Below, piece after piece: positions 1 to 64,000 of a DNA stretch of 64,000 nucleotides (position 1 is the stretch's first letter; every line of letters starts with the position of its first letter). The stretch is from Candidatus Binatus sp. (GTDB lineage Bacteria > Desulfobacterota > Binatia > Binatales > Binataceae). The position numbers and the translations under genes are program-made. Location of the stretch: positions 65,365 to 129,364 of the forward strand of contig NZ_JAUSKL010000122.1 in NCBI RefSeq assembly GCF_030646925.1. Reading direction: 5' to 3'. The notes beneath the pieces were generated by a model. The model did not search any database and was not told the origin of the DNA. It saw nothing but the letters and a program-made list of their open reading frames with translations.

Positions 1-1
1 C

Positions 2-673
2 GCGCTGGTCGGGGTGCTGATGCCCGGCGCGGATCCGCTGCATAAGGTGACGATCATTCCGCGCGGGATGGCGCTCGGCGTGACGCAGCAATTGCCGCTC
101 GACGATCGCTACACCTACTCGCGCGACTACCTGATGACGCGGCTTGCGATGATGTTCGGCGGGCGCGTCGCCGAAGAGTTGATCTTCGGGCACATGACGA
201 CGGGCGCCGGCGACGATATCGAAAAGGCGACTGAGCTATCGCGCAAGATGGTTTGCGAATGGGGCATGAGCAAGGAACTCGGCCCGATGACGTTCGGCAA
301 ACACGAGGAGCAAGTATTCCTGGGCCGCGATTTCGCGCAGCACAAGGACTACTCGGAGCACACCGCGGTCGAGATCGACAGGGAAATTCGGAAGATCGTC
401 GAGGATGCGTATCAGAAGGCGCGGCAAATTCTCTCGGACCATCTGCCGTTGCTGCATGCGGTCGCGGAGCGTCTGCTCGAGAAGGAAGTGCTCGACGGCG
501 TCGAAGTAGAATCGATGGCGCTGGCGTTCAAGGAAGGTCGGCCGATGCCGCCGTCGCTGGCGCCAGTTCGGAATGATCTGCCGCCGCGTCCGGGCCCCGA
601 TATCGGCAAGGAAAAACGGGTCGAAGAAGGGACTGCGGTGCCGGGATTGCCGCCCAAGCCGGTTCTCGCCTGA
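2..673 (+). CDS. ftsH: ATP-dependent zinc metalloprotease FtsH, C-terminal part (cut by left edge)
   Basis: This is the end of the membrane-anchored AAA+ protease that degrades misfolded membrane proteins and short-lived regulators. The reading frame is open to the window edge, so the AAA module and the HEAGH zinc motif lie outside. What remains starts inside the protease domain (ALVGVLMPGADPLHKVTIIP) and carries the hallmark segments GMALGVTQQLP, GGRVAEELIFG and GAGDDIEKAT. The second Asp of GDD is the expected third zinc ligand. A helical C-terminal domain and a Pro-rich, poorly conserved tail finish the protein. folP follows 45 bp downstream, an order also seen in E. coli. Family assignment is secure. 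Confidence 0.96.
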   Translation, partial: ALVGVLMPGADPLHKVTIIPRGMALGVTQQLPLDDRYTYSRDYLMTRLAMMFGGRVAEELIFGHMTTGAGDDIEKATELSRKMVCEWGMSKELGPMTFGKHEEQVFLGRDFAQHKDYSEHTAVEIDREIRKIVEDAYQKARQILSDHLPLLHAVAERLLEKEVLDGVEVESMALAFKEGRPMPPSLAPVRNDLPPRPGPDIGKEKRVEEGTAVPGLPPKPVLA

Positions 674-718
674 TCGGTCCACGCGTTTCGCGGGCGCGGA
701 CAGATACGAAGCTCGCGG

Positions 719-1645
719 ATGTCGAAGAGTCTAACACACAGCCGCTCGCCTGATTCGTCACGCGGGCGGTTTGTTTTGGGCGAGCTGCCGTCGCAACTGA
801 AACTCCGCGACGGCCGCGTCATCAAGTTTCCCGCAATCATGGGCGTGCTCAACGTCACGCCCGATTCGTTCTCGGATGGCGGGCGCTACCTCGATCCTGA
901 GCGGGCGGTGGCGCGCGGTCTCGAGATGGAAGCGGCGGGCGCCGACATAATCGACGTCGGTGGTGAATCGACGCGGCCGATCGGCGCGCGCGAGGTGCCG
1001 CTGGAGGTGGAACTCGAGCGGATCCTGCCGGTGCTCGCAAAGCTTGGGGCTAACCTTCGGGTGCCGATATCGATCGACACGCGGCGGAGCGCGGTCGCCC
1101 GCGCGGCGCTGGATTCCGGCGCGTCGATAATCAACGACATCACGGCGCTGACTGGCGATCTCGAGATGGCGCGGCTCGCGGCGAAGGAAAGATGCGCGGT
1201 CGTCCTGATGCACATGCGGGGCAGTGCGCAGGATCATGTCAGGTTTGCGCGGTATCGCGACGTGGTGCGGGAGGTCGTGCAATATCTGGGCGAGCGCGCG
1301 CAGTCGGCGATCGCGGCGGGCATCGCGAAATCGCGCATCATTGTCGATCCGGGTCTAGGATTCGCGAAGAACGCCGACCATAATTTGAAGCTGTTGGACA
1401 ATTTGCCGGAGCTTTGCGCGCTCGGCTTTCCGGTGTTGATCGGCGCATCGCGCAAGAGGTTCGTGCGCAGGATTGCGGGAGATTCGGCGGCGGAACTGGA
1501 GTACGGGAGCGCCGCGGTGAATGCGATCGCGATTGCGCGAGGGGCGTCGATTGTGCGCGTGCACGAACCGGCAATCGCGCTCGCGACGGTGAAGATGGCG
1601 GCGGCGCTTAGCGGACGCGGCGGCCGCTACAGGCATCATGCATAA
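719..1645 (+). CDS. folP: Dihydropteroate synthase
   Basis: It condenses 6-hydroxymethyl-7,8-dihydropterin diphosphate with p-aminobenzoate to give dihydropteroate in folate synthesis, and acts in the cytoplasm as a TIM barrel. Both family signatures are present: GVLNVTPDSFSDGG at residues 42-55 and GADIIDVGGESTRP at about 74-87. The pterin-binding SIDTRR, the INDITAL strand and the GASRKRF segment near the C-terminus also fit. At 308 residues it is slightly longer than most homologues, because about 35 residues precede the barrel. No ATG lies between 719 and the first barrel strand, so a shorter GTG/TTG start is possible. The stop overlaps the start of cdaA by 8 bp, which suggests coupled translation. 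Confidence 0.95.
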   Translation: MSKSLTHSRSPDSSRGRFVLGELPSQLKLRDGRVIKFPAIMGVLNVTPDSFSDGGRYLDPERAVARGLEMEAAGADIIDVGGESTRPIGAREVPLEVELERILPVLAKLGANLRVPISIDTRRSAVARAALDSGASIINDITALTGDLEMARLAAKERCAVVLMHMRGSAQDHVRFARYRDVVREVVQYLGERAQSAIAAGIAKSRIIVDPGLGFAKNADHNLKLLDNLPELCALGFPVLIGASRKRFVRRIAGDSAAELEYGSAAVNAIAIARGASIVRVHEPAIALATVKMAAALSGRGGRYRHHA

Positions 1646-2390
1646 CTACATCCCGATGATACCGCCGCCGCGCTGGCAGGATCTGCTCGACGTGGTGATC
1701 GTCGCATACGTGATTTACCGCATCGCGATCCTGATTCGCGGCACGCGCACGATGCAGATGGTGGTCGGGATGGTGGTGGTGGGCGTCGCGTTTGTTTCAT
1801 CGCAGGTGCTCGGACTTTTCACGCTGAACTGGCTGCTGAACAGTTTTCTAAGTTCGTTGTTCGTAATCCTGGTGGTTATTTTTCAAGCCGATATTCGACG
1901 CGCGCTGACCCGCGTGGGCGCCCGATCATTTCTGAGTCCGCGTGCGGCGGCGGCGGCCGCATCGGATGAAATCGCGACTGCGGTCGCGTGGCTTGCCGCG
2001 CGGCGGATCGGCGCGTTAATCGTGATCGAGCAGGACGACGGGCTGGGCGATTTCGTCGAAAGCGGGCGCACGCTCGACGCGAGGGTATCGCCGGAATTGC
2101 TCGAGACGATTTTCATGCGTGGATCGCCGTTGCACGATGGCGCGGTGATCATCGATGGATCGCAGATTCTGGCGGCGGCGTGTCTGCTGCCGCTGTCGAG
2201 CAATCCCAACGTGAGCCTGTCGCTCGGCACGCGGCATCGCGCGGCGATCGGCATGACCGAGGACACGGACGCGGTGGTGCTGGTGGTATCGGAGGAGGAC
2301 GGCACGATCTCGATTGCGCGCGGCGGATTGCTGCGGCGCGGGCTGGAGGCGTCCGAGGTGCTGGCGACGCTCCGCAGATTGCCGGCGTAG
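1638..2390 (+). CDS. cdaA: Diadenylate cyclase CdaA (c-di-AMP synthase)
   Basis: Membrane-bound enzyme that makes cyclic di-AMP from two ATP. The first roughly 85 residues contain three hydrophobic segments. The DAC domain follows, with the catalytic DGA motif in LHDGAVIID (residues 166-173) and the RHR motif in GTRHRAAIG (197-205). The length of 250 residues is a little shorter than Bacillus CdaA but complete. It overlaps folP and is followed by ybbR (cdaR) and glmM, the conserved cda-gene order in which YbbR and GlmM modulate the cyclase in Firmicutes. This links c-di-AMP to cell-wall precursor supply here too, by inference from gene order. Confidence 0.95.
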   Translation: MHNYIPMIPPPRWQDLLDVVIVAYVIYRIAILIRGTRTMQMVVGMVVVGVAFVSSQVLGLFTLNWLLNSFLSSLFVILVVIFQADIRRALTRVGARSFLSPRAAAAAASDEIATAVAWLAARRIGALIVIEQDDGLGDFVESGRTLDARVSPELLETIFMRGSPLHDGAVIIDGSQILAAACLLPLSSNPNVSLSLGTRHRAAIGMTEDTDAVVLVVSEEDGTISIARGGLLRRGLEASEVLATLRRLPA

Positions 2391-2421
2391 CGCGAATCGA
2401 GCGGCGACGATTGTCATCACG

Positions 2422-3408
2422 ATGCGAATCGCGAATCTGAAAAAATGGATCGGACTCGGCCGCGGCGGAGTTTTCCGTTTCAGCGAGACGGGATTGCGCG
2501 TGCTTTCGATCGCGCTTGCGATCGGGCTGTGGGTTTTCGTCAATGCCGGCGAGCGCGGTTCGGTGATGCCGCTGACCGTGCCGATCAGTTATCGCTCGCT
2601 GCCGGCCGGGTTGGCGATCATGAACCATCCGCCGGATTTCGTGACGATCGAAGTCGCGGGGCCGCGCACGCTGCTTTCGCTGCTCGAGCCGGAGCGCCTG
2701 TCGCTGCGCCTCGATTTGCGCGGCGTCGCGCCGGGCCAATCCGATTTCAAAATTTACCCCGCGATGTTCAATGTGCCGCGCCAGACCAGCGTTACGCGCA
2801 TCTCGCCCGATCAGCTTTCGCTCGATATCGATCGATTGGTCAGCCGCGACGTGCCGGTGAAGGTTGCGCTCGAAGGGAAGGTCGCGGATGGATTCAAGAT
2901 TTCGGCGGTCGAGGTTCGTCCGCCGACGGTGTCGATCAACGGCCCGGGCCGCTACGTATCGCAAGTGACGCAGGTCGAGACGCAGCCCTTCGACGTCAAG
3001 GGACTTAGCGCCGACATCGAGCGCTCGATCGAACTCGCGGGCTGGAATCCGGCGGTCCGCTACTCGGTCACGCGGGTCGAGGCGCGCGTGGAAGTCGGCG
3101 AGCAGATCGCCGATCGTGAGTTTAAAGGGGTGAAGGTGGAAGTGAAGGATCCCGATTACAGATTTCGCGTCGATCCGAAGCAGGCGACGCTGACGATTCG
3201 CGGGCCGAGGCTCAAGCTCTCGAGCCTCGACGCGAAGGGAATCGCATACGTCGATGCAAAAGGCATGATGCCAGGGTCGCATGAGCTGCCGCTGCAGATC
3301 GCGTTGCCGGACGGGATGCAGTTGGTGCATCAATCGCCCGACAAAGTTAGACTGCGGGTTTATCGCGAGAGGCTGACGATTAGCGCCGATGAGCAACATC
3401 CATCATAA
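2422..3408 (+). CDS. ybbR: YbbR/CdaR-like membrane-anchored regulator
   Basis: A single N-terminal hydrophobic helix (around residues 22-38, after a basic stretch) anchors a long extracytoplasmic part made of several YbbR-type beta repeats. Repeated V(T/K)VEVxGP-like strands can be seen (VTIEVAGPRTLL, VSINGPGRYV, LTIRGPRLKL). YbbR proteins partner with CdaA-type diadenylate cyclases. The ATG at 2422 was chosen because the longer in-frame extension to 2314 lies wholly within cdaA and is Cys/Arg-rich, as shadow translation usually is. The 3' end overlaps glmM by 20 bp. Family is confident from context and repeats; the effect on CdaA (activation or inhibition) cannot be read from sequence. Confidence 0.85.
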   Translation: MRIANLKKWIGLGRGGVFRFSETGLRVLSIALAIGLWVFVNAGERGSVMPLTVPISYRSLPAGLAIMNHPPDFVTIEVAGPRTLLSLLEPERLSLRLDLRGVAPGQSDFKIYPAMFNVPRQTSVTRISPDQLSLDIDRLVSRDVPVKVALEGKVADGFKISAVEVRPPTVSINGPGRYVSQVTQVETQPFDVKGLSADIERSIELAGWNPAVRYSVTRVEARVEVGEQIADREFKGVKVEVKDPDYRFRVDPKQATLTIRGPRLKLSSLDAKGIAYVDAKGMMPGSHELPLQIALPDGMQLVHQSPDKVRLRVYRERLTISADEQHPS

Positions 3409-4759
3409 ACTGTTCGGCACCGACGGCGTGCGCGGCGTCGCCAACCAGGAACCGATGACGTCGGAGACCGCGCTGCGGTTGGGCCGCGCGCTCGCGTTCG
3501 TGTTCCGCAATTCGCGCGGACGCCATCGCCGGATCCTGATCGGCAAGGACACGCGGCTGTCGGGCTACATGATCGAGACCGCGCTCGAATCGGGCATCTG
3601 CTCGATGGGCGTTGACGTGTGGCTGGTGGGGCCGCTGCCGACGCCCGGGATCGCATTTCTTACGCGGAGCATGCGCGCGGACGCGGGCGTCGTGATTTCG
3701 GCGTCGCACAATCCGTTTCAGGACAACGGGATCAAATTTTTCTCGCGCGAGGGATTCAAACTCGACGACGAAACCGAGTGCAGGATCGAGGACCTGGTGT
3801 TCGACGACGGCGAACTCGGCAAGTATCGCGCGCGCGCCGACGATATCGGCAAGGCGGCGCGAATCGAAGACGCGCTCGGCCGCTACCTGGTATTCCTGAA
3901 GAACTGCCTGCCGCGTTCGCTCACGTTCGAGGGCCTCAAGATCGCGATCGATTGCGCCAACGGCGCGGCCTACAGGGTCGGTCCTGAGGCGCTCGAAGAA
4001 CTCGGCGCCGACGTGCTGCCTATGGCGGTCGATCCCGACGGGAAGAATATCAATCTCGATTGCGGCGCGGTTCATCTCGACGCGATCCGGAAAAAGGTGA
4101 TCGCCGACGGCGCCAACGTCGGAATCGCGCTCGACGGCGACGGCGACCGCGTGATGTTGATCGACGAGCGCGGCGGAGTTTTCGACGGCGACGACATCAT
4201 GGCGTTGCTCGCGCGGAGCATGGCGGCGGAGGGGCGGCTGGCCGGCAACACTGTCGTCGCCACCGTGATGAGCAATTTCGGACTCGAACTGGCGTTGCGC
4301 GAGGCCGGACTCAAGCTGGTGCGCACCGAGGTCGGCGATCCGGCGGTAGCGCGCGAGATGCGGCAGAATTCGTACAATCTCGGCGGCGAACAATCCGGCC
4401 ACGTCATCCTGATGGATCATTCGACCACCGGCGACGGGCTGATCAGCGCGATGCTGGTGCTGGCGCAGATGGCGGAGAGTGGCAAGCCGCTGAGCGAACT
4501 GCGCGCGATGCATCGCGTACCGCAGGTGCTGGAAAACGTGCCGGTCAAGGATCGCGTGCCGCTCGCGGAGATGCCAAAGGTGCAGCGGTTGATCGAAGAC
4601 GCCGAGCATCGGCTCGCAGGCAACGGCCGCCTCCTGGTGCGATACTCGGGCACGGAGATGCTGGCGCGAGTGATGGTCGAGGGCGAGGACGCCGCGCAAA
4701 TCAAGACTATCGCGCACGAGATCGGCGACGCGATCAAGCATCACGCGGGCGCGCGCTGA
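3389..4759 (+). CDS. glmM: Phosphoglucosamine mutase
   Basis: It interconverts glucosamine-6-phosphate and glucosamine-1-phosphate, feeding UDP-GlcNAc for peptidoglycan and lipopolysaccharide. The N-terminus has LFGTDGVRG. The phospho-accepting serine is in ISASHNPFQDNG (Ser106). The metal-binding loop is DGDGDRVML, the sugar-specificity loop GGEQSGH, and the C-terminal phosphate-binding loop RYSGTE. The 456-residue length is typical. The start overlaps ybbR by 20 bp, completing the folP-cdaA-ybbR-glmM operon. In Firmicutes GlmM binds and inhibits CdaA, so the cluster may couple c-di-AMP to wall precursor flux; that point is inference. Confidence 0.97.
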   Translation: MSNIHHKLFGTDGVRGVANQEPMTSETALRLGRALAFVFRNSRGRHRRILIGKDTRLSGYMIETALESGICSMGVDVWLVGPLPTPGIAFLTRSMRADAGVVISASHNPFQDNGIKFFSREGFKLDDETECRIEDLVFDDGELGKYRARADDIGKAARIEDALGRYLVFLKNCLPRSLTFEGLKIAIDCANGAAYRVGPEALEELGADVLPMAVDPDGKNINLDCGAVHLDAIRKKVIADGANVGIALDGDGDRVMLIDERGGVFDGDDIMALLARSMAAEGRLAGNTVVATVMSNFGLELALREAGLKLVRTEVGDPAVAREMRQNSYNLGGEQSGHVILMDHSTTGDGLISAMLVLAQMAESGKPLSELRAMHRVPQVLENVPVKDRVPLAEMPKVQRLIEDAEHRLAGNGRLLVRYSGTEMLARVMVEGEDAAQIKTIAHEIGDAIKHHAGAR

Positions 4760-4771
4760 GCGGATCGATCG

Positions 4772-5533
4772 CTAGCGTTTGAGCTTCGAGCGCTTCGTCC
4801 GTGTCGTTCGCGGCGTCGAGCCGAGCGCCTTAAGATACGCCTTGACGGCGCGCGTCAGCCCCATGTAGAGCGCGTCGCAAATGAGCGCGTGGCCGATCGA
4901 GACTTCCTGCAATCCTCTAATCGCTTTCGCATAGGCCGGGAGATTTTTCAGATCGAGATCGTGGCCGGCGTTGATGCCCAGTCCGATGCTTCTCGCAAAG
5001 CGCGCCGCCTCGCGATGCGCCCGCAAGATCGATTCTCCTTCGGCGGTGCCGAACGCCTCGGCATACGGCCCGGTGTAGAGTTCGATGCGATCGGCGCCGA
5101 GTTCGCGCGCGCGTTCGATCTGAGGCGGCTCCGGCTCCATGAAGAGGCTGGTTCGAATCCCTTCGCCGCGCAGGCTTTGCAGCACGTCGCGCAGCCAATC
5201 GCCGCCTTCGGTCAGTTTCCAGCCGGCGCTTGAAGTGAGCGCATCGGGCGGGTCCGGCACCAGCGTGGCTTGCGCCGGCTTGACGCTTCGCACGAGCTTG
5301 AGAAACTCAGGACTCGGGTATCCTTCGATGTTGAATTCGACCGGGAGCATCGCGGCCAGGTCGAGCACGTCCTGGCGCGTGATGTGGCGCGCGTCGGGCC
5401 GCGGATGAACCGTGATGCCGTGGCATCCGGCGGCGATGCAGGCCGTGGCCGCGTCGAGCACGCTCGGACGCTTGCCGCCGCGCGCATTTCTGAGCAGCGC
5501 GATTTTGTTGAGATTGACGCTGAGCCGGATCAT
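4772..5533 (-). CDS. pdxJ: Pyridoxine 5'-phosphate synthase
   Basis: It condenses 1-deoxyxylulose-5-phosphate with 3-amino-2-oxopropyl phosphate to pyridoxine 5'-phosphate (DXP-dependent vitamin B6 route). The protein begins RLSVNLNKIALLRNARG, followed by the conserved GITVHPRPDARHI and VEFNIEGYP segments and the C-terminal GHALICDALYMGL, all typical of the PdxJ TIM barrel. I chose the ATG at 5533; an in-frame extension to 5605 adds 24 residues without family similarity. The C-terminus has a basic Arg/Lys tail. The gene is convergent with glmM (12 bp apart) and divergent from the NAD(P)HX repair gene. Confidence 0.95.
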   Translation of the reverse strand: MIRLSVNLNKIALLRNARGGKRPSVLDAATACIAAGCHGITVHPRPDARHITRQDVLDLAAMLPVEFNIEGYPSPEFLKLVRSVKPAQATLVPDPPDALTSSAGWKLTEGGDWLRDVLQSLRGEGIRTSLFMEPEPPQIERARELGADRIELYTGPYAEAFGTAEGESILRAHREAARFARSIGLGINAGHDLDLKNLPAYAKAIRGLQEVSIGHALICDALYMGLTRAVKAYLKALGSTPRTTRTKRSKLKR

Positions 5534-5655
5534 CGTTGCGGTCGTCAGAGCGGTGTGATTGCGCGATCGAAAAGTATCAGAGCGCGATGATCCAAGCACT
5601 ATCACGCGCCGAATTCGAGTCGCTCTGCTAAGATTTGGCGCGACAGGTTGAATCG

Positions 5656-7227
5656 ATGATTCTGCTCAATGGCGCCGAAAGCCGCGAACTCGATCGCATC
5701 AGCCAGGAAACGTACGGCATCGACTCGTACCTGTTGATGACGCGCGCCGGCGAAAGCGTTGCCGACGCGCTGGTCGAGAAATTTTCCGAATCGATCGCCG
5801 ACGTGATGGTGGTCGCGGGCAAAGGCAACAATGGCGGCGATGGGTTCGTCGCGGGGCGGCGACTCTGCGAGGCCGGATTCAACGCGCGTGCGATTCTGCT
5901 CGGGCGTGGCGCAGATCTGAAGGGTGACGCGGCGCGGGCATACCGGGATTTTCGCGAAGGGGGCGGCGCAGTTATAGAAGCGCTCGATGAATCGACGCTC
6001 GAGGCGGCGTTCAAACCGCGGCCCAGCGCTGTGATCGATGCGATCTTCGGCACCGGCCTGAATGCAGAAGTACGAGGCATCGCGCATCGCGCGATCTCGA
6101 TCATCAATTCGCTCGAAGTTCCGATCGTCGCGGTCGATATTTCTTCAGGCGTGAATGCCGACACGGGTGCGGTGATGGGCATCGCGGTCCAGGCGGCGCT
6201 GACGGTGACATTCGGCTTCGCAAAATTCGGCCACGTATCCTATCCAGGCGCGGGCGCGAGCGGCGAACTCAGGATCATCGATATCGGATTCGCGAAAGGA
6301 GCGCTCGATGAAATCGCACCGCAAGGACGATTTATCGAAGCGGGCGACGTCCGCCCGCTGATTCGTCGACGGCCCGAAAATTCGCACAAGGGTATGTATG
6401 GGCATCCGCTGGTGATAGCGGGTAGCCGCGGCAAGTCGGGCGCGGTGCTGCTCGCCTCGCGCGCGGCGCTGCGGACTGGCGCAGGCCTTGTCACCGCCGC
6501 CGTACCGCAAACAGTTCAGCCGATCGTCGCGGCGGGGCAGGCGGAACTGATGACCGAGGCGATCGCAGATCGCGACGGCCATTTCGACGGCGCGCACGCA
6601 ATCGATGCTTTGAGAATAATCGTCAAGGGCAAAGACTCGCTGATCGTCGGGCCGGGAATGGGAGTCAGCGACGATACGAAGTTGCTAATCGAGTGGCTAA
6701 TCACCGAAGCGTCGGAGCCGAACCTGCCGATTCTGATCGATGCGGACGGATTGAACGCGCTCGCCGAAATTGGATGCGATTTTGCGCGGCGCGCGCGCGG
6801 CCCGATCGTGCTCACGCCGCATCCGGGGGAAGCTTCGCGACTGCTCGGCGAAAGCACCGCCGCGGTGAACGGCGATCGCATTTCGGCGGCGCGGAGAATC
6901 GCGCAACGAACCGGCGCATGCGTGATGATCAAGGGCGCGAGGTCGGTGATCGCATCGTTGCAAGGTATCGTTTTGATCAACTCGTCGGGGAATCCCGGCA
7001 TGTCCACGCCCGGGATGGGCGACGCGCTTTGCGGAATCGTCGGCGCGCTGCTCGCGCAGTCGCGATCCGCCGCGAATCCGCGCGCACCGCTCGATGCACT
7101 TGCGCTCGGCGTGTTTCTGCATGGCTATGCGGCCGATCGAGTCGCCGCGCGGATCGGTCGCGTCGGCTACATCACCGGTGACTTGATCGACGAGTTGCCC
7201 GCGGCGATCGAAGCAATTGCGCGTTAA
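5656..7227 (+). CDS. nnr: Bifunctional NAD(P)H-hydrate epimerase / ADP-dependent dehydratase
   Basis: It repairs hydrated NADH/NADPH: the N-terminal YjeF_N domain (about residues 1-215) epimerises NAD(P)HX and the C-terminal ribokinase-like domain (about 225-520) dehydrates it. Visible marks are VVAGKGNNGGDGFVAGR in the epimerase domain, then HKGMYGHPLVIAGS, VGPGMGVS, DADGLNAL, LTPHPGEASRL and the nucleotide-binding NPGMSTPGMGDAL. The last deviates slightly from the usual GTGD loop, with Met in place of Thr. An upstream TTG at 5635 is in frame; the ATG at 5656 matches the family start better. tsaE follows 24 bp downstream, as in many Gram-negative genomes. Confidence 0.94.
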   Translation: MILLNGAESRELDRISQETYGIDSYLLMTRAGESVADALVEKFSESIADVMVVAGKGNNGGDGFVAGRRLCEAGFNARAILLGRGADLKGDAARAYRDFREGGGAVIEALDESTLEAAFKPRPSAVIDAIFGTGLNAEVRGIAHRAISIINSLEVPIVAVDISSGVNADTGAVMGIAVQAALTVTFGFAKFGHVSYPGAGASGELRIIDIGFAKGALDEIAPQGRFIEAGDVRPLIRRRPENSHKGMYGHPLVIAGSRGKSGAVLLASRAALRTGAGLVTAAVPQTVQPIVAAGQAELMTEAIADRDGHFDGAHAIDALRIIVKGKDSLIVGPGMGVSDDTKLLIEWLITEASEPNLPILIDADGLNALAEIGCDFARRARGPIVLTPHPGEASRLLGESTAAVNGDRISAARRIAQRTGACVMIKGARSVIASLQGIVLINSSGNPGMSTPGMGDALCGIVGALLAQSRSAANPRAPLDALALGVFLHGYAADRVAARIGRVGYITGDLIDELPAAIEAIAR

Positions 7228-7251
7228 CTCCGTTGTGGTAAGTTAGGTTCG

Positions 7252-7749
7252 ATGGTCGATGCCGCGACAGAGAGCGCGAGCTTCACGTTCGTGATCGAAA
7301 GCCGCTCGCCGCACGAAACCAAGTCGTGGGGACGGCGCCTCGCTTCACTGCTCGAAGGCGGCGAGTTGCTAGGGCTGATCGGCGACCTCGGCAGTGGCAA
7401 GACCTGCTTCATCAAGGGGCTCGCGAGCGGGCTCAACCTGCGCGAGGAAGATATCCTGAGCCCGACCTTCACGATGATCCAGGAGCATCGCGGGCGCCTG
7501 CCGCTTTTTCACATCGATCTGTACCGCCTCGAGGAAGCGGGCCTCGACGACTTAGGCCTCCGCGAATACCTGTTTTCCGACGGTATCGCCGCGGTCGAAT
7601 GGTTCGAGCGCTTGCGCGGTTCGAGCGGACTCGAATCGCTCTCGGTGAGAATCAGCTATGCCGGCGCGAACGCCCGCCGAATCGAATTCAGCGCCGCCGA
7701 CGTGCGCCACGCGTCGATTATTACCAAGCTGAAAACTCGATTCTCCTGA
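7252..7749 (+). CDS. tsaE: tRNA threonylcarbamoyladenosine biosynthesis ATPase TsaE
   Basis: P-loop ATPase required with TsaB, TsaC/Sua5 and TsaD to make t6A37 on ANN-decoding tRNAs. The Walker A motif is GDLGSGKT. It is followed by the family strings SPTFTMIQEH, FHIDLYRLE and AAVEWFERL. The length of 165 residues is usual. It sits right after the NAD(P)HX repair gene, the classical yjeF-yjeE neighbourhood, which supports the call. No partner tsa gene is visible in the window. Confidence 0.95.
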   Translation: MVDAATESASFTFVIESRSPHETKSWGRRLASLLEGGELLGLIGDLGSGKTCFIKGLASGLNLREEDILSPTFTMIQEHRGRLPLFHIDLYRLEEAGLDDLGLREYLFSDGIAAVEWFERLRGSSGLESLSVRISYAGANARRIEFSAADVRHASIITKLKTRFS

Positions 7750-7766
7750 GCCCGCGGGCGCTCAGG
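7745..7766 (+). terminator. Hairpin over the tsaE stop codon
   Basis: A perfect 7-bp inverted repeat, CCTGAGC (7745-7751) and GCTCAGG (7760-7766), encloses a GC-rich loop and includes the tsaE stop codon. No T-run follows, so it is at best a weak or Rho-assisted terminator or a 3'-end stabiliser. Confidence 0.3.
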
Positions 7767-7790
7767 CGACCGCACCGGCCCCGCGAGGGC

Positions 7791-7820
7791 TTGGTTTGCG
7801 CCTCCACTTCCGGACATAAT
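7791..7820 (+). promoter_or_regulatory. Candidate sigma-70-like promoter of lysC
   Basis: TTGGTT (7791-7796) and CATAAT (7815-7820) are separated by 18 bp in an AT-enriched gap between tsaE and lysC. The match is moderate and was judged by eye only. Confidence 0.3.
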
Positions 7821-7861
7821 GTTCGTTTACTTCGATTTTTCGTACTGAAGGTGCATTTTCG

Positions 7862-9103
7862 TTGGCGTTGATCGTTCAAAAATACGGAGGAACCTCGGTC
7901 GGATCGATCGACCGAATCAAGGCAGTCGCTGCGCGGATCGCGAAGTCGCGCGATCGCGGCGATCGATTAGTGGTCGTCGTCTCGGCGATGGCGGGCGAAA
8001 CCAATCGGCTGTTCAAGCTCGCGTCGGAACTCTGCGAACAGCCCGATGTGCGCGAGACTGATGTCCTGGTCGCGACCGGCGAGCAGGTCTCGGCGGCGCT
8101 GCTCTCGATTCGGTTGCAATCGCTCGGCTACCCGGCGGTTTCGTTTCTCGGCTTTCAGATGAATCTCGCGACCGACTCGAATCACGGCCGCGCGCGAATC
8201 AAATCAGTGCATTGCGATCGGGTGAAACGCGCGCTCGACGGCGGGCGCATCGTCGTAGTCGCCGGTTACCAGGGCGTGAACTCGGAAGGCGATATCACGA
8301 CGCTCGGGCGCGGCGCGTCGGACCTGACTGCGGTGGCGCTGGCGGCCGCTCTCAAAGCGGACGCGTGCGAAATCTACACCGACGTGGACGGCGTCTATAC
8401 CGCCGATCCGCGAGTTTGTCCCAAGGCGCAAAAGCTCGGCCGAATCTCCTATGACGAGATGCTCGAGATGGCGGGACTCGGCGCGAAAGTGCTGCAGCTT
8501 CGATCGGTCGAACTCGCGCGCCGCTACAACGTACCGCTGGTCGTGCGCTCGAGTTTCAACGAAGCGGAAGGAACCTGGGTCGGCCAGGAGGATAAGTCGA
8601 TGGAAGACGTACTCGTTTCGGGCGTAACGCTCGATCAGAACCAGAGCAAGGTTACGATCGCCGGGGTCGAGGATCGGCCGGGACTGGCGGCGCGAATTTT
8701 CGTCCCGATCGCGGAGGCGGGAATCGTCGTCGATATGATCATTCAAAACGCCAGCGCCGACGGGCGCACCGACATGACGTTCACCGTCGGACGCGAGGAT
8801 TTGCAGCGCACGCTCGATCTGACGCGCCGCGTCGCGGAGGAAATTGGCGCGGCAGGCGTGCGGCATCAAGATCAGACCGCGAAAGTGTCGGTGGTCGGAC
8901 TCGGGATGCGCTCGCACGCGGGCGTCGCGGCGCGGATGTTCCAGGTGCTCGCCAACGAACGGATCAATATCGAGATGATTGCGACCTCGGAGATCAAAGT
9001 CTCGGTGGTGGTGAATTCCAAATACGGCGAACTCGCGATGCGTGCGCTGCACGACGCGTTTATCAACGGCGCCGCGAATGCCGCGCCGGCGGAGACGGTT
9101 TAG
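7862..9103 (+). CDS. lysC: Aspartate kinase (monofunctional)
   Basis: It phosphorylates L-aspartate, the first step to lysine, threonine, methionine and isoleucine. The N-terminal kinase domain has [20 protein letters not shown] and the nucleotide-binding [13 protein letters not shown], followed by [13 protein letters not shown]. Two ACT domains follow from about residue 265, as expected for feedback-regulated enzymes. The length of 413 residues is typical. The start is a TTG preceded at good distance by GAAGG; a second in-frame TTG lies two codons downstream. cimA starts 4 bp after the stop, an arrangement that joins the two precursor routes to isoleucine. Confidence 0.96.
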
Positions 9104-9107
9104 TTCG

Positions 9108-10781
9108 ATGGCGGATGCCAAACATATCCAGGTTTACGACACGACGCTGCGCGACGGATGCCAATCGGAAGACGTCTCGCTGACAGTCGAGGACAAGGTC
9201 ACTATCGCCGAGCGGCTGGACGAACTCGGAATCGACTACGTCGAAGGCGGATGGCCGGGATCGAACGATCGCGACGCGGCGTTCTTCAAGGAAATCAAAA
9301 AGAGCAAGCTCAGGCACGCGAAGATCGCGGCGTTCGGCTCGACGCGGCGGGCCGGCATCAAGGCGGCGGCGGATCGCAACCTGCAACTGCTGCTGCGAGC
9401 CGAAACTCCGGTCGCGACGGTGGTCGGCAAGACCTGGGATCTGCACGTGCGCGAGGCGCTCAGAATCAGCAATCAGGAAAATCTCGAAATTCTGAACGAT
9501 ACGATCGCGTTCCTGAAGAAAAATTTCGATCAAGCCCTCTTCGACGCCGAGCATTTTTTCGACGGCTACTTCGCGAATCCCGAGTTTGCGCTGGCATGCC
9601 TGCGCGCCGTCGATGACGCGGGCGTCACGCTGATCGCGCTCTGCGATACCAACGGCGGACGGCTGCCGCATGAAATCGAAGCCGCAGTAACGGCCGCGCG
9701 CGCAGCAGTAAATTGTCCGATCGGGATTCATTGCCACAACGACTCGGAGGTTGCGGTCGCGAACACGCTGGCCGGTGTGCATGCTGGCGCGGTTCAGGTG
9801 CAGGGCACGATCAACGGCTTCGGCGAGCGATGCGGCAACGCGAACCTGATTTCGATCATCGCGAATCTGCAGCTCAAACTCGGCTATCACTGCGTGCCGC
9901 CGGCCAAGGTGAAAACTCTCCGCGAAGTATCGCGGCTGGTGTACGAGCTGGCGAATATCACGCCGTTCGCGAGACAACCTTACGTTGGCCGGAGCGCGTT
10001 CGCACACAAGGGCGGCCTGCACGTCTCGGGAATCCAGCGCAACACGAAAACCTATGAACATCTCGATCCGGAGCTGGTCGGCAACGATCGGCGCGTGCTG
10101 CTGTCGGAGCTCTCGGGACGCGCGAATATCGTGTACAAGGCCAAGGAATTCGGGCTCCAGATCGATCCCTCGAACGAGAAAATCGGCGTGCTGCTCGAAG
10201 AGCTGAAGCGGCTCGAAGCGCAGGGCTATACCTACGACGGCGCCGACGCGTCGTTTGAACTACTGATGCTCAGGACGCTCGGGATGACGCGCGAGCATTT
10301 CAACTTCGTCAGTTTTCGCGTGTTCGACGACAAATGGCACGAGGAGCAGGCGCCGTTCAGCGAGGCGGTGATCGTGCTTGAAGGGCCCGACGGCGCGCGC
10401 ACCCGCAACTCCGCGATCGGCAACGGTCCCGTCAACGCGATGGACTCTGCGCTGCGCGCCGCGCTCGTTCCGTACTATCCTAATCTGGAAAAGATGCAGC
10501 TCGTCGATTACAAGGTCCGCGTGCTCGATAACGGCGTCGGCACCGAAGCGCGCGTGCGCGTACTGATCGAATCGACCGACGGCAAGCGGCGCTGGGGCAC
10601 GGTCGGGCTGTCGAGCAACGTGGTCGAGGCGAGCTGGCAGGCGCTGGTTGACTCGATCGAGTACAAGCTGCACAAGGATAACGTGAAGCCGCGATCGAGA
10701 CCCGCTGCGCCGAAGCTCAACGGCGCGCATCCGCGGTCGAAGGCGGCTGCGATAAACCAGGTGTCCGCGGCGAAGGTCTAG
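9108..10781 (+). CDS. cimA: (R)-citramalate synthase
   Basis: It condenses pyruvate and acetyl-CoA to (R)-citramalate, giving 2-oxobutyrate for isoleucine without threonine. The catalytic barrel starts with the family motif [17 protein letters not shown]. The metal-binding [14 protein letters not shown] and the [15 protein letters not shown] signature follow, then the regulatory LeuA-type allosteric domain in the C-terminal third. The GWPGSNDRD substrate loop and overall length (557 residues) match the long CimA type rather than LeuA. Homocitrate synthase or isopropylmalate synthase are less likely alternatives. The ATG at 9108 was selected over an upstream frame extension that only shadows lysC. 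It sits directly behind lysC. Confidence 0.93.
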
Positions 10782-10813
10782 TTCCCCGCGGGCGCCAGAA
10801 GAGGCACGTGCGC

Positions 10814-11533
10814 ATGGGTGTTATCAGCCGAATGAGGGAAGACATCCAGGCGGTGTTCGACCGCGACCCGGCCGCGCGCACCGGGCTCGAAGTCGCGCTC
10901 GCGTATCCCGGCCTGCACGCGATCTGGTTTCATCATCTCGCGCACTGGTTGTGGGAGCATCAATTGAAGCTGCTCGGCCGGCTGCTGAGCGAAATAACGC
11001 GCTGGATAACGGGAATCGAGATTCATCCCGGCGCAAAAATCGGCCGCCGGCTGTTCATCGATCACGGAATGGGCGTCGTGATCGGCGAGACTACCGAAAT
11101 CGGCGACGATGTCCTCATCTATCAGGGTGTGACGCTCGGCGGCACCAGTCTAAAGAAAGAGAAGCGCCACCCGACGCTCGAAGATCACGTGATGGTCAGC
11201 GCCGGCGCGTCGGTGATCGGGCCGGTGCGAATCGGCGAGGGCAGCCGTATCGGCGCGGGCGCGGTCGTGGTGTCGTCAGCGCCGCCGTATTCGACCATCG
11301 TCGGCATCCCGGGGAAAATCATCGAGGGCGACAGCGCGCGCCACGAAGTGATGGAACTCGATCACGCGAAATTGCCCGACCCGGTCGCGCGCGCGATCAG
11401 CAACGTCGTCGAGAAGCTCAATCGGATGGGCGCGCGGATGGAAGAAATCGAGGAGCGGCAGGATTGCCTCGAGGACAAAGTCAGCGAGCATCATCCACCG
11501 ACGCCCGAACAGATCCTCGCCAACAAGGTCTGA
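10814..11533 (+). CDS. cysE: Serine O-acetyltransferase
   Basis: It acetylates L-serine with acetyl-CoA, committing it to cysteine synthesis. The protein has the short N-terminal helical part, then a left-handed beta-helix with hexapeptide repeats ([52 protein letters not shown]) including the catalytic His of DHG. About 45 C-terminal residues form an extra, charged and probably coiled segment. GAGG at 10801-10804 is 9 bp from the ATG at 10814, favouring it over the GTG at 10808. The next gene is a cysteine desulfurase, so the region links cysteine synthesis to sulfur mobilisation. Confidence 0.95.
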
Positions 11534-11785
11534 CGCTACAGTTTGTGGCCGAAGCCGGCGCCCATCGCGTATTCGTGCGGGCTCTCGATTAGGCGTCCGC
11601 CGAGAATTCGCTCGATTCCGAACGACCCGGAATCGAACGACGTTGGCGCGCACGTTTGCGTGGATTCCCGAAGCTTCCGCCCCGGCGCCGGTCGGCTCGC
11701 GCGAACCGCGCCTGCTACCCCGCCTTTTTCCATTGTTCCGGGTGAGATAAGTTAAATGGTTCTCTGCTAACCTATCAAACGGTCA
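11534..11785. other. Intergenic region cysE / cysteine desulfurase with a hairpin
   Basis: I see no supportable gene. A perfect 9-bp inverted repeat (11612-11620 with 11628-11636, 7-nt loop) could end cysE transcription, although no T-run follows it. An AT-richer stretch from about 11745 to the ATG at 11786 probably holds the promoter of the next operon. A short minus-strand frame, about 11536-11733, ends in a plausible peptide but has no recognisable family. Confidence 0.4.
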
Positions 11786-12949
11786 ATGGCGATTTATCTC
11801 GATCATAATGCCGGCGCTCCACTTCGGCCCGAAGCGGCCGCCGCGATTGCGCGCTTCGCCGCAGAGGCGCACGGGAATCCATCTTCGGCGCATCGCAGCG
11901 GCCAGCGCGCGCGACGGATGCTCGAGCAGGCGCGCGCGCAGGTCGCGTCGTTGATCGGCGCGCAGCCTAAGCAGATGGTGTTTACCAGCGGCGGTACCGA
12001 GTCGAATAATTTTGCGATCTTCGGCGCGATCGCCACTGCGGGCAATCGCCGCAAGGTGATCTCGTCGGCGATCGAGCATTCGTCGATTCTTGGCTCCCTG
12101 AACGAACTCGAGCGGCGCGGTTTCGAGACTGTTCGCATCGCGCCCGACTTAGACGGCCGAATCGATCCTGCACAAATTGCCGCAGCGCTCGATCGAAATA
12201 CGGCGCTGGTGACGCTCGGCCTCGCCAATTCTGAAGTCGGAACGATTCAGGATCTAGCGCAGCTCGCGCGCCACGTTCGCGATGCGGGCGCTGTCTTTCA
12301 TATCGATGCGGCCCAGGCGGCCGGGCGAATTCCGATCGACGTCGATGCGCTCGGATGCGATCTCATAACGATCAGCGGGCACAAGCTTGGCGCGCCAGCC
12401 GGAATCGGCGCGGTTTACACCCGCGATGCCGCCCGCGTCGCGCCGGTGATGCTCGGTGGTCCGCAGGAAAACGGACTTCGCGCCGGCACGCCGAATCTGC
12501 TCGGCGCGATCGCATTCGGCGCGGTCGCCGACGCGGCTCGCGATGCGATGGCAACTGAGTCAGCACGTATCGCGGTGCTGGCTGCGTCGCTGTATTCGCG
12601 TCTCGGCGAAGCGATTTCTGGTTTGAAGTTGAACGGCTCGATGTCGAGCAGAATCCCGAACACGCTGAATCTCACTTTTCCGGGTGTGCTCGGCGAGAGC
12701 ATGCTGATTGCGCTCGACCTGGAAGGAGTCGAAGTATCGATGGGTTCCGCGTGCGCGGCGGGTGCGGTCGAACCGTCGCACGTGTTGCTCGCGATGCGGC
12801 GTAGCGTCGCCGATGCCCGCAGTTCGCTCAGAATCAGCCTCGGCTGGAATACCAGTGCGGACGAAATCGAGCAGGCAGCGCAGATTATTCCGCGGGTGTG
12901 GCGGCGCGTTGCGGCCGCCGAGCCTGCGCTCGAGGCGCGAGCAGGATGA
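11786..12949 (+). CDS. Cysteine desulfurase (NifS/IscS type)
   Basis: PLP enzyme that removes sulfur from cysteine as an enzyme-bound persulfide. It opens with YLDHNAGAPL and keeps the family GNPSSAHRSGQ, FTSGGTESNN, HIDAAQAAG and the PLP-lysine motif SGHKLGAPAG. The mobile-loop catalytic cysteine is in SMGSACAAGAVEPSHVL, where the usual ACSSG reads ACAAG. The stop overlaps the mnmA start by 4 bp (ATGA), so the sulfur is probably used for tRNA 2-thiolation by MnmA. No iscU, iscA or iscR is nearby, which makes a dedicated tRNA-thiolation role at least as likely as Fe-S assembly. Subfamily (IscS or NifS) not resolved. Confidence 0.92.
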   Translation: MAIYLDHNAGAPLRPEAAAAIARFAAEAHGNPSSAHRSGQRARRMLEQARAQVASLIGAQPKQMVFTSGGTESNNFAIFGAIATAGNRRKVISSAIEHSSILGSLNELERRGFETVRIAPDLDGRIDPAQIAAALDRNTALVTLGLANSEVGTIQDLAQLARHVRDAGAVFHIDAAQAAGRIPIDVDALGCDLITISGHKLGAPAGIGAVYTRDAARVAPVMLGGPQENGLRAGTPNLLGAIAFGAVADAARDAMATESARIAVLAASLYSRLGEAISGLKLNGSMSSRIPNTLNLTFPGVLGESMLIALDLEGVEVSMGSACAAGAVEPSHVLLAMRRSVADARSSLRISLGWNTSADEIEQAAQIIPRVWRRVAAAEPALEARAG

Positions 12950-14040
12950 GCGCGCGTGTGATCGTCGCGATGTCCGGCGGAGTGGACAGTTCGGTCGCCG
13001 CCGCAATGCTCTGTGAGCAGGGCTACGATGTCGTCGGTATCGCGATGCGTCTCGCATCGGAGCCCGCGACGCACATCGCGAAGCGCCGCGGTACTTGCTG
13101 CTCGCACGACGACTTCGAAGATGCGCGCCGGGTCGCCGAGCGGATGGATTTCCCCTTCTACGTGATCGATTTGCGCGCGGATTTCAACGCCCGCGTGATC
13201 GACAATTTTGTGTCCGAATATCTGGGTGGCCGAACGCCGAATCCATGCGTGATGTGCAACCGCGAGATCAAGTTCGATCGGTTGTGGAGCCGGGCGCGCG
13301 CGCTCGACGCCGATTATATCGCGACCGGGCACTACGCACGCATTCATCGCGACGATCGCGGCACGTTTCATTTGCTGCGCGCGGCCGACGACGCCAAGGA
13401 TCAATCGTATTTTCTTTTCTCGCTCGGCCAGGCTGAATTGTCACGCACGATTTTTCCGCTCGGCAATATGACCAAGGCCGAAGTGCGTGCCCGCGCGCGC
13501 GAGTTGGGTCTCGCGACCGCGGACAAGCCCGAGAGCCAGGAAATTTGTTTTGTGCCCGACGGCGACTATGCGCGCTTCGTCGAGCGCAACAGCGCTCCCG
13601 CCGCGATTCGAACCGGCCGAATCGTCGATGCAGAGGGCAGGGCGCTCGCCTCGCACGACGGATTGCATCGTTTCACCGTCGGCCAGCGCCGCGGGCTCGG
13701 AATCGCGACCGGCGATCGTCTGTACGTGCGCGAAATTCGCGCCGAATCGGGCGAAGTCGTCGTCGGGCGCCGCGGTGAACTCGATTCGGCGGGATTGATC
13801 GCAAGCCGCGTCAGCATGGTCGATGAATCGATCGCGTCGCGCGGCGAAACGATGGTCGAAGTAAAAATTCGCTACCGTCACGCAGCGATTCCCGCGTCAT
13901 TTAATCTCGAAGCCGACGGACGCGCCGAAGTTAGGTTCATCGATGGCGGCCCCGCCGTGACGCCGGGACAGGCCTGCGTCTTTTATCGCGGCGATGAAGT
14001 GCTCGGCGGCGGGTTTATCGAGCGGGCGCTCGAGGCTTGA
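12946..14040 (+). CDS. mnmA: tRNA-specific 2-thiouridylase MnmA
   Basis: It installs 2-thiouridine at the wobble position of tRNA-Lys, -Glu and -Gln. The PP-loop is MSGGVDSSVAA. The two catalytic cysteines are in NPCVMCNREIKF and ESQEICFVPDG. The C-terminal beta domain begins around FTVGQRRGLGI. The length of 364 residues is typical. An in-frame extension upstream to 12898 shadows the desulfurase and was dropped; the ATG at 12946 gives the common 4-bp ATGA overlap. Coupling to the cysteine desulfurase suggests sulfur is handed over locally. Confidence 0.96.
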   Translation: MSARVIVAMSGGVDSSVAAAMLCEQGYDVVGIAMRLASEPATHIAKRRGTCCSHDDFEDARRVAERMDFPFYVIDLRADFNARVIDNFVSEYLGGRTPNPCVMCNREIKFDRLWSRARALDADYIATGHYARIHRDDRGTFHLLRAADDAKDQSYFLFSLGQAELSRTIFPLGNMTKAEVRARARELGLATADKPESQEICFVPDGDYARFVERNSAPAAIRTGRIVDAEGRALASHDGLHRFTVGQRRGLGIATGDRLYVREIRAESGEVVVGRRGELDSAGLIASRVSMVDESIASRGETMVEVKIRYRHAAIPASFNLEADGRAEVRFIDGGPAVTPGQACVFYRGDEVLGGGFIERALEA

Positions 14041-14045
14041 TCGAT

Positions 14046-15371
14046 ATGCGCTTCGCAATCGCCACGCTCGGATGCAAGGTCAATCAGTACGATTCCGCGA
14101 TTATCGAGTCGCGGCTCGCGGCGCGCGGCATGGAGCGCTGCGATTTTTCCGAGCCTGCCGACGTTTATATCGTTAATACCTGCACGGTGACTGACCGCGC
14201 CGACGCGGAGAGCCTCCGGATTGCGCGGCGCGCGCGCCGGCTGAATCCCAACGCGCGCATCGTGATGACCGGATGCCTGGCGCAGGCGAATCCCGAAGCA
14301 TTAGCGAAGGCGCGCGAAGTCGATGCGGTCGTGGGACTCGGGCGCCTCGGCGATCTCGAGCGCGTGATCGAATCCGGCGCGGGCGATCGCGTGATGGTGT
14401 CCGATCTCCGCAAGCAAAAAGCGCCGATCGAACTTGGCGCGGTGACGCTCGACGGCCACACGCGCGCGTTTCTGAAATTGCAGGAAGGATGCGACCAGTT
14501 CTGCACCTTCTGTATCGTGCCATTTTCGCGCGGCGCTTCGCGCAGTGTCGAACCGCGGCGCGTGATGGCTGCGCTCGACGATCTGCACGCGCGCGGCTTC
14601 AAGGAAGTGGTGCTGTCGGGCGTGCATCTTGGCGGCTACGGGAAGGACCTCGAGCCGCAAATCGAACTGGCGAATCTGCTCGAGATGGTCGCCGAGCGAT
14701 GTCCGCTCGAGCGCGTGCGAATCAGCTCGCTCGATCCGGAAGAGTTGAGCGATCGAATCGTGCAGATAATTTCGCGCAGCGAAAAATTCTGCCCGCATCT
14801 TCATCTGCCGCTGCAGGCCGGCGACGACGAATTGCTGTCGAAGATGCGCCGCCGCTACCTACGCGAGCATTTTCGCGAACGCGTCGAGAAGGTGCTGAGC
14901 GTATGGCCCGACGCCGCGATCGGCACCGATCTGATCGTGGGCTTTCCCGGCGAGACGGCGCGTCATTTCGAGTCCTGCTTTAATTTTGTCGAAGCGATCC
15001 CGCTGAGCTATTTTCACGTGTTTCCGTATTCGGTTCGCGCGGGGACCACGGCGGCGAAGTTGCCGGGACGAGTTAATCCTGCGGATATCAAGCGCCGCGC
15101 CGCGTTGATGCGAGAACTCGGCGAGCGGAAGCGACATCAATTTGCACGTCGTTTCGTCGGCGCCACACTTAAAGTATTGCTTGAAGAGCGGGCGGAGACC
15201 GGCGAGCTGCGCGGCTATAGCCGCAATTACGTGCGGGTCCAGACGCAAGCTCCCGATGAATTGATAAATCACGAAGTCGAGGTGGAGGCCTCAGCAGTTG
15301 AAGGCGCCCAATTGGTTGCGGAGATTGTTCGGCCGCGCGGAGCAGCCGCGGCGTCCGGCCGAGCCTCCTGA
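14046..15371 (+). CDS. mtaB: MiaB/MtaB-like tRNA methylthiotransferase
   Basis: Radical-SAM enzyme that adds a methylthio group to modified adenosine 37 (most like MtaB, which forms ms2t6A). The N-terminal UPF0004 domain has its three cluster cysteines in LGCKVNQYD, VNTCTVT and MTGCLAQ. The radical-SAM cysteines are CDQFCTFC at about residue 155. A TRAM-like domain ends the protein. The alternative substrate class (MiaB, ms2i6A) is less likely because the LGCKVNQYD start is MtaB-like. A TTG at 14037 overlapping the mnmA stop is an alternative start. The substrate t6A agrees with the presence of tsaE in the same window. Confidence 0.9.
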   Translation: MRFAIATLGCKVNQYDSAIIESRLAARGMERCDFSEPADVYIVNTCTVTDRADAESLRIARRARRLNPNARIVMTGCLAQANPEALAKAREVDAVVGLGRLGDLERVIESGAGDRVMVSDLRKQKAPIELGAVTLDGHTRAFLKLQEGCDQFCTFCIVPFSRGASRSVEPRRVMAALDDLHARGFKEVVLSGVHLGGYGKDLEPQIELANLLEMVAERCPLERVRISSLDPEELSDRIVQIISRSEKFCPHLHLPLQAGDDELLSKMRRRYLREHFRERVEKVLSVWPDAAIGTDLIVGFPGETARHFESCFNFVEAIPLSYFHVFPYSVRAGTTAAKLPGRVNPADIKRRAALMRELGERKRHQFARRFVGATLKVLLEERAETGELRGYSRNYVRVQTQAPDELINHEVEVEASAVEGAQLVAEIVRPRGAAAASGRAS

Positions 15372-16056
15372 AAATCCCCGAATCAAGCTCGAGCGCGCGG
15401 TGGGCTACACGTTTGGCCGCGCCGACCTGCTGGAGACTGCGCTGACGCATCCGAGCGCCGCGGTGGGCACGGACACGCACTATGAACGGCTCGAATTTCT
15501 CGGCGATGCGGTGCTTGATTTGGCGATCGCCGATCTCTTGATGCGGAAGTTTCCGACCGCGAAGGAAGGACTGCTCTCGAAGCAGCGCGCATCGATCGTG
15601 AACGCGCGCACGCTGGCGCTCAAGGCGCAGTCGATCGAATTGAACCGAATAATGAAACTTGGCAAGGGTGAAGAAAAGAGCGGCGGACGCGAGAAGACCT
15701 CGATCCTCGCGGCGGCGTTCGAAGCAGTGATCGGCGCGATCTACACCGACGGCGGCCTCGCGCCCGCGCAGCACACTATCGAGCATCTGTTCGCTGATGA
15801 TATCGGCGGGCCCGCGGCCGAGCGCGACTACAAAACTGAATTGCAGGAAACGGCGTACCGCAGTTTTCGGATGCAGCCGGTGTACGAACTGATCGCGACC
15901 GAAGGTCCCGATCACGCCAAGCGCTTCACCACCCGGATCAAGATCGCGGGGCGCGATCTCGGCGTCGGCGAGGGCGGCAGCAAGAAGCAAAGCGAGCAGG
16001 CGGCGGCGCGCCTCGCGCTCGAGCGCATCATGCAGGAGCGCGTTGAATCCAAATGA
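15298..16056 (+). CDS. rnc: Ribonuclease III
   Basis: Double-strand-specific endoribonuclease for rRNA processing and mRNA decay. The catalytic domain has the signature ERLEFLGDAVLDL, and the second acidic cluster is in AFEAVIGAIYTDGG. A C-terminal dsRNA-binding domain (about residues 180-250) ends in GGSKKQSEQAAARLALE. The start is a TTG inside mtaB, giving a 74-bp overlap. GGAGG at 15284-15288 sits 9 bp before it and supports this start, and no ATG exists before the catalytic domain. The first 28 residues are basic and Pro-rich. The stop overlaps era by 4 bp; rnc-era is a classical pair. Confidence 0.95.
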   Translation: MKAPNWLRRLFGRAEQPRRPAEPPENPRIKLERAVGYTFGRADLLETALTHPSAAVGTDTHYERLEFLGDAVLDLAIADLLMRKFPTAKEGLLSKQRASIVNARTLALKAQSIELNRIMKLGKGEEKSGGREKTSILAAAFEAVIGAIYTDGGLAPAQHTIEHLFADDIGGPAAERDYKTELQETAYRSFRMQPVYELIATEGPDHAKRFTTRIKIAGRDLGVGEGGSKKQSEQAAARLALERIMQERVESK

Positions 16057-16940
16057 ATGAGCATCGCGCAGGATTCGTGGCGATCGCGGGCCGGACCAAC
16101 GTCGGCAAATCGACCCTGGTCAACCGCCTGGTGGGCCAGAAGATCGCGATCGTCACGCCGCGCCCGCAGACCACGCGCCGCAGGATTCTCGGCGTCCGCA
16201 GCGACGCGGACTCGCAGATGCTGCTGCTCGATACGCCGGGCCTGCACGAAGCGAAAAAAGAACTGAATCAACGGATGGTGCAGGTCGCGCGGCGCGCAAT
16301 CGCGGAGGGCGAAGTCATTGTGGCAGTGGTGGAAGCCGGCGATACGCTCCACCCCGGCGATCGGATCGTGCTGACTGACATTCGAGCGCTGAAGCATCCG
16401 ACCATCATTGCGATCAACAAGGTCGATCGGCTCGCGCGGGCGCGTATCCTGCCGCTGATCGCGGAGATCAATCAGGGCTTTCCGGGAGCGGAAATCGTTC
16501 CAATCAGCGCGCTGAAAGGCGAAAACGTCGATGAATTGATCGCGACGATCAAGCGGCTGCTCCCGCTCAGTCCGGCGCTGATGCCCGAGGACGAATACAC
16601 CGATCAAACCGAGCGGATGATCGCCGAAGAAATCGTGCGCGAGAAAATTTTCCTGAAGATGCGCCAGGAAGTGCCGTTCTCGACGGCGGTGCGCGTCGAT
16701 GAATTCGTGGAAGAGGCGGAGCGCAATCTCAAGAAGATTCGCGCCACCGTGATTGTCGATCGCGAATCGCACAAGGGGATGCTGATCGGAGCGGGCGGCC
16801 GTACGATGAAAGAAATCGCCACCGCGGCGCGGATCGAACTGGAGCAACTGCTCGGCGCAAAGGTGTTTCTCGAAGTTATCGTCAAGGTCGAGCGCAACTG
16901 GACGCAGGATCCGCGCAAGATCGCGGAGTTTGGAACGTGA
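16053..16940 (+). CDS. era: GTPase Era
   Basis: GTPase that binds 16S rRNA near its 3' end and assists 30S assembly. G-motifs: G1 GRTNVGKST, G3 DTPG, G4 NKVD, G5 SALKG. The C-terminal KH domain has the GxxG loop as GAGG in LIGAGGRTMKEI. The length of 295 residues is typical. It overlaps rnc by 4 bp upstream (ATGA) and der by 4 bp downstream (GTGA), so rnc, era and der are probably translated as a coupled unit for ribosome maturation. Confidence 0.97.
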   Translation: MNEHRAGFVAIAGRTNVGKSTLVNRLVGQKIAIVTPRPQTTRRRILGVRSDADSQMLLLDTPGLHEAKKELNQRMVQVARRAIAEGEVIVAVVEAGDTLHPGDRIVLTDIRALKHPTIIAINKVDRLARARILPLIAEINQGFPGAEIVPISALKGENVDELIATIKRLLPLSPALMPEDEYTDQTERMIAEEIVREKIFLKMRQEVPFSTAVRVDEFVEEAERNLKKIRATVIVDRESHKGMLIGAGGRTMKEIATAARIELEQLLGAKVFLEVIVKVERNWTQDPRKIAEFGT

Positions 16941-18391
16941 CGATGCGCGGCGGATCGAGCGGCGTCGCGCGGGGCGCTGAAGCAAAACGAATCGCGGCGG
17001 AAGGATTGCCGGCGGTCGTGCTGGTCGGACGCGCTAACGCCGGCAAATCGACGCTGTTCAATCGAATCGCGAAGGGCGGCCGCGCGATCATCAGCGCGAT
17101 TCCCGGCACCACCCGCGATTTGAATTTCGCCCGCGCGCAGCACAACGATCGCGAGTTCGTCGTGGTCGATAGCGGCGGCCTGGAGCTTGGCGGACGCGAA
17201 CGGATGACCGATCGAATCGTGAGCGAGGCGCTCGCCGCAGTTGGCGTCGCGGACGTCGTCGTGTTTCTGCTCGACGGCAAGAGCGGCCTCAGCGACGCGG
17301 ACACCGAGGCGCTCGGATTGGTGCGCGAAACCGGATGTCCGCTGATCATGGCCGTGAACAAGATCGATCGGCCGGGGCAGGAAGCGCAGGCGTCGGAGTT
17401 CTACGCACTCGGCGCCGACGACATCTCCTTTATTTCCGCCGCGCATGGTCTCGGCGTCGCCGAGCTGCTCGATCGAATCGTCGCGATGCTGCCGGAGCGT
17501 GATGCCACGCCAGCCTCCGGCCCCGATTTGAGATTGGCGCTGGTCGGTCGGCCCAACGTCGGCAAATCGTCGCTGCTCAACCGGCTCTCGGGATTCGAGC
17601 GCGCGATCGTCGACGACACGCCCGGCACCACGCGCGATCCGGTGGACGTGCGGCTTTCGGCTGAGGGCCGCGAGGTGCTGCTGATCGACACCGCGGGGAT
17701 TCGGCGGCCGACGCGCGTCGAGGGCGAACTCGAGCATCATTCGGTGGGCCGCGCGATCGAAACGATCAAGCGCGCTAACGTCGTGCTGCTGGTGATCGAT
17801 GCGTCCGAAGGAATCACCGATCAAGACGCACGGCTCGCGCGCCTCGCCGACACCAACGATCGCGCGATGGTGATCGTCTGCAACAAATGGGATGTCGCCG
17901 CGAAGCAGGGCCTCAAGCTCGCGACGTTCGTGCGCGACGCTCACGAGCGCTACCCGTTTCTCGAGTACGCGTCGATGGTGTTTACGTCGGCGCTCACGGG
18001 CGACGGCGTTAGCGGTATCATCGCGGCGGCGATCGCGGCGGGCGATTCGTGGCGATCGGTGTTTCAAACCTCGATGCTGAATCGAATTCTGGCGGAGGCG
18101 ACCGCCGCGATGGATCCGCCGCTGGTCGATCGGCGCCGCCTCAACATCATGTATGTCACGCAGGTCGGCAGCGCGCCGCCGCGCTTAAGATTTTTCACCA
18201 ACGTCGAACGCGGGATTCCTGCTCATTACGTGCGGTTTCTGGAAACTCGGTTCATCAAAGCGCTCGGACTCGTCGGCACGCCGCTCAGGCTCGATTTTCG
18301 CCGCACCGGCCGTTCGTGGGTGCAGGGCAGCGCGCCGGCGCGCCAGCCTCGCGGCAAGCCGCGTCCGAGGCAGAAGCCGCAGCGAGCGTGA
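16937..18391 (+). CDS. der: GTPase Der (EngA)
   Basis: Tandem-GTPase needed for 50S subunit maturation. Domain 1 has GRANAGKSTLFNR, DSGG and NKID (about residues 30-190). Domain 2 has GRPNVGKSSLLNR, DTAG and NKWD (about 195-370). A C-terminal KH-like domain includes APPRLRFFTNVERGIPAHYVRFLE. A basic tail rich in Arg, Pro and Lys closes the 484 residues. The GTG at 16937 overlaps the era stop; an ATG two codons later is possible. The first 25 residues before G1 are longer than in most Der proteins. Confidence 0.96.
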   Translation: MTMRGGSSGVARGAEAKRIAAEGLPAVVLVGRANAGKSTLFNRIAKGGRAIISAIPGTTRDLNFARAQHNDREFVVVDSGGLELGGRERMTDRIVSEALAAVGVADVVVFLLDGKSGLSDADTEALGLVRETGCPLIMAVNKIDRPGQEAQASEFYALGADDISFISAAHGLGVAELLDRIVAMLPERDATPASGPDLRLALVGRPNVGKSSLLNRLSGFERAIVDDTPGTTRDPVDVRLSAEGREVLLIDTAGIRRPTRVEGELEHHSVGRAIETIKRANVVLLVIDASEGITDQDARLARLADTNDRAMVIVCNKWDVAAKQGLKLATFVRDAHERYPFLEYASMVFTSALTGDGVSGIIAAAIAAGDSWRSVFQTSMLNRILAEATAAMDPPLVDRRRLNIMYVTQVGSAPPRLRFFTNVERGIPAHYVRFLETRFIKALGLVGTPLRLDFRRTGRSWVQGSAPARQPRGKPRPRQKPQRA

Positions 18392-18503
18392 ATCGAGTCT
18401 GTGTGGAATCCTATGACGGCGCGCTTCGTACAGCTTCGAGCGTCCGGTATATTCTTCGTTCAATGAATCGCGCAATGAATCGCGGCGTCCCGGGGCAATT
18501 TTC

Positions 18504-20036
18504 GTGATCCTGATTCTTGATTTCGGCAGTCAATACACGCAGCTAATCGCGCGGCGAGTGCGCGAGGCCAACGTGTATTGCGAGATCCATCCGTTCAATC
18601 TCGCGCCCGACAAAATCCGCGAGATGAATCCGCGCGGAATTATTCTTTCCGGCGGCCCTGCGAGCCTGTACGAGGAAAACGCGCCCGATATCAGCGACGA
18701 GGTCCTCAACCTCGGATGCCCCGTGCTCGGAATCTGCTACGGCCTGTACGTAATTGCGCAGCATCTCGGCGCCGCGAGCGTCGGTTCGCGCGCGGGCGAG
18801 TACGGCCCCGCGACGTTGACGATCGACGGCGACGACATCCTGTTCGATGGCCTGGCCGGCCGCGAGCATCGCGTCTGGATGAGTCACGGCGATCGCGTCG
18901 AGGCGCTGCCCGCGATGCTCACCGCGATCGCCCACAGCGGAAATTCGCCGTACGCCGCCTTCAAAACGCGCGACGGCCGAATCCGCGGCATCCAGTTTCA
19001 TCCTGAAGTAGTTCACACTCCCTGCGGCGCGCAGGTGCTGCGCAATTTCGTGCTCAGGATTTGCGGGGAGCGGGGTGACTGGACGATGGCGAACTTCGTC
19101 GAGACCAAGCTCGCCGAGATTCGCGCGCAGGTTGGCCCGACCGACAAGGTTCTGATGGGACTTTCCGGCGGCGTCGATTCGTCGGTTGCCGCCGCACTGA
19201 TTCATCGCGCGATCGGCTCCCGCCTCGAGTGTGTGTTCGTCGATACGGGATTGCTCCGCGCGGGCGAGCGCGATCGGATGGAGCACGTCTTCGCCGGCCA
19301 GCTCGGTCTCGAGCTCAAGATCGTCGATGCGTCCGAAATTTTTCTCACGCGCCTCGCGGGCGTGCTCGATCCCGAGCAGAAGCGACGCATCATCGGCCAT
19401 ACCTTTATCGATGTGTTCGAGGAAGAAGCGCAGTCGCTCGGCGACGCGAAATTTTTAGGCCAGGGCACGCTCTATCCCGACGTGATCGAGTCGGTGTCGT
19501 TCAAAGGTCCGTCGGCAGTCATCAAGAGCCATCACAACGTCGGCGGATTGCCGGAGCGGATGCGCCTTCAGTTGGTGGAGCCGCTCCGGGAGCTTTTCAA
19601 GGACGAAGTGCGCGAGGCTGGCCGCAGCATGGGCCTGTCAGCGGAGGTCGTCGATCGCGAGCCCTTCCCCGGGCCGGGACTAGCGGTGCGAATCGTCGGC
19701 GAGGTCACGTGCGATCGCCTCGACTTGTTGCGTCGCGCCGACGCGATCGTGATGGAAGAAACTGCGGCGGCTGGCTTCGGCCCGAGGATCTGGCAATCGT
19801 TCGCAGTGCTGCTGCCGCTCAAGACGGTCGGCGTGATGGGTGACGGCCGCAGCTACGAAAGCGTAATCGCGATTCGCGTCGTCGAGTCGCAGGATGGCAT
19901 GACGGCTGACTGGGCGCGCCTCGATCCGTTGTTTCTGGCGCGCGTGTCGAGCCGCATCACCAACGAAGTGAAGGGCGTCAATCGCGTCGTTTACGACATC
20001 ACGTCCAAGCCGCCCGCGACTATCGAGTGGGAGTGA
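18504..20036 (+). CDS. guaA: GMP synthase (glutamine-hydrolysing)
   Basis: It converts XMP to GMP using glutamine and ATP. The N-terminal class-I amidotransferase domain (1-190) has DFGSQYTQLIARRVRE, the catalytic Cys in GICYG and the His-Glu pair in QFHPEV. The usual Met-Gln after GICYG reads Leu-Tyr, a small deviation. The ATP-pyrophosphatase domain has GLSGGVDSSVAA, and the C-terminal dimerisation domain has FPGPGLAVRI and ends in KPPATIEWE. The length of 510 residues is normal. The start is GTG at 18504, since no ATG precedes the first strand. It complements the purine cluster near 39-46 kb. guaB is not in the window. Confidence 0.96.
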   Translation: MILILDFGSQYTQLIARRVREANVYCEIHPFNLAPDKIREMNPRGIILSGGPASLYEENAPDISDEVLNLGCPVLGICYGLYVIAQHLGAASVGSRAGEYGPATLTIDGDDILFDGLAGREHRVWMSHGDRVEALPAMLTAIAHSGNSPYAAFKTRDGRIRGIQFHPEVVHTPCGAQVLRNFVLRICGERGDWTMANFVETKLAEIRAQVGPTDKVLMGLSGGVDSSVAAALIHRAIGSRLECVFVDTGLLRAGERDRMEHVFAGQLGLELKIVDASEIFLTRLAGVLDPEQKRRIIGHTFIDVFEEEAQSLGDAKFLGQGTLYPDVIESVSFKGPSAVIKSHHNVGGLPERMRLQLVEPLRELFKDEVREAGRSMGLSAEVVDREPFPGPGLAVRIVGEVTCDRLDLLRRADAIVMEETAAAGFGPRIWQSFAVLLPLKTVGVMGDGRSYESVIAIRVVESQDGMTADWARLDPLFLARVSSRITNEVKGVNRVVYDITSKPPATIEWE

Positions 20037-20060
20037 CATCGTGCGATTGGTAACGTCATC

Positions 20061-21506
20061 GTGAAGGTCCGCACCCGCTTCGCGCCGAGCCCGACCGGCT
20101 CGCTGCACATCGGCAACGTCCGCTCGGGGCTGTTTGCGTGGCTCTTTGCGCGCCACAACGGCGGCGCATTCATCCTGCGAATCGACGACACCGATCGCGA
20201 GCGCTCGAGCAAGGAATCGCTCGAGGAACAACTCGGCGATTTGCGATGGCTCGGGATGGATTGGGACGAAGGTCCACCCGATCCCGCGTACTTTCAGACC
20301 AATCGCGTCGAGCGTCATCGCACGGCCGCGCTCACTTTGCTGCTCGAGCAAAAGGCCTATCCGTGCTATTGCAGCGCCGAAGAATTGGACGCGAAACGCA
20401 AGCAGGCTGAGCGCGAACGCCGCCGCCCGGTGTACGATCGCAAATGCCGCAACCTCGACTTTTCGCCAGACCTTGCGCTGCCCGAAAAAGCGGCCGGCCG
20501 CAACTACACGATTCGCTTCAAGGCGCCGCTCGACGGCGAGACCGTGCTCGACGATCTCGTGAAGGGCCGCATGGTTTTTCAGAACGCCGATCTCGACGAC
20601 TGGATCATCATCCGCTCGGATGGCTCGCCGATTTACAACTTCGCGAGCGTGCTCGACGACGCCGACTTATCCATCACGCACATCGTGCGCGGCGACGATC
20701 ACGTGCCGAACACGCCGCGGCAGATTCAGATGTTCGAGGCGCTCGGCTTCGCGCCGCCTGCGTTCGCGCATATGCCGCAGGTGCTCGGTCCCGACGGCTC
20801 GCCGCTCTCGAAGCGTCACGGCGCGACGTCGGTGATCGCGTATCGCGAGGGCGGGTATTTTCCCGAGGCGATGCTCAATTATCTCGCGCGGCTTGGCTGG
20901 TCGCATGGCGATCAGGAAATTTTCTCGAAGGATGAACTGGTCCAGTTTTTCAGTTTCGCCGAATGCGGCAAGTCGGCCGGCATTTTTAACGCCGAAAAAT
21001 TGTTGTGGCTGAATTTCCACTATCTTAAGCAGCGGCCGATACCGCAGTTGGCGCGCGAGGTCAAGCCGTTCATCGAAAAGCGCGGATGGCCGATTCCGGG
21101 TGATGACGCGTGGCTCGAAAAGATGGTCTCGACGCTGCACGAGCGCGCCAAGACGCTCGATGAACTCGCCGAGTTCGCGGTCTTCTATCTGAAGGATGAC
21201 ATCGCGATTGATGCGAAGGCTGCCGCGAAATTTCTGAAACCCGAGATCGCCGAACCACTGCGCGCGTTGGCGTCCGAGATCGGTTCGATCGACGGCGAAT
21301 TCACGGCGCCGGCGGTGCAGCAGGTCTTCGAGCGGGTTCTCGCGAAGTACAATTTGAAGCTCGGACAACTGGCGCAGCCGGTGCGCGTCGCGATCACCGG
21401 AGGCACCGTCAGTCCGGGCATCTATGAAGTGATCGAGGTGCTCGGCAAGGAGCGCACCGTCAAGCGTCTCGCCAGCGCCGTGGAACGCATCAAAAAGGGC
21501 ACTTGA
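20061..21506 (+). CDS. gltX: Glutamyl-tRNA synthetase
   Basis: Class-I aminoacyl-tRNA synthetase charging tRNA-Glu. The N-terminal signature is RFAPSPTGSLHIGN, the HIGH motif reading HIGN. The KMSKS equivalent is PLSKRHG, preceded by GPDGS. The GRMVFQNADLDDWIIIRSDG and YNFASVLDDADLSITHIVRG segments are conserved, and an alpha-helical anticodon-binding domain forms the C-terminus. The length of 481 residues is typical. The GTG start lies 24 bp after the guaA stop. Whether it also charges tRNA-Gln (non-discriminating) cannot be settled without the presence or absence of gatCAB and glnS in the genome. Confidence 0.95.
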   Translation: MKVRTRFAPSPTGSLHIGNVRSGLFAWLFARHNGGAFILRIDDTDRERSSKESLEEQLGDLRWLGMDWDEGPPDPAYFQTNRVERHRTAALTLLLEQKAYPCYCSAEELDAKRKQAERERRRPVYDRKCRNLDFSPDLALPEKAAGRNYTIRFKAPLDGETVLDDLVKGRMVFQNADLDDWIIIRSDGSPIYNFASVLDDADLSITHIVRGDDHVPNTPRQIQMFEALGFAPPAFAHMPQVLGPDGSPLSKRHGATSVIAYREGGYFPEAMLNYLARLGWSHGDQEIFSKDELVQFFSFAECGKSAGIFNAEKLLWLNFHYLKQRPIPQLAREVKPFIEKRGWPIPGDDAWLEKMVSTLHERAKTLDELAEFAVFYLKDDIAIDAKAAAKFLKPEIAEPLRALASEIGSIDGEFTAPAVQQVFERVLAKYNLKLGQLAQPVRVAITGGTVSPGIYEVIEVLGKERTVKRLASAVERIKKGT

Positions 21507-21521
21507 AGTTCCGCGGCCAGA

Positions 21522-22034
21522 TCATTTCGACGCCGGCATCACGATGATCTGTCCGTTCATCTCCGGCTGATGCATCGCGCAGTAGAAATTGAAAATCCCA
21601 TCCCTATGGAACGTGAACGTGTACGACGTCTTCGAGAGCGGCGGCAGCTTCAGGTGCATCAGGACCCTTGAATTCGGATCGGCGAGCATCAAATCGTGCT
21701 CGTCGTCGGATTGCAGATTCCAGAAAGTCAGTATCGTCGGCACGTCGCGCTGAATCGCGATTAACGTCGGCGAGAACGCATAAACCTCGCCGAATTTTGC
21801 GACCGTCTCTTTCGGGCCGGTCTCCTTGATTGCGACCGCTTCGGTCATCACGATCACCTCGGCTTCCGCCTTGCCGGTTTTCGCGACTGAGACGATCTTC
21901 GACGCCGCCGCATCCGGCAAGTAGTAGTGCTTGTCGTCGACGGGCGCCGCCGCCGATGCGATCGCGACGAGCCGTGTCATCGTCAGCATCGCCATCACGC
22001 GCCACAAAAGTTTCAGTTTTGCTCGATTCAGCAC
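21522..22034 (-). CDS. Exported cupredoxin-like protein
   Basis: A 170-residue protein with a basic N-terminus and hydrophobic segment (about residues 8-30), consistent with a signal peptide or anchor, then a small beta domain. Type-1 copper-like ligands can be read: a His in DDEHDLML (about residue 113) and C-x2-H-x3-M in FYCAMHQPEMNG near the C-terminus, as in plastocyanin or azurin folds. The segment YTFTFHRDGIFNFYC is typical of cupredoxins. It may carry electrons or bind copper in the periplasm; the partner is unknown. It diverges from clpP with a 43-bp gap. There is no sign of a fused oxidase domain. Confidence 0.7.
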   Translation of the reverse strand: MLNRAKLKLLWRVMAMLTMTRLVAIASAAAPVDDKHYYLPDAAASKIVSVAKTGKAEAEVIVMTEAVAIKETGPKETVAKFGEVYAFSPTLIAIQRDVPTILTFWNLQSDDEHDLMLADPNSRVLMHLKLPPLSKTSYTFTFHRDGIFNFYCAMHQPEMNGQIIVMPASK

Positions 22035-22077
22035 CTACGCCCTCGACCAGAACGCCGCCAAATAGTATCCTTATCAT

Positions 22078-22680
22078 ATGAGTGTTCTTGTTCCTTACGT
22101 TGTCGAGCAGACGGGCCGAGGCGAGCGGTCGTACGATATCTATTCGCGGCTGCTGAAGGATCGAATCGTCTTCATGGGCGGGACCGTCACCGACGATCTT
22201 GCTAACATCGTCACCGCGCAACTGCTGTTCCTCGAATCCGAGGATCCCGAGCGCGAAATCAATATGTACATCAATTCTCCCGGCGGTTCGGTAACGGCGG
22301 GCCTCGCGATTTACGACACCATGCAATTCGTGAAGCCGCCGGTGTCGACGCTATGCGTCGGGCAGGCCTCCAGCATGGGTGCGACGTTGCTCGCGGCGGG
22401 CGCCAAGGGCCGCCGCTACGCACTTCCGCATGCGCGCATTTTGATTCATCAAGTGTCGGGCGGATTCGAGGGACAGGCGTCCGATATCGAGATTCACGCG
22501 CGCGAGGCGCTCCGGCTGCGCGAAATTTTGAACGGAATCCTGTCGCGCCACACCGGCCAGAACATCAAGAAGGTCGAGAAGGACACCGATCGCGACAACT
22601 TCATGTCGGCGGCGCAGGCGGTCGAGTACGGCCTCATCGACGAAGTGATCTCGGGACGCCCGGTCAAATCGTCGCTCTAG
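22078..22680 (+). CDS. clpP: ATP-dependent Clp protease proteolytic subunit
   Basis: Serine peptidase forming the tetradecameric barrel used by ClpX or ClpA. The catalytic triad can be placed: Ser99 in GQASSMGA, His124 in RILIHQ, Asp173 in DTDRDNF. The N-terminal axial loop and the [15 protein letters not shown] strand are standard, and the length of 200 residues is typical. No tig or clpX neighbour is visible, which is unusual because tig-clpP-clpX is common. Transcription probably ends at the strong hairpin just downstream. Confidence 0.97.
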
Positions 22681-22718
22681 CAAACGCGCAGAACTCGCAA
22701 CTCTCAGGATGTGAATCA

Positions 22719-22747
22719 GGGCGGGCAATCGATGCCCGCCCTTTTTT
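22719..22747 (+). terminator. Rho-independent terminator after clpP
   Basis: A perfect 9-bp GC-rich stem (GGGCGGGCA / TGCCCGCCC) with a 5-nt loop is followed by six T residues. It lies between clpP and a convergent gene, so it may work mainly for clpP. Confidence 0.85.
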
Positions 22748-22760
22748 CGTGCTGCAGGAA

Positions 22761-23753
22761 TCAATTGATCGCGCCGAGCACGCGGCGATAGAGATAGAAC
22801 CACAGCGTCAGCATCAGCGTGCCGAATCCCACCGCGAATGGATACGCGATAGTCGGCGCATCCATCACCATCGGCAGCAACGCGACCGCCAGCGCGGGCG
22901 GAACGTGCACTCGTGTCGCGCGCAATACCACGATTCCGCAAATCATGGCGCTCGCGGCGGTCAGCGGAGTCGCTCCAAAGAAATGCCAGAACGCAAAGCC
23001 GCCTGCCGAAGCGAGGAAAGCCGCGACCGGCAGCCTGAATGGCTTGTCAGCCCACGCGCACGACGCCTCGTGCGCGAACATTTCGTAAGCCATCACCACC
23101 AACGGCGGAAACAGGATGAAGCGAAGCCCCGTGATGCGGACGACGCAGGCCGCGAGCGCGACGAACGTGAGCAGAGCTATCAGCCACGCGATTCCAGTCG
23201 GGTTCGCGTCGGGTTGGGGCTCGCGCGAGACGTCATCGCTCGGACTGGCGTGATATCGCCGCCAGCCGATCGACATCAGCGCGAGCAACGTCGTCCCGAA
23301 CAGAATCCCGGGCGGATACATCCAGCTTTTGATTCCGAGCACCAGCGGCAGGAGGCCGGCCGAAATCGCGGGCGCGACCGGCGAGCGCATCGCGAGAATA
23401 ATGGCCAGCGCGCCGATCACGGTGATCATCACCGACGCGACGCCGTAAGGCATGGCGCGCGTCACGACGACACCGAGGATCGCGGTGATGACCGGCGTCA
23501 GCGCGAGATACGTCGGCGAATTGCTCCAGCGTCCGCGCGGGCGGCCGAAGACGTCGTAGGAAAGCGCGCCGAGTTCGGGAAACATGATGAAGTAAATTCC
23601 GGTGGCGGTGGCCGTCGCGGCAATCGCAGCGATGTAAATCGTCGCGATCGCGTCGGCCGCGATACGCGCGCCGCCGGAAAGTCCCGCCTCGCGATCCGGT
23701 TCGAGTTCATACCATCCGCGTTGATACGAGTCGCTGTCTGGCGCGCCAATCAT
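22761..23753 (-). CDS. HPP-like polytopic membrane protein
   Basis: A 330-residue integral membrane protein with about ten hydrophobic segments, apparently two similar halves joined by a hydrophilic linker (around residues 180-200). The segment HVPPALAVALLPMVMDAP resembles the HPP-family membrane domain (PF04982 type), whose members include nitrite transporters. The family link rests on this motif and topology only, so the substrate is unknown. It is convergent with clpP and divergent from the winged-helix/nucleotidyltransferase pair. Confidence 0.55.
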   Translation of the reverse strand: MIGAPDSDSYQRGWYELEPDREAGLSGGARIAADAIATIYIAAIAATATATGIYFIMFPELGALSYDVFGRPRGRWSNSPTYLALTPVITAILGVVVTRAMPYGVASVMITVIGALAIILAMRSPVAPAISAGLLPLVLGIKSWMYPPGILFGTTLLALMSIGWRRYHASPSDDVSREPQPDANPTGIAWLIALLTFVALAACVVRITGLRFILFPPLVVMAYEMFAHEASCAWADKPFRLPVAAFLASAGGFAFWHFFGATPLTAASAMICGIVVLRATRVHVPPALAVALLPMVMDAPTIAYPFAVGFGTLMLTLWFYLYRRVLGAIN

Positions 23754-23920
23754 CGCGGCGATATTAGCAGGGTGCGGAAAAAAATCCGCAGTCGGTTTCC
23801 AATTCCGATCTAACGTGGAACTGGCTGTTCCGGTTCCTCCGGCCGAAGGGTCGATACAAGGCGGCGTTGGCTCTACAGCTCAGGGGCGCGACGGCCAAGG
23901 CTTGCCGGGTTGCTTCCGGG

Positions 23921-23953
23921 TATTCGCTATTCTAGAATCGCGAATAGCGAATA
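23921..23953. promoter_or_regulatory. Palindromic operator-like site upstream of the HTH/nucleotidyltransferase pair
   Basis: TATTCGCTATTC (23921-23932) is repeated exactly in inverted orientation as GAATAGCGAATA (23942-23953), with a 9-bp spacer. It ends only 9 bp before the ATG of the winged-helix gene, so a bound protein would cover the promoter or start region. The site is AT-rich in a GC-rich chromosome. In RNA it could also form a stem that hides the start. Autoregulation by the downstream protein is inferred. Confidence 0.65.
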
Positions 23954-23962
23954 GAACGCTCA

Positions 23963-24484
23963 ATGAAGCGCATGACACTGAAGCCTCAAGATATTGTGGT
24001 CCTGTTGAAGCTCCTCAAGACCGGGGACAAGCGGCCCACCTATGCCCAATTGGCCGTTGATCTTTACATGAGCCCATCCGAGGTGCACGCTTCAATTCAC
24101 CGCGCTCGCGCGGCGCGGCTGATTCACGGACCCGAACTTGGCAACCGCGTAAACGCTAAAGCGCTCGAGGAATTTATCGTCCATGGGATCAGGTACGCTT
24201 TTCCTCCCCAGAAAGGAGGCATGACTCGTGGCATTCCCACCGCTTCTGCGGCCGAGCCGCTTAATCGCAAAATGACGCAGGAAGAGCCCGTTCCGGTTTG
24301 GCCGTTCGAGCAAGGTTCCAGGCGCGGCTACGCGTTCCTGCCACTTTACAAAAGAGTTCCTCAAGCGGCGCTGAAGGACCCGGAACTTTACCAGCTTCTC
24401 GCGCTGGTCGACGCCCTGCGCGACGGGAGTGCGAGGGAGCGCGCACTGGCGAAACACGAACTCTCCGTTCGGCTCAAGAATTGA
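23963..24484 (+). CDS. Winged-helix DNA-binding protein (putative antitoxin/regulator of the pair)
   Basis: A 173-residue soluble protein. Residues 6-75 look like a winged helix-turn-helix: LKPQDIVVLLKL, then TYAQLAVDLYMSPSEVH as the HTH, then a basic ASIHRARAARLI helix and a wing. The C-terminal half (about 100-173) is Pro-rich, then helical and charged (DGSARERALAKHELSVRL), and might bind the partner. An ATG at 23972 is an alternative start; no clear ribosome-binding site precedes either, partly because the palindrome is so close. Its stop overlaps the next start (TTGA), so the two genes are translationally coupled. I do not recognise a named family beyond a MarR-like winged helix. Confidence 0.7.
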   Translation: MKRMTLKPQDIVVLLKLLKTGDKRPTYAQLAVDLYMSPSEVHASIHRARAARLIHGPELGNRVNAKALEEFIVHGIRYAFPPQKGGMTRGIPTASAAEPLNRKMTQEEPVPVWPFEQGSRRGYAFLPLYKRVPQAALKDPELYQLLALVDALRDGSARERALAKHELSVRLKN

Positions 24485-25185
24485 GCCTCCAATCGAATAG
24501 GCAACTTCTGGCCGCAATGGCGGCTAAGCTGAAGCCATTGCTGCCGGAGATCGTGTTCCTTGGTGGTTGCACGACCGGGCTCCTGATTACCGACCCCGGC
24601 GCCTCTCCGGTGCGAGCAACAGATGATGTCGATGTCATCGTGGAAGTTGCGTCCTACGCCGAGTATTCGCGCTTTTCGAAGAGACTTCGCAGCCTCGGCT
24701 TTTCCGAAGACTCGTCAGAAGGTGCTCCGATCTGCCGATGGCTGATCGACCACATGAAGCTCGATGTCATGCCGACCGACGAGCGAATCCTTGGCTTCTC
24801 GAACCGCTGGTACAAACCCGCAATCGAAACTGCCAACCTCATCCCGCTCGACGGATTCGAGCTAAGGGTTGTGACCGCTCCGTACTTTATAGCGACGAAG
24901 CTGGGAGCTTTTCGCGGCCGAGGTAAGGGAGATTTCTATGCGAGCAGCGACCTTGAAGACATCACAACGGTGCTCGATGGTCGCCCGACGGTTGTCGAGG
25001 AAGTCGCCGATTCCTCGGCGGCGCTCCGGCGCTACATCGGCAGAGAAATCGGCATGCTTGTCGATAACCCTGAATTCCTAAACGCCCTGCCCGGACATCT
25101 CGCCGGTGACCCGATCAGCCAGGCGCGAATTCCGATGATCCTTGGAATTCTGCGGTCACTCCACGGCGGCTTCAAGGCGCGCTGA
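24481..25185 (+). CDS. Nucleotidyltransferase-like protein (AbiEii/MenT-like toxin candidate)
   Basis: A 234-residue protein with the pol-beta-type nucleotidyltransferase signature. LGGCTTGLL at residues 27-35 is the G-G loop and RATDDVDVIVEV (45-56) supplies the Asp-x-Asp pair (Asp49, Asp51). A third acidic residue is available in MKLDVMP (Asp95). The DLEDITTVLDGRP segment and a helical C-terminus resemble the nucleotidyltransferase/DUF1814 group that includes AbiEii and MenA-type toxins. The start is a TTG overlapping the upstream stop by 4 bp; a downstream ATG (24517) would delete little of the fold. Acting as a toxin that modifies tRNA is inference from family and gene pairing, not shown by the sequence. 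Confidence 0.7.
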   Translation: MSLQSNRQLLAAMAAKLKPLLPEIVFLGGCTTGLLITDPGASPVRATDDVDVIVEVASYAEYSRFSKRLRSLGFSEDSSEGAPICRWLIDHMKLDVMPTDERILGFSNRWYKPAIETANLIPLDGFELRVVTAPYFIATKLGAFRGRGKGDFYASSDLEDITTVLDGRPTVVEEVADSSAALRRYIGREIGMLVDNPEFLNALPGHLAGDPISQARIPMILGILRSLHGGFKAR

Positions 25186-25258
25186 AGCGAATTCAAAAAG
25201 TTCAATCATTGGTTGCGCGAGATATGCGTGAACCCAGGTAGCATGCTCGCGCCTGGCC

Positions 25259-27025
25259 TTAGAGCAACGGGCCGTCGGTACCGAGCATCGCGCGGCGAAT
25301 CAATTTGATCGGGATCGCACCCTGCTTGAGAAAATCGTCGTGGAATTTGCCGAGGTCGAATGCCGCTCCTTGCTGGCGCCGCACGTCTTCGCGCAATTTC
25401 AAAATCATCAGCTTGCCAAGCTGATACCGCAGATAGCCCGGATCGTCGGTGCCGCGCAGCGCCTCGACCATCGCGTTGTGCGGCGTCTGATAGGCATTGG
25501 TCTCGAAAAACTTCGCGGCCTCGTCCACCGTCATCCCGCGCGTGTGCATCCGGATTCCCGCGAGGTAGCGGCACGCGCGCATCAGCGCCATCTGCAATTG
25601 CGCGAGCCGATATTTCGGGTCGCCGCGATGCAGCCCTTCGTCGAGCATCATCTGCTCGCAGTATAGCGCCCATCCTTCGGCGTTCGCGCCCGAATGATAA
25701 ATCCGCCTTACCTGATCCGGCAGCAGCCGGTTGTTCAAGAACTGCACGTAGTGGCCGGGATAAACCTCGTGCACCGACGTATCTGAAATCGCGGGGCGCG
25801 CATAGAACGCGAGCAGTTGCGCCTTCTTCTCCGCGCTCCACGACGGCTCCGGCAACGTGACATAGAAAAAAGCTTCGGTGGATTTTTCGAACGGCCCCGG
25901 CGTGTCCATCGAGGCGAACGTAGTCGCGCGCATGTACGGTGGTGTTTCACGAACCAGCGGCAACACGTCGGAGGGAATCGCCGCGAGATGATGCTCGAGC
26001 ACGTAGCGGCGAAGATCTTCGAGCCCAGATGCGACCGCGGGCAGGACTTCCGCGCTATCAGGATGCTCGCGAGCCAGCGCCTTCATCACGTCGGCGGGCG
26101 CGCGGCCCGGCTCGATCGCGGCGGCCGTCTTGACGAACTCGGCTTGCAGGCGCGCGAGTTCATTCACGCCAACTGTCTCGAGTTGCTCGAGCGGCAAATC
26201 GACCATGTCGGCGTCCGCGAGCATCCGGCGGTACGCGTCAGCGCCGATCGCGTATTTGCCCGAAGCGTGCGGCGTCAGATCGTGCTCGAGCCATCGCGAG
26301 TAGTCTTCGATCGCCGCGATCAGATTTGCGTTCGCGCGGGCGAAGTTCGACTTGTCTGGACCGTCTGGCAATTTCGCGAATGCGAGCGGCACGTCGCTCC
26401 GAAAAAATGCGATCGTCGCCGCCATCTGCTGCAGCGTGATCTCGATCGCGACCTTCGGCGTCGCAGTCGGCTTCAGATTGATTCGCGCCGCTTCGAGATT
26501 TTTGAGCGCGGCGATTTCGCGCGCCGCCACCGAATGCATCCTCGATGGCAGCGGCGCAAAGTCGCGCTTTATCAGCGCGTTGATCGCCGACGTTGGAAGA
26601 TAACCGCCCGGATCGCGCTCATAGGTGCGAATTTGCTCGTTCCACAGCAGTTCTCCATCCAGATGAGCGAGCAGCCATTCGCGATCGGCCTCGTCCGCCG
26701 CAGCCAGCGCGTGCGGATCGTCGCCGCCGAAAATCCTGATCCACTCGTGTGCGTGATCGATTACGGCGGTTGCGCCCGCCCTGGACAAATCGTTAACGCG
26801 ATCGTCGAAGCGATGATCGCCAAGCGCCGTCGCGCGCTCCGGATAAAGCCGCAGTTCAGCTTCGATGAACTCCGCAGTCTCTTGATGGAAGCGAGCGGCG
26901 GAGTTCGATACCGCCGAGTCGGCGCTCGATCGCGAAGAACTAGACGCGAGCAGAACGATGCAGGCAATCAGGCCCGCGCAGCAAGCGGTGGCGGCTCGGA
27001 TGTGAACCGCTTTCAATCGATTCAT
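25259..27025 (-). CDS. DUF885 family exported metallopeptidase-like protein
   Basis: A 588-residue protein of the DUF885 family. The N-terminus has a hydrophobic segment (CCAGLIACIVLLASS) consistent with a signal peptide, possibly lipoprotein-like because of the cysteines. The zinc-type motif is HEVYPGH (in SVHEVYPGHYVQF), followed by a downstream acidic helix NAEGWALYCEQMM whose Glu may be the third ligand. DUF885 proteins resemble thermolysin-like/M32-like helical peptidases; the substrate is unknown. The ATG at 27025 was taken because the 47-residue upstream extension has no signal-like character. It is convergent with the nucleotidyltransferase gene and divergent from the RMD1 gene. Confidence 0.85.
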   Translation of the reverse strand: MNRLKAVHIRAATACCAGLIACIVLLASSSSRSSADSAVSNSAARFHQETAEFIEAELRLYPERATALGDHRFDDRVNDLSRAGATAVIDHAHEWIRIFGGDDPHALAAADEADREWLLAHLDGELLWNEQIRTYERDPGGYLPTSAINALIKRDFAPLPSRMHSVAAREIAALKNLEAARINLKPTATPKVAIEITLQQMAATIAFFRSDVPLAFAKLPDGPDKSNFARANANLIAAIEDYSRWLEHDLTPHASGKYAIGADAYRRMLADADMVDLPLEQLETVGVNELARLQAEFVKTAAAIEPGRAPADVMKALAREHPDSAEVLPAVASGLEDLRRYVLEHHLAAIPSDVLPLVRETPPYMRATTFASMDTPGPFEKSTEAFFYVTLPEPSWSAEKKAQLLAFYARPAISDTSVHEVYPGHYVQFLNNRLLPDQVRRIYHSGANAEGWALYCEQMMLDEGLHRGDPKYRLAQLQMALMRACRYLAGIRMHTRGMTVDEAAKFFETNAYQTPHNAMVEALRGTDDPGYLRYQLGKLMILKLREDVRRQQGAAFDLGKFHDDFLKQGAIPIKLIRRAMLGTDGPLL

Positions 27026-27090
27026 GGGGCTGAGACTATTGCCCGATAGCTGGTTGACTGTCGAGAGATGGCGCATCGGATCGTCGCAAT

Positions 27091-27873
27091 ATGCCTGACC
27101 GGATTCATCAATTCTACGCGGTCGCGTTCGAGGAAAATTTTTCACTGCGCCAGATCGCGCCCGCATTTCCAGAGGCGAGGATCACGCCGCTTGAACTGTA
27201 CCTGCCGCTGGAGGCCGACGGCGGCTTGTACATATTTCCGTTCGGCGCGGTAGTCACCCACGATGTCAGCGCCGAGAATCGCGAACCAATTTTCAAGCGC
27301 CTCGGCAACGTATTGCCGAAGCTTACAAAGCAAATCATCCGCGAGCATTACTCCGTGCTCGAAGATCCGGCCGCGCCGATCGGAATTTTCGACGGGATGC
27401 TGCGCGTCGATCGCCTCACGCCGGCCCGCTCCGGCGTAGTCGCGTTGACCGTCGCGCAGAGCGCCGCGATGGAATACTACGAGCACATCGTCGACGATCT
27501 GTTGGATCGCACCGGCAAACTGGTGCAGCGGCTCGAATCGCACGGCACAGTGCAGTTTCGCGTCAAGCCGTTGCATCGATTTATCGGCGAATCGATTTCG
27601 ACCCGCACCGAGGTGCTCTCGATTCTCCATCTGCTCGACAAGCCCGCCGCGACCTGGGACGACCCCGCGATGGATCGCATCTACGACGATCTCCGCGACG
27701 AGTTCGATCTCGTCGATCGCTACGCCGCGCTGGCCAGCAAGCTGCAGAGCATCCAGGATTCGCTGGTGCTGGTGCTCGACGTCGCGCGCGAGCGCCGCCT
27801 GATTCTGCTCGAGGTCGTGGTCGTGCTGCTGATTCTGCTCGAAGTCCTTCTGAGCTTCGCCCACTTCGCTTGA
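27091..27873 (+). CDS. RMD1/YagE (DUF155) family protein
   Basis: A 260-residue protein ending in a hydrophobic helix. The C-terminal signature (ASKLQSIQDSLVLVLDVAR, then ERRLILLEVVVVLLILLEV) is typical of the DUF155 family, whose eukaryotic members (Rmd1, RMND1) sit in mitochondrial or other membranes and affect translation of organelle mRNAs. The bacterial role is not known. The last roughly 20 residues form the single membrane segment, so the bulk is probably cytoplasmic. It has no obvious functional link to its neighbours. Confidence 0.8.
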   Translation: MPDRIHQFYAVAFEENFSLRQIAPAFPEARITPLELYLPLEADGGLYIFPFGAVVTHDVSAENREPIFKRLGNVLPKLTKQIIREHYSVLEDPAAPIGIFDGMLRVDRLTPARSGVVALTVAQSAAMEYYEHIVDDLLDRTGKLVQRLESHGTVQFRVKPLHRFIGESISTRTEVLSILHLLDKPAATWDDPAMDRIYDDLRDEFDLVDRYAALASKLQSIQDSLVLVLDVARERRLILLEVVVVLLILLEVLLSFAHFA

Positions 27874-27941
27874 GAGTTCTGCTGCCGCTGCCCCGGCCGA
27901 ATGACTTGACAGCATCGAGCTGCTGACGCGATAAACGCCCC

Positions 27942-29024
27942 ATGGCACAAATCAAAGTTGAACGCGGCCTTCATCACGGAGTTCCATACGCGCCGGACAT
28001 GCAGGAGGGCGGCAAACGCCCCGAGCCGACTTGGAGCACGCTGCGCGATCAGGTGCGCGAGGCCGATTCGCTCGGCTACGACACGGTGCTTGCGGTCGAA
28101 ACTCAGCACGATCCATATCTCGATCTCGCGATCGCGGCGCAGGAGCCATCGAAGATCGAACTCGCCACGGGCATCGCGCTCTGCTTCACCAAGAGCCCGG
28201 TGGCGACCGCCTACACTGCGTGGGATATCCAGCGCATGAGCGGCGGGCGCCTGGTGCTCGGTATCGGCTCGCAGGTCAAAGGCCACGTGACGCGCCGCTT
28301 CGGGATGCCGTGGTCGAAGCCCGCGCAGCGGATGAAGGATTACGTCAACGCGATGCGCGCGTGCTGGGAGACGTGGCAGACCGGCGAGCCGCTGGATTTT
28401 CGCAGCGAGCATTACAATCTCTCGCTGATGACGCCGAATTTTTCGCCGCCGCCGCAGGCTCATCCGCATATTCCGGTGCTGATCGCGGCGGTGCAGGAGC
28501 GGATGCTCCAGGTCGCGGGCGAAGTCTGCGACGGCGTGCGATTGCATGGAATCGTCACGCGCAAATATCTCGATCAGATCGCATTTCCAAATTTGAAAAA
28601 GGGCTTCGACAAATCCGGACGGCCCGCCTCGGAGTGGGACAATTTCCAGATCGGCGGCGGCGGATTTCTCTGCGCCGCGAAGGATCAGGATTCGCTCGCG
28701 CGCGCCGTCAACTCGATGAAATCGACGATCGCGTTCTACGGCTCGACGCGCTCATACCGCTCCAGCTTCGAGATCGACGGATGGGGCGACACCGCCGATC
28801 AGTTGCACAAGATGTCCGTGCAACAGAAGTGGCCTGAGATGTCCAAGCTCGTCACCGAAGAGATGGTGCACGCCTTCGCGGCCGTCGGCACCTACGATCA
28901 AATCGCGAGCGTCATCAAGAAACGCTTTGCCGGCGCCAACCGCCTGTCGTTCGACATGTCGATCAAGAACGATCACGATCGCGGCGTGCTGAAGGAGATC
29001 GTGCAGGATCTGCACCGTCCGTGA
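27942..29024 (+). CDS. LLM-class (luciferase-like) F420-dependent oxidoreductase
   Basis: A 360-residue TIM-barrel flavin/deazaflavin oxidoreductase. The family segments AREADSLGYDTVL-like at residues 38-52, ELATGIALCFTKSPVATAYTAWDIQRMSGGRLVLGIGSQ-like strand-helix pairs (written here only in part: SGGRLVLGIGSQ) and RMKDYVNAMRACW are characteristic of LLM proteins. The subgroup most like it uses F420 and is abundant in Actinobacteria and Binatota. The substrate cannot be inferred. An O-methyltransferase gene follows 100 bp downstream, so the two could share a small-molecule pathway. Confidence 0.85.
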   Translation: MAQIKVERGLHHGVPYAPDMQEGGKRPEPTWSTLRDQVREADSLGYDTVLAVETQHDPYLDLAIAAQEPSKIELATGIALCFTKSPVATAYTAWDIQRMSGGRLVLGIGSQVKGHVTRRFGMPWSKPAQRMKDYVNAMRACWETWQTGEPLDFRSEHYNLSLMTPNFSPPPQAHPHIPVLIAAVQERMLQVAGEVCDGVRLHGIVTRKYLDQIAFPNLKKGFDKSGRPASEWDNFQIGGGGFLCAAKDQDSLARAVNSMKSTIAFYGSTRSYRSSFEIDGWGDTADQLHKMSVQQKWPEMSKLVTEEMVHAFAAVGTYDQIASVIKKRFAGANRLSFDMSIKNDHDRGVLKEIVQDLHRP

Positions 29025-29124
29025 TCGATCCGTCTGCAGCAGTGTAACGTCGCACTGATCCAACGTGTGAGCGATGCTTGGCCGAAGATTGCGCCGGCGC
29101 TAATCTGCGCGCGAGGTAGTTGCG

Positions 29125-30141
29125 ATGGCATCGAAGCGCGACGGCAAGGCGGCGTCATTTGTGCGGCTCGCGTCGGATATCTGGGCGTTCCAGACCACGG
29201 CGGTATTGGCCGCGGCGCTGGAACTCGACGTCTTCAGCGCGATCGGATCGGGCAAGCGCACCTCCGTTGAGATTGCGTCCGCCACCAATTCACAGGTGCG
29301 CGGGATGGAACGCCTGCTCGATACGCTCACATCGCTCAAGTACCTCAAGAAAACCCACAATCGCTACGGACTCGAGCCGATTGCAGCGACGTTCCTCGTG
29401 CGCGAAAGTCCGATGTACATGGAAGGAGCGTCGCAGGTTATACGCGGCATGACGATGCTCTGGTCAACGCTCGCCGACGCGGTCAAGGCGGGTGCCAGCC
29501 TCGCCGGTCCGGTTTCAGAAGATCAGGCGCGCGCGTTTTTTCCGATCCTCGTCAAACAGATCTTTCCGATGAACTACACCGCGAGCCAGTCCGCGATCCG
29601 CAAGATGCCCAAGGCGCGGCTCTCGCGAATCCAGCGGATTCTCGATATCGGCGGCGGCGCCGCAGCGTGGTCGATTCCGTTTGCGGAGAATCTGCGCAAG
29701 GCGCGCGCCACTCTGATCGATTATCCCGAGATGACCGCGATTGCGCGCGAATACGCGGCGCGGTTCAAGGTTGGCGATCGGTTCGATTTTCTCGAGGGGA
29801 ATTTTTTCGAGATCGATTGGGGCAGCGAGCAATTCGACCTCGCCATCCTGGGCCACATCGTTCACGGCGAAGGAGTCGAGCGCGCCAAACAATTGATGCG
29901 CCGCGCCTGCATCGCGCTGAAACCCGGCGGCATCCTCCTCATCGCCGATTTTATCCCCAACGAAAATCGCACCGGCCCCGCACTCGCGCTGATGTTCGGC
30001 CTGAATATGTTCGTCGCGACGCCCGAGGGCGGCGTTTACACGATGGGCGAATATCGCGCGTGGCTCAAGGAGGCGGGCTTCAAGCGCGTGACCACGGTCG
30101 CCGCCAACGCGCCTTCGCCGCTGATCCTCGCGCACAAATAG
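29125..30141 (+). CDS. SAM-dependent O-methyltransferase with dimerisation domain
   Basis: A 338-residue plant-OMT/BchU/CrtF-like methyltransferase. Residues 1-100 form the winged dimerisation domain (TTAVLAAALELDVFSAIG, then an HTH-like RGMERLLDTLTSLKYLKK). The Rossmann domain has motif I as ILDIGGGAAAWSI, an acidic residue after motif II (ATLIDYPEM), and FDLAILGHIVHGEG as motif IV with the general-base His region. The acceptor could be a phenolic, a carotenoid-like or a bacteriochlorophyll-like hydroxyl; sequence alone does not decide. It lies downstream of the LLM oxidoreductase on the same strand and converges on the ferredoxin gene. Confidence 0.85.
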   Translation: MASKRDGKAASFVRLASDIWAFQTTAVLAAALELDVFSAIGSGKRTSVEIASATNSQVRGMERLLDTLTSLKYLKKTHNRYGLEPIAATFLVRESPMYMEGASQVIRGMTMLWSTLADAVKAGASLAGPVSEDQARAFFPILVKQIFPMNYTASQSAIRKMPKARLSRIQRILDIGGGAAAWSIPFAENLRKARATLIDYPEMTAIAREYAARFKVGDRFDFLEGNFFEIDWGSEQFDLAILGHIVHGEGVERAKQLMRRACIALKPGGILLIADFIPNENRTGPALALMFGLNMFVATPEGGVYTMGEYRAWLKEAGFKRVTTVAANAPSPLILAHK

Positions 30142-30154
30142 TCGATCGCAATCT

Positions 30155-30439
30155 CTACGGCGCTTCGCCGATATCGGCGAGCTCGAGATCGGACGCCGCG
30201 TAGGTCGAGCACATCAGGATGTACCCGCGCTCGCGCTCGTCATCCATCAGGCCGAACAAATCTTCGCCGGGCATCCTGACCTCGCCGCGAGCCACGCGCG
30301 CGACGCAAGTGCCGCACATTCCGCGCCGGCATCCGTAAGGGAAATCGAGGCCGGCGTTTTCCGCCGCTTCGAGGATCGTCTCGCCGCGGTGCGCTTCGAA
30401 CGTGACGCCGCTTGAGCCGATCGTGATGCGATAGGCCAT
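30155..30439 (-). CDS. 2Fe-2S ferredoxin (plant/adrenodoxin-like fold)
   Basis: A 94-residue ferredoxin. The cluster cysteines are in YGCRRGMCGTC (C-x4-C-x2-C) with the fourth Cys in ILMCSTY. The pattern matches oxygenase-type [2Fe-2S] ferredoxins. It would carry electrons to an oxygenase or hydroxylase, none of which is adjacent. The gene lies 70 bp beyond the macA-like stop on the same strand and could be cotranscribed with the transporter genes, though a functional link is not evident. Confidence 0.92.
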   Translation of the reverse strand: MAYRITIGSSGVTFEAHRGETILEAAENAGLDFPYGCRRGMCGTCVARVARGEVRMPGEDLFGLMDDERERGYILMCSTYAASDLELADIGEAP

Positions 30440-30509
30440 CGTCCGAGGATTCTGTAGCGGGATTCGCCGACATACAAATTGTATTGCAGTACGGCGTCGG
30501 CGCGGCGTT

Positions 30510-31724
30510 TTACGATGATGCGGGCGTGACGGCCTCGCCGTTGCGCAATTGCGCGGGCGGTACCACGATCACCATCTCGCCGCCGTTCAGCCCCTGCTTC
30601 ACTTCGACGCCTTCCTGGTACTCGCGTCCGAGCGTCACCGGAATTGAATGCGCGATACCGTCGCGGATCACCCACACCGAATTCGAATTGCCCTCGGTCA
30701 CGATCGCCTTTTTCGGCGCCAGCACAGTCGGCGCAGTTTCGACCTTGGTGGTTGGAGCACTCGAGAGGAAGGTGACCTTCGCGCTCATCTCGGGTTTGAT
30801 TATTTTCAAATCCGGCTGCAGGATTCGCACCTCGATTTTCACCGTGCCTTTTTGCCGATCGGCCTGCGGATAAATCTTCACGACTTTGCCGGCGAACGGA
30901 TTATCGGGATAAGCGTCCGGGATCACCGTGGCCGGCGCGCCCATCACGACCTTCGAGATGTCGCTTTCGTTGATATCGACTTCGCAGCGCAAATCGCTCA
31001 AATCCGCCAGTTGCGCGATATCCGTCGTGCCGCCGCCGGCCTGGATCGTCCCGCCAAAATTGATCGTGTCGCCTACCTCGCGATACTTCCGCAGCACCAC
31101 GCCATTGATCGGCGACCTGATCACGGTCTGGCTGACGTTGAATTTCGCATAATCGATCGCGCCGTCAGCGCGCTTCAGCGCGGCCTCGGCTACCGACAAC
31201 TGATTCTCCGCGTCGTCGAGCGCGTCCTTCGACTGGACGCCTTCCTTGTATAGCTCGCGCACCCTCTTCGCTCGCTGGTGCTTGAGCTTCACGTTTGCCA
31301 TCGCCAAATCGCGATCCGCGTATGCCTGCCGCAGTTGCGCCTGGTAGTCGCGATCGTCGATCCGCGCGAGCAGGTCGCCGCGTTTTACCTTCTGGCCCTC
31401 TTCGATCGGCTCCGCGATGATCTGGCCGAGAATCTTGGTGCCGATCACGGTGTACTTGTGCTCGGTGATGATGTAGCCGCTGCCGGTGAGCAGCGTGCCG
31501 GCTTGCCCCGCCTGCTTCATCGTGACGATCGCGGTCTGCACTTCGATCGGACGGCCGAGCGTGCGCTGATAGATCAGGTATCCCGCCGCGCCGATCACGG
31601 CGAGCACCACCAGCGCAATCGCGGCGGGCAGCAATCTTCCCGGCCGTTTCGCTTCCGGCGCGCGGGCAATCCGGAGCGATTCAAGCTCGCGAATATTCGG
31701 TCCGCGGGGAGATTCGGCCGACAC
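30510..31724 (-). CDS. MacA-like periplasmic adaptor (membrane fusion protein)
   Basis: A roughly 404-residue efflux adaptor. One N-terminal membrane helix (PAAIALVVLAVIGAAGYLIYQ) is followed by a biotinyl-lipoyl half (GQIIAEPIEEGQKVKRGDLL), an alpha-helical hairpin (YADRDLAMANVKLKHQRAKRVRELYKEG region), the second lipoyl half (VIRSPINGVVLRKYREVGD), a beta-barrel and a membrane-proximal domain. I took the GTG at 31724, three bases after the permease stop, over the longer frame. It forms an operon with the two FtsX-like permease genes upstream. Such adaptors bridge an inner-membrane ABC permease to an outer-membrane channel; neither ATPase nor channel is encoded here. Confidence 0.88.
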   Translation of the reverse strand: MSAESPRGPNIRELESLRIARAPEAKRPGRLLPAAIALVVLAVIGAAGYLIYQRTLGRPIEVQTAIVTMKQAGQAGTLLTGSGYIITEHKYTVIGTKILGQIIAEPIEEGQKVKRGDLLARIDDRDYQAQLRQAYADRDLAMANVKLKHQRAKRVRELYKEGVQSKDALDDAENQLSVAEAALKRADGAIDYAKFNVSQTVIRSPINGVVLRKYREVGDTINFGGTIQAGGGTTDIAQLADLSDLRCEVDINESDISKVVMGAPATVIPDAYPDNPFAGKVVKIYPQADRQKGTVKIEVRILQPDLKIIKPEMSAKVTFLSSAPTTKVETAPTVLAPKKAIVTEGNSNSVWVIRDGIAHSIPVTLGREYQEGVEVKQGLNGGEMVIVVPPAQLRNGEAVTPASS

Positions 31725-31726
31725 GA

Positions 31727-32890
31727 TTACACGCTCCTGAGCGCATCGACGACGGGCATCTTCATCGCCTGGCGCGCGGGCAGCCATCCGCCGACCACGC
31801 CCATCACCGCGGCGAAGCAGAGCGCCTCGAGCACGATTGCGAAGGTGACCCGGAAACTGAAAGCCAGGGTCGAGAAGGTAACGAAATTGCCAAACGTGGT
31901 CGAGAGCCCATTGATCGGCATCGCCAGCACGATTCCGATCGCGCCCGAAGCCACCGCCAGCACCAGCGATTCGAGCAGGAACGACGCCATCACCGCGGTC
32001 GGCGCGAAGCCGAGCGCGCGCAAAGTACCGATTTCCGTGGTGCGCGCCGACACCGACGCGTACATCGTGTTCATCGCGCCGAAGATCGCGCCGACCGCCA
32101 TGATCACCGCGACGATCATTCCGAGCACTCGCATCTGGTTCGCCACCACCGCCTGATCGCGATAGTAGTCAGTCTCGGTCTGGGCCTGCAGATTGATTCG
32201 CGGATCGTCGGCCAGGCGGCGAATCAGCGCTTCCGCGTCTGCGCCGGGCGCGAGTTTGAGGCGCACCGCCGCGTAGTATTTTCCGCGCTGCGCGTCGTCC
32301 TGCACATTATGAATGTCGGCCCAAATCTCCGATTCGTATGAACCGCCGTCGGCCGCGATTATTCCCACCACCTTCCACTTGCCGCGCCCGAAGTGCACCG
32401 TCGAGCCCAGCGAAACGTCCTTGTAATGCCCGAGCAGGCCCTTGCCGACTACTACTTCGTTCATCGAGGGCGTGAACATCCGGCCTTCGACAATACGCAC
32501 TTTGTCGTGCACCTTGAGCGCGATCGGCAGCACGCCGCGCACCACGATATTGTCGCGGCCGCCGCCGATTCGATCCATCAGCGCCTGCACCGGCAGTTCG
32601 GGCGAAATGTCAACGTCGCCGTTCGCTTCGCGCCGAATCTGCGGCAGGAATTTGAGCGCGTCGAATTGATCGAGCTGAAAGCCCGACACGGTTTCCGTGG
32701 TCGCGCCCTTGCGCAGCACGATCAGATTGTCGGCCGAGCCGGTATCCGCGATCGCGGAGTTGAGGCCCGCGACCAGCGCCATCACGATCACGAACACCGC
32801 GACCACCAGCGCGATCCCGCCCGCCGTCATCGCGGTCGAGATCCGCCGCACCAGCAGGCTCCTGATGTTGTACTTGAGCGGAATCGCCAT
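31727..32890 (-). CDS. MacB/FtsX-like ABC permease (second in operon)
   Basis: A 387-residue permease of the MacB type: an N-terminal helix (MTAGGIALVVAVFVIVMALVAGL), a large extracytoplasmic domain (about residues 50-260), then three helices near the C-terminus, ending with the coupling-like stretch GGWLPARQAMKMPVVDALR. The C-terminal FtsX core contains ARTTEIGTLRALGF, which is diagnostic. No nucleotide-binding domain is fused to it. Its stop almost abuts macA and its start abuts the other permease, so the three are one transcript. Confidence 0.88.
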   Translation of the reverse strand: MAIPLKYNIRSLLVRRISTAMTAGGIALVVAVFVIVMALVAGLNSAIADTGSADNLIVLRKGATTETVSGFQLDQFDALKFLPQIRREANGDVDISPELPVQALMDRIGGGRDNIVVRGVLPIALKVHDKVRIVEGRMFTPSMNEVVVGKGLLGHYKDVSLGSTVHFGRGKWKVVGIIAADGGSYESEIWADIHNVQDDAQRGKYYAAVRLKLAPGADAEALIRRLADDPRINLQAQTETDYYRDQAVVANQMRVLGMIVAVIMAVGAIFGAMNTMYASVSARTTEIGTLRALGFAPTAVMASFLLESLVLAVASGAIGIVLAMPINGLSTTFGNFVTFSTLAFSFRVTFAIVLEALCFAAVMGVVGGWLPARQAMKMPVVDALRSV

Positions 32891-34033
32891 CTACGCGACC
32901 GTCCGGAGCGCATCGACGATATTGCGCCGCGCCGCCGACATCGCCGGCCCGAGGGCGCTGAAAACTCCGATCAGCGCCGATGCGATCAGGGTCTCACCCA
33001 GCACCAGCGGCGGCATCCTGATCGAGCTCAGCGGACCCACGCCGCCGGTGCCGATCGCGAACAGCTTGAGCACGATAAACGCCGAACCGCATCCAAGCAG
33101 TCCGCCGAGCAGCCCGATTATCAGCGACTCGGACAGCAGCAGCGACAGGATCGTGCGCGAGGTGAACCCGATCGAGCGCATCACGGCGATTTCGCCGCGC
33201 CGCTCGCGAATCGACATCGCGGCGGTGTTGGCCGCCACTAGCCCGATCGTCAGCACCACGATAAAACCGAGAATCTCCGCCATTCTGAAGAACGTGCGAT
33301 AGGTCTGCATGAAGTTGCCGATGAACGCGGACTCCGACTCCGACAGCGTTTCAGCCGACGAGTTGGCGAAGCCTTCGTCGATCGCCGCGATCACTTGCGG
33401 CACGTGCTCGGACTTGTCGGCCTTCACCCAGATCAGGCTCACGAAACCCGGTCGGCCGGCAGCTTCCTCGAGGTAGTCGCGCCGAAAAATCAGGAAGGAG
33501 GGCGGCGCCTTGCCCCCCAGCACTCCGACGATCTGCAGCGTCAGGTTGAAGTTGTAGATCGAGCCCTTCAACTGGATCTGCTGGCCAACGTGCAGATGAA
33601 AGCGCTTCATCGTGTCGGCGCCGACCACGCATGCGGTTCTTATTTTTTTGAATTGCTCGATCGCCTCGGGCGTCAATCCCCAATCGGTATAGACCTTCTC
33701 GATCTGGTCGTGATCGACTGCAAAGTTCGGAAACTGATCGTATAGCTCGTGATACACCCCGCCGAACCAGCTCTGCGTGATCGCCGCCTCGACGTGCGGG
33801 ATCGCCAAAATTCGCTGCCGGTACGCGACCGGAATCGAATACGCCATGCCGGCGCGATTGTGCGTCGCGATTCGCGTCGAGGCGGCGGTGGCGCCCAGAA
33901 TTTGATTCGCGACGGTCGGGATACTCACCAGCGCCGAAAAAATGAACAGCGAAACTGCGATCGACAGCACAGTCAAAATCGTTCGCCGCTTGCTGCGAAA
34001 CAGATTCTTCAAAATCAGTACAGCGTACTTCAT
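32891..34033 (-). CDS. MacB/FtsX-like ABC permease (first in operon)
   Basis: A 380-residue paralogue of the next permease with the same plan: N-terminal helix after KNLFRSKRRTILTVLSIAV, a periplasmic domain of about 200 residues, and the FtsX core with RERRGEIAVMRSIGF and the final GPAMSAARRNIVDALR. The two permeases probably form a heterodimer. Canonical systems also encode a LolD/MacB-type ATPase beside them; none is found within this operon or in the 450 bp upstream, so it must lie elsewhere or the system is incomplete. Transcription starts in the noncoding stretch before rpsO. Confidence 0.88.
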   Translation of the reverse strand: MKYAVLILKNLFRSKRRTILTVLSIAVSLFIFSALVSIPTVANQILGATAASTRIATHNRAGMAYSIPVAYRQRILAIPHVEAAITQSWFGGVYHELYDQFPNFAVDHDQIEKVYTDWGLTPEAIEQFKKIRTACVVGADTMKRFHLHVGQQIQLKGSIYNFNLTLQIVGVLGGKAPPSFLIFRRDYLEEAAGRPGFVSLIWVKADKSEHVPQVIAAIDEGFANSSAETLSESESAFIGNFMQTYRTFFRMAEILGFIVVLTIGLVAANTAAMSIRERRGEIAVMRSIGFTSRTILSLLLSESLIIGLLGGLLGCGSAFIVLKLFAIGTGGVGPLSSIRMPPLVLGETLIASALIGVFSALGPAMSAARRNIVDALRTVA

Positions 34034-34420
34034 GCTCGCGCAGACTCCGTCAAGATCGTTCGCCTAACTCGCAGTTCCTTCGCGATGAAGCGTCACCGGG
34101 CCGCCGCCAGTGTGGCAGGTTCGCGATTCACTTTCGATCCGCCATTGTTGTATGTCGAATCCGGTAGCACGGAGCAAGGCATCGAATACCCTGCACGTGG
34201 TATTCACAATGCCTGGAGGCCGCAGTAAACGGCCTGCATCGGCGGCCTGAGCGGAGGCTGCCTGCGTTCCGTGTCATCCCGACGGCGCCTTGCGACGAGG
34301 CGTGAAACCCGCATCCGGGATTTCTCGCTGCGCTCGAAATGACACGGAGCGGCACCAAGCACATCCGTCATCTTGAGCGGAGGCCGGGGAGTGTCCTAAT
34401 CACCCGCGCTGCGGGCTAGC
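34034..34420. other. Long noncoding stretch between the permease operon and rpsO
   Basis: I see no credible gene here. It contains the divergent start of the permease operon, an inverted-end repeat (34271-34349), and copies of a short intergenic motif TGAGCGGAGGC (near 34243 and 34374) that recurs at about 46035. No tRNA or riboswitch was recognised. Confidence 0.6.
34271..34349. repeat. Short repeat with inverted ends (REP/MITE-like)
   Basis: CCGTGTCAT at 34271-34279 is matched exactly by ATGACACGG at 34341-34349, giving a 79-bp unit with 9-bp terminal inverted repeats. The interior contains TTTCTCGCTGCGCTCGAAAT, a string common in dispersed intergenic repeats of GC-rich bacteria. No coding capacity. 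Confidence 0.55.
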
Positions 34421-34449
34421 TTTACACGGGTTCACGCCTCTGATATTTT
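34421..34449 (+). promoter_or_regulatory. Sigma-70-like promoter of rpsO-pnp
   Basis: TTTACA (34421-34426) and TATTTT (34444-34449) are 17 bp apart, 42 bp before the rpsO start codon. This is the best -35/-10 match seen in the window. Confidence 0.5.
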
Positions 34450-34491
34450 GGGCGGCTAAGATAAAGGAAAAAGGGAAAGTAAGAACTCCTG

Positions 34492-34761
34492 ATGCCTCTT
34501 CCGCTCTCCCGTAAACGGGAAATCATTCAAACCAACGCTCGAACCACCAATGACAGTGGCTCGCCTGAAGTTCAGGTGGCGCTACTCTCGGGCCGGATCG
34601 AACAGTTGACCGGTCATCTCGGGACGCACAAGAAAGACCATCATTCGCGTCGCGGGTTGCTCCGGCTGGTCGGCAAACGCCGACGGTTGCTTGACTACCT
34701 GAAGTCACGCGATTTTTCGCGCTACAAAGGGTTGATCGAGAAGCTCGGCATCCGGAGATAG
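34492..34761 (+). CDS. rpsO: 30S ribosomal protein S15
   Basis: Primary 16S rRNA-binding protein of the small-subunit platform. The full 89 residues match the family: [23 protein letters not shown] at the start region, then [19 protein letters not shown] and [13 protein letters not shown]. It is followed by pnp, the standard rpsO-pnp order. Family members repress their own translation by binding their leader; a 42-nt leader region is present after the proposed promoter, but I did not identify a specific fold. Confidence 0.98.
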
Positions 34762-34817
34762 GCCGCACACATATTGCCGCGCCGCCCGCAACATTTCGGG
34801 TCAGCGCGGGCCTTGGC

Positions 34818-34831
34818 CGACCGGCCGGTCG
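34818..34831 (+). promoter_or_regulatory. Palindrome in the rpsO-pnp spacer
   Basis: CGACCGGCCGGTCG is a perfect 14-bp palindrome in the 153-bp rpsO-pnp spacer. In E. coli this spacer folds into a stem cut by RNase III for pnp autoregulation; a similar role here is only a suggestion, although rnc is present in the window. Confidence 0.3.
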
Positions 34832-34914
34832 TGTTCAAGGCGCGTCCCCTGCGGCGCCTCGCGGAAACTCCGCCATCGTCACGCGGCCTCAGTCCTCCCT
34901 CAGGTGTCAGTTCA

Positions 34915-37002
34915 ATGTATCGAAAACTGGAGATCGATTTTGCCGGGCGCAAGCTCTCGCTCGAAACGGGCCGTCTCGCGCGGCAGGCGCATGGCGCGGT
35001 GCTCGCGCAATACGGCGATACCGTGGTGCTCGCTACGGTGGTGTCGGCTTACGAAGGCCGCGCCAACGTGGATTTTCTGCCGTTGACGGTTGATTACGTC
35101 GAGAAGACGTTCGCCGCCGGTAAAATTCCCGGCGGATTTTTCAAGCGCGAGGGGCGTCCCTCCGAAAAGGAGATTCTGACCTCGCGCCTCATCGACCGCG
35201 CGATGCGCCCGCTGTTCCCCAAGGGCTACGATAAGGAAACGCAACTGGTCGTGACCGTGCTCTCGGTCGATCGCGAGAACGATCCTGACATGCTCTCGCT
35301 GATCGCGGCGTCGGCGGCGCTCGAAATTTCGGATATCCCGCACGGCGGACCGGTCGCGAGCGTCAGGATGGGCCGCGTCGGCGGCCAGATCATCGTCAAT
35401 CCGGGCTACGGTGACCTCGAGGCGAGCGACGTCTCGCTGGTGGTCGCGGCGAATCCCGACTCGATCATGATGCTCGAGGGCGGCGCCGCGATCGTCGATG
35501 AAGAGACGATCCTCGAGGCGCTGTTCACGGCGCATGAGGAGATGCAGCCGGTGTTTGCGATGCAGCGCGAACTGCGCAATCTGGCCGGCAAGCCCAAGCG
35601 CGAATTCGCGGTGAAGACGCGCGATCCGAAACTGCTCGAGGCGGTCAAGTCGAGTATCGGCGACAGTATCGAGAAAGCGCTCGCAATCAAGAGCAAAAAG
35701 GAACGCGGCGCGGCGGTTTACGCGGTGTCGGACAACACGGTCGCGGCGCTGGCGGACAAGTTCCCCGGCCGCGAGAAGGAAATCGCCGACGCATGCGACC
35801 ACCTGGTGCGGACAGTGGTGCGCGCCGAGATTCTCGACAATGACAGGCGGATCGACGATCGCAAATCCAACGAGCTCCGGCAGCTAAGCTGCGAGGTCAG
35901 CGTGCTGCCGCGAACGCACGGCTCCGCATTGTTCACCCGCGGCGAGACGCAGGCGCTGGCGACCGTCACGCTCGGCACGTCGTCGGATGAGCAGAAGATC
36001 GACGCGTTGCTCGGTGAGCGCTACAAGAAATTCATGCTGCACTACAACTTCCCGCCATTCTCGACCGGCGAAGTGAAGTTTCTGCGCGGACCGGGACGCC
36101 GCGAGATCGGGCATGGCGCGCTCGCCGAACGCGCGATCGCACCGGTGCTGCCCGACGAAGAGAGCTTTCCATACACGATTCGCGTGGTGTCCGAGGTGCT
36201 CGAGTCCAACGGCAGCTCCTCGATGGCGACGGTATGCGGCGGCAGCCTGGCGCTGATGGACGCCGGCGTGCCGATCAAGTCGGCGGTCGCGGGAATCGCG
36301 ATGGGGCTCGTCAAGGAAGGCGACAAGGTCCGCGTGCTGACCGACATCCTGGGCGACGAAGATCATCTCGGCGACATGGATTTCAAGGTGGCCGGCACCA
36401 CGCAGGGCGTCACCGCGATCCAGATGGACAACAAGGCCGGCGGCGTTTCGAAGGAAATCATGCGCCAGGCGCTGCATCAGGCGCGCGACGCCCGGCTGTT
36501 CATCCTCGGCGTGATGGAAAAAGGAATCGAGGGCGCGCGCAAGGACGTATCGCAATACGCGCCCAGAATCGTGACGCTGCATATCAAGCCCGACAAGATT
36601 CGCGAAGTGATCGGACCGGGCGGCAAAGTAATTCGCGGACTGGTCGAAGAGACCGGCTGCAAAATCGATATCGAGGACGACGGCACGGTGCTGATTGCGT
36701 CGTCGGATAGCGCCGCGATGGAAAAAGCCATCAGCATGATCCAGGCGATTACCGCCGAGCCGGAGATTGGCAAGGTGTATCGCGGCAAGGTGCGCAAAAT
36801 AGTCGAGTTCGGCGCGTTCGTCGAGATCATGCCGGGTACCGACGGCTTGCTGCACATCTCGCAAATCTCGAGCGAACGAATCCGCCGCGTCGAAGACGTC
36901 CTGCACGAAGGCGACGAGATCAACGTGAAAGTGCTCGACGTCGATCGCAGCGGAAAAATACGGCTCTCGATGCGCGAAGCGGAGCAGGAAAAAGGCAAAT
37001 AA
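34915..37002 (+). CDS. pnp: Polyribonucleotide nucleotidyltransferase (PNPase)
   Basis: 3'-5' phosphorolytic exoribonuclease, a trimer working in mRNA decay. There are two RNase-PH domains (the first from residue 1 to about 215, the second with [13 protein letters not shown] and the catalytic-site [19 protein letters not shown] segment), a helical linker, a KH domain with [10 protein letters not shown], and an S1 domain ([26 protein letters not shown]). The length of 695 residues is typical. The ATG at 34915 begins the conserved [20 protein letters not shown] region; the upstream in-frame extension covers the spacer and was rejected. The stop is 5 bp from the M16 peptidase start. Confidence 0.97.
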
Positions 37003-37007
37003 GTCGC

Positions 37008-38270
37008 ATGATTCAAAAAACCGTCCTCGGCAACGGCGTCAGGGTTCTGACCGAGGCGATGCCGCAAGTCGTGTCGTCGTCGATCGGAATCTGGGTCGAG
37101 AACGGTTCGCGTTACGAGGACCCGCATGAGAACGGGACTTCGCATTTCATCGAGCATCTGCTGTTCAAGGGCACCAAGACTCGCACCGCGGCGCAAATCG
37201 CCGAGGCGTTCGATTCCGTCGGCGGCGTGCTGAACGCCTTCACCGGCAAGGAATACACCTGCTATTACGCCAAGGTGCTGGGCAAGGACCTCGAGATGGC
37301 GACCGACGTGCTGGCCGATATTTTTCTCGAGTCCACCTTCGCGTCGGATGAAATCGATCGCGAGCGGCAGGTCGTGCTGCAGGAAATCTCGCAGGCCGAG
37401 GACACGCCCGACGATTTTATCCACGATTTGTTCACCGAGAATTTCTGGCGCGGGCATCCGCTGGCGCTGCCGATTTTCGGCTCGGTCGAAACCGTGAACC
37501 GGATCAATCGCGAACTGCTGACGTCGTTCATGGCGGCGCGCTACCGATCGGGCCGGGTCTTTATTGCGGCGGCGGGGCAACTCGAGCATGAGCGGCTGAC
37601 GGCGAAATTCGCGGGGCTGTTCGGCGGAATCGCCGGCGACGGCAAAGTCGAGAAAATCGCGCCGCCGACCGATCGTCCGATCGTGCTGAATCATCAGAAG
37701 GATCTCGAGCAGGCGCATATCTGTATCGGCGGCCCCGGAATCAGCCAGACCCATCAATTGCGCTACGCGGCATACGTGATGAACACGGCGCTCGGCGGCG
37801 GGATGTCGTCGCGGCTGTTCCAGGAAGTGCGCGAAAAGCGCGGCCGCGTTTACAGTATCTACTCGTTCATCTCGTCGTTCATCGACAGCGGCTACTTCGG
37901 CGTTTACGCGGGCACCAATCCGGAATGGGTCGATGAAGTCCTCGAGGTCACGGTGGCTGAGCTGAAAAAAATCGAGAGCGACGGGCTCAAGCCGGCCGAG
38001 TTGGCGCGCGCGAAGAGCCAGTTGCACGGCAACATGCTGCTTGGGATGGAATCGACCGACAGCAGGATGAATCGCCTCGCGCGCAACGAGATTTACTTTC
38101 GGCGCGACGTCTCGCTCGAGGAACTGTCGGCGGGAATCGAGGCGGTGACCAACGACAACATCGTGGAGCTGGCTTCTTCGTGGTTTCGTCCTGAAAAACT
38201 CGCGATGGTGCTGCTCGGCGACCTCAAGGGCCGCGAGCTGACCAGCGACGTATTCGCCCCGCTGGCCTGA
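37008..38270 (+). CDS. M16 family zinc peptidase (processing-peptidase-like)
   Basis: A 420-residue inverzincin. The inverted zinc motif HFIEH (residues 46-50) supplies two His ligands and the catalytic Glu, and a downstream Glu in the QVVLQEISQAEDTPDD region completes the site. A second, inactive-like M16 domain forms the C-terminal half (GGGMSSRLFQEVREKRGRVYS). The YmxG/MPP-like subgroup is usually encoded right after pnp and before dut, as here. Substrates in bacteria are poorly known. Confidence 0.95.
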   Translation: MIQKTVLGNGVRVLTEAMPQVVSSSIGIWVENGSRYEDPHENGTSHFIEHLLFKGTKTRTAAQIAEAFDSVGGVLNAFTGKEYTCYYAKVLGKDLEMATDVLADIFLESTFASDEIDRERQVVLQEISQAEDTPDDFIHDLFTENFWRGHPLALPIFGSVETVNRINRELLTSFMAARYRSGRVFIAAAGQLEHERLTAKFAGLFGGIAGDGKVEKIAPPTDRPIVLNHQKDLEQAHICIGGPGISQTHQLRYAAYVMNTALGGGMSSRLFQEVREKRGRVYSIYSFISSFIDSGYFGVYAGTNPEWVDEVLEVTVAELKKIESDGLKPAELARAKSQLHGNMLLGMESTDSRMNRLARNEIYFRRDVSLEELSAGIEAVTNDNIVELASSWFRPEKLAMVLLGDLKGRELTSDVFAPLA

Positions 38271-38312
38271 GCGGGTTGGACGCTCAATCGCGGGGCCCGC
38301 ACGGTCTCTCCC

Positions 38313-38334
38313 CACAGGCTAAAGCCTGTGCCAC
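38313..38334. repeat. Palindromic repeat, copy 1 (upstream of dut)
   Basis: CACAGGCT-AA-AGCCTGTG followed by CCAC. The 18-bp core is a perfect inverted repeat. A truncated third copy (TTAAGCCTGTGC) lies at about 38355-38367. The same 22 bases recur on the other side of dut. Confidence 0.85.
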
Positions 38335-38425
38335 CTTCGCCGCCGCTCGATTAAGTTAAGCCTGTGCGATATTCGCCGCGATGAATGTTGCGCTACGCAC
38401 TCGATTCGCGGTATCGCGTACGGCG

Positions 38426-38869
38426 ATGAATCCGACCCTGAAGATCGCGCGAGTGCGGAAAAGTTCGCTGCCGCTTCCCGCATATCAAAGCGAGCACGCC
38501 GCCGGAATCGACCTGATGGCGGATATCGACGCCCCGTGGAACATGGCGCCGGGCGAGCGCCGCGCGCTGCCGACCGGTATCGCGGTCGAGATTCCCGTCG
38601 GATACGAAGGGCAGGTGCGTCCACGCAGCGGGCGCGCGCTGAAGGAAGGCCTCGGAGTCATCAATTCGCCCGGCACGATCGATGCTGACTATCGCGGCGA
38701 AGTTAAAGTATTACTTGTAAATTTGGGACAGCTCCCGATCCGCATCATGCCCGGCGACCGGATCGCGCAACTGGTGATCGCGCCCGTCGTGCGCGCCGAG
38801 ATCGTCGAGGTCGAGGAACTCGCGCCGACCACCCGCGGCCCCGGCGGCTTCGGTCATACCGGACGCTAG
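38426..38869 (+). CDS. dut: dUTP diphosphatase
   Basis: It hydrolyses dUTP to dUMP and PPi, keeping uracil out of DNA and feeding thymidylate. All five trimeric-dUTPase motifs are present: AAGIDLMA (I), RPRSGRALK (II), [16 protein letters not shown] (III), GDRIAQLVI (IV) and [10 protein letters not shown] (V, with His where Ser is commonest). I prefer the ATG at 38426, giving 147 residues; the frame also has an ATG at 38381 that would add 15 residues. The gene is bracketed by two copies of the palindromic repeat. Confidence 0.95.
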
Positions 38870-38894
38870 CGGGGCGGGCACGTTGTTGCCGCCA

Positions 38895-38916
38895 CACAGG
38901 CTAAAGCCTGTGCCAC
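38895..38916. repeat. Palindromic repeat, copy 2 (downstream of dut)
   Basis: Exact second copy of CACAGGCTAAAGCCTGTGCCAC in the same orientation as the copy at 38313, located 26 bp after the dut stop. It could fold as a transcript-end hairpin. Confidence 0.85.
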
Positions 38917-39009
38917 ATGAAAACGCTACTCGATTGCGAGCTTCAAACCGCATAATTTAATCGCATCAGTATCGCAGTTGCCCGTGATGCTTGGCGAATC
39001 GGAGAAGCG

Positions 39010-40476
39010 GTGAAAGATCGACCAATCGAAACCGACGCCGCCGGAACAGATACGGCGTTGATGGCCGTAACGCCAATCGACGGGCGTTATCGCGCGCGCA
39101 CGCGCCATCTCGAAAACTACTTCAGTGAATTTGCGCTGATCCGCTATCGGGTCCGCGTCGAGATCGAGTGGTACCTGTCGCTCGCGGAAAATCCGGCGAT
39201 CGATGCGATCGCGAAGCTCGATTCCTTGACCGTGCAAAAGCTGCGTCGAATCTACGAGCAATTCACGCTCGGAGACGCGCGCCGCGTCAAGGAACTCGAA
39301 GCGACGACCAATCACGACGTCAAGGCGGTCGAGTATTTTCTCAAGGAACGGATCGCCGAAATCGCTCGCGAGCATGGCGCGGCGCTGCCGGTCGAGATGG
39401 TGCATTTCGCGTGCACCTCGGAAGACATCAACAATCTCGCGTACGCGCTGATACTGAAAGAGTTTGTCGAAAATGAACTGACGCCGGCGATCGAAAAAGC
39501 GGTCGCGCCGATCACCGCGCTGGCTCATCGATATAAATCGACGCCCATGCTCGCGCGAACGCACGGGCAGGAAGCCTCGCCGACCACGGTCGGCAAGGAG
39601 ATGGCGATTTTCGCGGCGCGGATCGCGCGGCAATTGAAGCATCTTCACGGGCAGGAATTTCTCGGCAAGCTGAACGGCGCAGTCGGCAACTTCAACGCGC
39701 ATCGATTTGCGTATCCCGAGGTGGACTGGATCGCGCATTCCCAAAAATTCGTCGCGGGACTGAGGCTCGTCTGGAATCCGCTAACGACGCAAATCGAGAG
39801 TCACGATTTTATCGCCGAGTTATTCGCGATCGTCGCGCGCATCGACACGATCCTGCTCGGCTTCTGCCGCGACATGTGGAGTTACATCTCGATCGGCTAC
39901 TTCGCGCAGAAGACGCTGGCGGGCGAGACCGGTTCGTCGGTGATGCCGCACAAAGTCAATCCAATCGACTTCGAGAACTGCGAGGGGAACCTCGGAATCG
40001 CGAACTCGCTGCTCGAGCATCTGGCCGGCAAGCTGCCGATCTCCAGGTGGCAGCGCGATTTAACCGACAGCACCGCGATTCGCGCGATGGGCACGGCGTT
40101 TGCCCACGTCGTGGTCGCGCTGGTCTCGCTCGAGCGGGGACTCGCGCGCGTCGAAGTCGACGAGCATCGAATTGCCGAGGATCTCGACGCCGAGCAGGCG
40201 TGGGAAGTCGTCGCGGAGGCGATACAAACCCTGATGCGCCGCTACGGGATGCCGCGTCCGTACGAGACATTGAAGGAACTGACGCGCGGGCGGCGAATCG
40301 ATCGCAAGGTGATCGCCGAGTTCATCGCGTCGTTGCCACTCGACGAGAAGGCCAAGGCGGCGCTCGGTGAGCTGAATCCGCGCAACTACATCGGCCTGGC
40401 TGCGGAGCTGGTCGAAAGGTTCGCGCCCGCTGCTCACGAAGTGGGCGCATCGGCGCGGAAAGCATCACGCAAATGA
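39010..40476 (+). CDS. purB: Adenylosuccinate lyase
   Basis: It cleaves SAICAR to AICAR and adenylosuccinate to AMP, releasing fumarate. The fumarase-superfamily signature GSSVMPHKVNPIDFEN is near residue 310; the catalytic His and Ser regions MLARTHGQEASPT and TSEDINN are present. The length of 488 residues is closer to the E. coli-type PurB (about 456) than to the shorter Bacillus type, with a C-terminal extension of about 15 residues. The start is a GTG, with GGAG 5 bp upstream at 39001-39004. It heads the purine cluster but is separated from purC by a regulatory-looking gap. Confidence 0.95.
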   Translation: MKDRPIETDAAGTDTALMAVTPIDGRYRARTRHLENYFSEFALIRYRVRVEIEWYLSLAENPAIDAIAKLDSLTVQKLRRIYEQFTLGDARRVKELEATTNHDVKAVEYFLKERIAEIAREHGAALPVEMVHFACTSEDINNLAYALILKEFVENELTPAIEKAVAPITALAHRYKSTPMLARTHGQEASPTTVGKEMAIFAARIARQLKHLHGQEFLGKLNGAVGNFNAHRFAYPEVDWIAHSQKFVAGLRLVWNPLTTQIESHDFIAELFAIVARIDTILLGFCRDMWSYISIGYFAQKTLAGETGSSVMPHKVNPIDFENCEGNLGIANSLLEHLAGKLPISRWQRDLTDSTAIRAMGTAFAHVVVALVSLERGLARVEVDEHRIAEDLDAEQAWEVVAEAIQTLMRRYGMPRPYETLKELTRGRRIDRKVIAEFIASLPLDEKAKAALGELNPRNYIGLAAELVERFAPAAHEVGASARKASRK

Positions 40477-40478
40477 GA

Positions 40479-40532
40479 TTGTCCACATCGGCGCGATTGT
40501 AATGTTTATAATCGCGAAAATTTTGTGGATAA
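40479..40532. promoter_or_regulatory. Symmetrical element with two DnaA-box-like sites between purB and purC
   Basis: TTGTCCACA (40479-40487, one mismatch to the consensus DnaA box TTATCCACA) faces TGTGGATAA (40524-40532, exact consensus on the minus strand). Between them the 7-bp inverted repeat CGCGATT (40492-40498) / AATCGCG (40510-40516) encloses an AT-rich core with TATAAT (40507-40512). It looks like a regulated promoter for purCSQLF. DnaA binding is inferred only from consensus match. Confidence 0.45.
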
Positions 40533-40585
40533 GCATCGCGCGCCTTTGTGCTCCTTGCGGCGCGCCCCGCGTATCGTAGTTAAGT

Positions 40586-40615
40586 TATAATATTCCGAAC
40601 TCGTTAGTTCCGAGG
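40586..40615 (+). promoter_or_regulatory. Second TATAAT, small hairpin and Shine-Dalgarno of purC
   Basis: TATAAT at 40586-40591 lacks a good -35 partner. GAACT-CGTT-AGTTC directly follows as a 5-bp hairpin, and GAGG (40612-40615) lies 8 bp before the purC GTG. The hairpin could affect access to the ribosome-binding site. Confidence 0.35.
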
Positions 40616-40623
40616 AAATACCG

Positions 40624-41340
40624 GTGGAAACCACTCCGCAGAAGCTCGAAATGTTTTACGAGGGCAAGGCGAAGAAACTCTATTCGACTTCCGACCCCGA
40701 CCTCGTGATCGCGTATTTCAAGGACGACGCGACTGCGTTCAATGCAAAGAAGAAAGGCACGATCGAAGGCAAGGGTGCGATGAACAATCGCATCTCGGAG
40801 CTCTTCTTCCTGCTGCTCGAAAAGAATGGCGTGAAGACTCACTTCGTGCGGCGGCTGAACGATCGCGAGATGTTATGCAAGCGCCTCGAGATTATCCCGG
40901 TGGAAACCGTGGTGCGGAATATCGTCGCAGGCTCGCTCGCGAAGCGGCTGGGGCGCGAAGAGGGCGAGCAGCTCAAACGCCCGATCGTCGAGTACTACTA
41001 CAAGTCCGACGCGCTCGACGATCCGCTGATTCTTGGCGACCACGCGATCGCATTCGGCTGGGCGACGGCGGATGAGCTGAAGCAAATACATTCGATGGCG
41101 CTGCGTGTGAATGAGTTACTGAGAGAATTCCTCGACGAGCGCCGCGTGATCCTCGTAGATTTCAAGCTCGAGTTCGGACGTCATCACGGCGAGATTCTGC
41201 TCGGCGATGAAATCTGCCCCGATACGTGCCGCTTCTGGGACAAGGCAACGCGGCAGAAACTAGACAAGGATCGCTTCCGGCGCGACTTGGGCGGCGTCGA
41301 GGATGCGTATCACGAAATGCTGCGGCGGGTTGAGAGTTAG
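40624..41340 (+). CDS. purC: SAICAR synthetase
   Basis: ATP-dependent ligation of CAIR with aspartate. It has the family start [11 protein letters not shown], then [16 protein letters not shown], the [17 protein letters not shown] region and the C-terminal [30 protein letters not shown]. The length of 238 residues is typical of the bacterial type. The GTG start has GAGG at good distance. It begins the purC-S-Q-L-F run; purS follows after 56 bp. Confidence 0.97.
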
Positions 41341-41396
41341 TTGCGCTCCAGCAGTTTCTCGATGCCGAAAATCGGATTCAGTCACGGGAGATCGAC

Positions 41397-41642
41397 TTGC
41401 AAGTAAGAGTTTTCGTGACGCCGCGCGCGGGCATCCTCGATCCGCAGGGACGCGCCGTCGAAGGTTCGCTGCACAGCCTTGGTTTCAAAAATGTCTCGCA
41501 AGTGAAGGTCGGCAAATTCATCACGTTCGAGATCGACGCGGACACGGCTGAAGATGCTCGCGCGCAGGCGAGAAAAATGTGCGAGCAACTGCTGGCGAAC
41601 GCGGTGATCGAGGATTTTCGCTTCGAGGTGGATGCGCAATGA
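41397..41642 (+). CDS. purS: FGAM synthase subunit PurS
   Basis: Small subunit of the three-part phosphoribosylformylglycinamidine synthase (PurS-PurQ-PurL). The 81 residues match the family: VRVFVTPRAGILDPQGRAVEGSL at the start region, LGFKNVSQVKVGKF in the middle. It starts with a TTG preceded by GGGAG. Its stop overlaps purQ by 4 bp (ATGA). The presence of purS means that the PurL here must be the short, Bacillus-like form, which it is. Confidence 0.95.
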   Translation: MQVRVFVTPRAGILDPQGRAVEGSLHSLGFKNVSQVKVGKFITFEIDADTAEDARAQARKMCEQLLANAVIEDFRFEVDAQ

Positions 41643-42328
41643 AGTGGGGAGTCGTGCGATTTCCCGGCTCGCTCGACGACGCCGACGCGCTCCATGCACT
41701 CGCCGACGTGATGCACCAGGATGCCGCGATGCTGTGGCACAAGGAGACCACGCTGCGCGGCGCGGAATGCGTGCTGCTGCCGGGCGGGTTTAGCTACGGC
41801 GACTATTTGCGCACCGGAGCGATCGCGCGCTTCTCGCCGGTGATGGAAAGCGTCGCGAAATTCGCGGCTGACGGCGGGCTGGTGATCGGCACCTGCAACG
41901 GCTTCCAGATTCTGTGCGAGGCGCATCTGCTGCCCGGCGCGCTGACGCGCAATCGCACGCTCTCGTTCATCTGCGAGCGCGTGATGGTTCGCGTCGAGAA
42001 CGCCAGCACGCCGTTTACCTGCGCGATGAAGCAGGGCGACCTGCTGCGACTTCCGATCAAGCACGGCGAGGGACTGTATGTCGCGCCCGAAGATGAACTG
42101 CGGCAGATGGAAGAGCGCGGCCAGGTTATCCTGCGCTACGTCGATGAAGACGGGCGCGAGACCGAGGCTTCGAACCTGAACGGCTCGACGCGCGCGATCG
42201 CCGGCGTCGCCAATGAGCGCTTCAACGTGTTCGGCCTGATGCCGCATCCGGAGCACGCGGTCGAGGCGATGCTCGGCGGCACCGACGGCCGCAAAATTTT
42301 CCAATCGATTATCGAGAGCGTGCGATGA
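41639..42328 (+). CDS. purQ: FGAM synthase glutaminase subunit PurQ
   Basis: Class-I glutamine amidotransferase that supplies ammonia to PurL. It begins [17 protein letters not shown]; the nucleophile Cys is in GTCNGFQIL and the His-Glu pair in MPHPEHA. The length of 229 residues is typical. An in-frame extension upstream shadows purS; the ATG at 41639 overlapping the purS stop was chosen. Its own stop overlaps purL by 4 bp, so S, Q and L are made in matched amounts. Confidence 0.97.
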
Positions 42329-44559
42329 GCGAGCGCCCGGTTTCTCTTCCCGGCGAGCCGAAAGTCGATCTCGAGATGGCGCGCGGCCACGGACTTTCGG
42401 ACGACGAGTATCGCAAGATCGAAGAGATCCTCGGCCGCACGCCGACCTACACCGAGCTCGGCGTGTTCTCCGTGATGTGGTCGGAGCATTGCTCGTACAA
42501 GTCGTCGCGGCTGCATCTGAAGAAGCTGCCGTCGAAGAGCGATTTGGTGGTGCAGGGGCCGGGTGAGAATGCCGGCGCGATCGACGTCGGCGACGGCTGG
42601 GCCGCAGTATTTAAAATCGAAAGCCACAATCATCCATCGTTCGTCGAGCCGTATCAGGGCGCGGCGACCGGCGTCGGCGGAATCCTGCGCGACATTTTCA
42701 CGATGGGCGCGCGGCCAGTCGCGAGCATGAACTCGCTCAAGTTCGGCGCGTTCGATCATCCGCGCACGCGCTATCTGCTGGGCGGAGTGGTGGGCGGAAT
42801 CGGCGGCTACGGCAATTGTGTCGGCGTGCCGACGGTCGCCGGCGAGGTGATGTTCGACGCGGCTTACAACGCGAACATCCTGGTGAATGCGTTCTGCCTC
42901 GGCCTCGTTCGCAAAGATGAAATCATGAGCGCGAAAGCGCGCGGTCCCGGCAATCCCGTGCTGTACGTCGGCTCGGCCACCGGCCGCGACGGAATCCACG
43001 GCGCCTCGATGGCGTCGGCGGAGTTCGACAAGGAGAGCGAAGCCAAGCGGCCCGCGGTGCAGGTCGGGGATCCGTTCACGGAGAAATTGCTGATCGAAGC
43101 GTGCCTCGAAGCGGGCCGCACCGGCGCGATCGTCGCGATACAGGACATGGGCGCTGCCGGGCTCACGTCGTCGTCGAGCGAGATGGCGGCGCGCGGCGGG
43201 CTCGGAATCGAACTCGATCTCGATCTCGTGCCGCTGCGCGAAGCGGGACTTACCCCGTACGAAATTCTGCTCTCCGAATCGCAGGAGCGGATGCTGATCG
43301 TCGCCGAGCGCGGCCGCGAAGCCGAGTTGCAAGCGGTGTTCGACAAATGGGATCTGCACGCGGTGGTGATCGGGCAGGTTACTGAAGACAAGCGGTGGCG
43401 CGCGCGCTGGCACGGCGAGATCGTAGCCGATATCCCGGCGGCTCAGATCGCCGATGCGGCCCCGATGTACGATCGGCCGTCCGCTCCGCCGAGGTCGCAT
43501 CCGCCGATCATGGCGAGCGTCTCGCCGCTGCATCCGGAATCTGCGAAAGCGCTGCGCGCGCTGCTCGACAATCCCAACGTCGCGTCTAAGAAGTGGATTT
43601 TTCGCCAGTACGATTCGATCGTACAAAGCAACACGGTCGAAGGACCCGGCGGCGACGCGGCCGTGATGCGAATCAAGAATTCGAGCCGCGGCTTTGCGCT
43701 GAAGGTCGATTCAAATCCGCGCGCCTGCGCGCTCGATCCTTATATCGGCACCGTCGCGACGGTATGCGAGGCGGTGCGTAATGTCGCGTGCGCTGGAGCG
43801 CGGCCGGTCGGAATCACGAACTGCCTCAACTACGGAAACCCAGAGCGGCCCGAAGTGATGTGGCAATTCACGCGCGGCGTCGAGGCGCTGCGCGACGCAG
43901 CGATCGCGTTCGGCACACCGGTCGTGAGCGGCAACGTGAGCTTCTACAACGAGACCGAGGGGCTCGCGATCCCGCCGACGCCGACGATCGCCGTGCTGGG
44001 CGTGCTCGACGACGTCGCGCGGCACGTCACGCAGCAGTTCAAGAATCCTGGCGACGCGATCGTGATATTGCGCACGGCGAAGCCGTCGTTCGCGGCGAGT
44101 GAGTACGCTGCTGCCTTCGGAATCGACGACGCCACGATGAGTCCGATCGATCTCGCGCGCGAACAGGCGCTGATCGAGGGGCTGGTTGCCGGGGCTGAAC
44201 TCGGGTTGATAAGATCGGCTCACGACGTAGCCGAGGGTGGGCTTGCGGTGGCTCTCGCCGAAGGATGTTTCAATTCGAGGACGCCGCTGGGCGCTCAAAT
44301 CGATACGGAGCGCGCGGAGGTTATCGACGCCGCGGAGTTGTTTGGCGAAGGACCCTCGACGGTGGTGATCTCGGTCGCCAACGGCGACGTCGCGCGAATC
44401 GAGCAATTGTTTTCCGGCAGCGGTCTCGAAGTTACGCAGATTGGGCGAGTGATCTCCGAGCCGCGCCTCAGGATTGGCGATGCGATCGACGAGGACGTGC
44501 GGGACTTGATGCGAATTTACGAAGACGCGATTCCGAGGAGGCTGGCCGCCGGTGACTGA
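42325..44559 (+). CDS. purL: FGAM synthase large subunit PurL (short form)
   Basis: ATP-dependent amidation of FGAR to FGAM. The 744-residue length is the small PurL that needs PurS and PurQ. Visible motifs are [14 protein letters not shown] near residue 50, [10 protein letters not shown] (the signature His region), [20 protein letters not shown], and [16 protein letters not shown]. The second half repeats the AIRS-like fold ([27 protein letters not shown]). It overlaps purQ by 4 bp upstream and purF by 8 bp downstream. Confidence 0.97.
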
Positions 44560-46027
44560 AACAGAAACCGACTTGGCTGTCGAAATTGAAGAATCGAAAC
44601 TCGACGCGTTCCATGAGGAATGCGGCGTGTTCGGCGTGCATCAGCATCCCGAGGCGGCGAACCTCGCCTACCTCGGCCTCTACGCGCAGCAGCATCGCGG
44701 GCAGGAATCCGCCGGCATCGTTTCGTCCAACGGCAAGTCGCTGATCTCGCATCGCGGGATGGGTCTCGTCGCCGACATCTTCAACAGTTCGATTATCGCC
44801 AAGCTCGAAGGCACCAGCGCGATCGGACACAACCGCTATTCGACCACCGGTTCGACCACAATCAATAACTGCCAGCCGCTGGTGGTCGAGTACGCGCGCG
44901 GCGGACTCGCGCTCGCGCACAACGGCAACATCGTAAATTTCCAGGAATTGCGCGAGCGGCTCGAGTCGACCGGATCGATCTTTCAATCGTCGTCCGACAG
45001 CGAGGTGATGATTCATCTGATCGCGGCGTCGCGCGCGGCGACGCTGCCTGAGCGCGTCGCGGAAGCGCTGGCGCAGGTGCGCGGCGCGTATTCGCTGGTG
45101 GTGCTGACCGAGACCACGCTGATGGCGGTGCGCGATCCGCATGGCTTCCGGCCGCTGGTGCTCGGCAGCCTGAACGGCGCGACGATCGTCGCCTCGGAAA
45201 CCTGCGCGCTCGATTTGGTGCGCGCGGAATATATCCGCGAGATCGAGCCCGGCGAGATGATCATCGTCGATGAAAGCGGCCTGCATTCGATTCATCCGTT
45301 CGCGCACGCGCCGGCCACGCGATGCATCTTCGAGTACGTTTATTTTTCGCGCCCCGACAGCCAGGTGTACGGGCGCAACGTGTACCAGGTGCGCAAGCAG
45401 CAGGGGCGGGCGCTCGCGCGCGAATGCCCCGCCGACGCGGAGATCGTGGTGCCGGTGCCGGACTCGGGCACGCCGGCGGCGCTCGGCTACGCGGAGGAAT
45501 CGGGCATTCCATTCGAGATGGGACTGGTGCGCAGCCATTACATCGGGCGGACGTTTATCGAGCCGCGCGAATCGATTCGCCATTTCGGCGTGAAGATAAA
45601 GTTCAATCCCGTCGCAGAGTTGCTGAAGGGCAAGCGTATCGTGCTGATCGAGGATTCACTCGTGCGCGGCACCACGCTCAGAAAAGTGATCCCGATGCTC
45701 CGGCAGGCGGGCGCGCGCGAAGTTCACATGCGAATAGCGGCGCCGCCGACGACCAACTCATGCTTCTATGGAATCGACACGCCGACGCGCGAGGAGTTGC
45801 TGGCGTCGTCGCAATCGGTCGAACAGATTCGCCGCTACATCACGGCTGACTCGCTGGGCTACCTGAGTTGGGACGGCCTCTACTCGTTCAATGGCGAGAG
45901 TCGGGAGGGATTTTGCGACGCGTGCTTCACCGGAAACTATCCAGTCGAGATTCCGCGCGGCAACGGCCCCGCGCAGTTGCATCTGTTTCTCGCCAACGAG
46001 GATGGGCTGAAGGCCGACCGCCGCTAG
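44552..46027 (+). CDS. purF: Amidophosphoribosyltransferase
   Basis: First committed step of purine synthesis: PRPP plus glutamine to phosphoribosylamine. The catalytic Cys follows a 23-residue propeptide (HEECGVFGV). The PRPP-binding loop is [12 protein letters not shown]. It is the Bacillus-like [4Fe-4S] form: candidate cluster cysteines are in [16 protein letters not shown] and [11 protein letters not shown], matching the four positions known for that form. The 491-residue length fits. A GTG start overlaps purL by 8 bp. It is the last gene of the purine operon and is followed by a repeat/hairpin. Confidence 0.96.
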
Positions 46028-46030
46028 CCG

Positions 46031-46126
46031 ATATCATCCGTCTTGAGCGGAGGCTGCTCCTCATACCTCTCCCGTAAAATAACGGGCGAGGTATAGGACG
46101 GCAGCCGTCGCCTCAGAATGACGAAA
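46031..46126. repeat. Imperfect long inverted repeat after purF with an inner hairpin
   Basis: The outer arms, about 46031-46057 (with CTTGAGCGGAGGCTGC) and 46101-46126 (with GCAGCCGTCGCCTCAGAATG), are imperfectly complementary. Inside, TACCTC-T-CCCGT (46064-46075) pairs with ACGGG-C-GAGGTA (46082-46093). The TTGAGCGGAGGC core also occurs near 34374. No T-run follows; it may act as an end-of-operon hairpin between convergent genes. Confidence 0.55.
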
Positions 46127-46150
46127 TTGAGCGACCGAAAGGGAGGCGCC

Positions 46151-46969
46151 TCAGAGCGAGGTGCCCAGGATGTCCTGCACGAAGTGTGGCATCGTGTTGC
46201 GCGAGACCATCACGCAGATGAAATCGCCGCGCGGATAGTAGCTCATGCACACGCGATAACCCTTGTAGCTATAGTAGCTGTGGCCCCCGACGGTTTGTGT
46301 CGCACCTTGGGGCAGTTGCATCCCGTGCGCCTTCATGAACGCGCACAGAATCGAACTGCCCTCGCCACGATAAAAGGTGAACGCAGCGAGGCTGCCATCG
46401 GAGAGCCGATCGAGGCGACCGCCTACCAGCCGATAGCCGCTCGGTTGCAGGTTCCAGAGCAGGCCGGGCATCTTGTGACCCAGATAAGCGTCCGAGATAT
46501 CTGCCGGTGACGCGGACGGGACGTTAGGCTCGAAGTGAGCGTCGAAATGTTGGTAGCGCGCGATTGCTACGTCGAAGGCTGGAACCGCGCCTGCCGGTGG
46601 GACGCCTCCGCCATGAAAGATCACGAATGCGATCACGGCCGCCGCGGCGGCCGCGGTCGGAATCCATAGCCGCGCGCTCCGCAGGGCGGAGAGCGCAGCG
46701 CGCCTGGTCCGCTGCGGCCGTTCGCGATTCCCGGCGGCTGAATCGACCGCGTCCAGCGCAGCGAGAATCGAGCCACGCACCTGGGCAGGCGTCTGATAGC
46801 GCCGCGCGCGCTCATGAACCAGCGCCTTGACCGCGCGCTCTTCGGCATAAAGAAGCCGGCAATTGGCGCATCCCTTGAGATGCTGCTCGACGGCGCCGGC
46901 TTCGACCGCGCCGAGCTCGCCATCAACGTGGGCGTCCAGGTACCGCTCGATGTAAGTGGTGCAATCCAT
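46151..46969 (-). CDS. Zinc-finger anti-sigma factor with Cys-containing extracytoplasmic domain
   Basis: A 272-residue membrane protein that probably holds the upstream ECF sigma factor inactive. The N-terminal ZAS motif is His30-x3-Cys34-x2-Cys37 in HLKGCANC. One membrane helix lies at about residues 102-118. The outer domain of roughly 150 residues has three cysteines (209, 241, 252) in SILCAF, YRVCMS and FICVMV, and several Tyr/His-rich strands. These could sense metal or redox state, by inference. It lies 110 bp after the sigma gene on the same strand and next to the bufferin operon it may control. Confidence 0.82.
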   Translation of the reverse strand: MDCTTYIERYLDAHVDGELGAVEAGAVEQHLKGCANCRLLYAEERAVKALVHERARRYQTPAQVRGSILAALDAVDSAAGNRERPQRTRRAALSALRSARLWIPTAAAAAAVIAFVIFHGGGVPPAGAVPAFDVAIARYQHFDAHFEPNVPSASPADISDAYLGHKMPGLLWNLQPSGYRLVGGRLDRLSDGSLAAFTFYRGEGSSILCAFMKAHGMQLPQGATQTVGGHSYYSYKGYRVCMSYYPRGDFICVMVSRNTMPHFVQDILGTSL

Positions 46970-47079
46970 TGTTGAGTTTCCGCGCTATGAGCCGCTGACG
47001 CTAGAAACCGCGGCCCGGCGCCGAACCCCCTCGCTACGATGCGCCATTAACGTCCAGTAGGCTTCGTGCTTCGCGTGAG

Positions 47080-47658
47080 TCAAGAGCGAATTATTCCTCT
47101 AACTTTGGCGTAACCCGCCAGCGCCTCGCGCAGCATCGATCGCCCGCGCGATACCCGCGATTTTACCGTACCGATCGGAATGTTGAGAACCCCCGAAATT
47201 TCCTGGTAGCTCAATTCCTCCACATCCACCAACAGCAGCGCCTCGCGAAATTCGTCTGGCAATTTAGCAAGCGCCGCCTCGACTTCCTGCTCCATCCCGT
47301 AGCCCGCCAGCAGGGCTTCAGGGTTCGATTCGGCGTGATTCCCGCGGATGCTTTCGAGTTCTATCCTATGCTCGAAATCCTCCGCGCTCGAGGCCGGCTG
47401 CTCGCGCGCCGTCCGGCGGTACCCGTTGCGAAAATTGTTGAACAGTATCGTCAGCAGCCACGCCCGGCAGTTGGTGCCGGCTTCGAACTGATGAAAAAAA
47501 CGATAGGCCCGCAGCGCAGTTTCCTGCAGCAGATCGTGGGCGTCGTCGGGGTTGCGCGCAAGGCGCATCGCCGTGCTGTAGAGCGCGTCGAGATGAGGCA
47601 AAGCCTCCTCTTCGAACCGCTTGCGGCGGTCGTCGCCGATGCCACCCTTGCCCGCCAT
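47080..47658 (-). CDS. ECF-type RNA polymerase sigma factor
   Basis: A 192-residue group-4 sigma factor. Region 2 covers about residues 18-85 (LDALYSTAMRLARNPDDAHDLLQETALRAYRFF, shown here as core DAHDLLQETALRAYRFF), with the RAWLLTILFNNFRN stretch typical of region 2.4. Region 4 (about 125-185) has LPDEFREALLLVDVEELSYQ-like sequence and the HTH SYQEISGVLNIPIGTVKSRV. No extra C-terminal domain is present. The zinc-finger anti-sigma gene follows. Being divergent from the bufferin genes, it is the obvious candidate for switching them on, as ECF control of bufferin operons is known in Caulobacter (SigF). Confidence 0.92.
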   Translation of the reverse strand: MAGKGGIGDDRRKRFEEEALPHLDALYSTAMRLARNPDDAHDLLQETALRAYRFFHQFEAGTNCRAWLLTILFNNFRNGYRRTAREQPASSAEDFEHRIELESIRGNHAESNPEALLAGYGMEQEVEAALAKLPDEFREALLLVDVEELSYQEISGVLNIPIGTVKSRVSRGRSMLREALAGYAKVRGIIRS

Positions 47659-47781
47659 ATGCGAAGTCTAGATACATAGCATCCCGTATCATTAAAATCT
47701 TGCGGCGGCCCGATATGTTCCCGCCGAGCGAAACTAGCTTGCGATTGCGGCGATAATTTTGAACCGGATCGCGCGACTGGG

Positions 47782-47834
47782 ATGTAACTCGGCGGCCGCA
47801 GGCGCATCCTAGAAGAGGAAAGTCGCTATGTAAC
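47782..47834 (+). promoter_or_regulatory. Two ATGTAAC direct repeats upstream of the bufferin precursor gene
   Basis: ATGTAAC occurs at 47782-47788 and 47828-47834 in the 310-bp gap between the sigma and precursor genes. The string resembles -35 elements of some ECF promoters (GTAAC type). A -10 could not be assigned confidently. The rest of the gap (47659-47968) also holds GGGAAC on the minus strand near 47718, a possible sigma-gene promoter, and no gene. Confidence 0.35.
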
Positions 47835-47968
47835 GCGCCAGGAATTCGCTAAGACGATTACTGGCGGCGGGCGCGGGAATTTTGCGGCTGCGTTCGCGGT
47901 TACGACGGATGAATCATGACAAGACGCCGGAGACAGGCTCCGGCGACAATCGAAGGGAGATTCGAACG

Positions 47969-48247
47969 ATGAACAGATCGAGACTTACTGGTGCGGTTCT
48001 GGCTACGGCGGTTGCGCTGTCGTTCATGGGCAGCGCGGCGCTCGCCGCGGACGAATCGAAAGCGGCTGCTTCGGAGGTGAAATGCGTCGCCGGCAATGCC
48101 TGCAAAGGGCAAAGCGCGTGCAAGAGCGCCGCGAGCGACTGCAAGGGCCAGAACGCATGCAAGGGCAAGGGCTATGTCATGATGACCAGTGACAAGGAAT
48201 GCATGGCGGCGGGCGGCAAGTCGGAAAGCGCTCCGAAGAAGGAGTAG
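47969..48247 (+). CDS. Bufferin-type RiPP metallophore precursor (BufA-like)
   Basis: A 92-residue small secreted protein. Residues 1-26 are a Sec signal peptide (cleavage after ALA, before ADESK). The mature part has six cysteines (39, 45, 51, 58, 64, 78) in spaced NACKG / SACKS / SDCKG / NACKG units, then KGKGYVMM and KECMAAGG, and a Lys-rich tail. That matches DUF2282-type or BufA2-like bufferin precursors, whose cysteines are modified by the MNIO enzyme to bind copper. Subgroup is uncertain. I chose the ATG at 47969, preceded by AAGGGAGA; a longer frame to 47882 lacks signal features. Genes for the MNIO enzyme and partner follow. Confidence 0.82.
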   Translation: MNRSRLTGAVLATAVALSFMGSAALAADESKAAASEVKCVAGNACKGQSACKSAASDCKGQNACKGKGYVMMTSDKECMAAGGKSESAPKKE

Positions 48248-48270
48248 GCATTGAGGTGATCGAGCACTGG

Positions 48271-48295
48271 ACGCGCGAGCAAGAGGCTCGCGCGT
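48271..48295 (+). terminator. Strong intercistronic hairpin between precursor and MNIO gene
   Basis: ACGCGCGAGC (48271-48280), a 5-nt loop AAGAG, and GCTCGCGCGT (48286-48295) form a perfect 10-bp stem. No T-run follows. It could protect the precursor mRNA or reduce read-through, so that more precursor than enzyme is made. Function inferred. Confidence 0.55.
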
Positions 48296-48328
48296 TCATC
48301 GCACTGGCGCCGAACGAATGCGACTGCG

Positions 48329-49288
48329 ATGAAGCGGACTGACTTCCCATTTCTTGGTTTTGGCGCCGGCCTTCGCCGCCCGCATTACAGCTTCGTGCTG
48401 GAGCATCCGCGGTCGCAGCGGCAACCCAGTCAAGAGCTTCAGCAAGAACAAAAGCCTGAATCAAAGGTCGATTGGTTCGAAGTCATCTCGGAAAATTTCA
48501 TGGTCGACGGCGGCCGCGCGATCGAAGTGCTCGAGGGCGTCCGCGAGCGCTATCCGATCGTATTGCACGGCGTCTCGATGTCGCTCGGATCGAGCGATCC
48601 GCTGAATCGCGACTACCTGCGAAAGCTGCGCGATCTCGCGCGGCGCTTCGAGCCGGCGTGGATTTCGGATCATCTGTGCTGGACTGGGGTTGGCGGGCGC
48701 AATCTTCACGACCTGCTCCCGCTACCATACACGACCGAAGCGCTCGCGCACGTCGCCGAGCGAATCCGGCAGGTGCAGGATTTCCTCGGACGCGCGATTC
48801 TGATCGAGAACGTCTCGAGCTACATGGCGTTTGCGGATTCGTCGATGCCCGAGTGGGAATTTCTCGCGGAGATCGCCGAGCAGGCCGATTGCGGCATCCT
48901 GCTGGACATCAACAACATCTTCGTGAGCGCGTTCAATCATCGCTTCGACGCGAACGAATACCTGGACGCGATCCCGGTCGAGCGGGTGGTGCAATATCAT
49001 CTGGCGGGCCACAGCGATCACGGCACGCATCTGCTCGACACGCACGATCATCCGGTGTGCGAGGGCGTGTGGGCGCTGTACGAGCGCGCGGTGCGCCGCT
49101 TCGGCAAGGTATCGGCGCTGATCGAATGGGACGACAACATCCCGGAGTTTTCGGTGCTGGCCGAGACCGCCGATCGCGCGCGAGCGATTTACGAAAAGAT
49201 TGTGCGCGAGACCGCATCGCAGAGTCCCCATGACAACTTCGCTGAAAAATCTGGAAAGCCTGCTCTACCGGCTGATCACCGCGCCTAG
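48329..49288 (+). CDS. DUF692 / MNIO-family RiPP-modifying enzyme (BufB-like)
   Basis: Multinuclear non-heme iron oxidase that modifies precursor cysteines. A TIM-barrel protein of 319 residues. Conserved ligand regions: GLRRPHY (His19), FEVISENFM (Glu51/Glu55), VLHGVSMSLGS (His80), WISDHLCW, ILIENVSSYM, LLDINNIFVSAFNH, YHLAGHSDHGTHLLDTHDHPV and LIEWDDNIPEF. Between His19 and the SEN strand there is an unusual Gln/Glu-rich insertion (about residues 25-46). The C-terminal 30 residues extend past the barrel and overlap the next gene by 59 bp. Adjacent bufA- and bufC-like genes support the bufferin assignment. Confidence 0.92.
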   Translation: MKRTDFPFLGFGAGLRRPHYSFVLEHPRSQRQPSQELQQEQKPESKVDWFEVISENFMVDGGRAIEVLEGVRERYPIVLHGVSMSLGSSDPLNRDYLRKLRDLARRFEPAWISDHLCWTGVGGRNLHDLLPLPYTTEALAHVAERIRQVQDFLGRAILIENVSSYMAFADSSMPEWEFLAEIAEQADCGILLDINNIFVSAFNHRFDANEYLDAIPVERVVQYHLAGHSDHGTHLLDTHDHPVCEGVWALYERAVRRFGKVSALIEWDDNIPEFSVLAETADRARAIYEKIVRETASQSPHDNFAEKSGKPALPADHRA

Positions 49289-50078
49289 CGGTGTCGCCGA
49301 AGGGCTCGCGGCGGAACGTAATCTGCCGCGCGGCGGACTTGACGCAGTTGTCGTCGGCGATGAGCGCCTGTCGGCAGCCGAGCGAGTCGATATCTACGCC
49401 AACATGTATTTCTATCGGCTGCTCGACGCGCTCAAAGAGGATTATCCCGCGACGCTTGCGGTGCTCGGCGCCGACGGTTTTCACAATCTCGTGACTGGCT
49501 ACCTGCTCGAGCATCCCCCGACCGAGCCTTCGATTTTCTATTGCGGCCGCTTTCTGAGCGGCTTTCTGCGCGACCATCCGCTCAGCGCGGATGCTTCATA
49601 CCTCGCGGATTTGGCGGCGCTGGAGCGCGCGACGGTCGCGGTATTTCACGGTCCCGACGCGGACGCGCTCGACGCCGACACGATGCGCGCGACGCCGCCG
49701 GATGAATGGCCGGCGCTACAACTGCGATTGCATCCGGCGGCGCAGATACTGCACGTGAAGTGGCGCGTCGTGGAATTGTTGCGCGCGATCGAGGAGCATC
49801 GCGAGTGGAAACCCGCGCAATCGAGCGCCGCCAGAATCGTCGTGTCGCGCCGCGATCGGCGAGTACTCTATCGCGAGCTCGAGCCGCTCGAGTATAGCGC
49901 AATCGACTCAGCAATCACGGGCGCCACGTTCGCGGAAATCTGCGATCTGGTCGGCGGCGACGCCGACGCGGGCGGCCTCGATCCGGTCGCGACGCTGAAT
50001 CGATTGCTCGCGCGATGGCTGAGCGACGGCATCTTCACTAAACGAGCCTTCGCCCGGATCAAACGAAACGCGCTATAG
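49230..50078 (+). CDS. DUF2063-domain partner protein (BufC-like)
   Basis: A 282-residue protein that recruits the precursor to the MNIO enzyme in related systems. The N-terminal DUF2063 domain is recognisable: LYRLITAP at the start, then RVDIYANMYFYRLLDALKEDYPATLAVLG and the GRFLSGFLRDHPLSADASYLADLAALERA stretch. The C-terminal half is variable with a winged-helix-like look. Start at the ATG 49230, inside the bufB gene (59-bp overlap), so translation is likely coupled. No DoxX-type membrane protein (often BufD) follows; a GNAT-like gene comes next, 9 bp after. Confidence 0.85.
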   Translation: MTTSLKNLESLLYRLITAPSGVAEGLAAERNLPRGGLDAVVVGDERLSAAERVDIYANMYFYRLLDALKEDYPATLAVLGADGFHNLVTGYLLEHPPTEPSIFYCGRFLSGFLRDHPLSADASYLADLAALERATVAVFHGPDADALDADTMRATPPDEWPALQLRLHPAAQILHVKWRVVELLRAIEEHREWKPAQSSAARIVVSRRDRRVLYRELEPLEYSAIDSAITGATFAEICDLVGGDADAGGLDPVATLNRLLARWLSDGIFTKRAFARIKRNAL

Positions 50079-50086
50079 ATCGCGGC

Positions 50087-51202
50087 GTGGGCAGTGGCGA
50101 CATACGCGTCGAGCAGCTATCGAGTCTCGAGCAATTGCTCGAGTTTGCGCGGCTGCCGTACCAGGTTTACGGCAATCGCGACGCGTGGTGGCCGCCCGAC
50201 GTGCAGAACGAAATCGATTTGCTCGCGGGCAAGAGCCTGCTCTCGACGTACCTCGAGATGGCGCCGTTTTGTGCCCGCCGCGGCGGCCGAATCGTCGCGC
50301 GCGTCAGCGCCATCATCAATCGACGTTACATCGAGCATTGGCATGAGCCGCTGGGACATCTGATTCATTTCGAGGCGCTCGACGGCGCGGACGATGGCGT
50401 CGCCGCGATGCTCGAGGCTGCGGTGCAATGGCTTGAAGCGCGCAGGATGCGCGCGGTGCGGAGCGGATTCGCGGCGTTCCTCGACTATCCGTATGCGATC
50501 GACAACTACGGATCGCTGCCGTCGTTTTTGCTGCGCGGCAACGGCCCCTCCTATCATCGATATTTCAAGGAAGCCGGCTTCTTTACCGAGAAAGGCCAGG
50601 TCGATTACACCGCATCGCTGACGCCGGAGTGGACGGTCCGCTACCGCGGCATCAGCGACGCGGCGTCGGCGGCGGGCGTACGCGTTCGCAGTTGGCGTGA
50701 GTACGGATTCCTCGCGGCAATCGACGCGTGGACGGAGGTCACCACCGCCGCTTTCGATCGGCACTGGGGCTGGCATCCGGTCACCAAAGCCGAAGTGCGC
50801 CCGATGCTGACGGCGCTGTGGGAAACGCCGGTCGCGGATTTGTCGATGCTCGCGACGATCGGATCGGACGTCGTGGGCGCGGTCTTCTCGGTACCCGATC
50901 TGAGCCCGATGCTGGTCAAGGTGCGCCCTGGCGCGAGGCTCGATCCCGAGCGCGGCGGCGGCACTCGCGGCGCCTTGATCAATATCGGCGTGCTCGAGTC
51001 CGCGCGCGGCCGCGGTGTTGCGCTCGCGATGACGGCGCGATCGTTTCTCGCGATGGCCGAGCGCAAGATGCGTTTTGCCGGCTACACGCTCGTGCTCGAC
51101 GACAACTGGGCCTCGCGCCACACCGCGCTCAAGGTGGGCGCGCGCGTGACCGGCAATTTCGTGGCGTATCGCCGCGATCTGGCAACCGCTCAACGCCAGT
51201 AA
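50087..51202 (+). CDS. GNAT-like acyltransferase-fold protein
   Basis: A 371-residue protein. The first half has YGNRDAWWPPDVQNEIDLL followed by GGRIVARVSAIINRRY and LIHFEALD, which resembles the N-acetyltransferase-like family that includes YghO. The second half shows LINIGVLESARGRGVALAMT, the R-G-x-G-x-A acyl-CoA loop of GNAT enzymes. Substrate unknown. It begins with a GTG 9 bp after bufC, so it may be cotranscribed with the bufferin genes, but a direct role in metallophore maturation is not indicated by family. Confidence 0.7.
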   Translation: MGSGDIRVEQLSSLEQLLEFARLPYQVYGNRDAWWPPDVQNEIDLLAGKSLLSTYLEMAPFCARRGGRIVARVSAIINRRYIEHWHEPLGHLIHFEALDGADDGVAAMLEAAVQWLEARRMRAVRSGFAAFLDYPYAIDNYGSLPSFLLRGNGPSYHRYFKEAGFFTEKGQVDYTASLTPEWTVRYRGISDAASAAGVRVRSWREYGFLAAIDAWTEVTTAAFDRHWGWHPVTKAEVRPMLTALWETPVADLSMLATIGSDVVGAVFSVPDLSPMLVKVRPGARLDPERGGGTRGALINIGVLESARGRGVALAMTARSFLAMAERKMRFAGYTLVLDDNWASRHTALKVGARVTGNFVAYRRDLATAQRQ

Positions 51203-51355
51203 TGTGCCGCTCGGCACCCGTGGCGCGCCAGCGAGCATCCGGCGCGCAGTCCTCGTGCTTCCCGTGTGGTAGGACAGGGGGGGGCCATCGGTGTATCGAG
51301 CACCATAACCAAGCCACTATCTCGAACGGCGTCGAATCGGAGCGAGATCTCGAAG

Positions 51356-52657
51356 ATGAAAAAATCGATCGGATCGGTATGCCCGGCCCTGATGGCAGTC
51401 CCGGCTCTCGTGATGATGATCATGCTCGCGAGTGCGCGGCAGGCTGATGCGCAAGTGAAACCCGGTGACGTCATCACGGCCAGCAATGCCGCGCAGGTGA
51501 AGGACCTGCTTAGTCCGGGTGCGTATCAGGCAGTTACCAAGGGCATGACGATCAATATCGTCGCGCCGGGGCGTATCGATTGGCCGCCACCGTATCAAAA
51601 CGCGACTGAAAAATATGCGAGCCAGGTGCGTCTCGCGCCGGACCATCACGATTTACTCGGTTACGTCGCGGGCCAGCCGTTTCCGCTGCTCGATCCGAAT
51701 GATCCTGACGTTGGAGTCAAGATCATGTGGAATCAATACTTTCGCCCGATCGCGACCGATGACTTCGATCTGCGTTTCTTCGAATGCCAGGTCGCGACGC
51801 AAAATCCCGGGGCCCCGCAACAACTCATGAAGATGACCCAGATTGGGCATTTTGCAGGCTATTTCGACCTCGGCCGCACCGAAGTCGATCCGTTGCCAGC
51901 CGATCCGGACTTCGTGAAAACCGGCATCTGGGCGCGTTACGCGGCGTACCCAACAATCGAGCCGGCCGAAGATCGCGGCAGCGGCGGAATTCGTTATCGC
52001 TATTGGGATGCGAACCGGGCCGACGACACCTGGGCGTACATCGTCGGCAGCCGGCGTATCCGGCGCGTGAACGAAGTGATCTTGAGCGCGTCGCCGGGAC
52101 TCTCGACCTGGGACGCGGACCACGCGGGCGGGTTTGCCGCGAAGCCGCAGGAATACAACTTCAAGTTCCTCGGCGAGAAGAGCATGCTCGGATGCGTCCA
52201 CGCGAAAAATTCTCCGGCTCATCCGTGCCCGTCCGACGGCGGCGCTACCTCATGCGGCGAGGACTGGGAGATGCGCCATCTGTACATGGTTGAGGTGACG
52301 CCGCGTCCCGAGCGAATCACCGGCATCCTGCAGTCGAAGACGATCGTCTATATCGACGGCGAAGGATGGTTCAATCCGTACGTGGACAGTTACGATCGCA
52401 AGGGCGAACTGTGGAAGACGCAGATCTACCTGATGACATATCGCGACCGGCCGGTGCCCGACGCGAAGATCGCAGTCTATCCATTCAAGCGGGAATTCAA
52501 CCTTGCCGCGTCGAGCGTCGATGTGCAAAGCGGGGTGAGTACGACCTGCTATCTGCCGGGACCGAACACCGCCGAGCGCGAGTGCTGGTATATCAATATG
52601 GGCGCGGTCGATCGCGATTTCTTCATGACTGACGCGATGGCGAAGGCCGGCCACTGA
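51356..52657 (+). CDS. DUF1329 family outer-membrane-associated protein
   Basis: A 433-residue exported protein. Residues 1-30 form a signal peptide ending near ADAQ. The mature protein follows the DUF1329 plan: KPGDVITASNAAQVKDLLSPG, then YQNATEKYASQVRL, YVAGQPFPLLDPNDP, YVGSRRIRRVNE-like and YLMTYRDRPVPD segments (shortened here). DUF1329 proteins in Pseudomonas and Binatota accompany lipid or hydrophobic-compound uptake systems; the function is unproven. The ATG at 51356 was chosen over an upstream frame with no leader character. A bidirectional terminator follows. Confidence 0.8.
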   Translation: MKKSIGSVCPALMAVPALVMMIMLASARQADAQVKPGDVITASNAAQVKDLLSPGAYQAVTKGMTINIVAPGRIDWPPPYQNATEKYASQVRLAPDHHDLLGYVAGQPFPLLDPNDPDVGVKIMWNQYFRPIATDDFDLRFFECQVATQNPGAPQQLMKMTQIGHFAGYFDLGRTEVDPLPADPDFVKTGIWARYAAYPTIEPAEDRGSGGIRYRYWDANRADDTWAYIVGSRRIRRVNEVILSASPGLSTWDADHAGGFAAKPQEYNFKFLGEKSMLGCVHAKNSPAHPCPSDGGATSCGEDWEMRHLYMVEVTPRPERITGILQSKTIVYIDGEGWFNPYVDSYDRKGELWKTQIYLMTYRDRPVPDAKIAVYPFKREFNLAASSVDVQSGVSTTCYLPGPNTAERECWYINMGAVDRDFFMTDAMAKAGH

Positions 52658-52731
52658 TTCGGATGTAAGCGCAGATTGCGCGGATTTCGCCGATTCAGAC
52701 GCAGCAACAATTTTCAATCGACCAACAATGA

Positions 52732-52760
52732 AAAGGGGCGGCTCGATGAGCCGCCCCTTT
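52732..52760. terminator. Bidirectional Rho-independent terminator
   Basis: AAAGGGGCGGCTC and GAGCCGCCCCTTT form a perfect 13-bp stem around GAT, flanked by A-rich and T-rich ends. It serves the DUF1329 gene and the convergent cyclase gene. Confidence 0.9.
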
Positions 52761-52816
52761 CTTATCTGTGTAATCTGTGAAATCTGCGGTTAAACTTTTT
52801 TCTTTGTCGCCGATTC

Positions 52817-54010
52817 CTACTTGATTGCGAGCGCGTTCGGCGGCGAGCCCACTCCGCCCGGGATATTGAGCGGCGCCGACGTGAAAAAGAAATCGTACTG
52901 GCCGTCGGCGGCGCAATCCTCTGCGAGGGCTTCGAGATTCCACATCTCACCGATCGGCATCCCGAAGAACGCTAGCATGTGGAAATGCAGAAAATCTTCG
53001 CCTTCACCTTTCGGCAGGTTTTCCAGCGCGGGCGAATCCGACGCGACCGCCGCGATGTGATTGTTCCATAGCCATTCTGCGGTCCGCGCCGACCCTTCGA
53101 TGCCCGGGACCACCGTCTCGCGCGCCAGTTCCTCCTTCAGTTCGTCGCTCGCCGACAGGTAGAACCGGGTCCATCCGATGCGAATCAAGAGCACGTCGCC
53201 GGTGCGCAGCGTGGTTCCCTGCGATTCGAGGGTCGCCTGCACATCTTCGAGCGGGATCGATTGCGGCGTCGTGAAATCGATCTCCATGCCGTTGTTCTCG
53301 TAGTAGAGCGCGACGTCGGCGAGCACGCCGCGGCCTGCGATTCCACGCCGGGCGAGGTTGTCGATGCCAAGCCGGGTGCCGCCTCGGCCGGTGATTTCAT
53401 CGTCGGGAATGCCGTTATATGCACCGAACACGGGATGCTTGACGTGACAGAGCGCGTCCCATTGCGACGACGCCTGGGGATAGAAGTTATCGAGATAGTC
53501 GTCGAGGACGTAATCGGCGGCCGGGAAAATCTTGATGACGTGAACATGCCTGCCGCGGGTGAAGAGCGGCGGATCGGGGATGTTGATCGGCAGATTGAGC
53601 GCGAACACTTTGCCCGAACGAATCGAGGCCGCCGACTCGACCACGCGGCCCGGCGTCATCAGGTTGATCGTGCCGACTTCGTCGTCGTCGCCGAACACGC
53701 CCCACGAGGAACCGTCGGGCGCTCCCTCGCGCACCGGCAATTCGCTGTAACTCGGGATGCGCGGCTCGTGCGACGGGCGCGTCGCGAGCGCGGGCCGAAT
53801 CGCGCGTTTGGGCCGTTCGGTAACCGGCGCGGGCGATTTTGCGGGCGGCTTGACCGCGATCCGCCGCGGCGCCGCTTTGGCCGCGATTGGCCGCTTGGCC
53901 GCTTTGAGCGCGGGCTTTTTCGATGCCTTTTTTGCGACCGGTTTTTTCGCGGCTTTGGGAGCAGCTTTACGCGCCTTTGGCGCCATCTTCTTCATTTTGC
54001 GCTTGGCCAC
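52817..54010 (-). CDS. Cyclase-family (PF04199-like) hydrolase with histone-H1-like N-terminal tail
   Basis: A 397-residue protein in two parts. Residues 1-80 are a Lys/Ala/Pro-rich tail (KKMAPKARKAAPKAAKKP at the start) like histone H1. Residues 85-397 resemble the cyclase/kynurenine-formamidase-like family: WGVFGDDDEVGTINLMTP, VLDDYLDNFYPQASSQWDALCHV, LARRGIAGRGVLADVA and LHFHMLAFFGMPIGEMW. The usual H-x-G-T-H-x-D metal motif reads ASSQWDAL, so two of its His are absent, as in one divergent branch of the family. The GTG start has GGAGG at 54020-54024, which supports that the tail is translated. Substrate unknown. Confidence 0.8.
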   Translation of the reverse strand: MAKRKMKKMAPKARKAAPKAAKKPVAKKASKKPALKAAKRPIAAKAAPRRIAVKPPAKSPAPVTERPKRAIRPALATRPSHEPRIPSYSELPVREGAPDGSSWGVFGDDDEVGTINLMTPGRVVESAASIRSGKVFALNLPINIPDPPLFTRGRHVHVIKIFPAADYVLDDYLDNFYPQASSQWDALCHVKHPVFGAYNGIPDDEITGRGGTRLGIDNLARRGIAGRGVLADVALYYENNGMEIDFTTPQSIPLEDVQATLESQGTTLRTGDVLLIRIGWTRFYLSASDELKEELARETVVPGIEGSARTAEWLWNNHIAAVASDSPALENLPKGEGEDFLHFHMLAFFGMPIGEMWNLEALAEDCAADGQYDFFFTSAPLNIPGGVGSPPNALAIK

Positions 54011-54216
54011 CTGATCCGACCTCCATCATTCGTCTCGCTGTGATCGAATCTTCTCATAACAGGTCGCGCGTCAAGCGCAAGCCCTGACGGATGCGATCGC
54101 GCCGATTGATGATAGTTTGCGAAACACGCTTGTTACCCATTCTGGCCGATGTTACTGTACGGGATTGCTCCTTGCTCCGACGTGGGGCTTGAATCCAAAA
54201 GGAGGACTCACAGCGC

Positions 54217-54705
54217 ATGAGGCGCTACGAAACTATTTTTATCCTTCGCCCTGACGCGGGCGACCCCCAAATCAAGGAAACCATCAAGCGCTACGAGGGA
54301 ATCATCGTGGCCGGCGGCGGCGAGATGATCGAAACCGAAGAGTGGGGCTCGCGCGAACTCGCCTACCGCATCAAGGGCGAGCGGCGCGGCTACTACGTGC
54401 GGCTCGATTACGTATCGCCCGGTCCGGTGATGAACGAAGTCGAGCGCAATCTGAAGCTCTCCGACACGGTCCTGCGCTACCTTTCGGTGCTGGTGGACGA
54501 CGACGCCGACGTCGCGAAGGTGCGCGAGGAACTCGAAGCGCGCAACCGGCGAATCGCCGAGGCCAGGGCCGCGCAGGAAGCGCGCGTGGCGGCCCTGACG
54601 GCGTCGCAACAGCAGCAGGAAAGAATCGAGGACGCGCCCGAAGAGATCATGGAAGCGGCCATCGATGAAATCGGCGGTCCGGAAGGTGACGGGCAACCGG
54701 ATTGA
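54217..54705 (+). CDS. rpsF: 30S ribosomal protein S6
   Basis: Platform protein that pairs with S18. The start RRYETIFILRPD and the ERRGYYVRLDYVSPG strand match S6. The protein continues with a Glu/Ala/Gln-rich C-terminal extension (about residues 100-162) longer than the core of about 95 residues; acidic C-terminal tails occur in E. coli S6 as well. AAAAGGAGG precedes the ATG at 11 bp. The gene heads the S6-(OB protein)-S18-DUF2232-L9 operon. Confidence 0.95.
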   Translation: MRRYETIFILRPDAGDPQIKETIKRYEGIIVAGGGEMIETEEWGSRELAYRIKGERRGYYVRLDYVSPGPVMNEVERNLKLSDTVLRYLSVLVDDDADVAKVREELEARNRRIAEARAAQEARVAALTASQQQQERIEDAPEEIMEAAIDEIGGPEGDGQPD

Positions 54706-54985
54706 GCTCGACGGCCCGATCGTGAGCTCGATCGACTTTTCCGTCACGCCGCGCGGCACCGCGGTGCTGCGCATGATCGTCGATTGCGGCGCGCCGGAAG
54801 AGGACTTGAAGCTTGCGGTGGTGCTGGCAGGCGAGCGCGCCAGCGTGCTGAGAACGATCCTGGCGCCGGGTCATAAAGTGAAAGTGCGCGGGAGACTGCG
54901 ATCGGTCAAGGCCGGCGTGAAAGCGCTTCGCGTCGGCGGGACGTTCGAGGTTTTGGCCGAATCGATCGAGCCACTCGAGCACTAG
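54665..54985 (+). CDS. Small OB-fold protein, PriB/SSB-like
   Basis: A 106-residue protein between rpsF and rpsR, where E. coli has priB. The sequence shows an OB-fold pattern: NRIELDGPIVSSIDFSVTPRGTAVLRMIVDCG, then KLAVVLAGERASVLRTILAPGHKVKVRGRLRSV (excerpts). It lacks the acidic C-terminal tip of a true SSB and is shorter, so the PriB (primosomal replication protein N) type is likelier. It overlaps rpsF by 41 bp. It may bind single-stranded DNA at replication restart. Confidence 0.7.
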   Translation: MKSAVRKVTGNRIELDGPIVSSIDFSVTPRGTAVLRMIVDCGAPEEDLKLAVVLAGERASVLRTILAPGHKVKVRGRLRSVKAGVKALRVGGTFEVLAESIEPLEH

Positions 54986-55045
54986 CAATTGGAAATCTCG
55001 TAAAGCCGCGCTGCGTTGGGGCGGGCTCGTACAAAAGGATTGCAA

Positions 55046-55402
55046 ATGGCTGACGAAGAGAGATCGGAAAGAGGCGGGGACCGACCCCGCACCGAGGGTG
55101 GCGGAGGACGCTACGGCGGACCGCGCCCGGATGATCGCGGTGAAGGCCGCGGCGGCGATAGCCGCGGCGGGATGCGCCGGCGTCCCGGCGGGCGGCGCAA
55201 AGTATGCCGCTTCTGCGCGGAAAAATCGCTCAAGGTCGATTACAAGGACGTCCGCACACTGGCCAGCTTCATCACCGAAGGCGGCAAAATCGTGCCGAGC
55301 CGCACCTCGGGCAACTGCGCCAAGCATCAACGGCAACTGGCGGTGGCGATCAAGCGCGCGCGGGTGATCGCGCTGCTGCCATTCTCGACGCTGGGAGTCT
55401 GA
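55046..55402 (+). CDS. rpsR: 30S ribosomal protein S18 with Gly/Arg-rich N-terminal extension
   Basis: The conserved S18 core starts near residue 48 with [11 protein letters not shown], continues [21 protein letters not shown] and ends [10 protein letters not shown]. The Cys pair CRFC with NCAKH forms the zinc-binding (C+) type. The first 47 residues are a Gly/Arg/Asp/Glu-rich low-complexity stretch with RGG-like repeats, far longer than the usual S18 N-terminus. The ATG at 55046 has AAGGA upstream and was preferred over a GTG at 55016. Confidence 0.94.
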
Positions 55403-55413
55403 AGAATCGTCGC

Positions 55414-56370
55414 GTGACGCGCAAAGCTGTCATAGGGATGATTCGGGCGGCCGCGCTGGCGGGAGCATTCTTCCTCGCCGGCGGCGCGATTCCCGTGCTC
55501 GGCGGGATCGCGATGCTGTTCGCGCCGGCGCCGATCCTGATTTTCGCGGTGGGACGGCCGAGTCCGAATCTGCGCGCGATCATCGCGATGCTGCTGGCGG
55601 GCGCTTTCGTCGCGCTGCTGGCGGGTCCGATTGCCGGTATCGGGTACTTCGTCTCGTTCGGCCTCGCGACCGCGATCATGTGTTACATGCTCGAGCGCGG
55701 CAGCTCCTTCGAACGGATTGCGGGCGTCACGGCGGCTGCGATGGTCGCGGCGGTCGCAGCGGTCGCGCTGGCGTTCACCGGCGGCCCCGACGGCCTGATC
55801 AGGACGCTGCACGACGAACTCGCGCAGGGGATGGCTCGCGGGCAGGAGTTCTACAAATACTTCGGCGTCCAGCAGACGATCACCGCCGATACGCAGGCGA
55901 GCATCATCGCGACGACGATCCGGCTCAGCCCGGCGTTCCTGATCCTGCTCGCGGGATGCACCGCGCTGCTCAATCTGCGCGTTTTCTGGCGATGGGTCGG
56001 GCCGCAGCGGCTGCCCTACAGCCTGTTCGGCGATCTTTCGCGCTGGTCGGCGCCGGAATGGATGGTGTGGCTGCTGCTGGCGAGCGGGTTCGGATTGTTC
56101 ATCCCGGTTAGCGGCGTGAGCGATCTGGCGCTCAGCGGCTTCATCGCGGTGGCGGCGATATATTTCTGCCAGGGGCTCGCGATCGTGGGCTTTTATTTTC
56201 ATTCGCTGGCGGTGCCGGCGATCGTGCGGGCCATCATTTATTTCGTGGTATTCGCGCAGCCGGTCGTGGCCGGGGTTCTATGTATCGCCGGCATCTTCGA
56301 CATGTGGATCGATTTCCGGCGGCTCAAGCCCCCCAGCCACGAAGCGGGCAACCTGGGCGATTTCTTCTAA
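55414..56370 (+). CDS. DUF2232 (YybS-like) membrane protein
   Basis: An integral membrane protein of 318 residues with about eight hydrophobic segments. Its place between rpsR and rplI is the classic position of DUF2232/YybS genes. Conserved features include LFAPAPILIFAVGRPSPNLRAI near the start and the C-terminal GLAIVGFYFHSLAVPAIVRAIIYFV (excerpts). Function unknown; the gene is widely maintained in this operon. Start is uncertain between the GTG at 55414 (used here) and an ATG at 55438. Confidence 0.8.
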   Translation: MTRKAVIGMIRAAALAGAFFLAGGAIPVLGGIAMLFAPAPILIFAVGRPSPNLRAIIAMLLAGAFVALLAGPIAGIGYFVSFGLATAIMCYMLERGSSFERIAGVTAAAMVAAVAAVALAFTGGPDGLIRTLHDELAQGMARGQEFYKYFGVQQTITADTQASIIATTIRLSPAFLILLAGCTALLNLRVFWRWVGPQRLPYSLFGDLSRWSAPEWMVWLLLASGFGLFIPVSGVSDLALSGFIAVAAIYFCQGLAIVGFYFHSLAVPAIVRAIIYFVVFAQPVVAGVLCIAGIFDMWIDFRRLKPPSHEAGNLGDFF

Positions 56371-56399
56371 GTGGAGATGGAAACGAGAGGCGATAGAAA

Positions 56400-56855
56400 A
56401 TGAACCTGCAAGTCATACTCAACGAGGATCTTCCCAACCTGGGAAGGACCGGCGACGTGGTGAAGGTCCGCGCCGGGTACGCGCGCAACTATCTGCTGCC
56501 GCGCAAGCTCGCGGTCGAGGCGGATCAGAAGAATATCCGCGCCTTCGAGCATCAGAAGCGGATCGCGTCGCGGCGCCGCGAAGCCAAACGAACCGACGCG
56601 ATGGCGATCAAGGCCAAAATCGAGGCGCTCGAAATCACCATCATGGCGCGCGCCGGCGAAGAGGGGAAACTGTTCGGCTCGGTCACCAACATCGACATCG
56701 AACGCGCCGTGCGCGAGAAGGGGGTTGATATCGAGCGGCGAAAAATCGTGCTGCCAGAGCCAATCAAGCAGCTTGGCGACTTCACCGTGCCGGTCAAGCT
56801 GGACGCGGAAGTCGAAGCGAACCTCAAAATAATCGTTGCGGCGCAGGCCGAATGA
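56400..56855 (+). CDS. rplI: 50S ribosomal protein L9
   Basis: A two-domain 23S rRNA-binding protein. The N-terminal domain has MNLQVILNEDLPNLGRTGDVV and VRAGYARNYLLPRKLA, joined by a long helix (residues 40-75) to the C-terminal domain (GKLFGSVTNIDIERAVREKG). Length 151 is typical. It is the last translation-related gene of the operon. Confidence 0.97.
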   Translation: MNLQVILNEDLPNLGRTGDVVKVRAGYARNYLLPRKLAVEADQKNIRAFEHQKRIASRRREAKRTDAMAIKAKIEALEITIMARAGEEGKLFGSVTNIDIERAVREKGVDIERRKIVLPEPIKQLGDFTVPVKLDAEVEANLKIIVAAQAE

Positions 56856-56868
56856 GGACTTGCCCGAT

Positions 56869-57510
56869 ATGATTAAACTCTACGACTACCTCATCTGCCC
56901 GTACGGCCAGAAGGTTCGCATCGCGCTGGCCGAGAAGGCCCTGTCATACGAACTGGTCACCGTCGATTTGCGCCTGAATGAGCATCGCAAGCCCGATTTC
57001 CTGCGGCTCAACCTGTTCGGCCGCGTGCCGGTGCTGGTCGACGACGATACCACCGTCTACGACTCGACCGTGATCAACGAGTATCTCGAGGACGAGTATC
57101 CGGAGCCGCCACTGTTTCCAGCGATCGGGATGAGCGCGATGCGCGCGCGGGCGCGCCTGCTCGAGGATTTCGCCGATTCGTCATTCACGCCGCAGGTGGG
57201 CCAGTTGATCGTCGAGGTTTCCAAGCCCGAGGCGGAGCGCGACCAGAATCGCGTCCAGCGGCTGCATCAGACGGTCGAGCGCGTGCTCGACTATCTTAAT
57301 CACGAACTGCGCGGAAATAATTTCCTGGCGGGTGATTTCTCCGTCGCCGACATCGGATTCGCGCCGCGGATGCTGGTGCTTTCCGAGCTCGGGATCGACG
57401 TGGCGGCGAACAATCGGGCCAATATCGACGCATGGCTGAAGCGCTTGCTCGAGCGCGCGAGCATCAGGAACCTCGAGGGCGTCGCCGCGGAGGCTGTCGG
57501 CGGCGGATAG
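56869..57510 (+). CDS. Glutathione S-transferase-like protein (SspA-like fold)
   Basis: A 213-residue protein of the GST superfamily. The thioredoxin-like N-terminal domain starts with IKLYDYLICPYGQKVRIALAEKAL, with a Cys-Pro-Tyr instead of the Ser/Tyr active-site residue, then GRVPVLVDDDTTVYDSTVINEYLEDEYPEPPL. An all-helical C-terminal domain follows. The sequence is close to stringent-starvation protein A and omega-class GSTs. Activity with glutathione is not assured. I used the ATG at 56869. The gene directly follows rplI. Confidence 0.85.
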   Translation: MIKLYDYLICPYGQKVRIALAEKALSYELVTVDLRLNEHRKPDFLRLNLFGRVPVLVDDDTTVYDSTVINEYLEDEYPEPPLFPAIGMSAMRARARLLEDFADSSFTPQVGQLIVEVSKPEAERDQNRVQRLHQTVERVLDYLNHELRGNNFLAGDFSVADIGFAPRMLVLSELGIDVAANNRANIDAWLKRLLERASIRNLEGVAAEAVGGG

Positions 57511-57550
57511 TCACGTAATTTTCGATATTGCTTTGTTCTGAAAGCTAACT

Positions 57551-57579
57551 CAGGCCGTCCGGCAATCCCGGGCGGCCTG
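57551..57579 (+). terminator. Hairpin after the GST gene
   Basis: CAGGCCGTCCGG and CCGGGCGGCCTG form a 12-bp stem (one T-G wobble) with a CAATC loop, 41 bp after the stop codon. No T-run follows. Confidence 0.5.
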
Positions 57580-57753
57580 CGCTGTTATGCGCGGACGAAA
57601 AGAGCTCCTGAGCGCTCGAAAATTTTTGATTTTCCCTCTGCCAACGCGTACCGCACCATCAAGCGGGTGAATCTTCGGCTTCGCGCCGGCTGAGACTGGG
57701 CGTACAGTCTAAGCGTCGATACCGCAGTCCAACGATTCTTGGGGGGATCATTC

Positions 57754-59451
57754 ATGAAAAAGGCAGTAGCGAGTTTCCTTATGGTGGTGGTTTTGGTCAT
57801 CGTGTTCTCGACCACGGGCGCCGCAGCCGATCCGACCAACACCAGCCTTGGTACCGGCGCACTCCTGGACAATCAAGGAGGTAGCGAAGTCACGGCGCTG
57901 GGATACAACGCGCTCTTCACCAATCTCGGCTCACGGAACACGGCGGTTGGCTCAAACGCTCTCTTCTCCAACAACGCCCCGACTCGCCCCGGGCACGACA
58001 ACACCGCAACCGGCGCGTACGCCCTCTCCAACAACGCCAGCATGAGCAGCGCTACCGCATCGCGTGGCGGTAGCTACGACACGGCCGATGGGGTCTTTAG
58101 CCTCTTCAATAATATTGAGAGCAACAACACCGGCATTGGAGCTTACGCCCTTTACTGCAATACGTCCGGTGTCGGCAACACGGGTACCGGCTTTGGCTCG
58201 CTTGGTGGCAATGCCTCGAGCGGATGCAAGTATGGAATTCTTGCTCTGATGGGCAGTTACAACACCGCGGCTGGGTACCAGTCTCTTTTCAACAATCAGA
58301 TAGGCCAGAGAAACACCGGCATAGGAGCAAGCGCGCTCCATGAGAACACTCGCGGGGGGTCTAACACCGCGCTCGGATCATCCGCGCTCTTCAACAACAA
58401 TGGCTCCTCTAACACCGCCGTCGGATCGGGTTCGATGGCCGGCAACACGACAGGCCACGACAACACCGCTGCTGGAGTTAGTTCTCTCTCCTCCAATACT
58501 TCGGGAGCTTTCAACACCGCCGACGGAGTAGCCGCGTTGTTTAGCAATACGACCGGCGGCAACAATACCGCTTTGGGGGAAGCGAGCCTGGCTAGCAACA
58601 CCAGCGGCTACAGCAACACTTCAGTCGGAATGCGCTCGCTGGCCGGCAACAGCACGGGCTTCGGAAATACTGCCTCAGGAGTCTCGGCGCTCGTTAACAA
58701 CACCACCGGATACGCGGACAGCGCCGTCGGATTGCAAGCGCTCGCAAGCAACACAACCGGCTACTACAACACCGGCCTCGGGCAGAACTCCCTTTACAAG
58801 AACACCACGGGTCAGAACAACATTGGACTGGGTGTCAATGGCGGATTTAGTCTCACCACCGGCAACAACAACATCGATATCGGTAATCCAGGTATCGCGG
58901 CTGAGGCTAGCACTATCCGAGTAGGCATCCAGGGCAAGCAGACGGCGACCTACATCGCGGGCATCACTGGCAGCGCGGTGACCGGCAGCGACGTAGTCGT
59001 AAACGGCAGCGGCCGCCTAGGGGTAGTAGTGTCGTCGGCGCGCTACAAGCGCGACATTAGTGACATGGGAAACTCGACCGACGGCCTGATGAAGCTGCGT
59101 CCGGTTAGCTTCGTTTACAAAGGCGATCAGCAAGGTGTAAAGCAGTACGGCCTAGTCGCGGAAGAAGTCGAGCAGATTTATCCGGAGTTGGTGGTCCAGG
59201 ATGACGATGGCAAGATCGAGTCGGTGCGCTATTCGATGCTCACCTCGATGCTTCTCAACGAACTCCAAAAGCAGCGGGCGGAAATGCTGGCAGAGAAGAA
59301 AGCGCACCAGCGGGAGATTGCTGAGTGGAAAGCCGATCGCGAGCGGGATTCAGCGAGTCGAATCGCCCTGGAAGAGCGGCTTGCGACGCTCGAGCGTTCG
59401 ATGGCGTCGCTCAGCGGAGACCGCAAAGTGATGGCGGCCATTGGTAAATAG
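57754..59451 (+). CDS. Secreted YadA-head-like repeat protein with S74 chaperone domain
   Basis: A 565-residue exported protein. Signal peptide residues 1-25 (AAAD). From about 30 to 375 it consists of roughly 18 imperfect units of 20-25 residues with the consensus NTAxGxxALxxNTTG (for example NTAVGSNALFSN, NTALGEASLASN), like the left-handed coiled beta-roll of YadA heads. The S74 intramolecular chaperone domain begins at about 427 (SSARYKRDIS), with KLRPVSFVYK, YGLVAEEVEQIYPELV and SMLTSMLLNELQKQ, and a charged C-terminal coiled coil. S74 domains trimerise and then self-cleave in phage tailspikes. Surface display is likely. The composition is richer in A/T than that of its neighbours. Confidence 0.85.
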   Translation: MKKAVASFLMVVVLVIVFSTTGAAADPTNTSLGTGALLDNQGGSEVTALGYNALFTNLGSRNTAVGSNALFSNNAPTRPGHDNTATGAYALSNNASMSSATASRGGSYDTADGVFSLFNNIESNNTGIGAYALYCNTSGVGNTGTGFGSLGGNASSGCKYGILALMGSYNTAAGYQSLFNNQIGQRNTGIGASALHENTRGGSNTALGSSALFNNNGSSNTAVGSGSMAGNTTGHDNTAAGVSSLSSNTSGAFNTADGVAALFSNTTGGNNTALGEASLASNTSGYSNTSVGMRSLAGNSTGFGNTASGVSALVNNTTGYADSAVGLQALASNTTGYYNTGLGQNSLYKNTTGQNNIGLGVNGGFSLTTGNNNIDIGNPGIAAEASTIRVGIQGKQTATYIAGITGSAVTGSDVVVNGSGRLGVVVSSARYKRDISDMGNSTDGLMKLRPVSFVYKGDQQGVKQYGLVAEEVEQIYPELVVQDDDGKIESVRYSMLTSMLLNELQKQRAEMLAEKKAHQREIAEWKADRERDSASRIALEERLATLERSMASLSGDRKVMAAIGK

Positions 59452-59605
59452 TCACTGCTTCCGAGACCCATCGTGCAACGAGAGATGCGCGCTTGTGATC
59501 CTCGGAAAATGCGCGCGCCGTCCGAAAGCTCGGACGGCGCGTGCGTCAAGTTATGGTCAGCGGATCTGAAAACGGCTCGCCTAAATTAAACGATCCGAGT
59601 GTGAA

Positions 59606-59917
59606 TTAATAGCGGCTCTCCGCGTTGTCGCCGGCAGAATCGTCGTCGTCGCCGCGGGTCGGTCCGACGCCGGTGAGCCGGAACAGCAGCTTCGCGCCGA
59701 ACAGTTTGTCGCCGATACGGCCCTGCGACTTGAGGAAGCCGCCGTGCCGCTTGCAATGCGGACACGAGAGCGAGGCGCTCAAGAGTCCAGCATTCTCGGG
59801 CGTAATTCTGAGATCGAACTTAAAGCCGCAGCCCGGATTCTGGCATATGGTACGATAAACAACGCCCGGCGCGCTGGTAGCCTTGGATTCGTTTTTGTTG
59901 CTGACCGCTGTTTGCAT
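59606..59917 (-). CDS. Small zinc-ribbon protein of unknown function
   Basis: A 103-residue protein. CQNPGC (about residues 25-30) and CPHC form a four-cysteine zinc-ribbon; between them is KFDLRITPENAGLLSASLS. The C-terminal part is acidic (DDDDSAGDNAE). I selected the ATG at 59917, preceded by GAGAGG at a suitable distance, rather than the longer frame to 59977. No function can be assigned. It lies in a 850-bp stretch between the S74 gene and glgC. Confidence 0.6.
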   Translation of the reverse strand: MQTAVSNKNESKATSAPGVVYRTICQNPGCGFKFDLRITPENAGLLSASLSCPHCKRHGGFLKSQGRIGDKLFGAKLLFRLTGVGPTRGDDDDSAGDNAESRY

Positions 59918-60299
59918 TTTTCTTACCTCTCTTCCTGGAGGTCGTTTAAAATCGGCCGGTATGGCCGATGCTATCACGAAAGACGAAAACGCTTGGCAAA
60001 AGATTCAAGCAATTGACGTGCCTCGCAGTACAAAAAATTCATGATTGCGAAAATCCAGCGGTTTCGCGGAGAATTGATGAGGTCGCTGACCGGAATTCGT
60101 CTCAGAGAGCGTCCCAAAAACGCTGACTCGTGCAATTTTTGCAACGAATTGGTCACTCTCTCGACCCGGAAAAGTTGCCAGCACAAGCGATTTGTCGAAC
60201 GCAACTTTAACCGCGCGCCGCGGCTGTACTTAGCTGGTGGCTTTCCGATAAACCAGATACACGGCTTGGCGCGCACCGATTGGGGACTTTTTTACCGCG
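59918..60299. other. Intergenic region upstream of glgC
   Basis: It carries the start region of the minus-strand zinc-ribbon gene and presumably the glgC promoter. A minus-strand frame (59974-60276, 100 codons) is Arg/Lys-rich with no family resemblance and is not called. I see no RNA gene. Confidence 0.5.
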
Positions 60300-61535
60300 A
60301 TGAGAACGCTGGCGTTAGTGATGGCGGGGGGGCAGGGGACGCGCCTGCATCCTTTGACCCGCGACCGCGCCAAGCCCGCGGTTCCGTTCGGCGGCAAATA
60401 CCGCATTATCGATTTCGTCCTCTCGAACCTGGTCAATTCCGGCATCTACGCGATCTACGTCCTGGTGCAATGGCGCTCTCAATCCCTGATCGAGCACCTC
60501 AAGGACGGATGGCAGTTCGGCGGGATGCTGCCCGACCATTTCGTGATTCCGGTTCCTGCTCAGATGCGGATGGGCGAGACCTGGTATCAGGGGACGGCCG
60601 ACGCGATTTTCCAGAATCTCAATTTGATCGACGATACCAAGCCCGACCTGGTGGCGGTCTTCGGCGCCGACCATATCTACCGGATGGACATCCAGCAGAT
60701 GGTCGAGTTCCACCTGGACAGGAAGGCGGCGGTGACTGTGGCGACGTTGCCGGTTCCGATCGAGGAGTCGAATCAGTTCGGCATTTTGGATGTGGATTCG
60801 GGGCTGCGCGTATCCGGCTTCGAGGAAAAGCCCGAGCATCCGAACCATATGGCCGGCGCGCCCGGACGAGTGCTCGCCTCGATGGGCAATTACCTGTTCA
60901 ACCCCGAGGTGCTGCGCGAGGCGCTGATCGAGGATTCGATCAAGGAAAACAGTCATCACGATTTCGGGCGCGATCTGATCCCGAACCTAATCAATCGGGT
61001 GCCGGTCTATGCCTACAACTTCATGACCAATCGCATCCGCGGCGACTCGGAAGTGAATCTCAGCTACTGGCGCGACGTCGGCACGCTCGAAGCCTACTAC
61101 GAAGCGAACATGGATCTGCGCGACGCCCGGCCGCATCTGAACCTGTACAACCCGTACTGGCCGCTGCGGACGGCATACTTCGATCAGCCGCCGGCGAAAT
61201 TTGTCTTCGACGAGAACGGGCGGCGCGGTCTCGCGCTGCACTCGGTGATTTCCGAAGGATGCATCGTGTCGGGCGGCGCGGTGCGCAATTCGGTGTTGGG
61301 ACGCTCGGTGTTCGTACATTCGTACAGCCTGGTGGAAGATTCGGTGATCATGGACTATGCGGAGATCGGGCGTCATGCGAGAATCCGGCGCGCGATCGTG
61401 GACAAGAACGTCTATGTTCCGGAGGGCGAGGAGATCGGCTATGACCTCGAACGCGATCGGCAGCGGTTCTTCGTTACCGACTCGGGATTGGTGGTTATTC
61501 CCAAAGGGCCCAAGCGCGAACGGTCGGTGCTGTAA
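60300..61535 (+). CDS. glgC: Glucose-1-phosphate adenylyltransferase
   Basis: It makes ADP-glucose from ATP and glucose-1-phosphate for glycogen (or trehalose) synthesis. The nucleotide loop is VMAGGQGTRLHPLT. Conserved segments are KPAVPFGGKYRIIDFVLSNLVNSGI, WYQGTADAI, GADHIYRMD, the sugar-phosphate FEEKP region and YWRDVGTLEAYY. A left-handed beta-helix forms the C-terminus. The length of 411 residues is typical. Allosteric control by glycolytic intermediates is expected for the family. No glgA or glgB is nearby. Confidence 0.96.
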   Translation: MRTLALVMAGGQGTRLHPLTRDRAKPAVPFGGKYRIIDFVLSNLVNSGIYAIYVLVQWRSQSLIEHLKDGWQFGGMLPDHFVIPVPAQMRMGETWYQGTADAIFQNLNLIDDTKPDLVAVFGADHIYRMDIQQMVEFHLDRKAAVTVATLPVPIEESNQFGILDVDSGLRVSGFEEKPEHPNHMAGAPGRVLASMGNYLFNPEVLREALIEDSIKENSHHDFGRDLIPNLINRVPVYAYNFMTNRIRGDSEVNLSYWRDVGTLEAYYEANMDLRDARPHLNLYNPYWPLRTAYFDQPPAKFVFDENGRRGLALHSVISEGCIVSGGAVRNSVLGRSVFVHSYSLVEDSVIMDYAEIGRHARIRRAIVDKNVYVPEGEEIGYDLERDRQRFFVTDSGLVVIPKGPKRERSVL

Positions 61536-61562
61536 TCGGCCGGTTTTGCCTTTCTGAAAGCA

Positions 61563-62639
61563 ATGCCATCCGCATTATCCTCTCGCGAGCAGACTCGTAT
61601 CGATCGAACCGATCGCTCCGAGCCTGCGATCGACCCGGTAAAGAATCCGAACCTTGCGCCGGCGGACGACGCACCGCCATTTCCGCTGAATCGCGGGGTC
61701 GGCGAGAGCCAGCAGTTCCCGCTGGGTTTCAAGGATCGGATGATCTATCGGCTGCTGCTCGGCGCGCTCCACGCTTTCAGCCTGCTGCCGGATTTCGTGC
61801 TGTATCCGTTGGGCGTCGGCTGCGCGCTGCTATTCTATCGATTCGACGGGCGGCACGTGAAAATCGGGCTCAAGAATCTCGAGATCGCTTTTCCGGAGCG
61901 CAGCGAGGCGGAACGTCGGCGCATCCTGCGCGCCTCCTACATGAATCTCGGCAGGACTGCGGCCGAGTACGTGCGGATGGGCGGCTTCTTCTATCGCCGC
62001 CTGAAGGATCGGGTTGGTTACAGCCGCACGGATATCTGGAAGGCGCTGCAGCCGAAGTATCAAGGGATTGGCGCGCTCATCCTGACGGCGCATTTCGGGA
62101 ACTTCGAGTTGCTGCCGGCCGGACACGCGCTGCACGGTTATCAGATCAGCCTGGTGCATCACACGCAGCGATTTCTGGCGGGCGACGCGCTGATGACGTT
62201 CATCCGCGAGCGTATCGGCGTCAAGATCATTCGCAAGCATAAGGCGGCGCGCGAGATGCTGCGCACGCTCAAACACGGCGACCTGATCGGAATTCCCTTC
62301 GACCAGAACGCCAAGCGCTCGGAGGCAATCTGGGTGCCATTTTTCGGCGAGATGGCGGCGACGCCGGGTGGATTTGACCGACTGGCGATGATGGCGGGTT
62401 GTCCGGTGGTGCCGGCGTTCATCGTTCGACAGCCCGACGGGCGGAGCCATGTGATCGAAGTGCAGGAAGAAATCGAGCAGCAGCGAACGGGCGACAAGGA
62501 CGCCGACGCGCTCGCGAACACGGCGCGGTATCAATTGGCGATCGAGGCGATGGTGCGAAAATATCCGGAGCAGTGGCTGTGGACGCATCGGCGCTATCGC
62601 ACGCGTCCGGTCCGCGGCAGCAAATCAATCTACGATTGA
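61563..62639 (+). CDS. LpxL/HtrB-type lysophospholipid/lipid A acyltransferase
   Basis: Membrane-associated acyltransferase of the lipid A late-acylation family. The H-x4-E/D motif is HFGNFE in LTAHFGNFELLP, followed by GIPFDQNAKRSEAIWVPFFG and the C-terminal QWLWTHRRYRTRP typical of HtrB. One hydrophobic segment lies near residues 60-85. The first 50 residues are Ser/Arg/Pro-rich and may be untranslated if an internal ATG (61740) is used, which would leave 300 residues, close to the family size. Which acyl group and acceptor it uses is not decided by sequence. Its presence supports a Gram-negative envelope with LPS. Confidence 0.88.
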   Translation: MPSALSSREQTRIDRTDRSEPAIDPVKNPNLAPADDAPPFPLNRGVGESQQFPLGFKDRMIYRLLLGALHAFSLLPDFVLYPLGVGCALLFYRFDGRHVKIGLKNLEIAFPERSEAERRRILRASYMNLGRTAAEYVRMGGFFYRRLKDRVGYSRTDIWKALQPKYQGIGALILTAHFGNFELLPAGHALHGYQISLVHHTQRFLAGDALMTFIRERIGVKIIRKHKAAREMLRTLKHGDLIGIPFDQNAKRSEAIWVPFFGEMAATPGGFDRLAMMAGCPVVPAFIVRQPDGRSHVIEVQEEIEQQRTGDKDADALANTARYQLAIEAMVRKYPEQWLWTHRRYRTRPVRGSKSIYD

Positions 62640-62671
62640 TCGAGCCACACCTGATCTTCGGGGGCTAAATC

Positions 62672-62694
62672 GCCCGTAACAAGGGCATTTTTTT
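62672..62694 (+). terminator. Weak terminator downstream of the acyltransferase
   Basis: GCCC-GTAACAA-GGGC followed by A and seven T. The 4-bp stem is short, though the T-run is convincing. It lies exactly at the 3' end of the convergent DUF1524 gene. Confidence 0.4.
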
Positions 62695-64000
62695 CACGCT
62701 TGTGACTGGGGGAATCTAGCAGGGTCCTCTCTGATTTCGATCCCGTGCAAGTTCGTGATCGATATGAAATTGCGTTGATAGTCCCAAGCCAAATCGTCTT
62801 TTCTCAACCCCCGTTTCAGATATTCCACAACAGAAAGCGGATCTTTGACGTAAGCATTTGCTTTTCGATCCAAGCTCTGGCCTCTCGAGCCGGGTCTGTC
62901 CGGTGGTGCCACCAGCAATCTTACATGGTCAGATTTCAGTATGATGCCTTGAAAATAATCCGGCCTTCGATTCATTTCACCTGACCAAACGATCTCTTGT
63001 TCATCTGCTACAGTGCGTGACTGCGCAATTCCTCTATCGCTATTGTCGGTTCGATCCGATAGCGTCTCGTCTTTCAACGGGACCGCTTTTTCGTCCCAAC
63101 TGGATAGGGTATCCGATGGCGAAGTTCTAGTTAGATCGTTTGCTAAACAATTTCGCGGCCAAATTTCCAAGGCGCGTTTAAACAGAATCTCGCCTCGTGT
63201 AACAAGGTCTATTTCGCGCCACTGTGAATATGCTCGGTTTCGCAAGAAGGCGTTTAGCCGAAGGTCGCTGTGCTCGACTATCGCCCGCGCTTTGTCAGAA
63301 AAAGGTCCATCACTCACCGATGAGTTAAGCGGTCCAGTCAACAACGTTAGGTTGCCAACTGTATGAATCATTTGTTTTCTGAGACGTTTTAGCTCCGCGA
63401 ATTCCAAGTCCGATTCGAGATCTCCGGATAGCGGATAGTTTGGATTGTCGCCCTCGGCAGCGGACTGCGGCATAAGGTGCTCCACTGTGAGACCGATGGG
63501 TGTCGGAATCGCTTCGGTCTTCGTCGTACGCAGTGATTCATTCACAGCGCGGAGGATCATCGCGACTCGATCGACGCGACTCTTTACGTACAGAGGATTC
63601 TGCATCCATCCCACGTGGAATTCTTCGTCGGTAGGCCATTTCGACGTCGGCTCGGCCGACCTGAGCAATTCGTTTCTAACGGCCGCAGCGGTATTTCCAT
63701 TTTCTTGAATTGATTTTTTGATAGTTCTCAGTAGACCGAGAAAAAAATGGTTGTAGTTCTTCGCTGTCAGTTGGCAGACGAAGCGATGTATTAGGAACGA
63801 TTCAAGATCCTGGACTATTTGATTGCGATCTTGCGTCGTTAGCTTTGTCGACGGCGCGTCCAGCAGGAGCAACAGGATCGGATACACCGTGCTCGTGTCC
63901 AGAGAACGAAGTCTCTCTGCAAATAAGATCAATCGAGCTGTGCCTGAGGGTGTGAGCAACTGGCTAAAATGCTCGCTCACAACCTGGAGACTCGCTAGAT
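62694..64000 (-). CDS. GmrSD-like (DUF262/DUF1524) restriction protein, C-terminal part, cut by right edge
   Basis: The frame is open from the right edge, so the DUF262 (GmrS-like) NTPase domain lies outside. The visible part has the DUF1524/GmrD-type HNH nuclease: TVEHLMPQ (Glu-His), then the IHTVGNLTLLTGPLNSS motif and a WREIDLVTRGEILFKRALEIWP ending (in excerpts). About 140 C-terminal residues follow that I cannot assign. GmrSD proteins are type IV-like restriction systems that cut glucosylated hydroxymethylcytosine DNA; some homologues act as phage defence alone. The base composition is clearly more AT-rich than the chromosome average here, indicating transfer. A GTG 20 bp from the edge is an internal codon and probably not the start. 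Confidence 0.85.
   Translation of the reverse strand, partial: LASLQVVSEHFSQLLTPSGTARLILFAERLRSLDTSTVYPILLLLLDAPSTKLTTQDRNQIVQDLESFLIHRFVCQLTAKNYNHFFLGLLRTIKKSIQENGNTAAAVRNELLRSAEPTSKWPTDEEFHVGWMQNPLYVKSRVDRVAMILRAVNESLRTTKTEAIPTPIGLTVEHLMPQSAAEGDNPNYPLSGDLESDLEFAELKRLRKQMIHTVGNLTLLTGPLNSSVSDGPFSDKARAIVEHSDLRLNAFLRNRAYSQWREIDLVTRGEILFKRALEIWPRNCLANDLTRTSPSDTLSSWDEKAVPLKDETLSDRTDNSDRGIAQSRTVADEQEIVWSGEMNRRPDYFQGIILKSDHVRLLVAPPDRPGSRGQSLDRKANAYVKDPLSVVEYLKRGLRKDDLAWDYQRNFISITNLHGIEIREDPARFPQSQA

Follow-up and report, generated by a model that had tools for sequence, protein, structure and literature searches.

A Buf2-type bufferin gene set beside a divergent ECF sigma/anti-sigma pair in Candidatus Binatus, and its probable local control

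We describe here a locus of Candidatus Binatus sp. in which a known peptide gene set is accompanied by what looks like its own on/off switch, and which raises the question of whether the one governs the other. The locus occupies positions 46151-50078 of the window (the whole 64,000-nucleotide stretch of DNA that was analysed), and genes for a zinc-finger anti-sigma factor and an ECF sigma factor are divergent from those for a six-cysteine precursor, an MNIO (DUF692) enzyme and a DUF2063 partner (Table 1). We regard it as probable that this is a Buf2-type bufferin operon under local ECF control, and ECF control of bufA2 is supported by a conserved gene neighbourhood together with a promoter motif seen in a subset of genomes.

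Table 1. Genes and putative regulatory elements of the bufferin locus, in window coordinates
Feature	Position	Strand	Basis or remark
Anti-sigma factor, zinc finger + ectodomain	46151..46969	-	zf-HC2, 36.8 bits
ECF sigma factor, SigR/SigH-like	47080..47658	-	TIGR02947 below cut-off; structure matches to SigH
Putative autoregulated sigma-gene promoter, GGGAAC-N18-ATTTTA	47693..47722	-	Motif 5' of 14 of 21 linked ECF genes
Second ECF-like match, TGTAAC-N15-GCATCC	47783..47811	+	Type seen 5' of bufA2 in the class's other families; uncertain
Putative bufA2 promoter, GGGAAT-N18-GTTACG	47875..47904	+	About 93 bases 5' of start codon
bufA2, six-Cys bufferin precursor, 92 aa	47969..48247	+	NF050166; signal peptide by eye
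Perfect 10-bp stem-loop	48271..48295	+	bufA2-bufB gap
bufB, MNIO (DUF692) bufferin maturase	48329..49288	+	NF050167, PF05114
bufC, DUF2063 partner protein	49230..50078	+	PF09836

Gene content and family membership

Open reading frames for all five genes lie at the positions given by the sequence-only reading, whose description of a bufferin operon, with the roles of its genes, is borne out by BufA2 and BufB scores above the family cut-offs, and whose guess of a Binatota-like lineage was also correct. The precursor scores 75.1 bits against the NCBIfam BufA2 model (cut-off 60), which supplies the subgroup that the sequence-only reading could not name: BufA2 (Buf2, six Cys, Cys-Lys type). Its cysteines are at residues 39, 45, 51, 58, 64 and 78, with Cys-Lys motifs of the form NACKG/SACKS/DCKG/ACKG, and six cysteines are present in 20 of the 21 ECF-linked bufA2 genes, the window's included. 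Translation most likely starts at ATG 47969, with AAGGGAG directly 5', and not at the mechanically chosen TTG 47882; by eye the N-terminus reads as a Sec-type signal peptide, with a basic start, a hydrophobic stretch and an ALA-AD end.

The enzyme scores 377.2 bits with the BufB model (cut-off 310) and is the one MNIO match in the genome. Residues D268 and D269 do not vary in an alignment of 11 proteins, the window's with ten relatives, and 3bww has Asp-Phe at the corresponding position. In the available text of one study, Cys-Lys MNIOs have an Asp adjoining the catalytic-base Asp, where Lys-Cys MNIOs have a Phe (PMC12668002), and D268-D269, with numbering matched to FonB by motif, fits the Cys-Lys type. 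The bufC product scores 54.9 bits with the DUF2063 model PF09836 (cut-off 27.2) and 45.6 bits with the HvfC model NF050145, below its cut-off of 142; its start is most likely ATG 49230, which gives a 59-base overlap with bufB (stop at 49288). A DUF2063 gene is missing in part of the loci compared. The stem-loop between bufA2 and bufB could be an mRNA end or processing point, with a z of -3.2 against mononucleotide shuffles and -1.4 against first-order random sequences. A stem-loop shared among loci was rejected, the median z being -0.4 over 17 linked loci with none below -2, and -0.8 over 58 other loci with 10 below -2.

Judged by these family assignments, the gene set is a Buf2-type bufferin operon. 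It shares with Buf2 bufferins (Buf_6/12Cys; NF050166 and NF050167) the six-Cys Cys-Lys precursor, the signal peptide, the MNIO and DUF2063 proteins and the order A-B-C. It differs in that there is no DoxX gene at the locus, as had been noticed from the sequence (two DoxX matches on other contigs, 26.2 and 25.3 bits, barely pass the cut-off of 23.6), and in its regulators. The arrangement had been called the established bufferin layout, but this does not hold for the regulator part, since a survey, in the passages available, places sigma genes in Buf1 clusters and not in Buf2 clusters (PMC12452194).

The regulator pair and its likely signal

The pair passes the cut-offs of Sigma70_r2, Sigma70_r4, Sigma70_r4_2 and zf-HC2. 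The best solved-structure matches of the sigma factor are entries for SigH, a Mycobacterium sigma factor (6jcy, a chimera, E 3.6e-40; 5zx2, E 3.1e-38), and it scores 167.9 bits with the SigR/SigH model TIGR02947, below the cut-off of 251.55. In the anti-sigma factor (P0004) zf-HC2 is the sole Pfam match above cut-off, the zinc finger being H30-C34-C37, and the RsrA model TIGR03988 gives 37.8 bits, below its cut-off of 62.5. A hydrophobic stretch at about residues 102-118, taken by eye as a membrane segment, precedes a region of about residues 127-272 that carries C209, C241 and C252, and the protein seems to be membrane-bound with an ectodomain.

The ectodomain model has a pLDDT of 79-93 by blocks, the last block excepted, and resembles the C-terminal part of E. 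coli RseB and Pseudomonas MucB. Comparison with 2v42 gives a Z of 8.5 with an rmsd of 2.8 over 94 residues at 11% identity, although best Z values of 7-8 are common without relation, and a Foldseek search matches MucB at E 1.5e-4; no Pfam sequence match of the ectodomain to RseB/MucB was seen. RseB and MucB are separate proteins, whereas here the domain lies within the anti-sigma factor, and only RseB residues 218-313 were matched. C209 and C252 co-vary: among 37 aligned proteins both are present in 25, neither in 11 and C252 alone in one, a tally of sequences and not of events, in which the pair-less form may be one or two clades.

From what is known of the family the operon would be expected to respond to copper. 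Control by thiol or oxidative stress instead, as in SigR/RsrA and Haemophilus RpoE2/HrsE, is possible but doubtful. Copper attacks thiols, so the two signals may overlap, and the BufA2 model is named for copper. Streptomyces SigR/RsrA and Mycobacterium SigH are the nearest characterised relatives of the sigma factor, with an HxxxCxxC anti-sigma factor and GGAAT and GTTG promoter elements, and this likeness, the zinc finger and a promoter resembling that of SigR all favour a thiol signal; the window's proteins nevertheless fall below the family cut-offs. The partial text on Haemophilus describes an ECF factor that answers hypochlorite, an anti-sigma factor with a zinc motif, and targets among which is an operon containing a DoxX-like gene (PMC7907618). 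HrsE, however, is a 67-aa cytoplasmic protein (PMC7907618) and RsrA is likewise given as cytoplasmic, unlike the apparently membrane-anchored protein here. The Haemophilus case also differs in its peptide: the MNIO of H. influenzae makes oxazolin, which belongs to the EGKCG group (PMC12452194, PMC12668002, in the portions available).

The Caulobacter sigF/NrsF operons offer a second precedent, in that a precursor-DUF692-DUF2063 set is ECF-controlled there, but with DUF2282 precursors, the six-membrane-segment NrsF (DUF1109) and a GTAACC-N16-CGAA promoter (PMC3511200, partial text), as opposed to the six-Cys precursor, zinc-finger anti-sigma factor and GGGAAY-N18-GTT of the window. NrsF (DUF1109) is absent among the Pfam matches of the anti-sigma factor up to E 10. 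The chromium and cadmium responses of those operons (PMC3511200) and a suggestion of other metals for some bufferins (PMC12452194) could mean that the peptide serves another metal, such as gold, cadmium or chromium, but this is improbable in that copper is the ligand given for the class in the passages available (PMC12452194, PMC12668002).

Linkage and candidate promoters

Of the 41 genomes searched in the window's family, 32 were tabulated as bearing bufA2, and in 21 of these the pair lies divergently beside that gene; the 45 tabulated from outside the family have no such case. The divergent pairing is kept in ten genera of the one family. Left out were L225, whose bufA match was false, and twelve BufB stretches in which no bufA was detected, L191 and L281 among them being one place. 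A genome was counted as ECF-positive with a match at E 1e-40 or better, and the ECF-positive and family lists and the genus labels were compiled manually. The linked loci are mostly at one site, purF-[antisigma-ECF|buf]-GNAT, with purF in 15 and GNAT in 16 of the 21.

SigR promoters have an 18-base spacing between their elements. The elements themselves are given as GGAAT and GTTG in the available part of one account (PMC5005934), and a candidate SigR-like promoter, GGGAAC-N18-[A/G]TT, is found 5' of 14 of the 21 linked ECF genes, the window's included, with an N17 form at L153 and L154. A sigma-70-like extended -10 (TGCTATGTT-like) close to the sigma-gene start is also conserved by eye.

A similar motif, GGAAY-N18-GTT, precedes bufA2 at six of the 21 linked loci, against a mean of 0.2 in shuffles that keep dinucleotides exactly, and 1000 such shuffles never reached six; with the spacing varied between 10 and 26, no value apart from 18 gives more than two linked loci. 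By rows it is present in 9 of 42 from ECF-positive and 0 of 47 from ECF-negative genomes (Fisher p 7e-4), and by genera in 8 of the 20 that have the sigma factor and 0 of the 25 that lack it, although the motif was first defined by eye on part of the same loci. None of the 74 bufA genes in the named set of loci, L007-L081, has it. It does precede bufA2 in G320 and G318, although there the ECF gene is on another contig.

That the operon is real but the pair merely a conserved neighbour, with itself and other genes as its targets and with bufA2 served by housekeeping promoters or by a different ECF factor, is rather unlikely given the peak at a spacing of 18, the contrast between genera and the retention of divergent pairing. 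Several observations do point that way. The motif is missing from 12 of the 21 linked loci even with spacers of 17-19, including that of the closest relative (G263), and it occurs in none of the 45 rows added after its definition (8 ECF-positive, 37 ECF-negative). Scored with a matrix from 18 sigma-gene promoters, the bufA2 promoters of linked loci are not set apart from the ECF-negative ones (Mann-Whitney p 0.18), with p 0.06 for the window's bufA2 site alone. The modules are also separable: bufA2-bufB occurs without the ECF gene at the purF/GNAT site in G280, G281 and G290, the ECF gene without buf in G267 and G268, and ECF orthologues in G285, G283, G293 and G294 have no buf gene within the stretch examined around them. 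Finally, the window's bufA2 is also preceded by the TGTAAC-N15-GCATCC match. The pattern G[AT]AAC-N15-GC[GA]TC was picked after inspecting the data, in which single exact word pairs are barely above shuffles (six loci at best against 4-5), and was tested on the same data. It precedes 11 of the 68 bufA2 genes that are unlinked, where random sequences give 0.07 on average, and occurs at one of the 21 linked loci and in one of the 74 bufA genes of L007-L081. Random sequences for the matrix, second-motif and stem-loop tests were first-order Markov. Among the 47 ECF-negative rows the matrix matches best in G290; G291 and G292, of the same genus, do have the ECF gene.

A genome-wide regulon was sought with an exact pattern and not seen, there being 13 GGGAAC-N18-GTT sites against six for the backward control. 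Nine of these sites fall on a frame that stays open for more than 150 codons, and no copper gene was recognised by eye among the frames downstream of them. Across the 41 family genomes the median site-to-control ratio is 1.47 in the 28 with the ECF gene and 1.36 in the 13 without (p 0.24), for a search with this one pattern, from which the window's own two sites differ.

A model for control and its implications

For the locally controlled operon that we favour, we propose that in resting cells the sigma factor would be held at the membrane by the anti-sigma factor. The trigger would be a metal or thiol stress, an excess of copper being the likeliest, and its sensor would be the cytoplasmic zinc finger, the RseB-like ectodomain through its C209/C252 pair, or both. 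Once released, the sigma factor would transcribe its own operon and bufA2-bufB-bufC. BufB and BufC would then turn cysteines of the precursor into what are probably 5-thiooxazoles, and after export by Sec the peptide would chelate copper in the periplasm. A more speculative form of the model, which we advance tentatively, makes the anti-sigma factor a one-protein copper/thiol sensor, in which a membrane segment links a cytoplasmic zinc finger of the SigR type with the RseB-like ectodomain, and C209/C252 is the switch; Buf2 would thereby have an ECF regulon of its own, and in the class's other families bufA2 would be run from the second ECF type.

The peptide gene set is itself known, but an ECF/anti-sigma switch beside a Buf2 operon is unreported in the literature searched, where the passages available yielded no such pair tied to Buf2, and we found no literature on Binatota with bufferin. 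Bufferins have been named only recently, and the passages at hand are silent on what turns on the large Buf2 group. A dedicated ECF/anti-sigma pair with a candidate promoter and a candidate sensor domain, here in a little-cultured phylum, the Binatota, would give a regulatory handle on Buf2, would add a second kind of ECF control to that with NrsF, and would suggest the signal that the peptide answers.

A Buf2-type operon beside a divergent sigma factor

The sequence-only reading proposed a bufferin operon and left the subgroup of its six-cysteine precursor unnamed, pending a check against the BufA1 and BufA2 models; the precursor scores above the BufA2 cut-off and can now be named as BufA2. 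Because the DUF692/MNIO enzyme likewise passes the BufB cut-off, and because its D268-D269 (position equated with FonB by motif) fits the mark of MNIOs with Cys-Lys precursors given in PMC12668002, the locus is by sequence a Buf2-type bufferin operon. When the window's enzyme is aligned with ten relatives, D268-D269 is invariant across all 11 sequences; the host genome has one MNIO match. The operon is a new Buf2 member with a regulatory arrangement not reported in the literature searched, and from the family we infer that copper would be its ligand or signal. The stem-loop between bufA2 and bufB, which is not significant as a common feature among relatives, possibly sets precursor excess.

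Features of the locus (46151-50078), in window coordinates
Feature	Position	Strand	Remark
Anti-sigma gene	46151-46969	minus	
ECF sigma gene	47080-47658	minus	
TGCTATGT-like element	47668-47681	minus	between ECF-type promoter and sigma-gene start
Second ECF-type promoter match, G[AT]AAC-N15-GC[GA]TC	47783-47811		single occurrence
Precursor gene (bufA2)	47969-48247	plus	divergent from sigma and anti-sigma genes
Perfect 10-bp stem-loop	48271-48295		between bufA2 and bufB
DUF692/MNIO gene (bufB)	48329-49288	plus	
DUF2063 gene	49230-50078	plus	same direction as precursor and MNIO genes

The anti-sigma factor as a candidate sensor

Residues H30, C34 and C37 of the anti-sigma factor are invariant in 38 of 38 aligned proteins, three of which have an insert within the motif. 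The protein has a hydrophobic stretch that on visual inspection looks like a membrane segment and, beyond the zinc finger, an ectodomain, which in a model built on a three-row alignment (mean pLDDT 68.5) has blocks at pLDDT 79-93 and a last block at 68. The modelled ectodomain resembles the C-terminal part of RseB/MucB in Foldseek (E 1.5e-4) and in VIA-align, where 94 residues superpose at rmsd 2.8 with Z 8.5 and the first row of another kind is at Z 6.3. We consider the match moderate, since models without relatives often reach a best VIA-align Z of 7 to 8. RseB is a periplasmic partner of another anti-sigma, and it is therefore plausible that the host protein is a fused sensor with an RseB-like ectodomain. 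Among 37 proteins, C209 and C252 are both present in 25, both missing from 11 and discordant in one, a count inflated by relatedness.

Distribution and history of the pair-buf link

A search found BufB over the cut-off in 84 of 148 genomes of the class Binatia, and the stretches fetched gave a table of 89 bufA2 genes from 77 genomes. At 21 of these genes, in 21 genomes all within the window's family, Binataceae, the ECF gene is divergent and adjacent (the linked loci); 32 of the family's 41 genomes have a tabulated bufA2, and the pairing was found in none of the 45 genomes outside it with a tabulated bufA2. bufB follows bufA2 in 18 linked loci; the search for DUF2063 found a gene in 16 of the 21 linked stretches and none in L159, L160, L165, L168 or L173. 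The named loci compared were the nearest 80 out of at least 574 confirmed ones. Among these 80, bufA2 was detected in 68 and a divergent, adjacent ECF gene only in L003, L004 and L006, all of the window's family; the ECF of L003 is different from the window's. Different ECF sigma genes also lie divergent from bufA2 in L194 (genome G288) and L231 (G381), so that sigma genes may have arrived beside Buf2 more than once.

The recurring order is purF, anti-sigma, ECF, buf genes and acetyltransferase. Of the 21 linked loci, 15 have purF and 16 have the acetyltransferase; contig ends truncate some of these loci. The same site holds bufA2 and bufB without the sigma/anti-sigma pair in G280, G281 and G290 (DUF2063 not detected), the pair without buf genes in G267 and G268, and, in G121 and G270, the pair with a six-cysteine bufA2 adjoining the ECF gene and no MNIO gene beside it. 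The link is wide within the window's family and not absolute. G121 and G270 also encode, at L189 and L190 respectively, a short precursor with terminal SSCKGH repeats (five cysteines in L189, four in L190) that precedes bufB alongside DUF2063, and perhaps one MNIO enzyme serves two precursors there. BufA2 variants with five cysteines, the fourth being lost in a PGPG/PGAG/AGPG stretch, occur in L177, L192-L196, L198, L199 and L203, and this ECF pair is absent beside bufA2 in eight of these nine loci.

Promoters of the sigma gene and of bufA2

GGGAAC-N18-[A/G]TT lies upstream of the ECF gene in 14 of the 21 linked loci; the spacer is 17 in L153 and L154, a site is visible by eye in L166, and none was found in L163, L170, L173 or L175. 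The N18 spacing is that of SigR sites. The elements themselves are close to the GGAAT and GTTG given for SigR in PMC5005934, which agrees with a sigma factor that itself resembles SigH and SigR. The TGCTATGT-like element, seen by eye in many relatives, is perhaps the extended -10 of a housekeeping promoter.

Toward bufA2, GGAAY-N18-GTT, first spotted by eye in some of the loci later counted, occurs in six of the 21 linked loci (shuffle mean 0.2; six reached in 0 of 1000 shuffles), the count peaking sharply at an 18-base spacer. It precedes bufA2 in 9/35 ECF-positive genomes (those matching this ECF) versus 0/42 ECF-negative ones, and in 8/20 genera with the ECF versus 0/25 without; in two of the nine motif-bearing genomes, G318 and G320, the ECF is on another contig. 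Control of bufA2 by the divergent ECF is likely from these patterns, and we keep it at that strength because of the motif's by-eye origin, because the 45 rows fetched later have it in 0/8 ECF-positive and 0/37 ECF-negative cases, because bufA2 promoters do not differ by group under a matrix trained on sigma-gene sites (p 0.18), and because the site is absent before bufA2 in the nearest relative, G263.

A second ECF-type promoter, G[AT]AAC-N15-GC[GA]TC, selected from earlier word counts and tested on the same data, precedes 11 of 68 unlinked bufA2 genes (random mean 0.07, maximum 1 in 300 sets), and at other spacings (10 to 23) the motif precedes 0 to 2. The 11 loci (L201, L208, L210, L243, L248, L252, L256, L270, L273, L277 and L278) are nearly all from other families of the class. 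GTAAC-N16/17-CGTA is found before several named Bradyrhizobium bufA2 genes, which are mutually close relatives. Buf2 operons with no adjacent sigma gene may be under ECF control from elsewhere.
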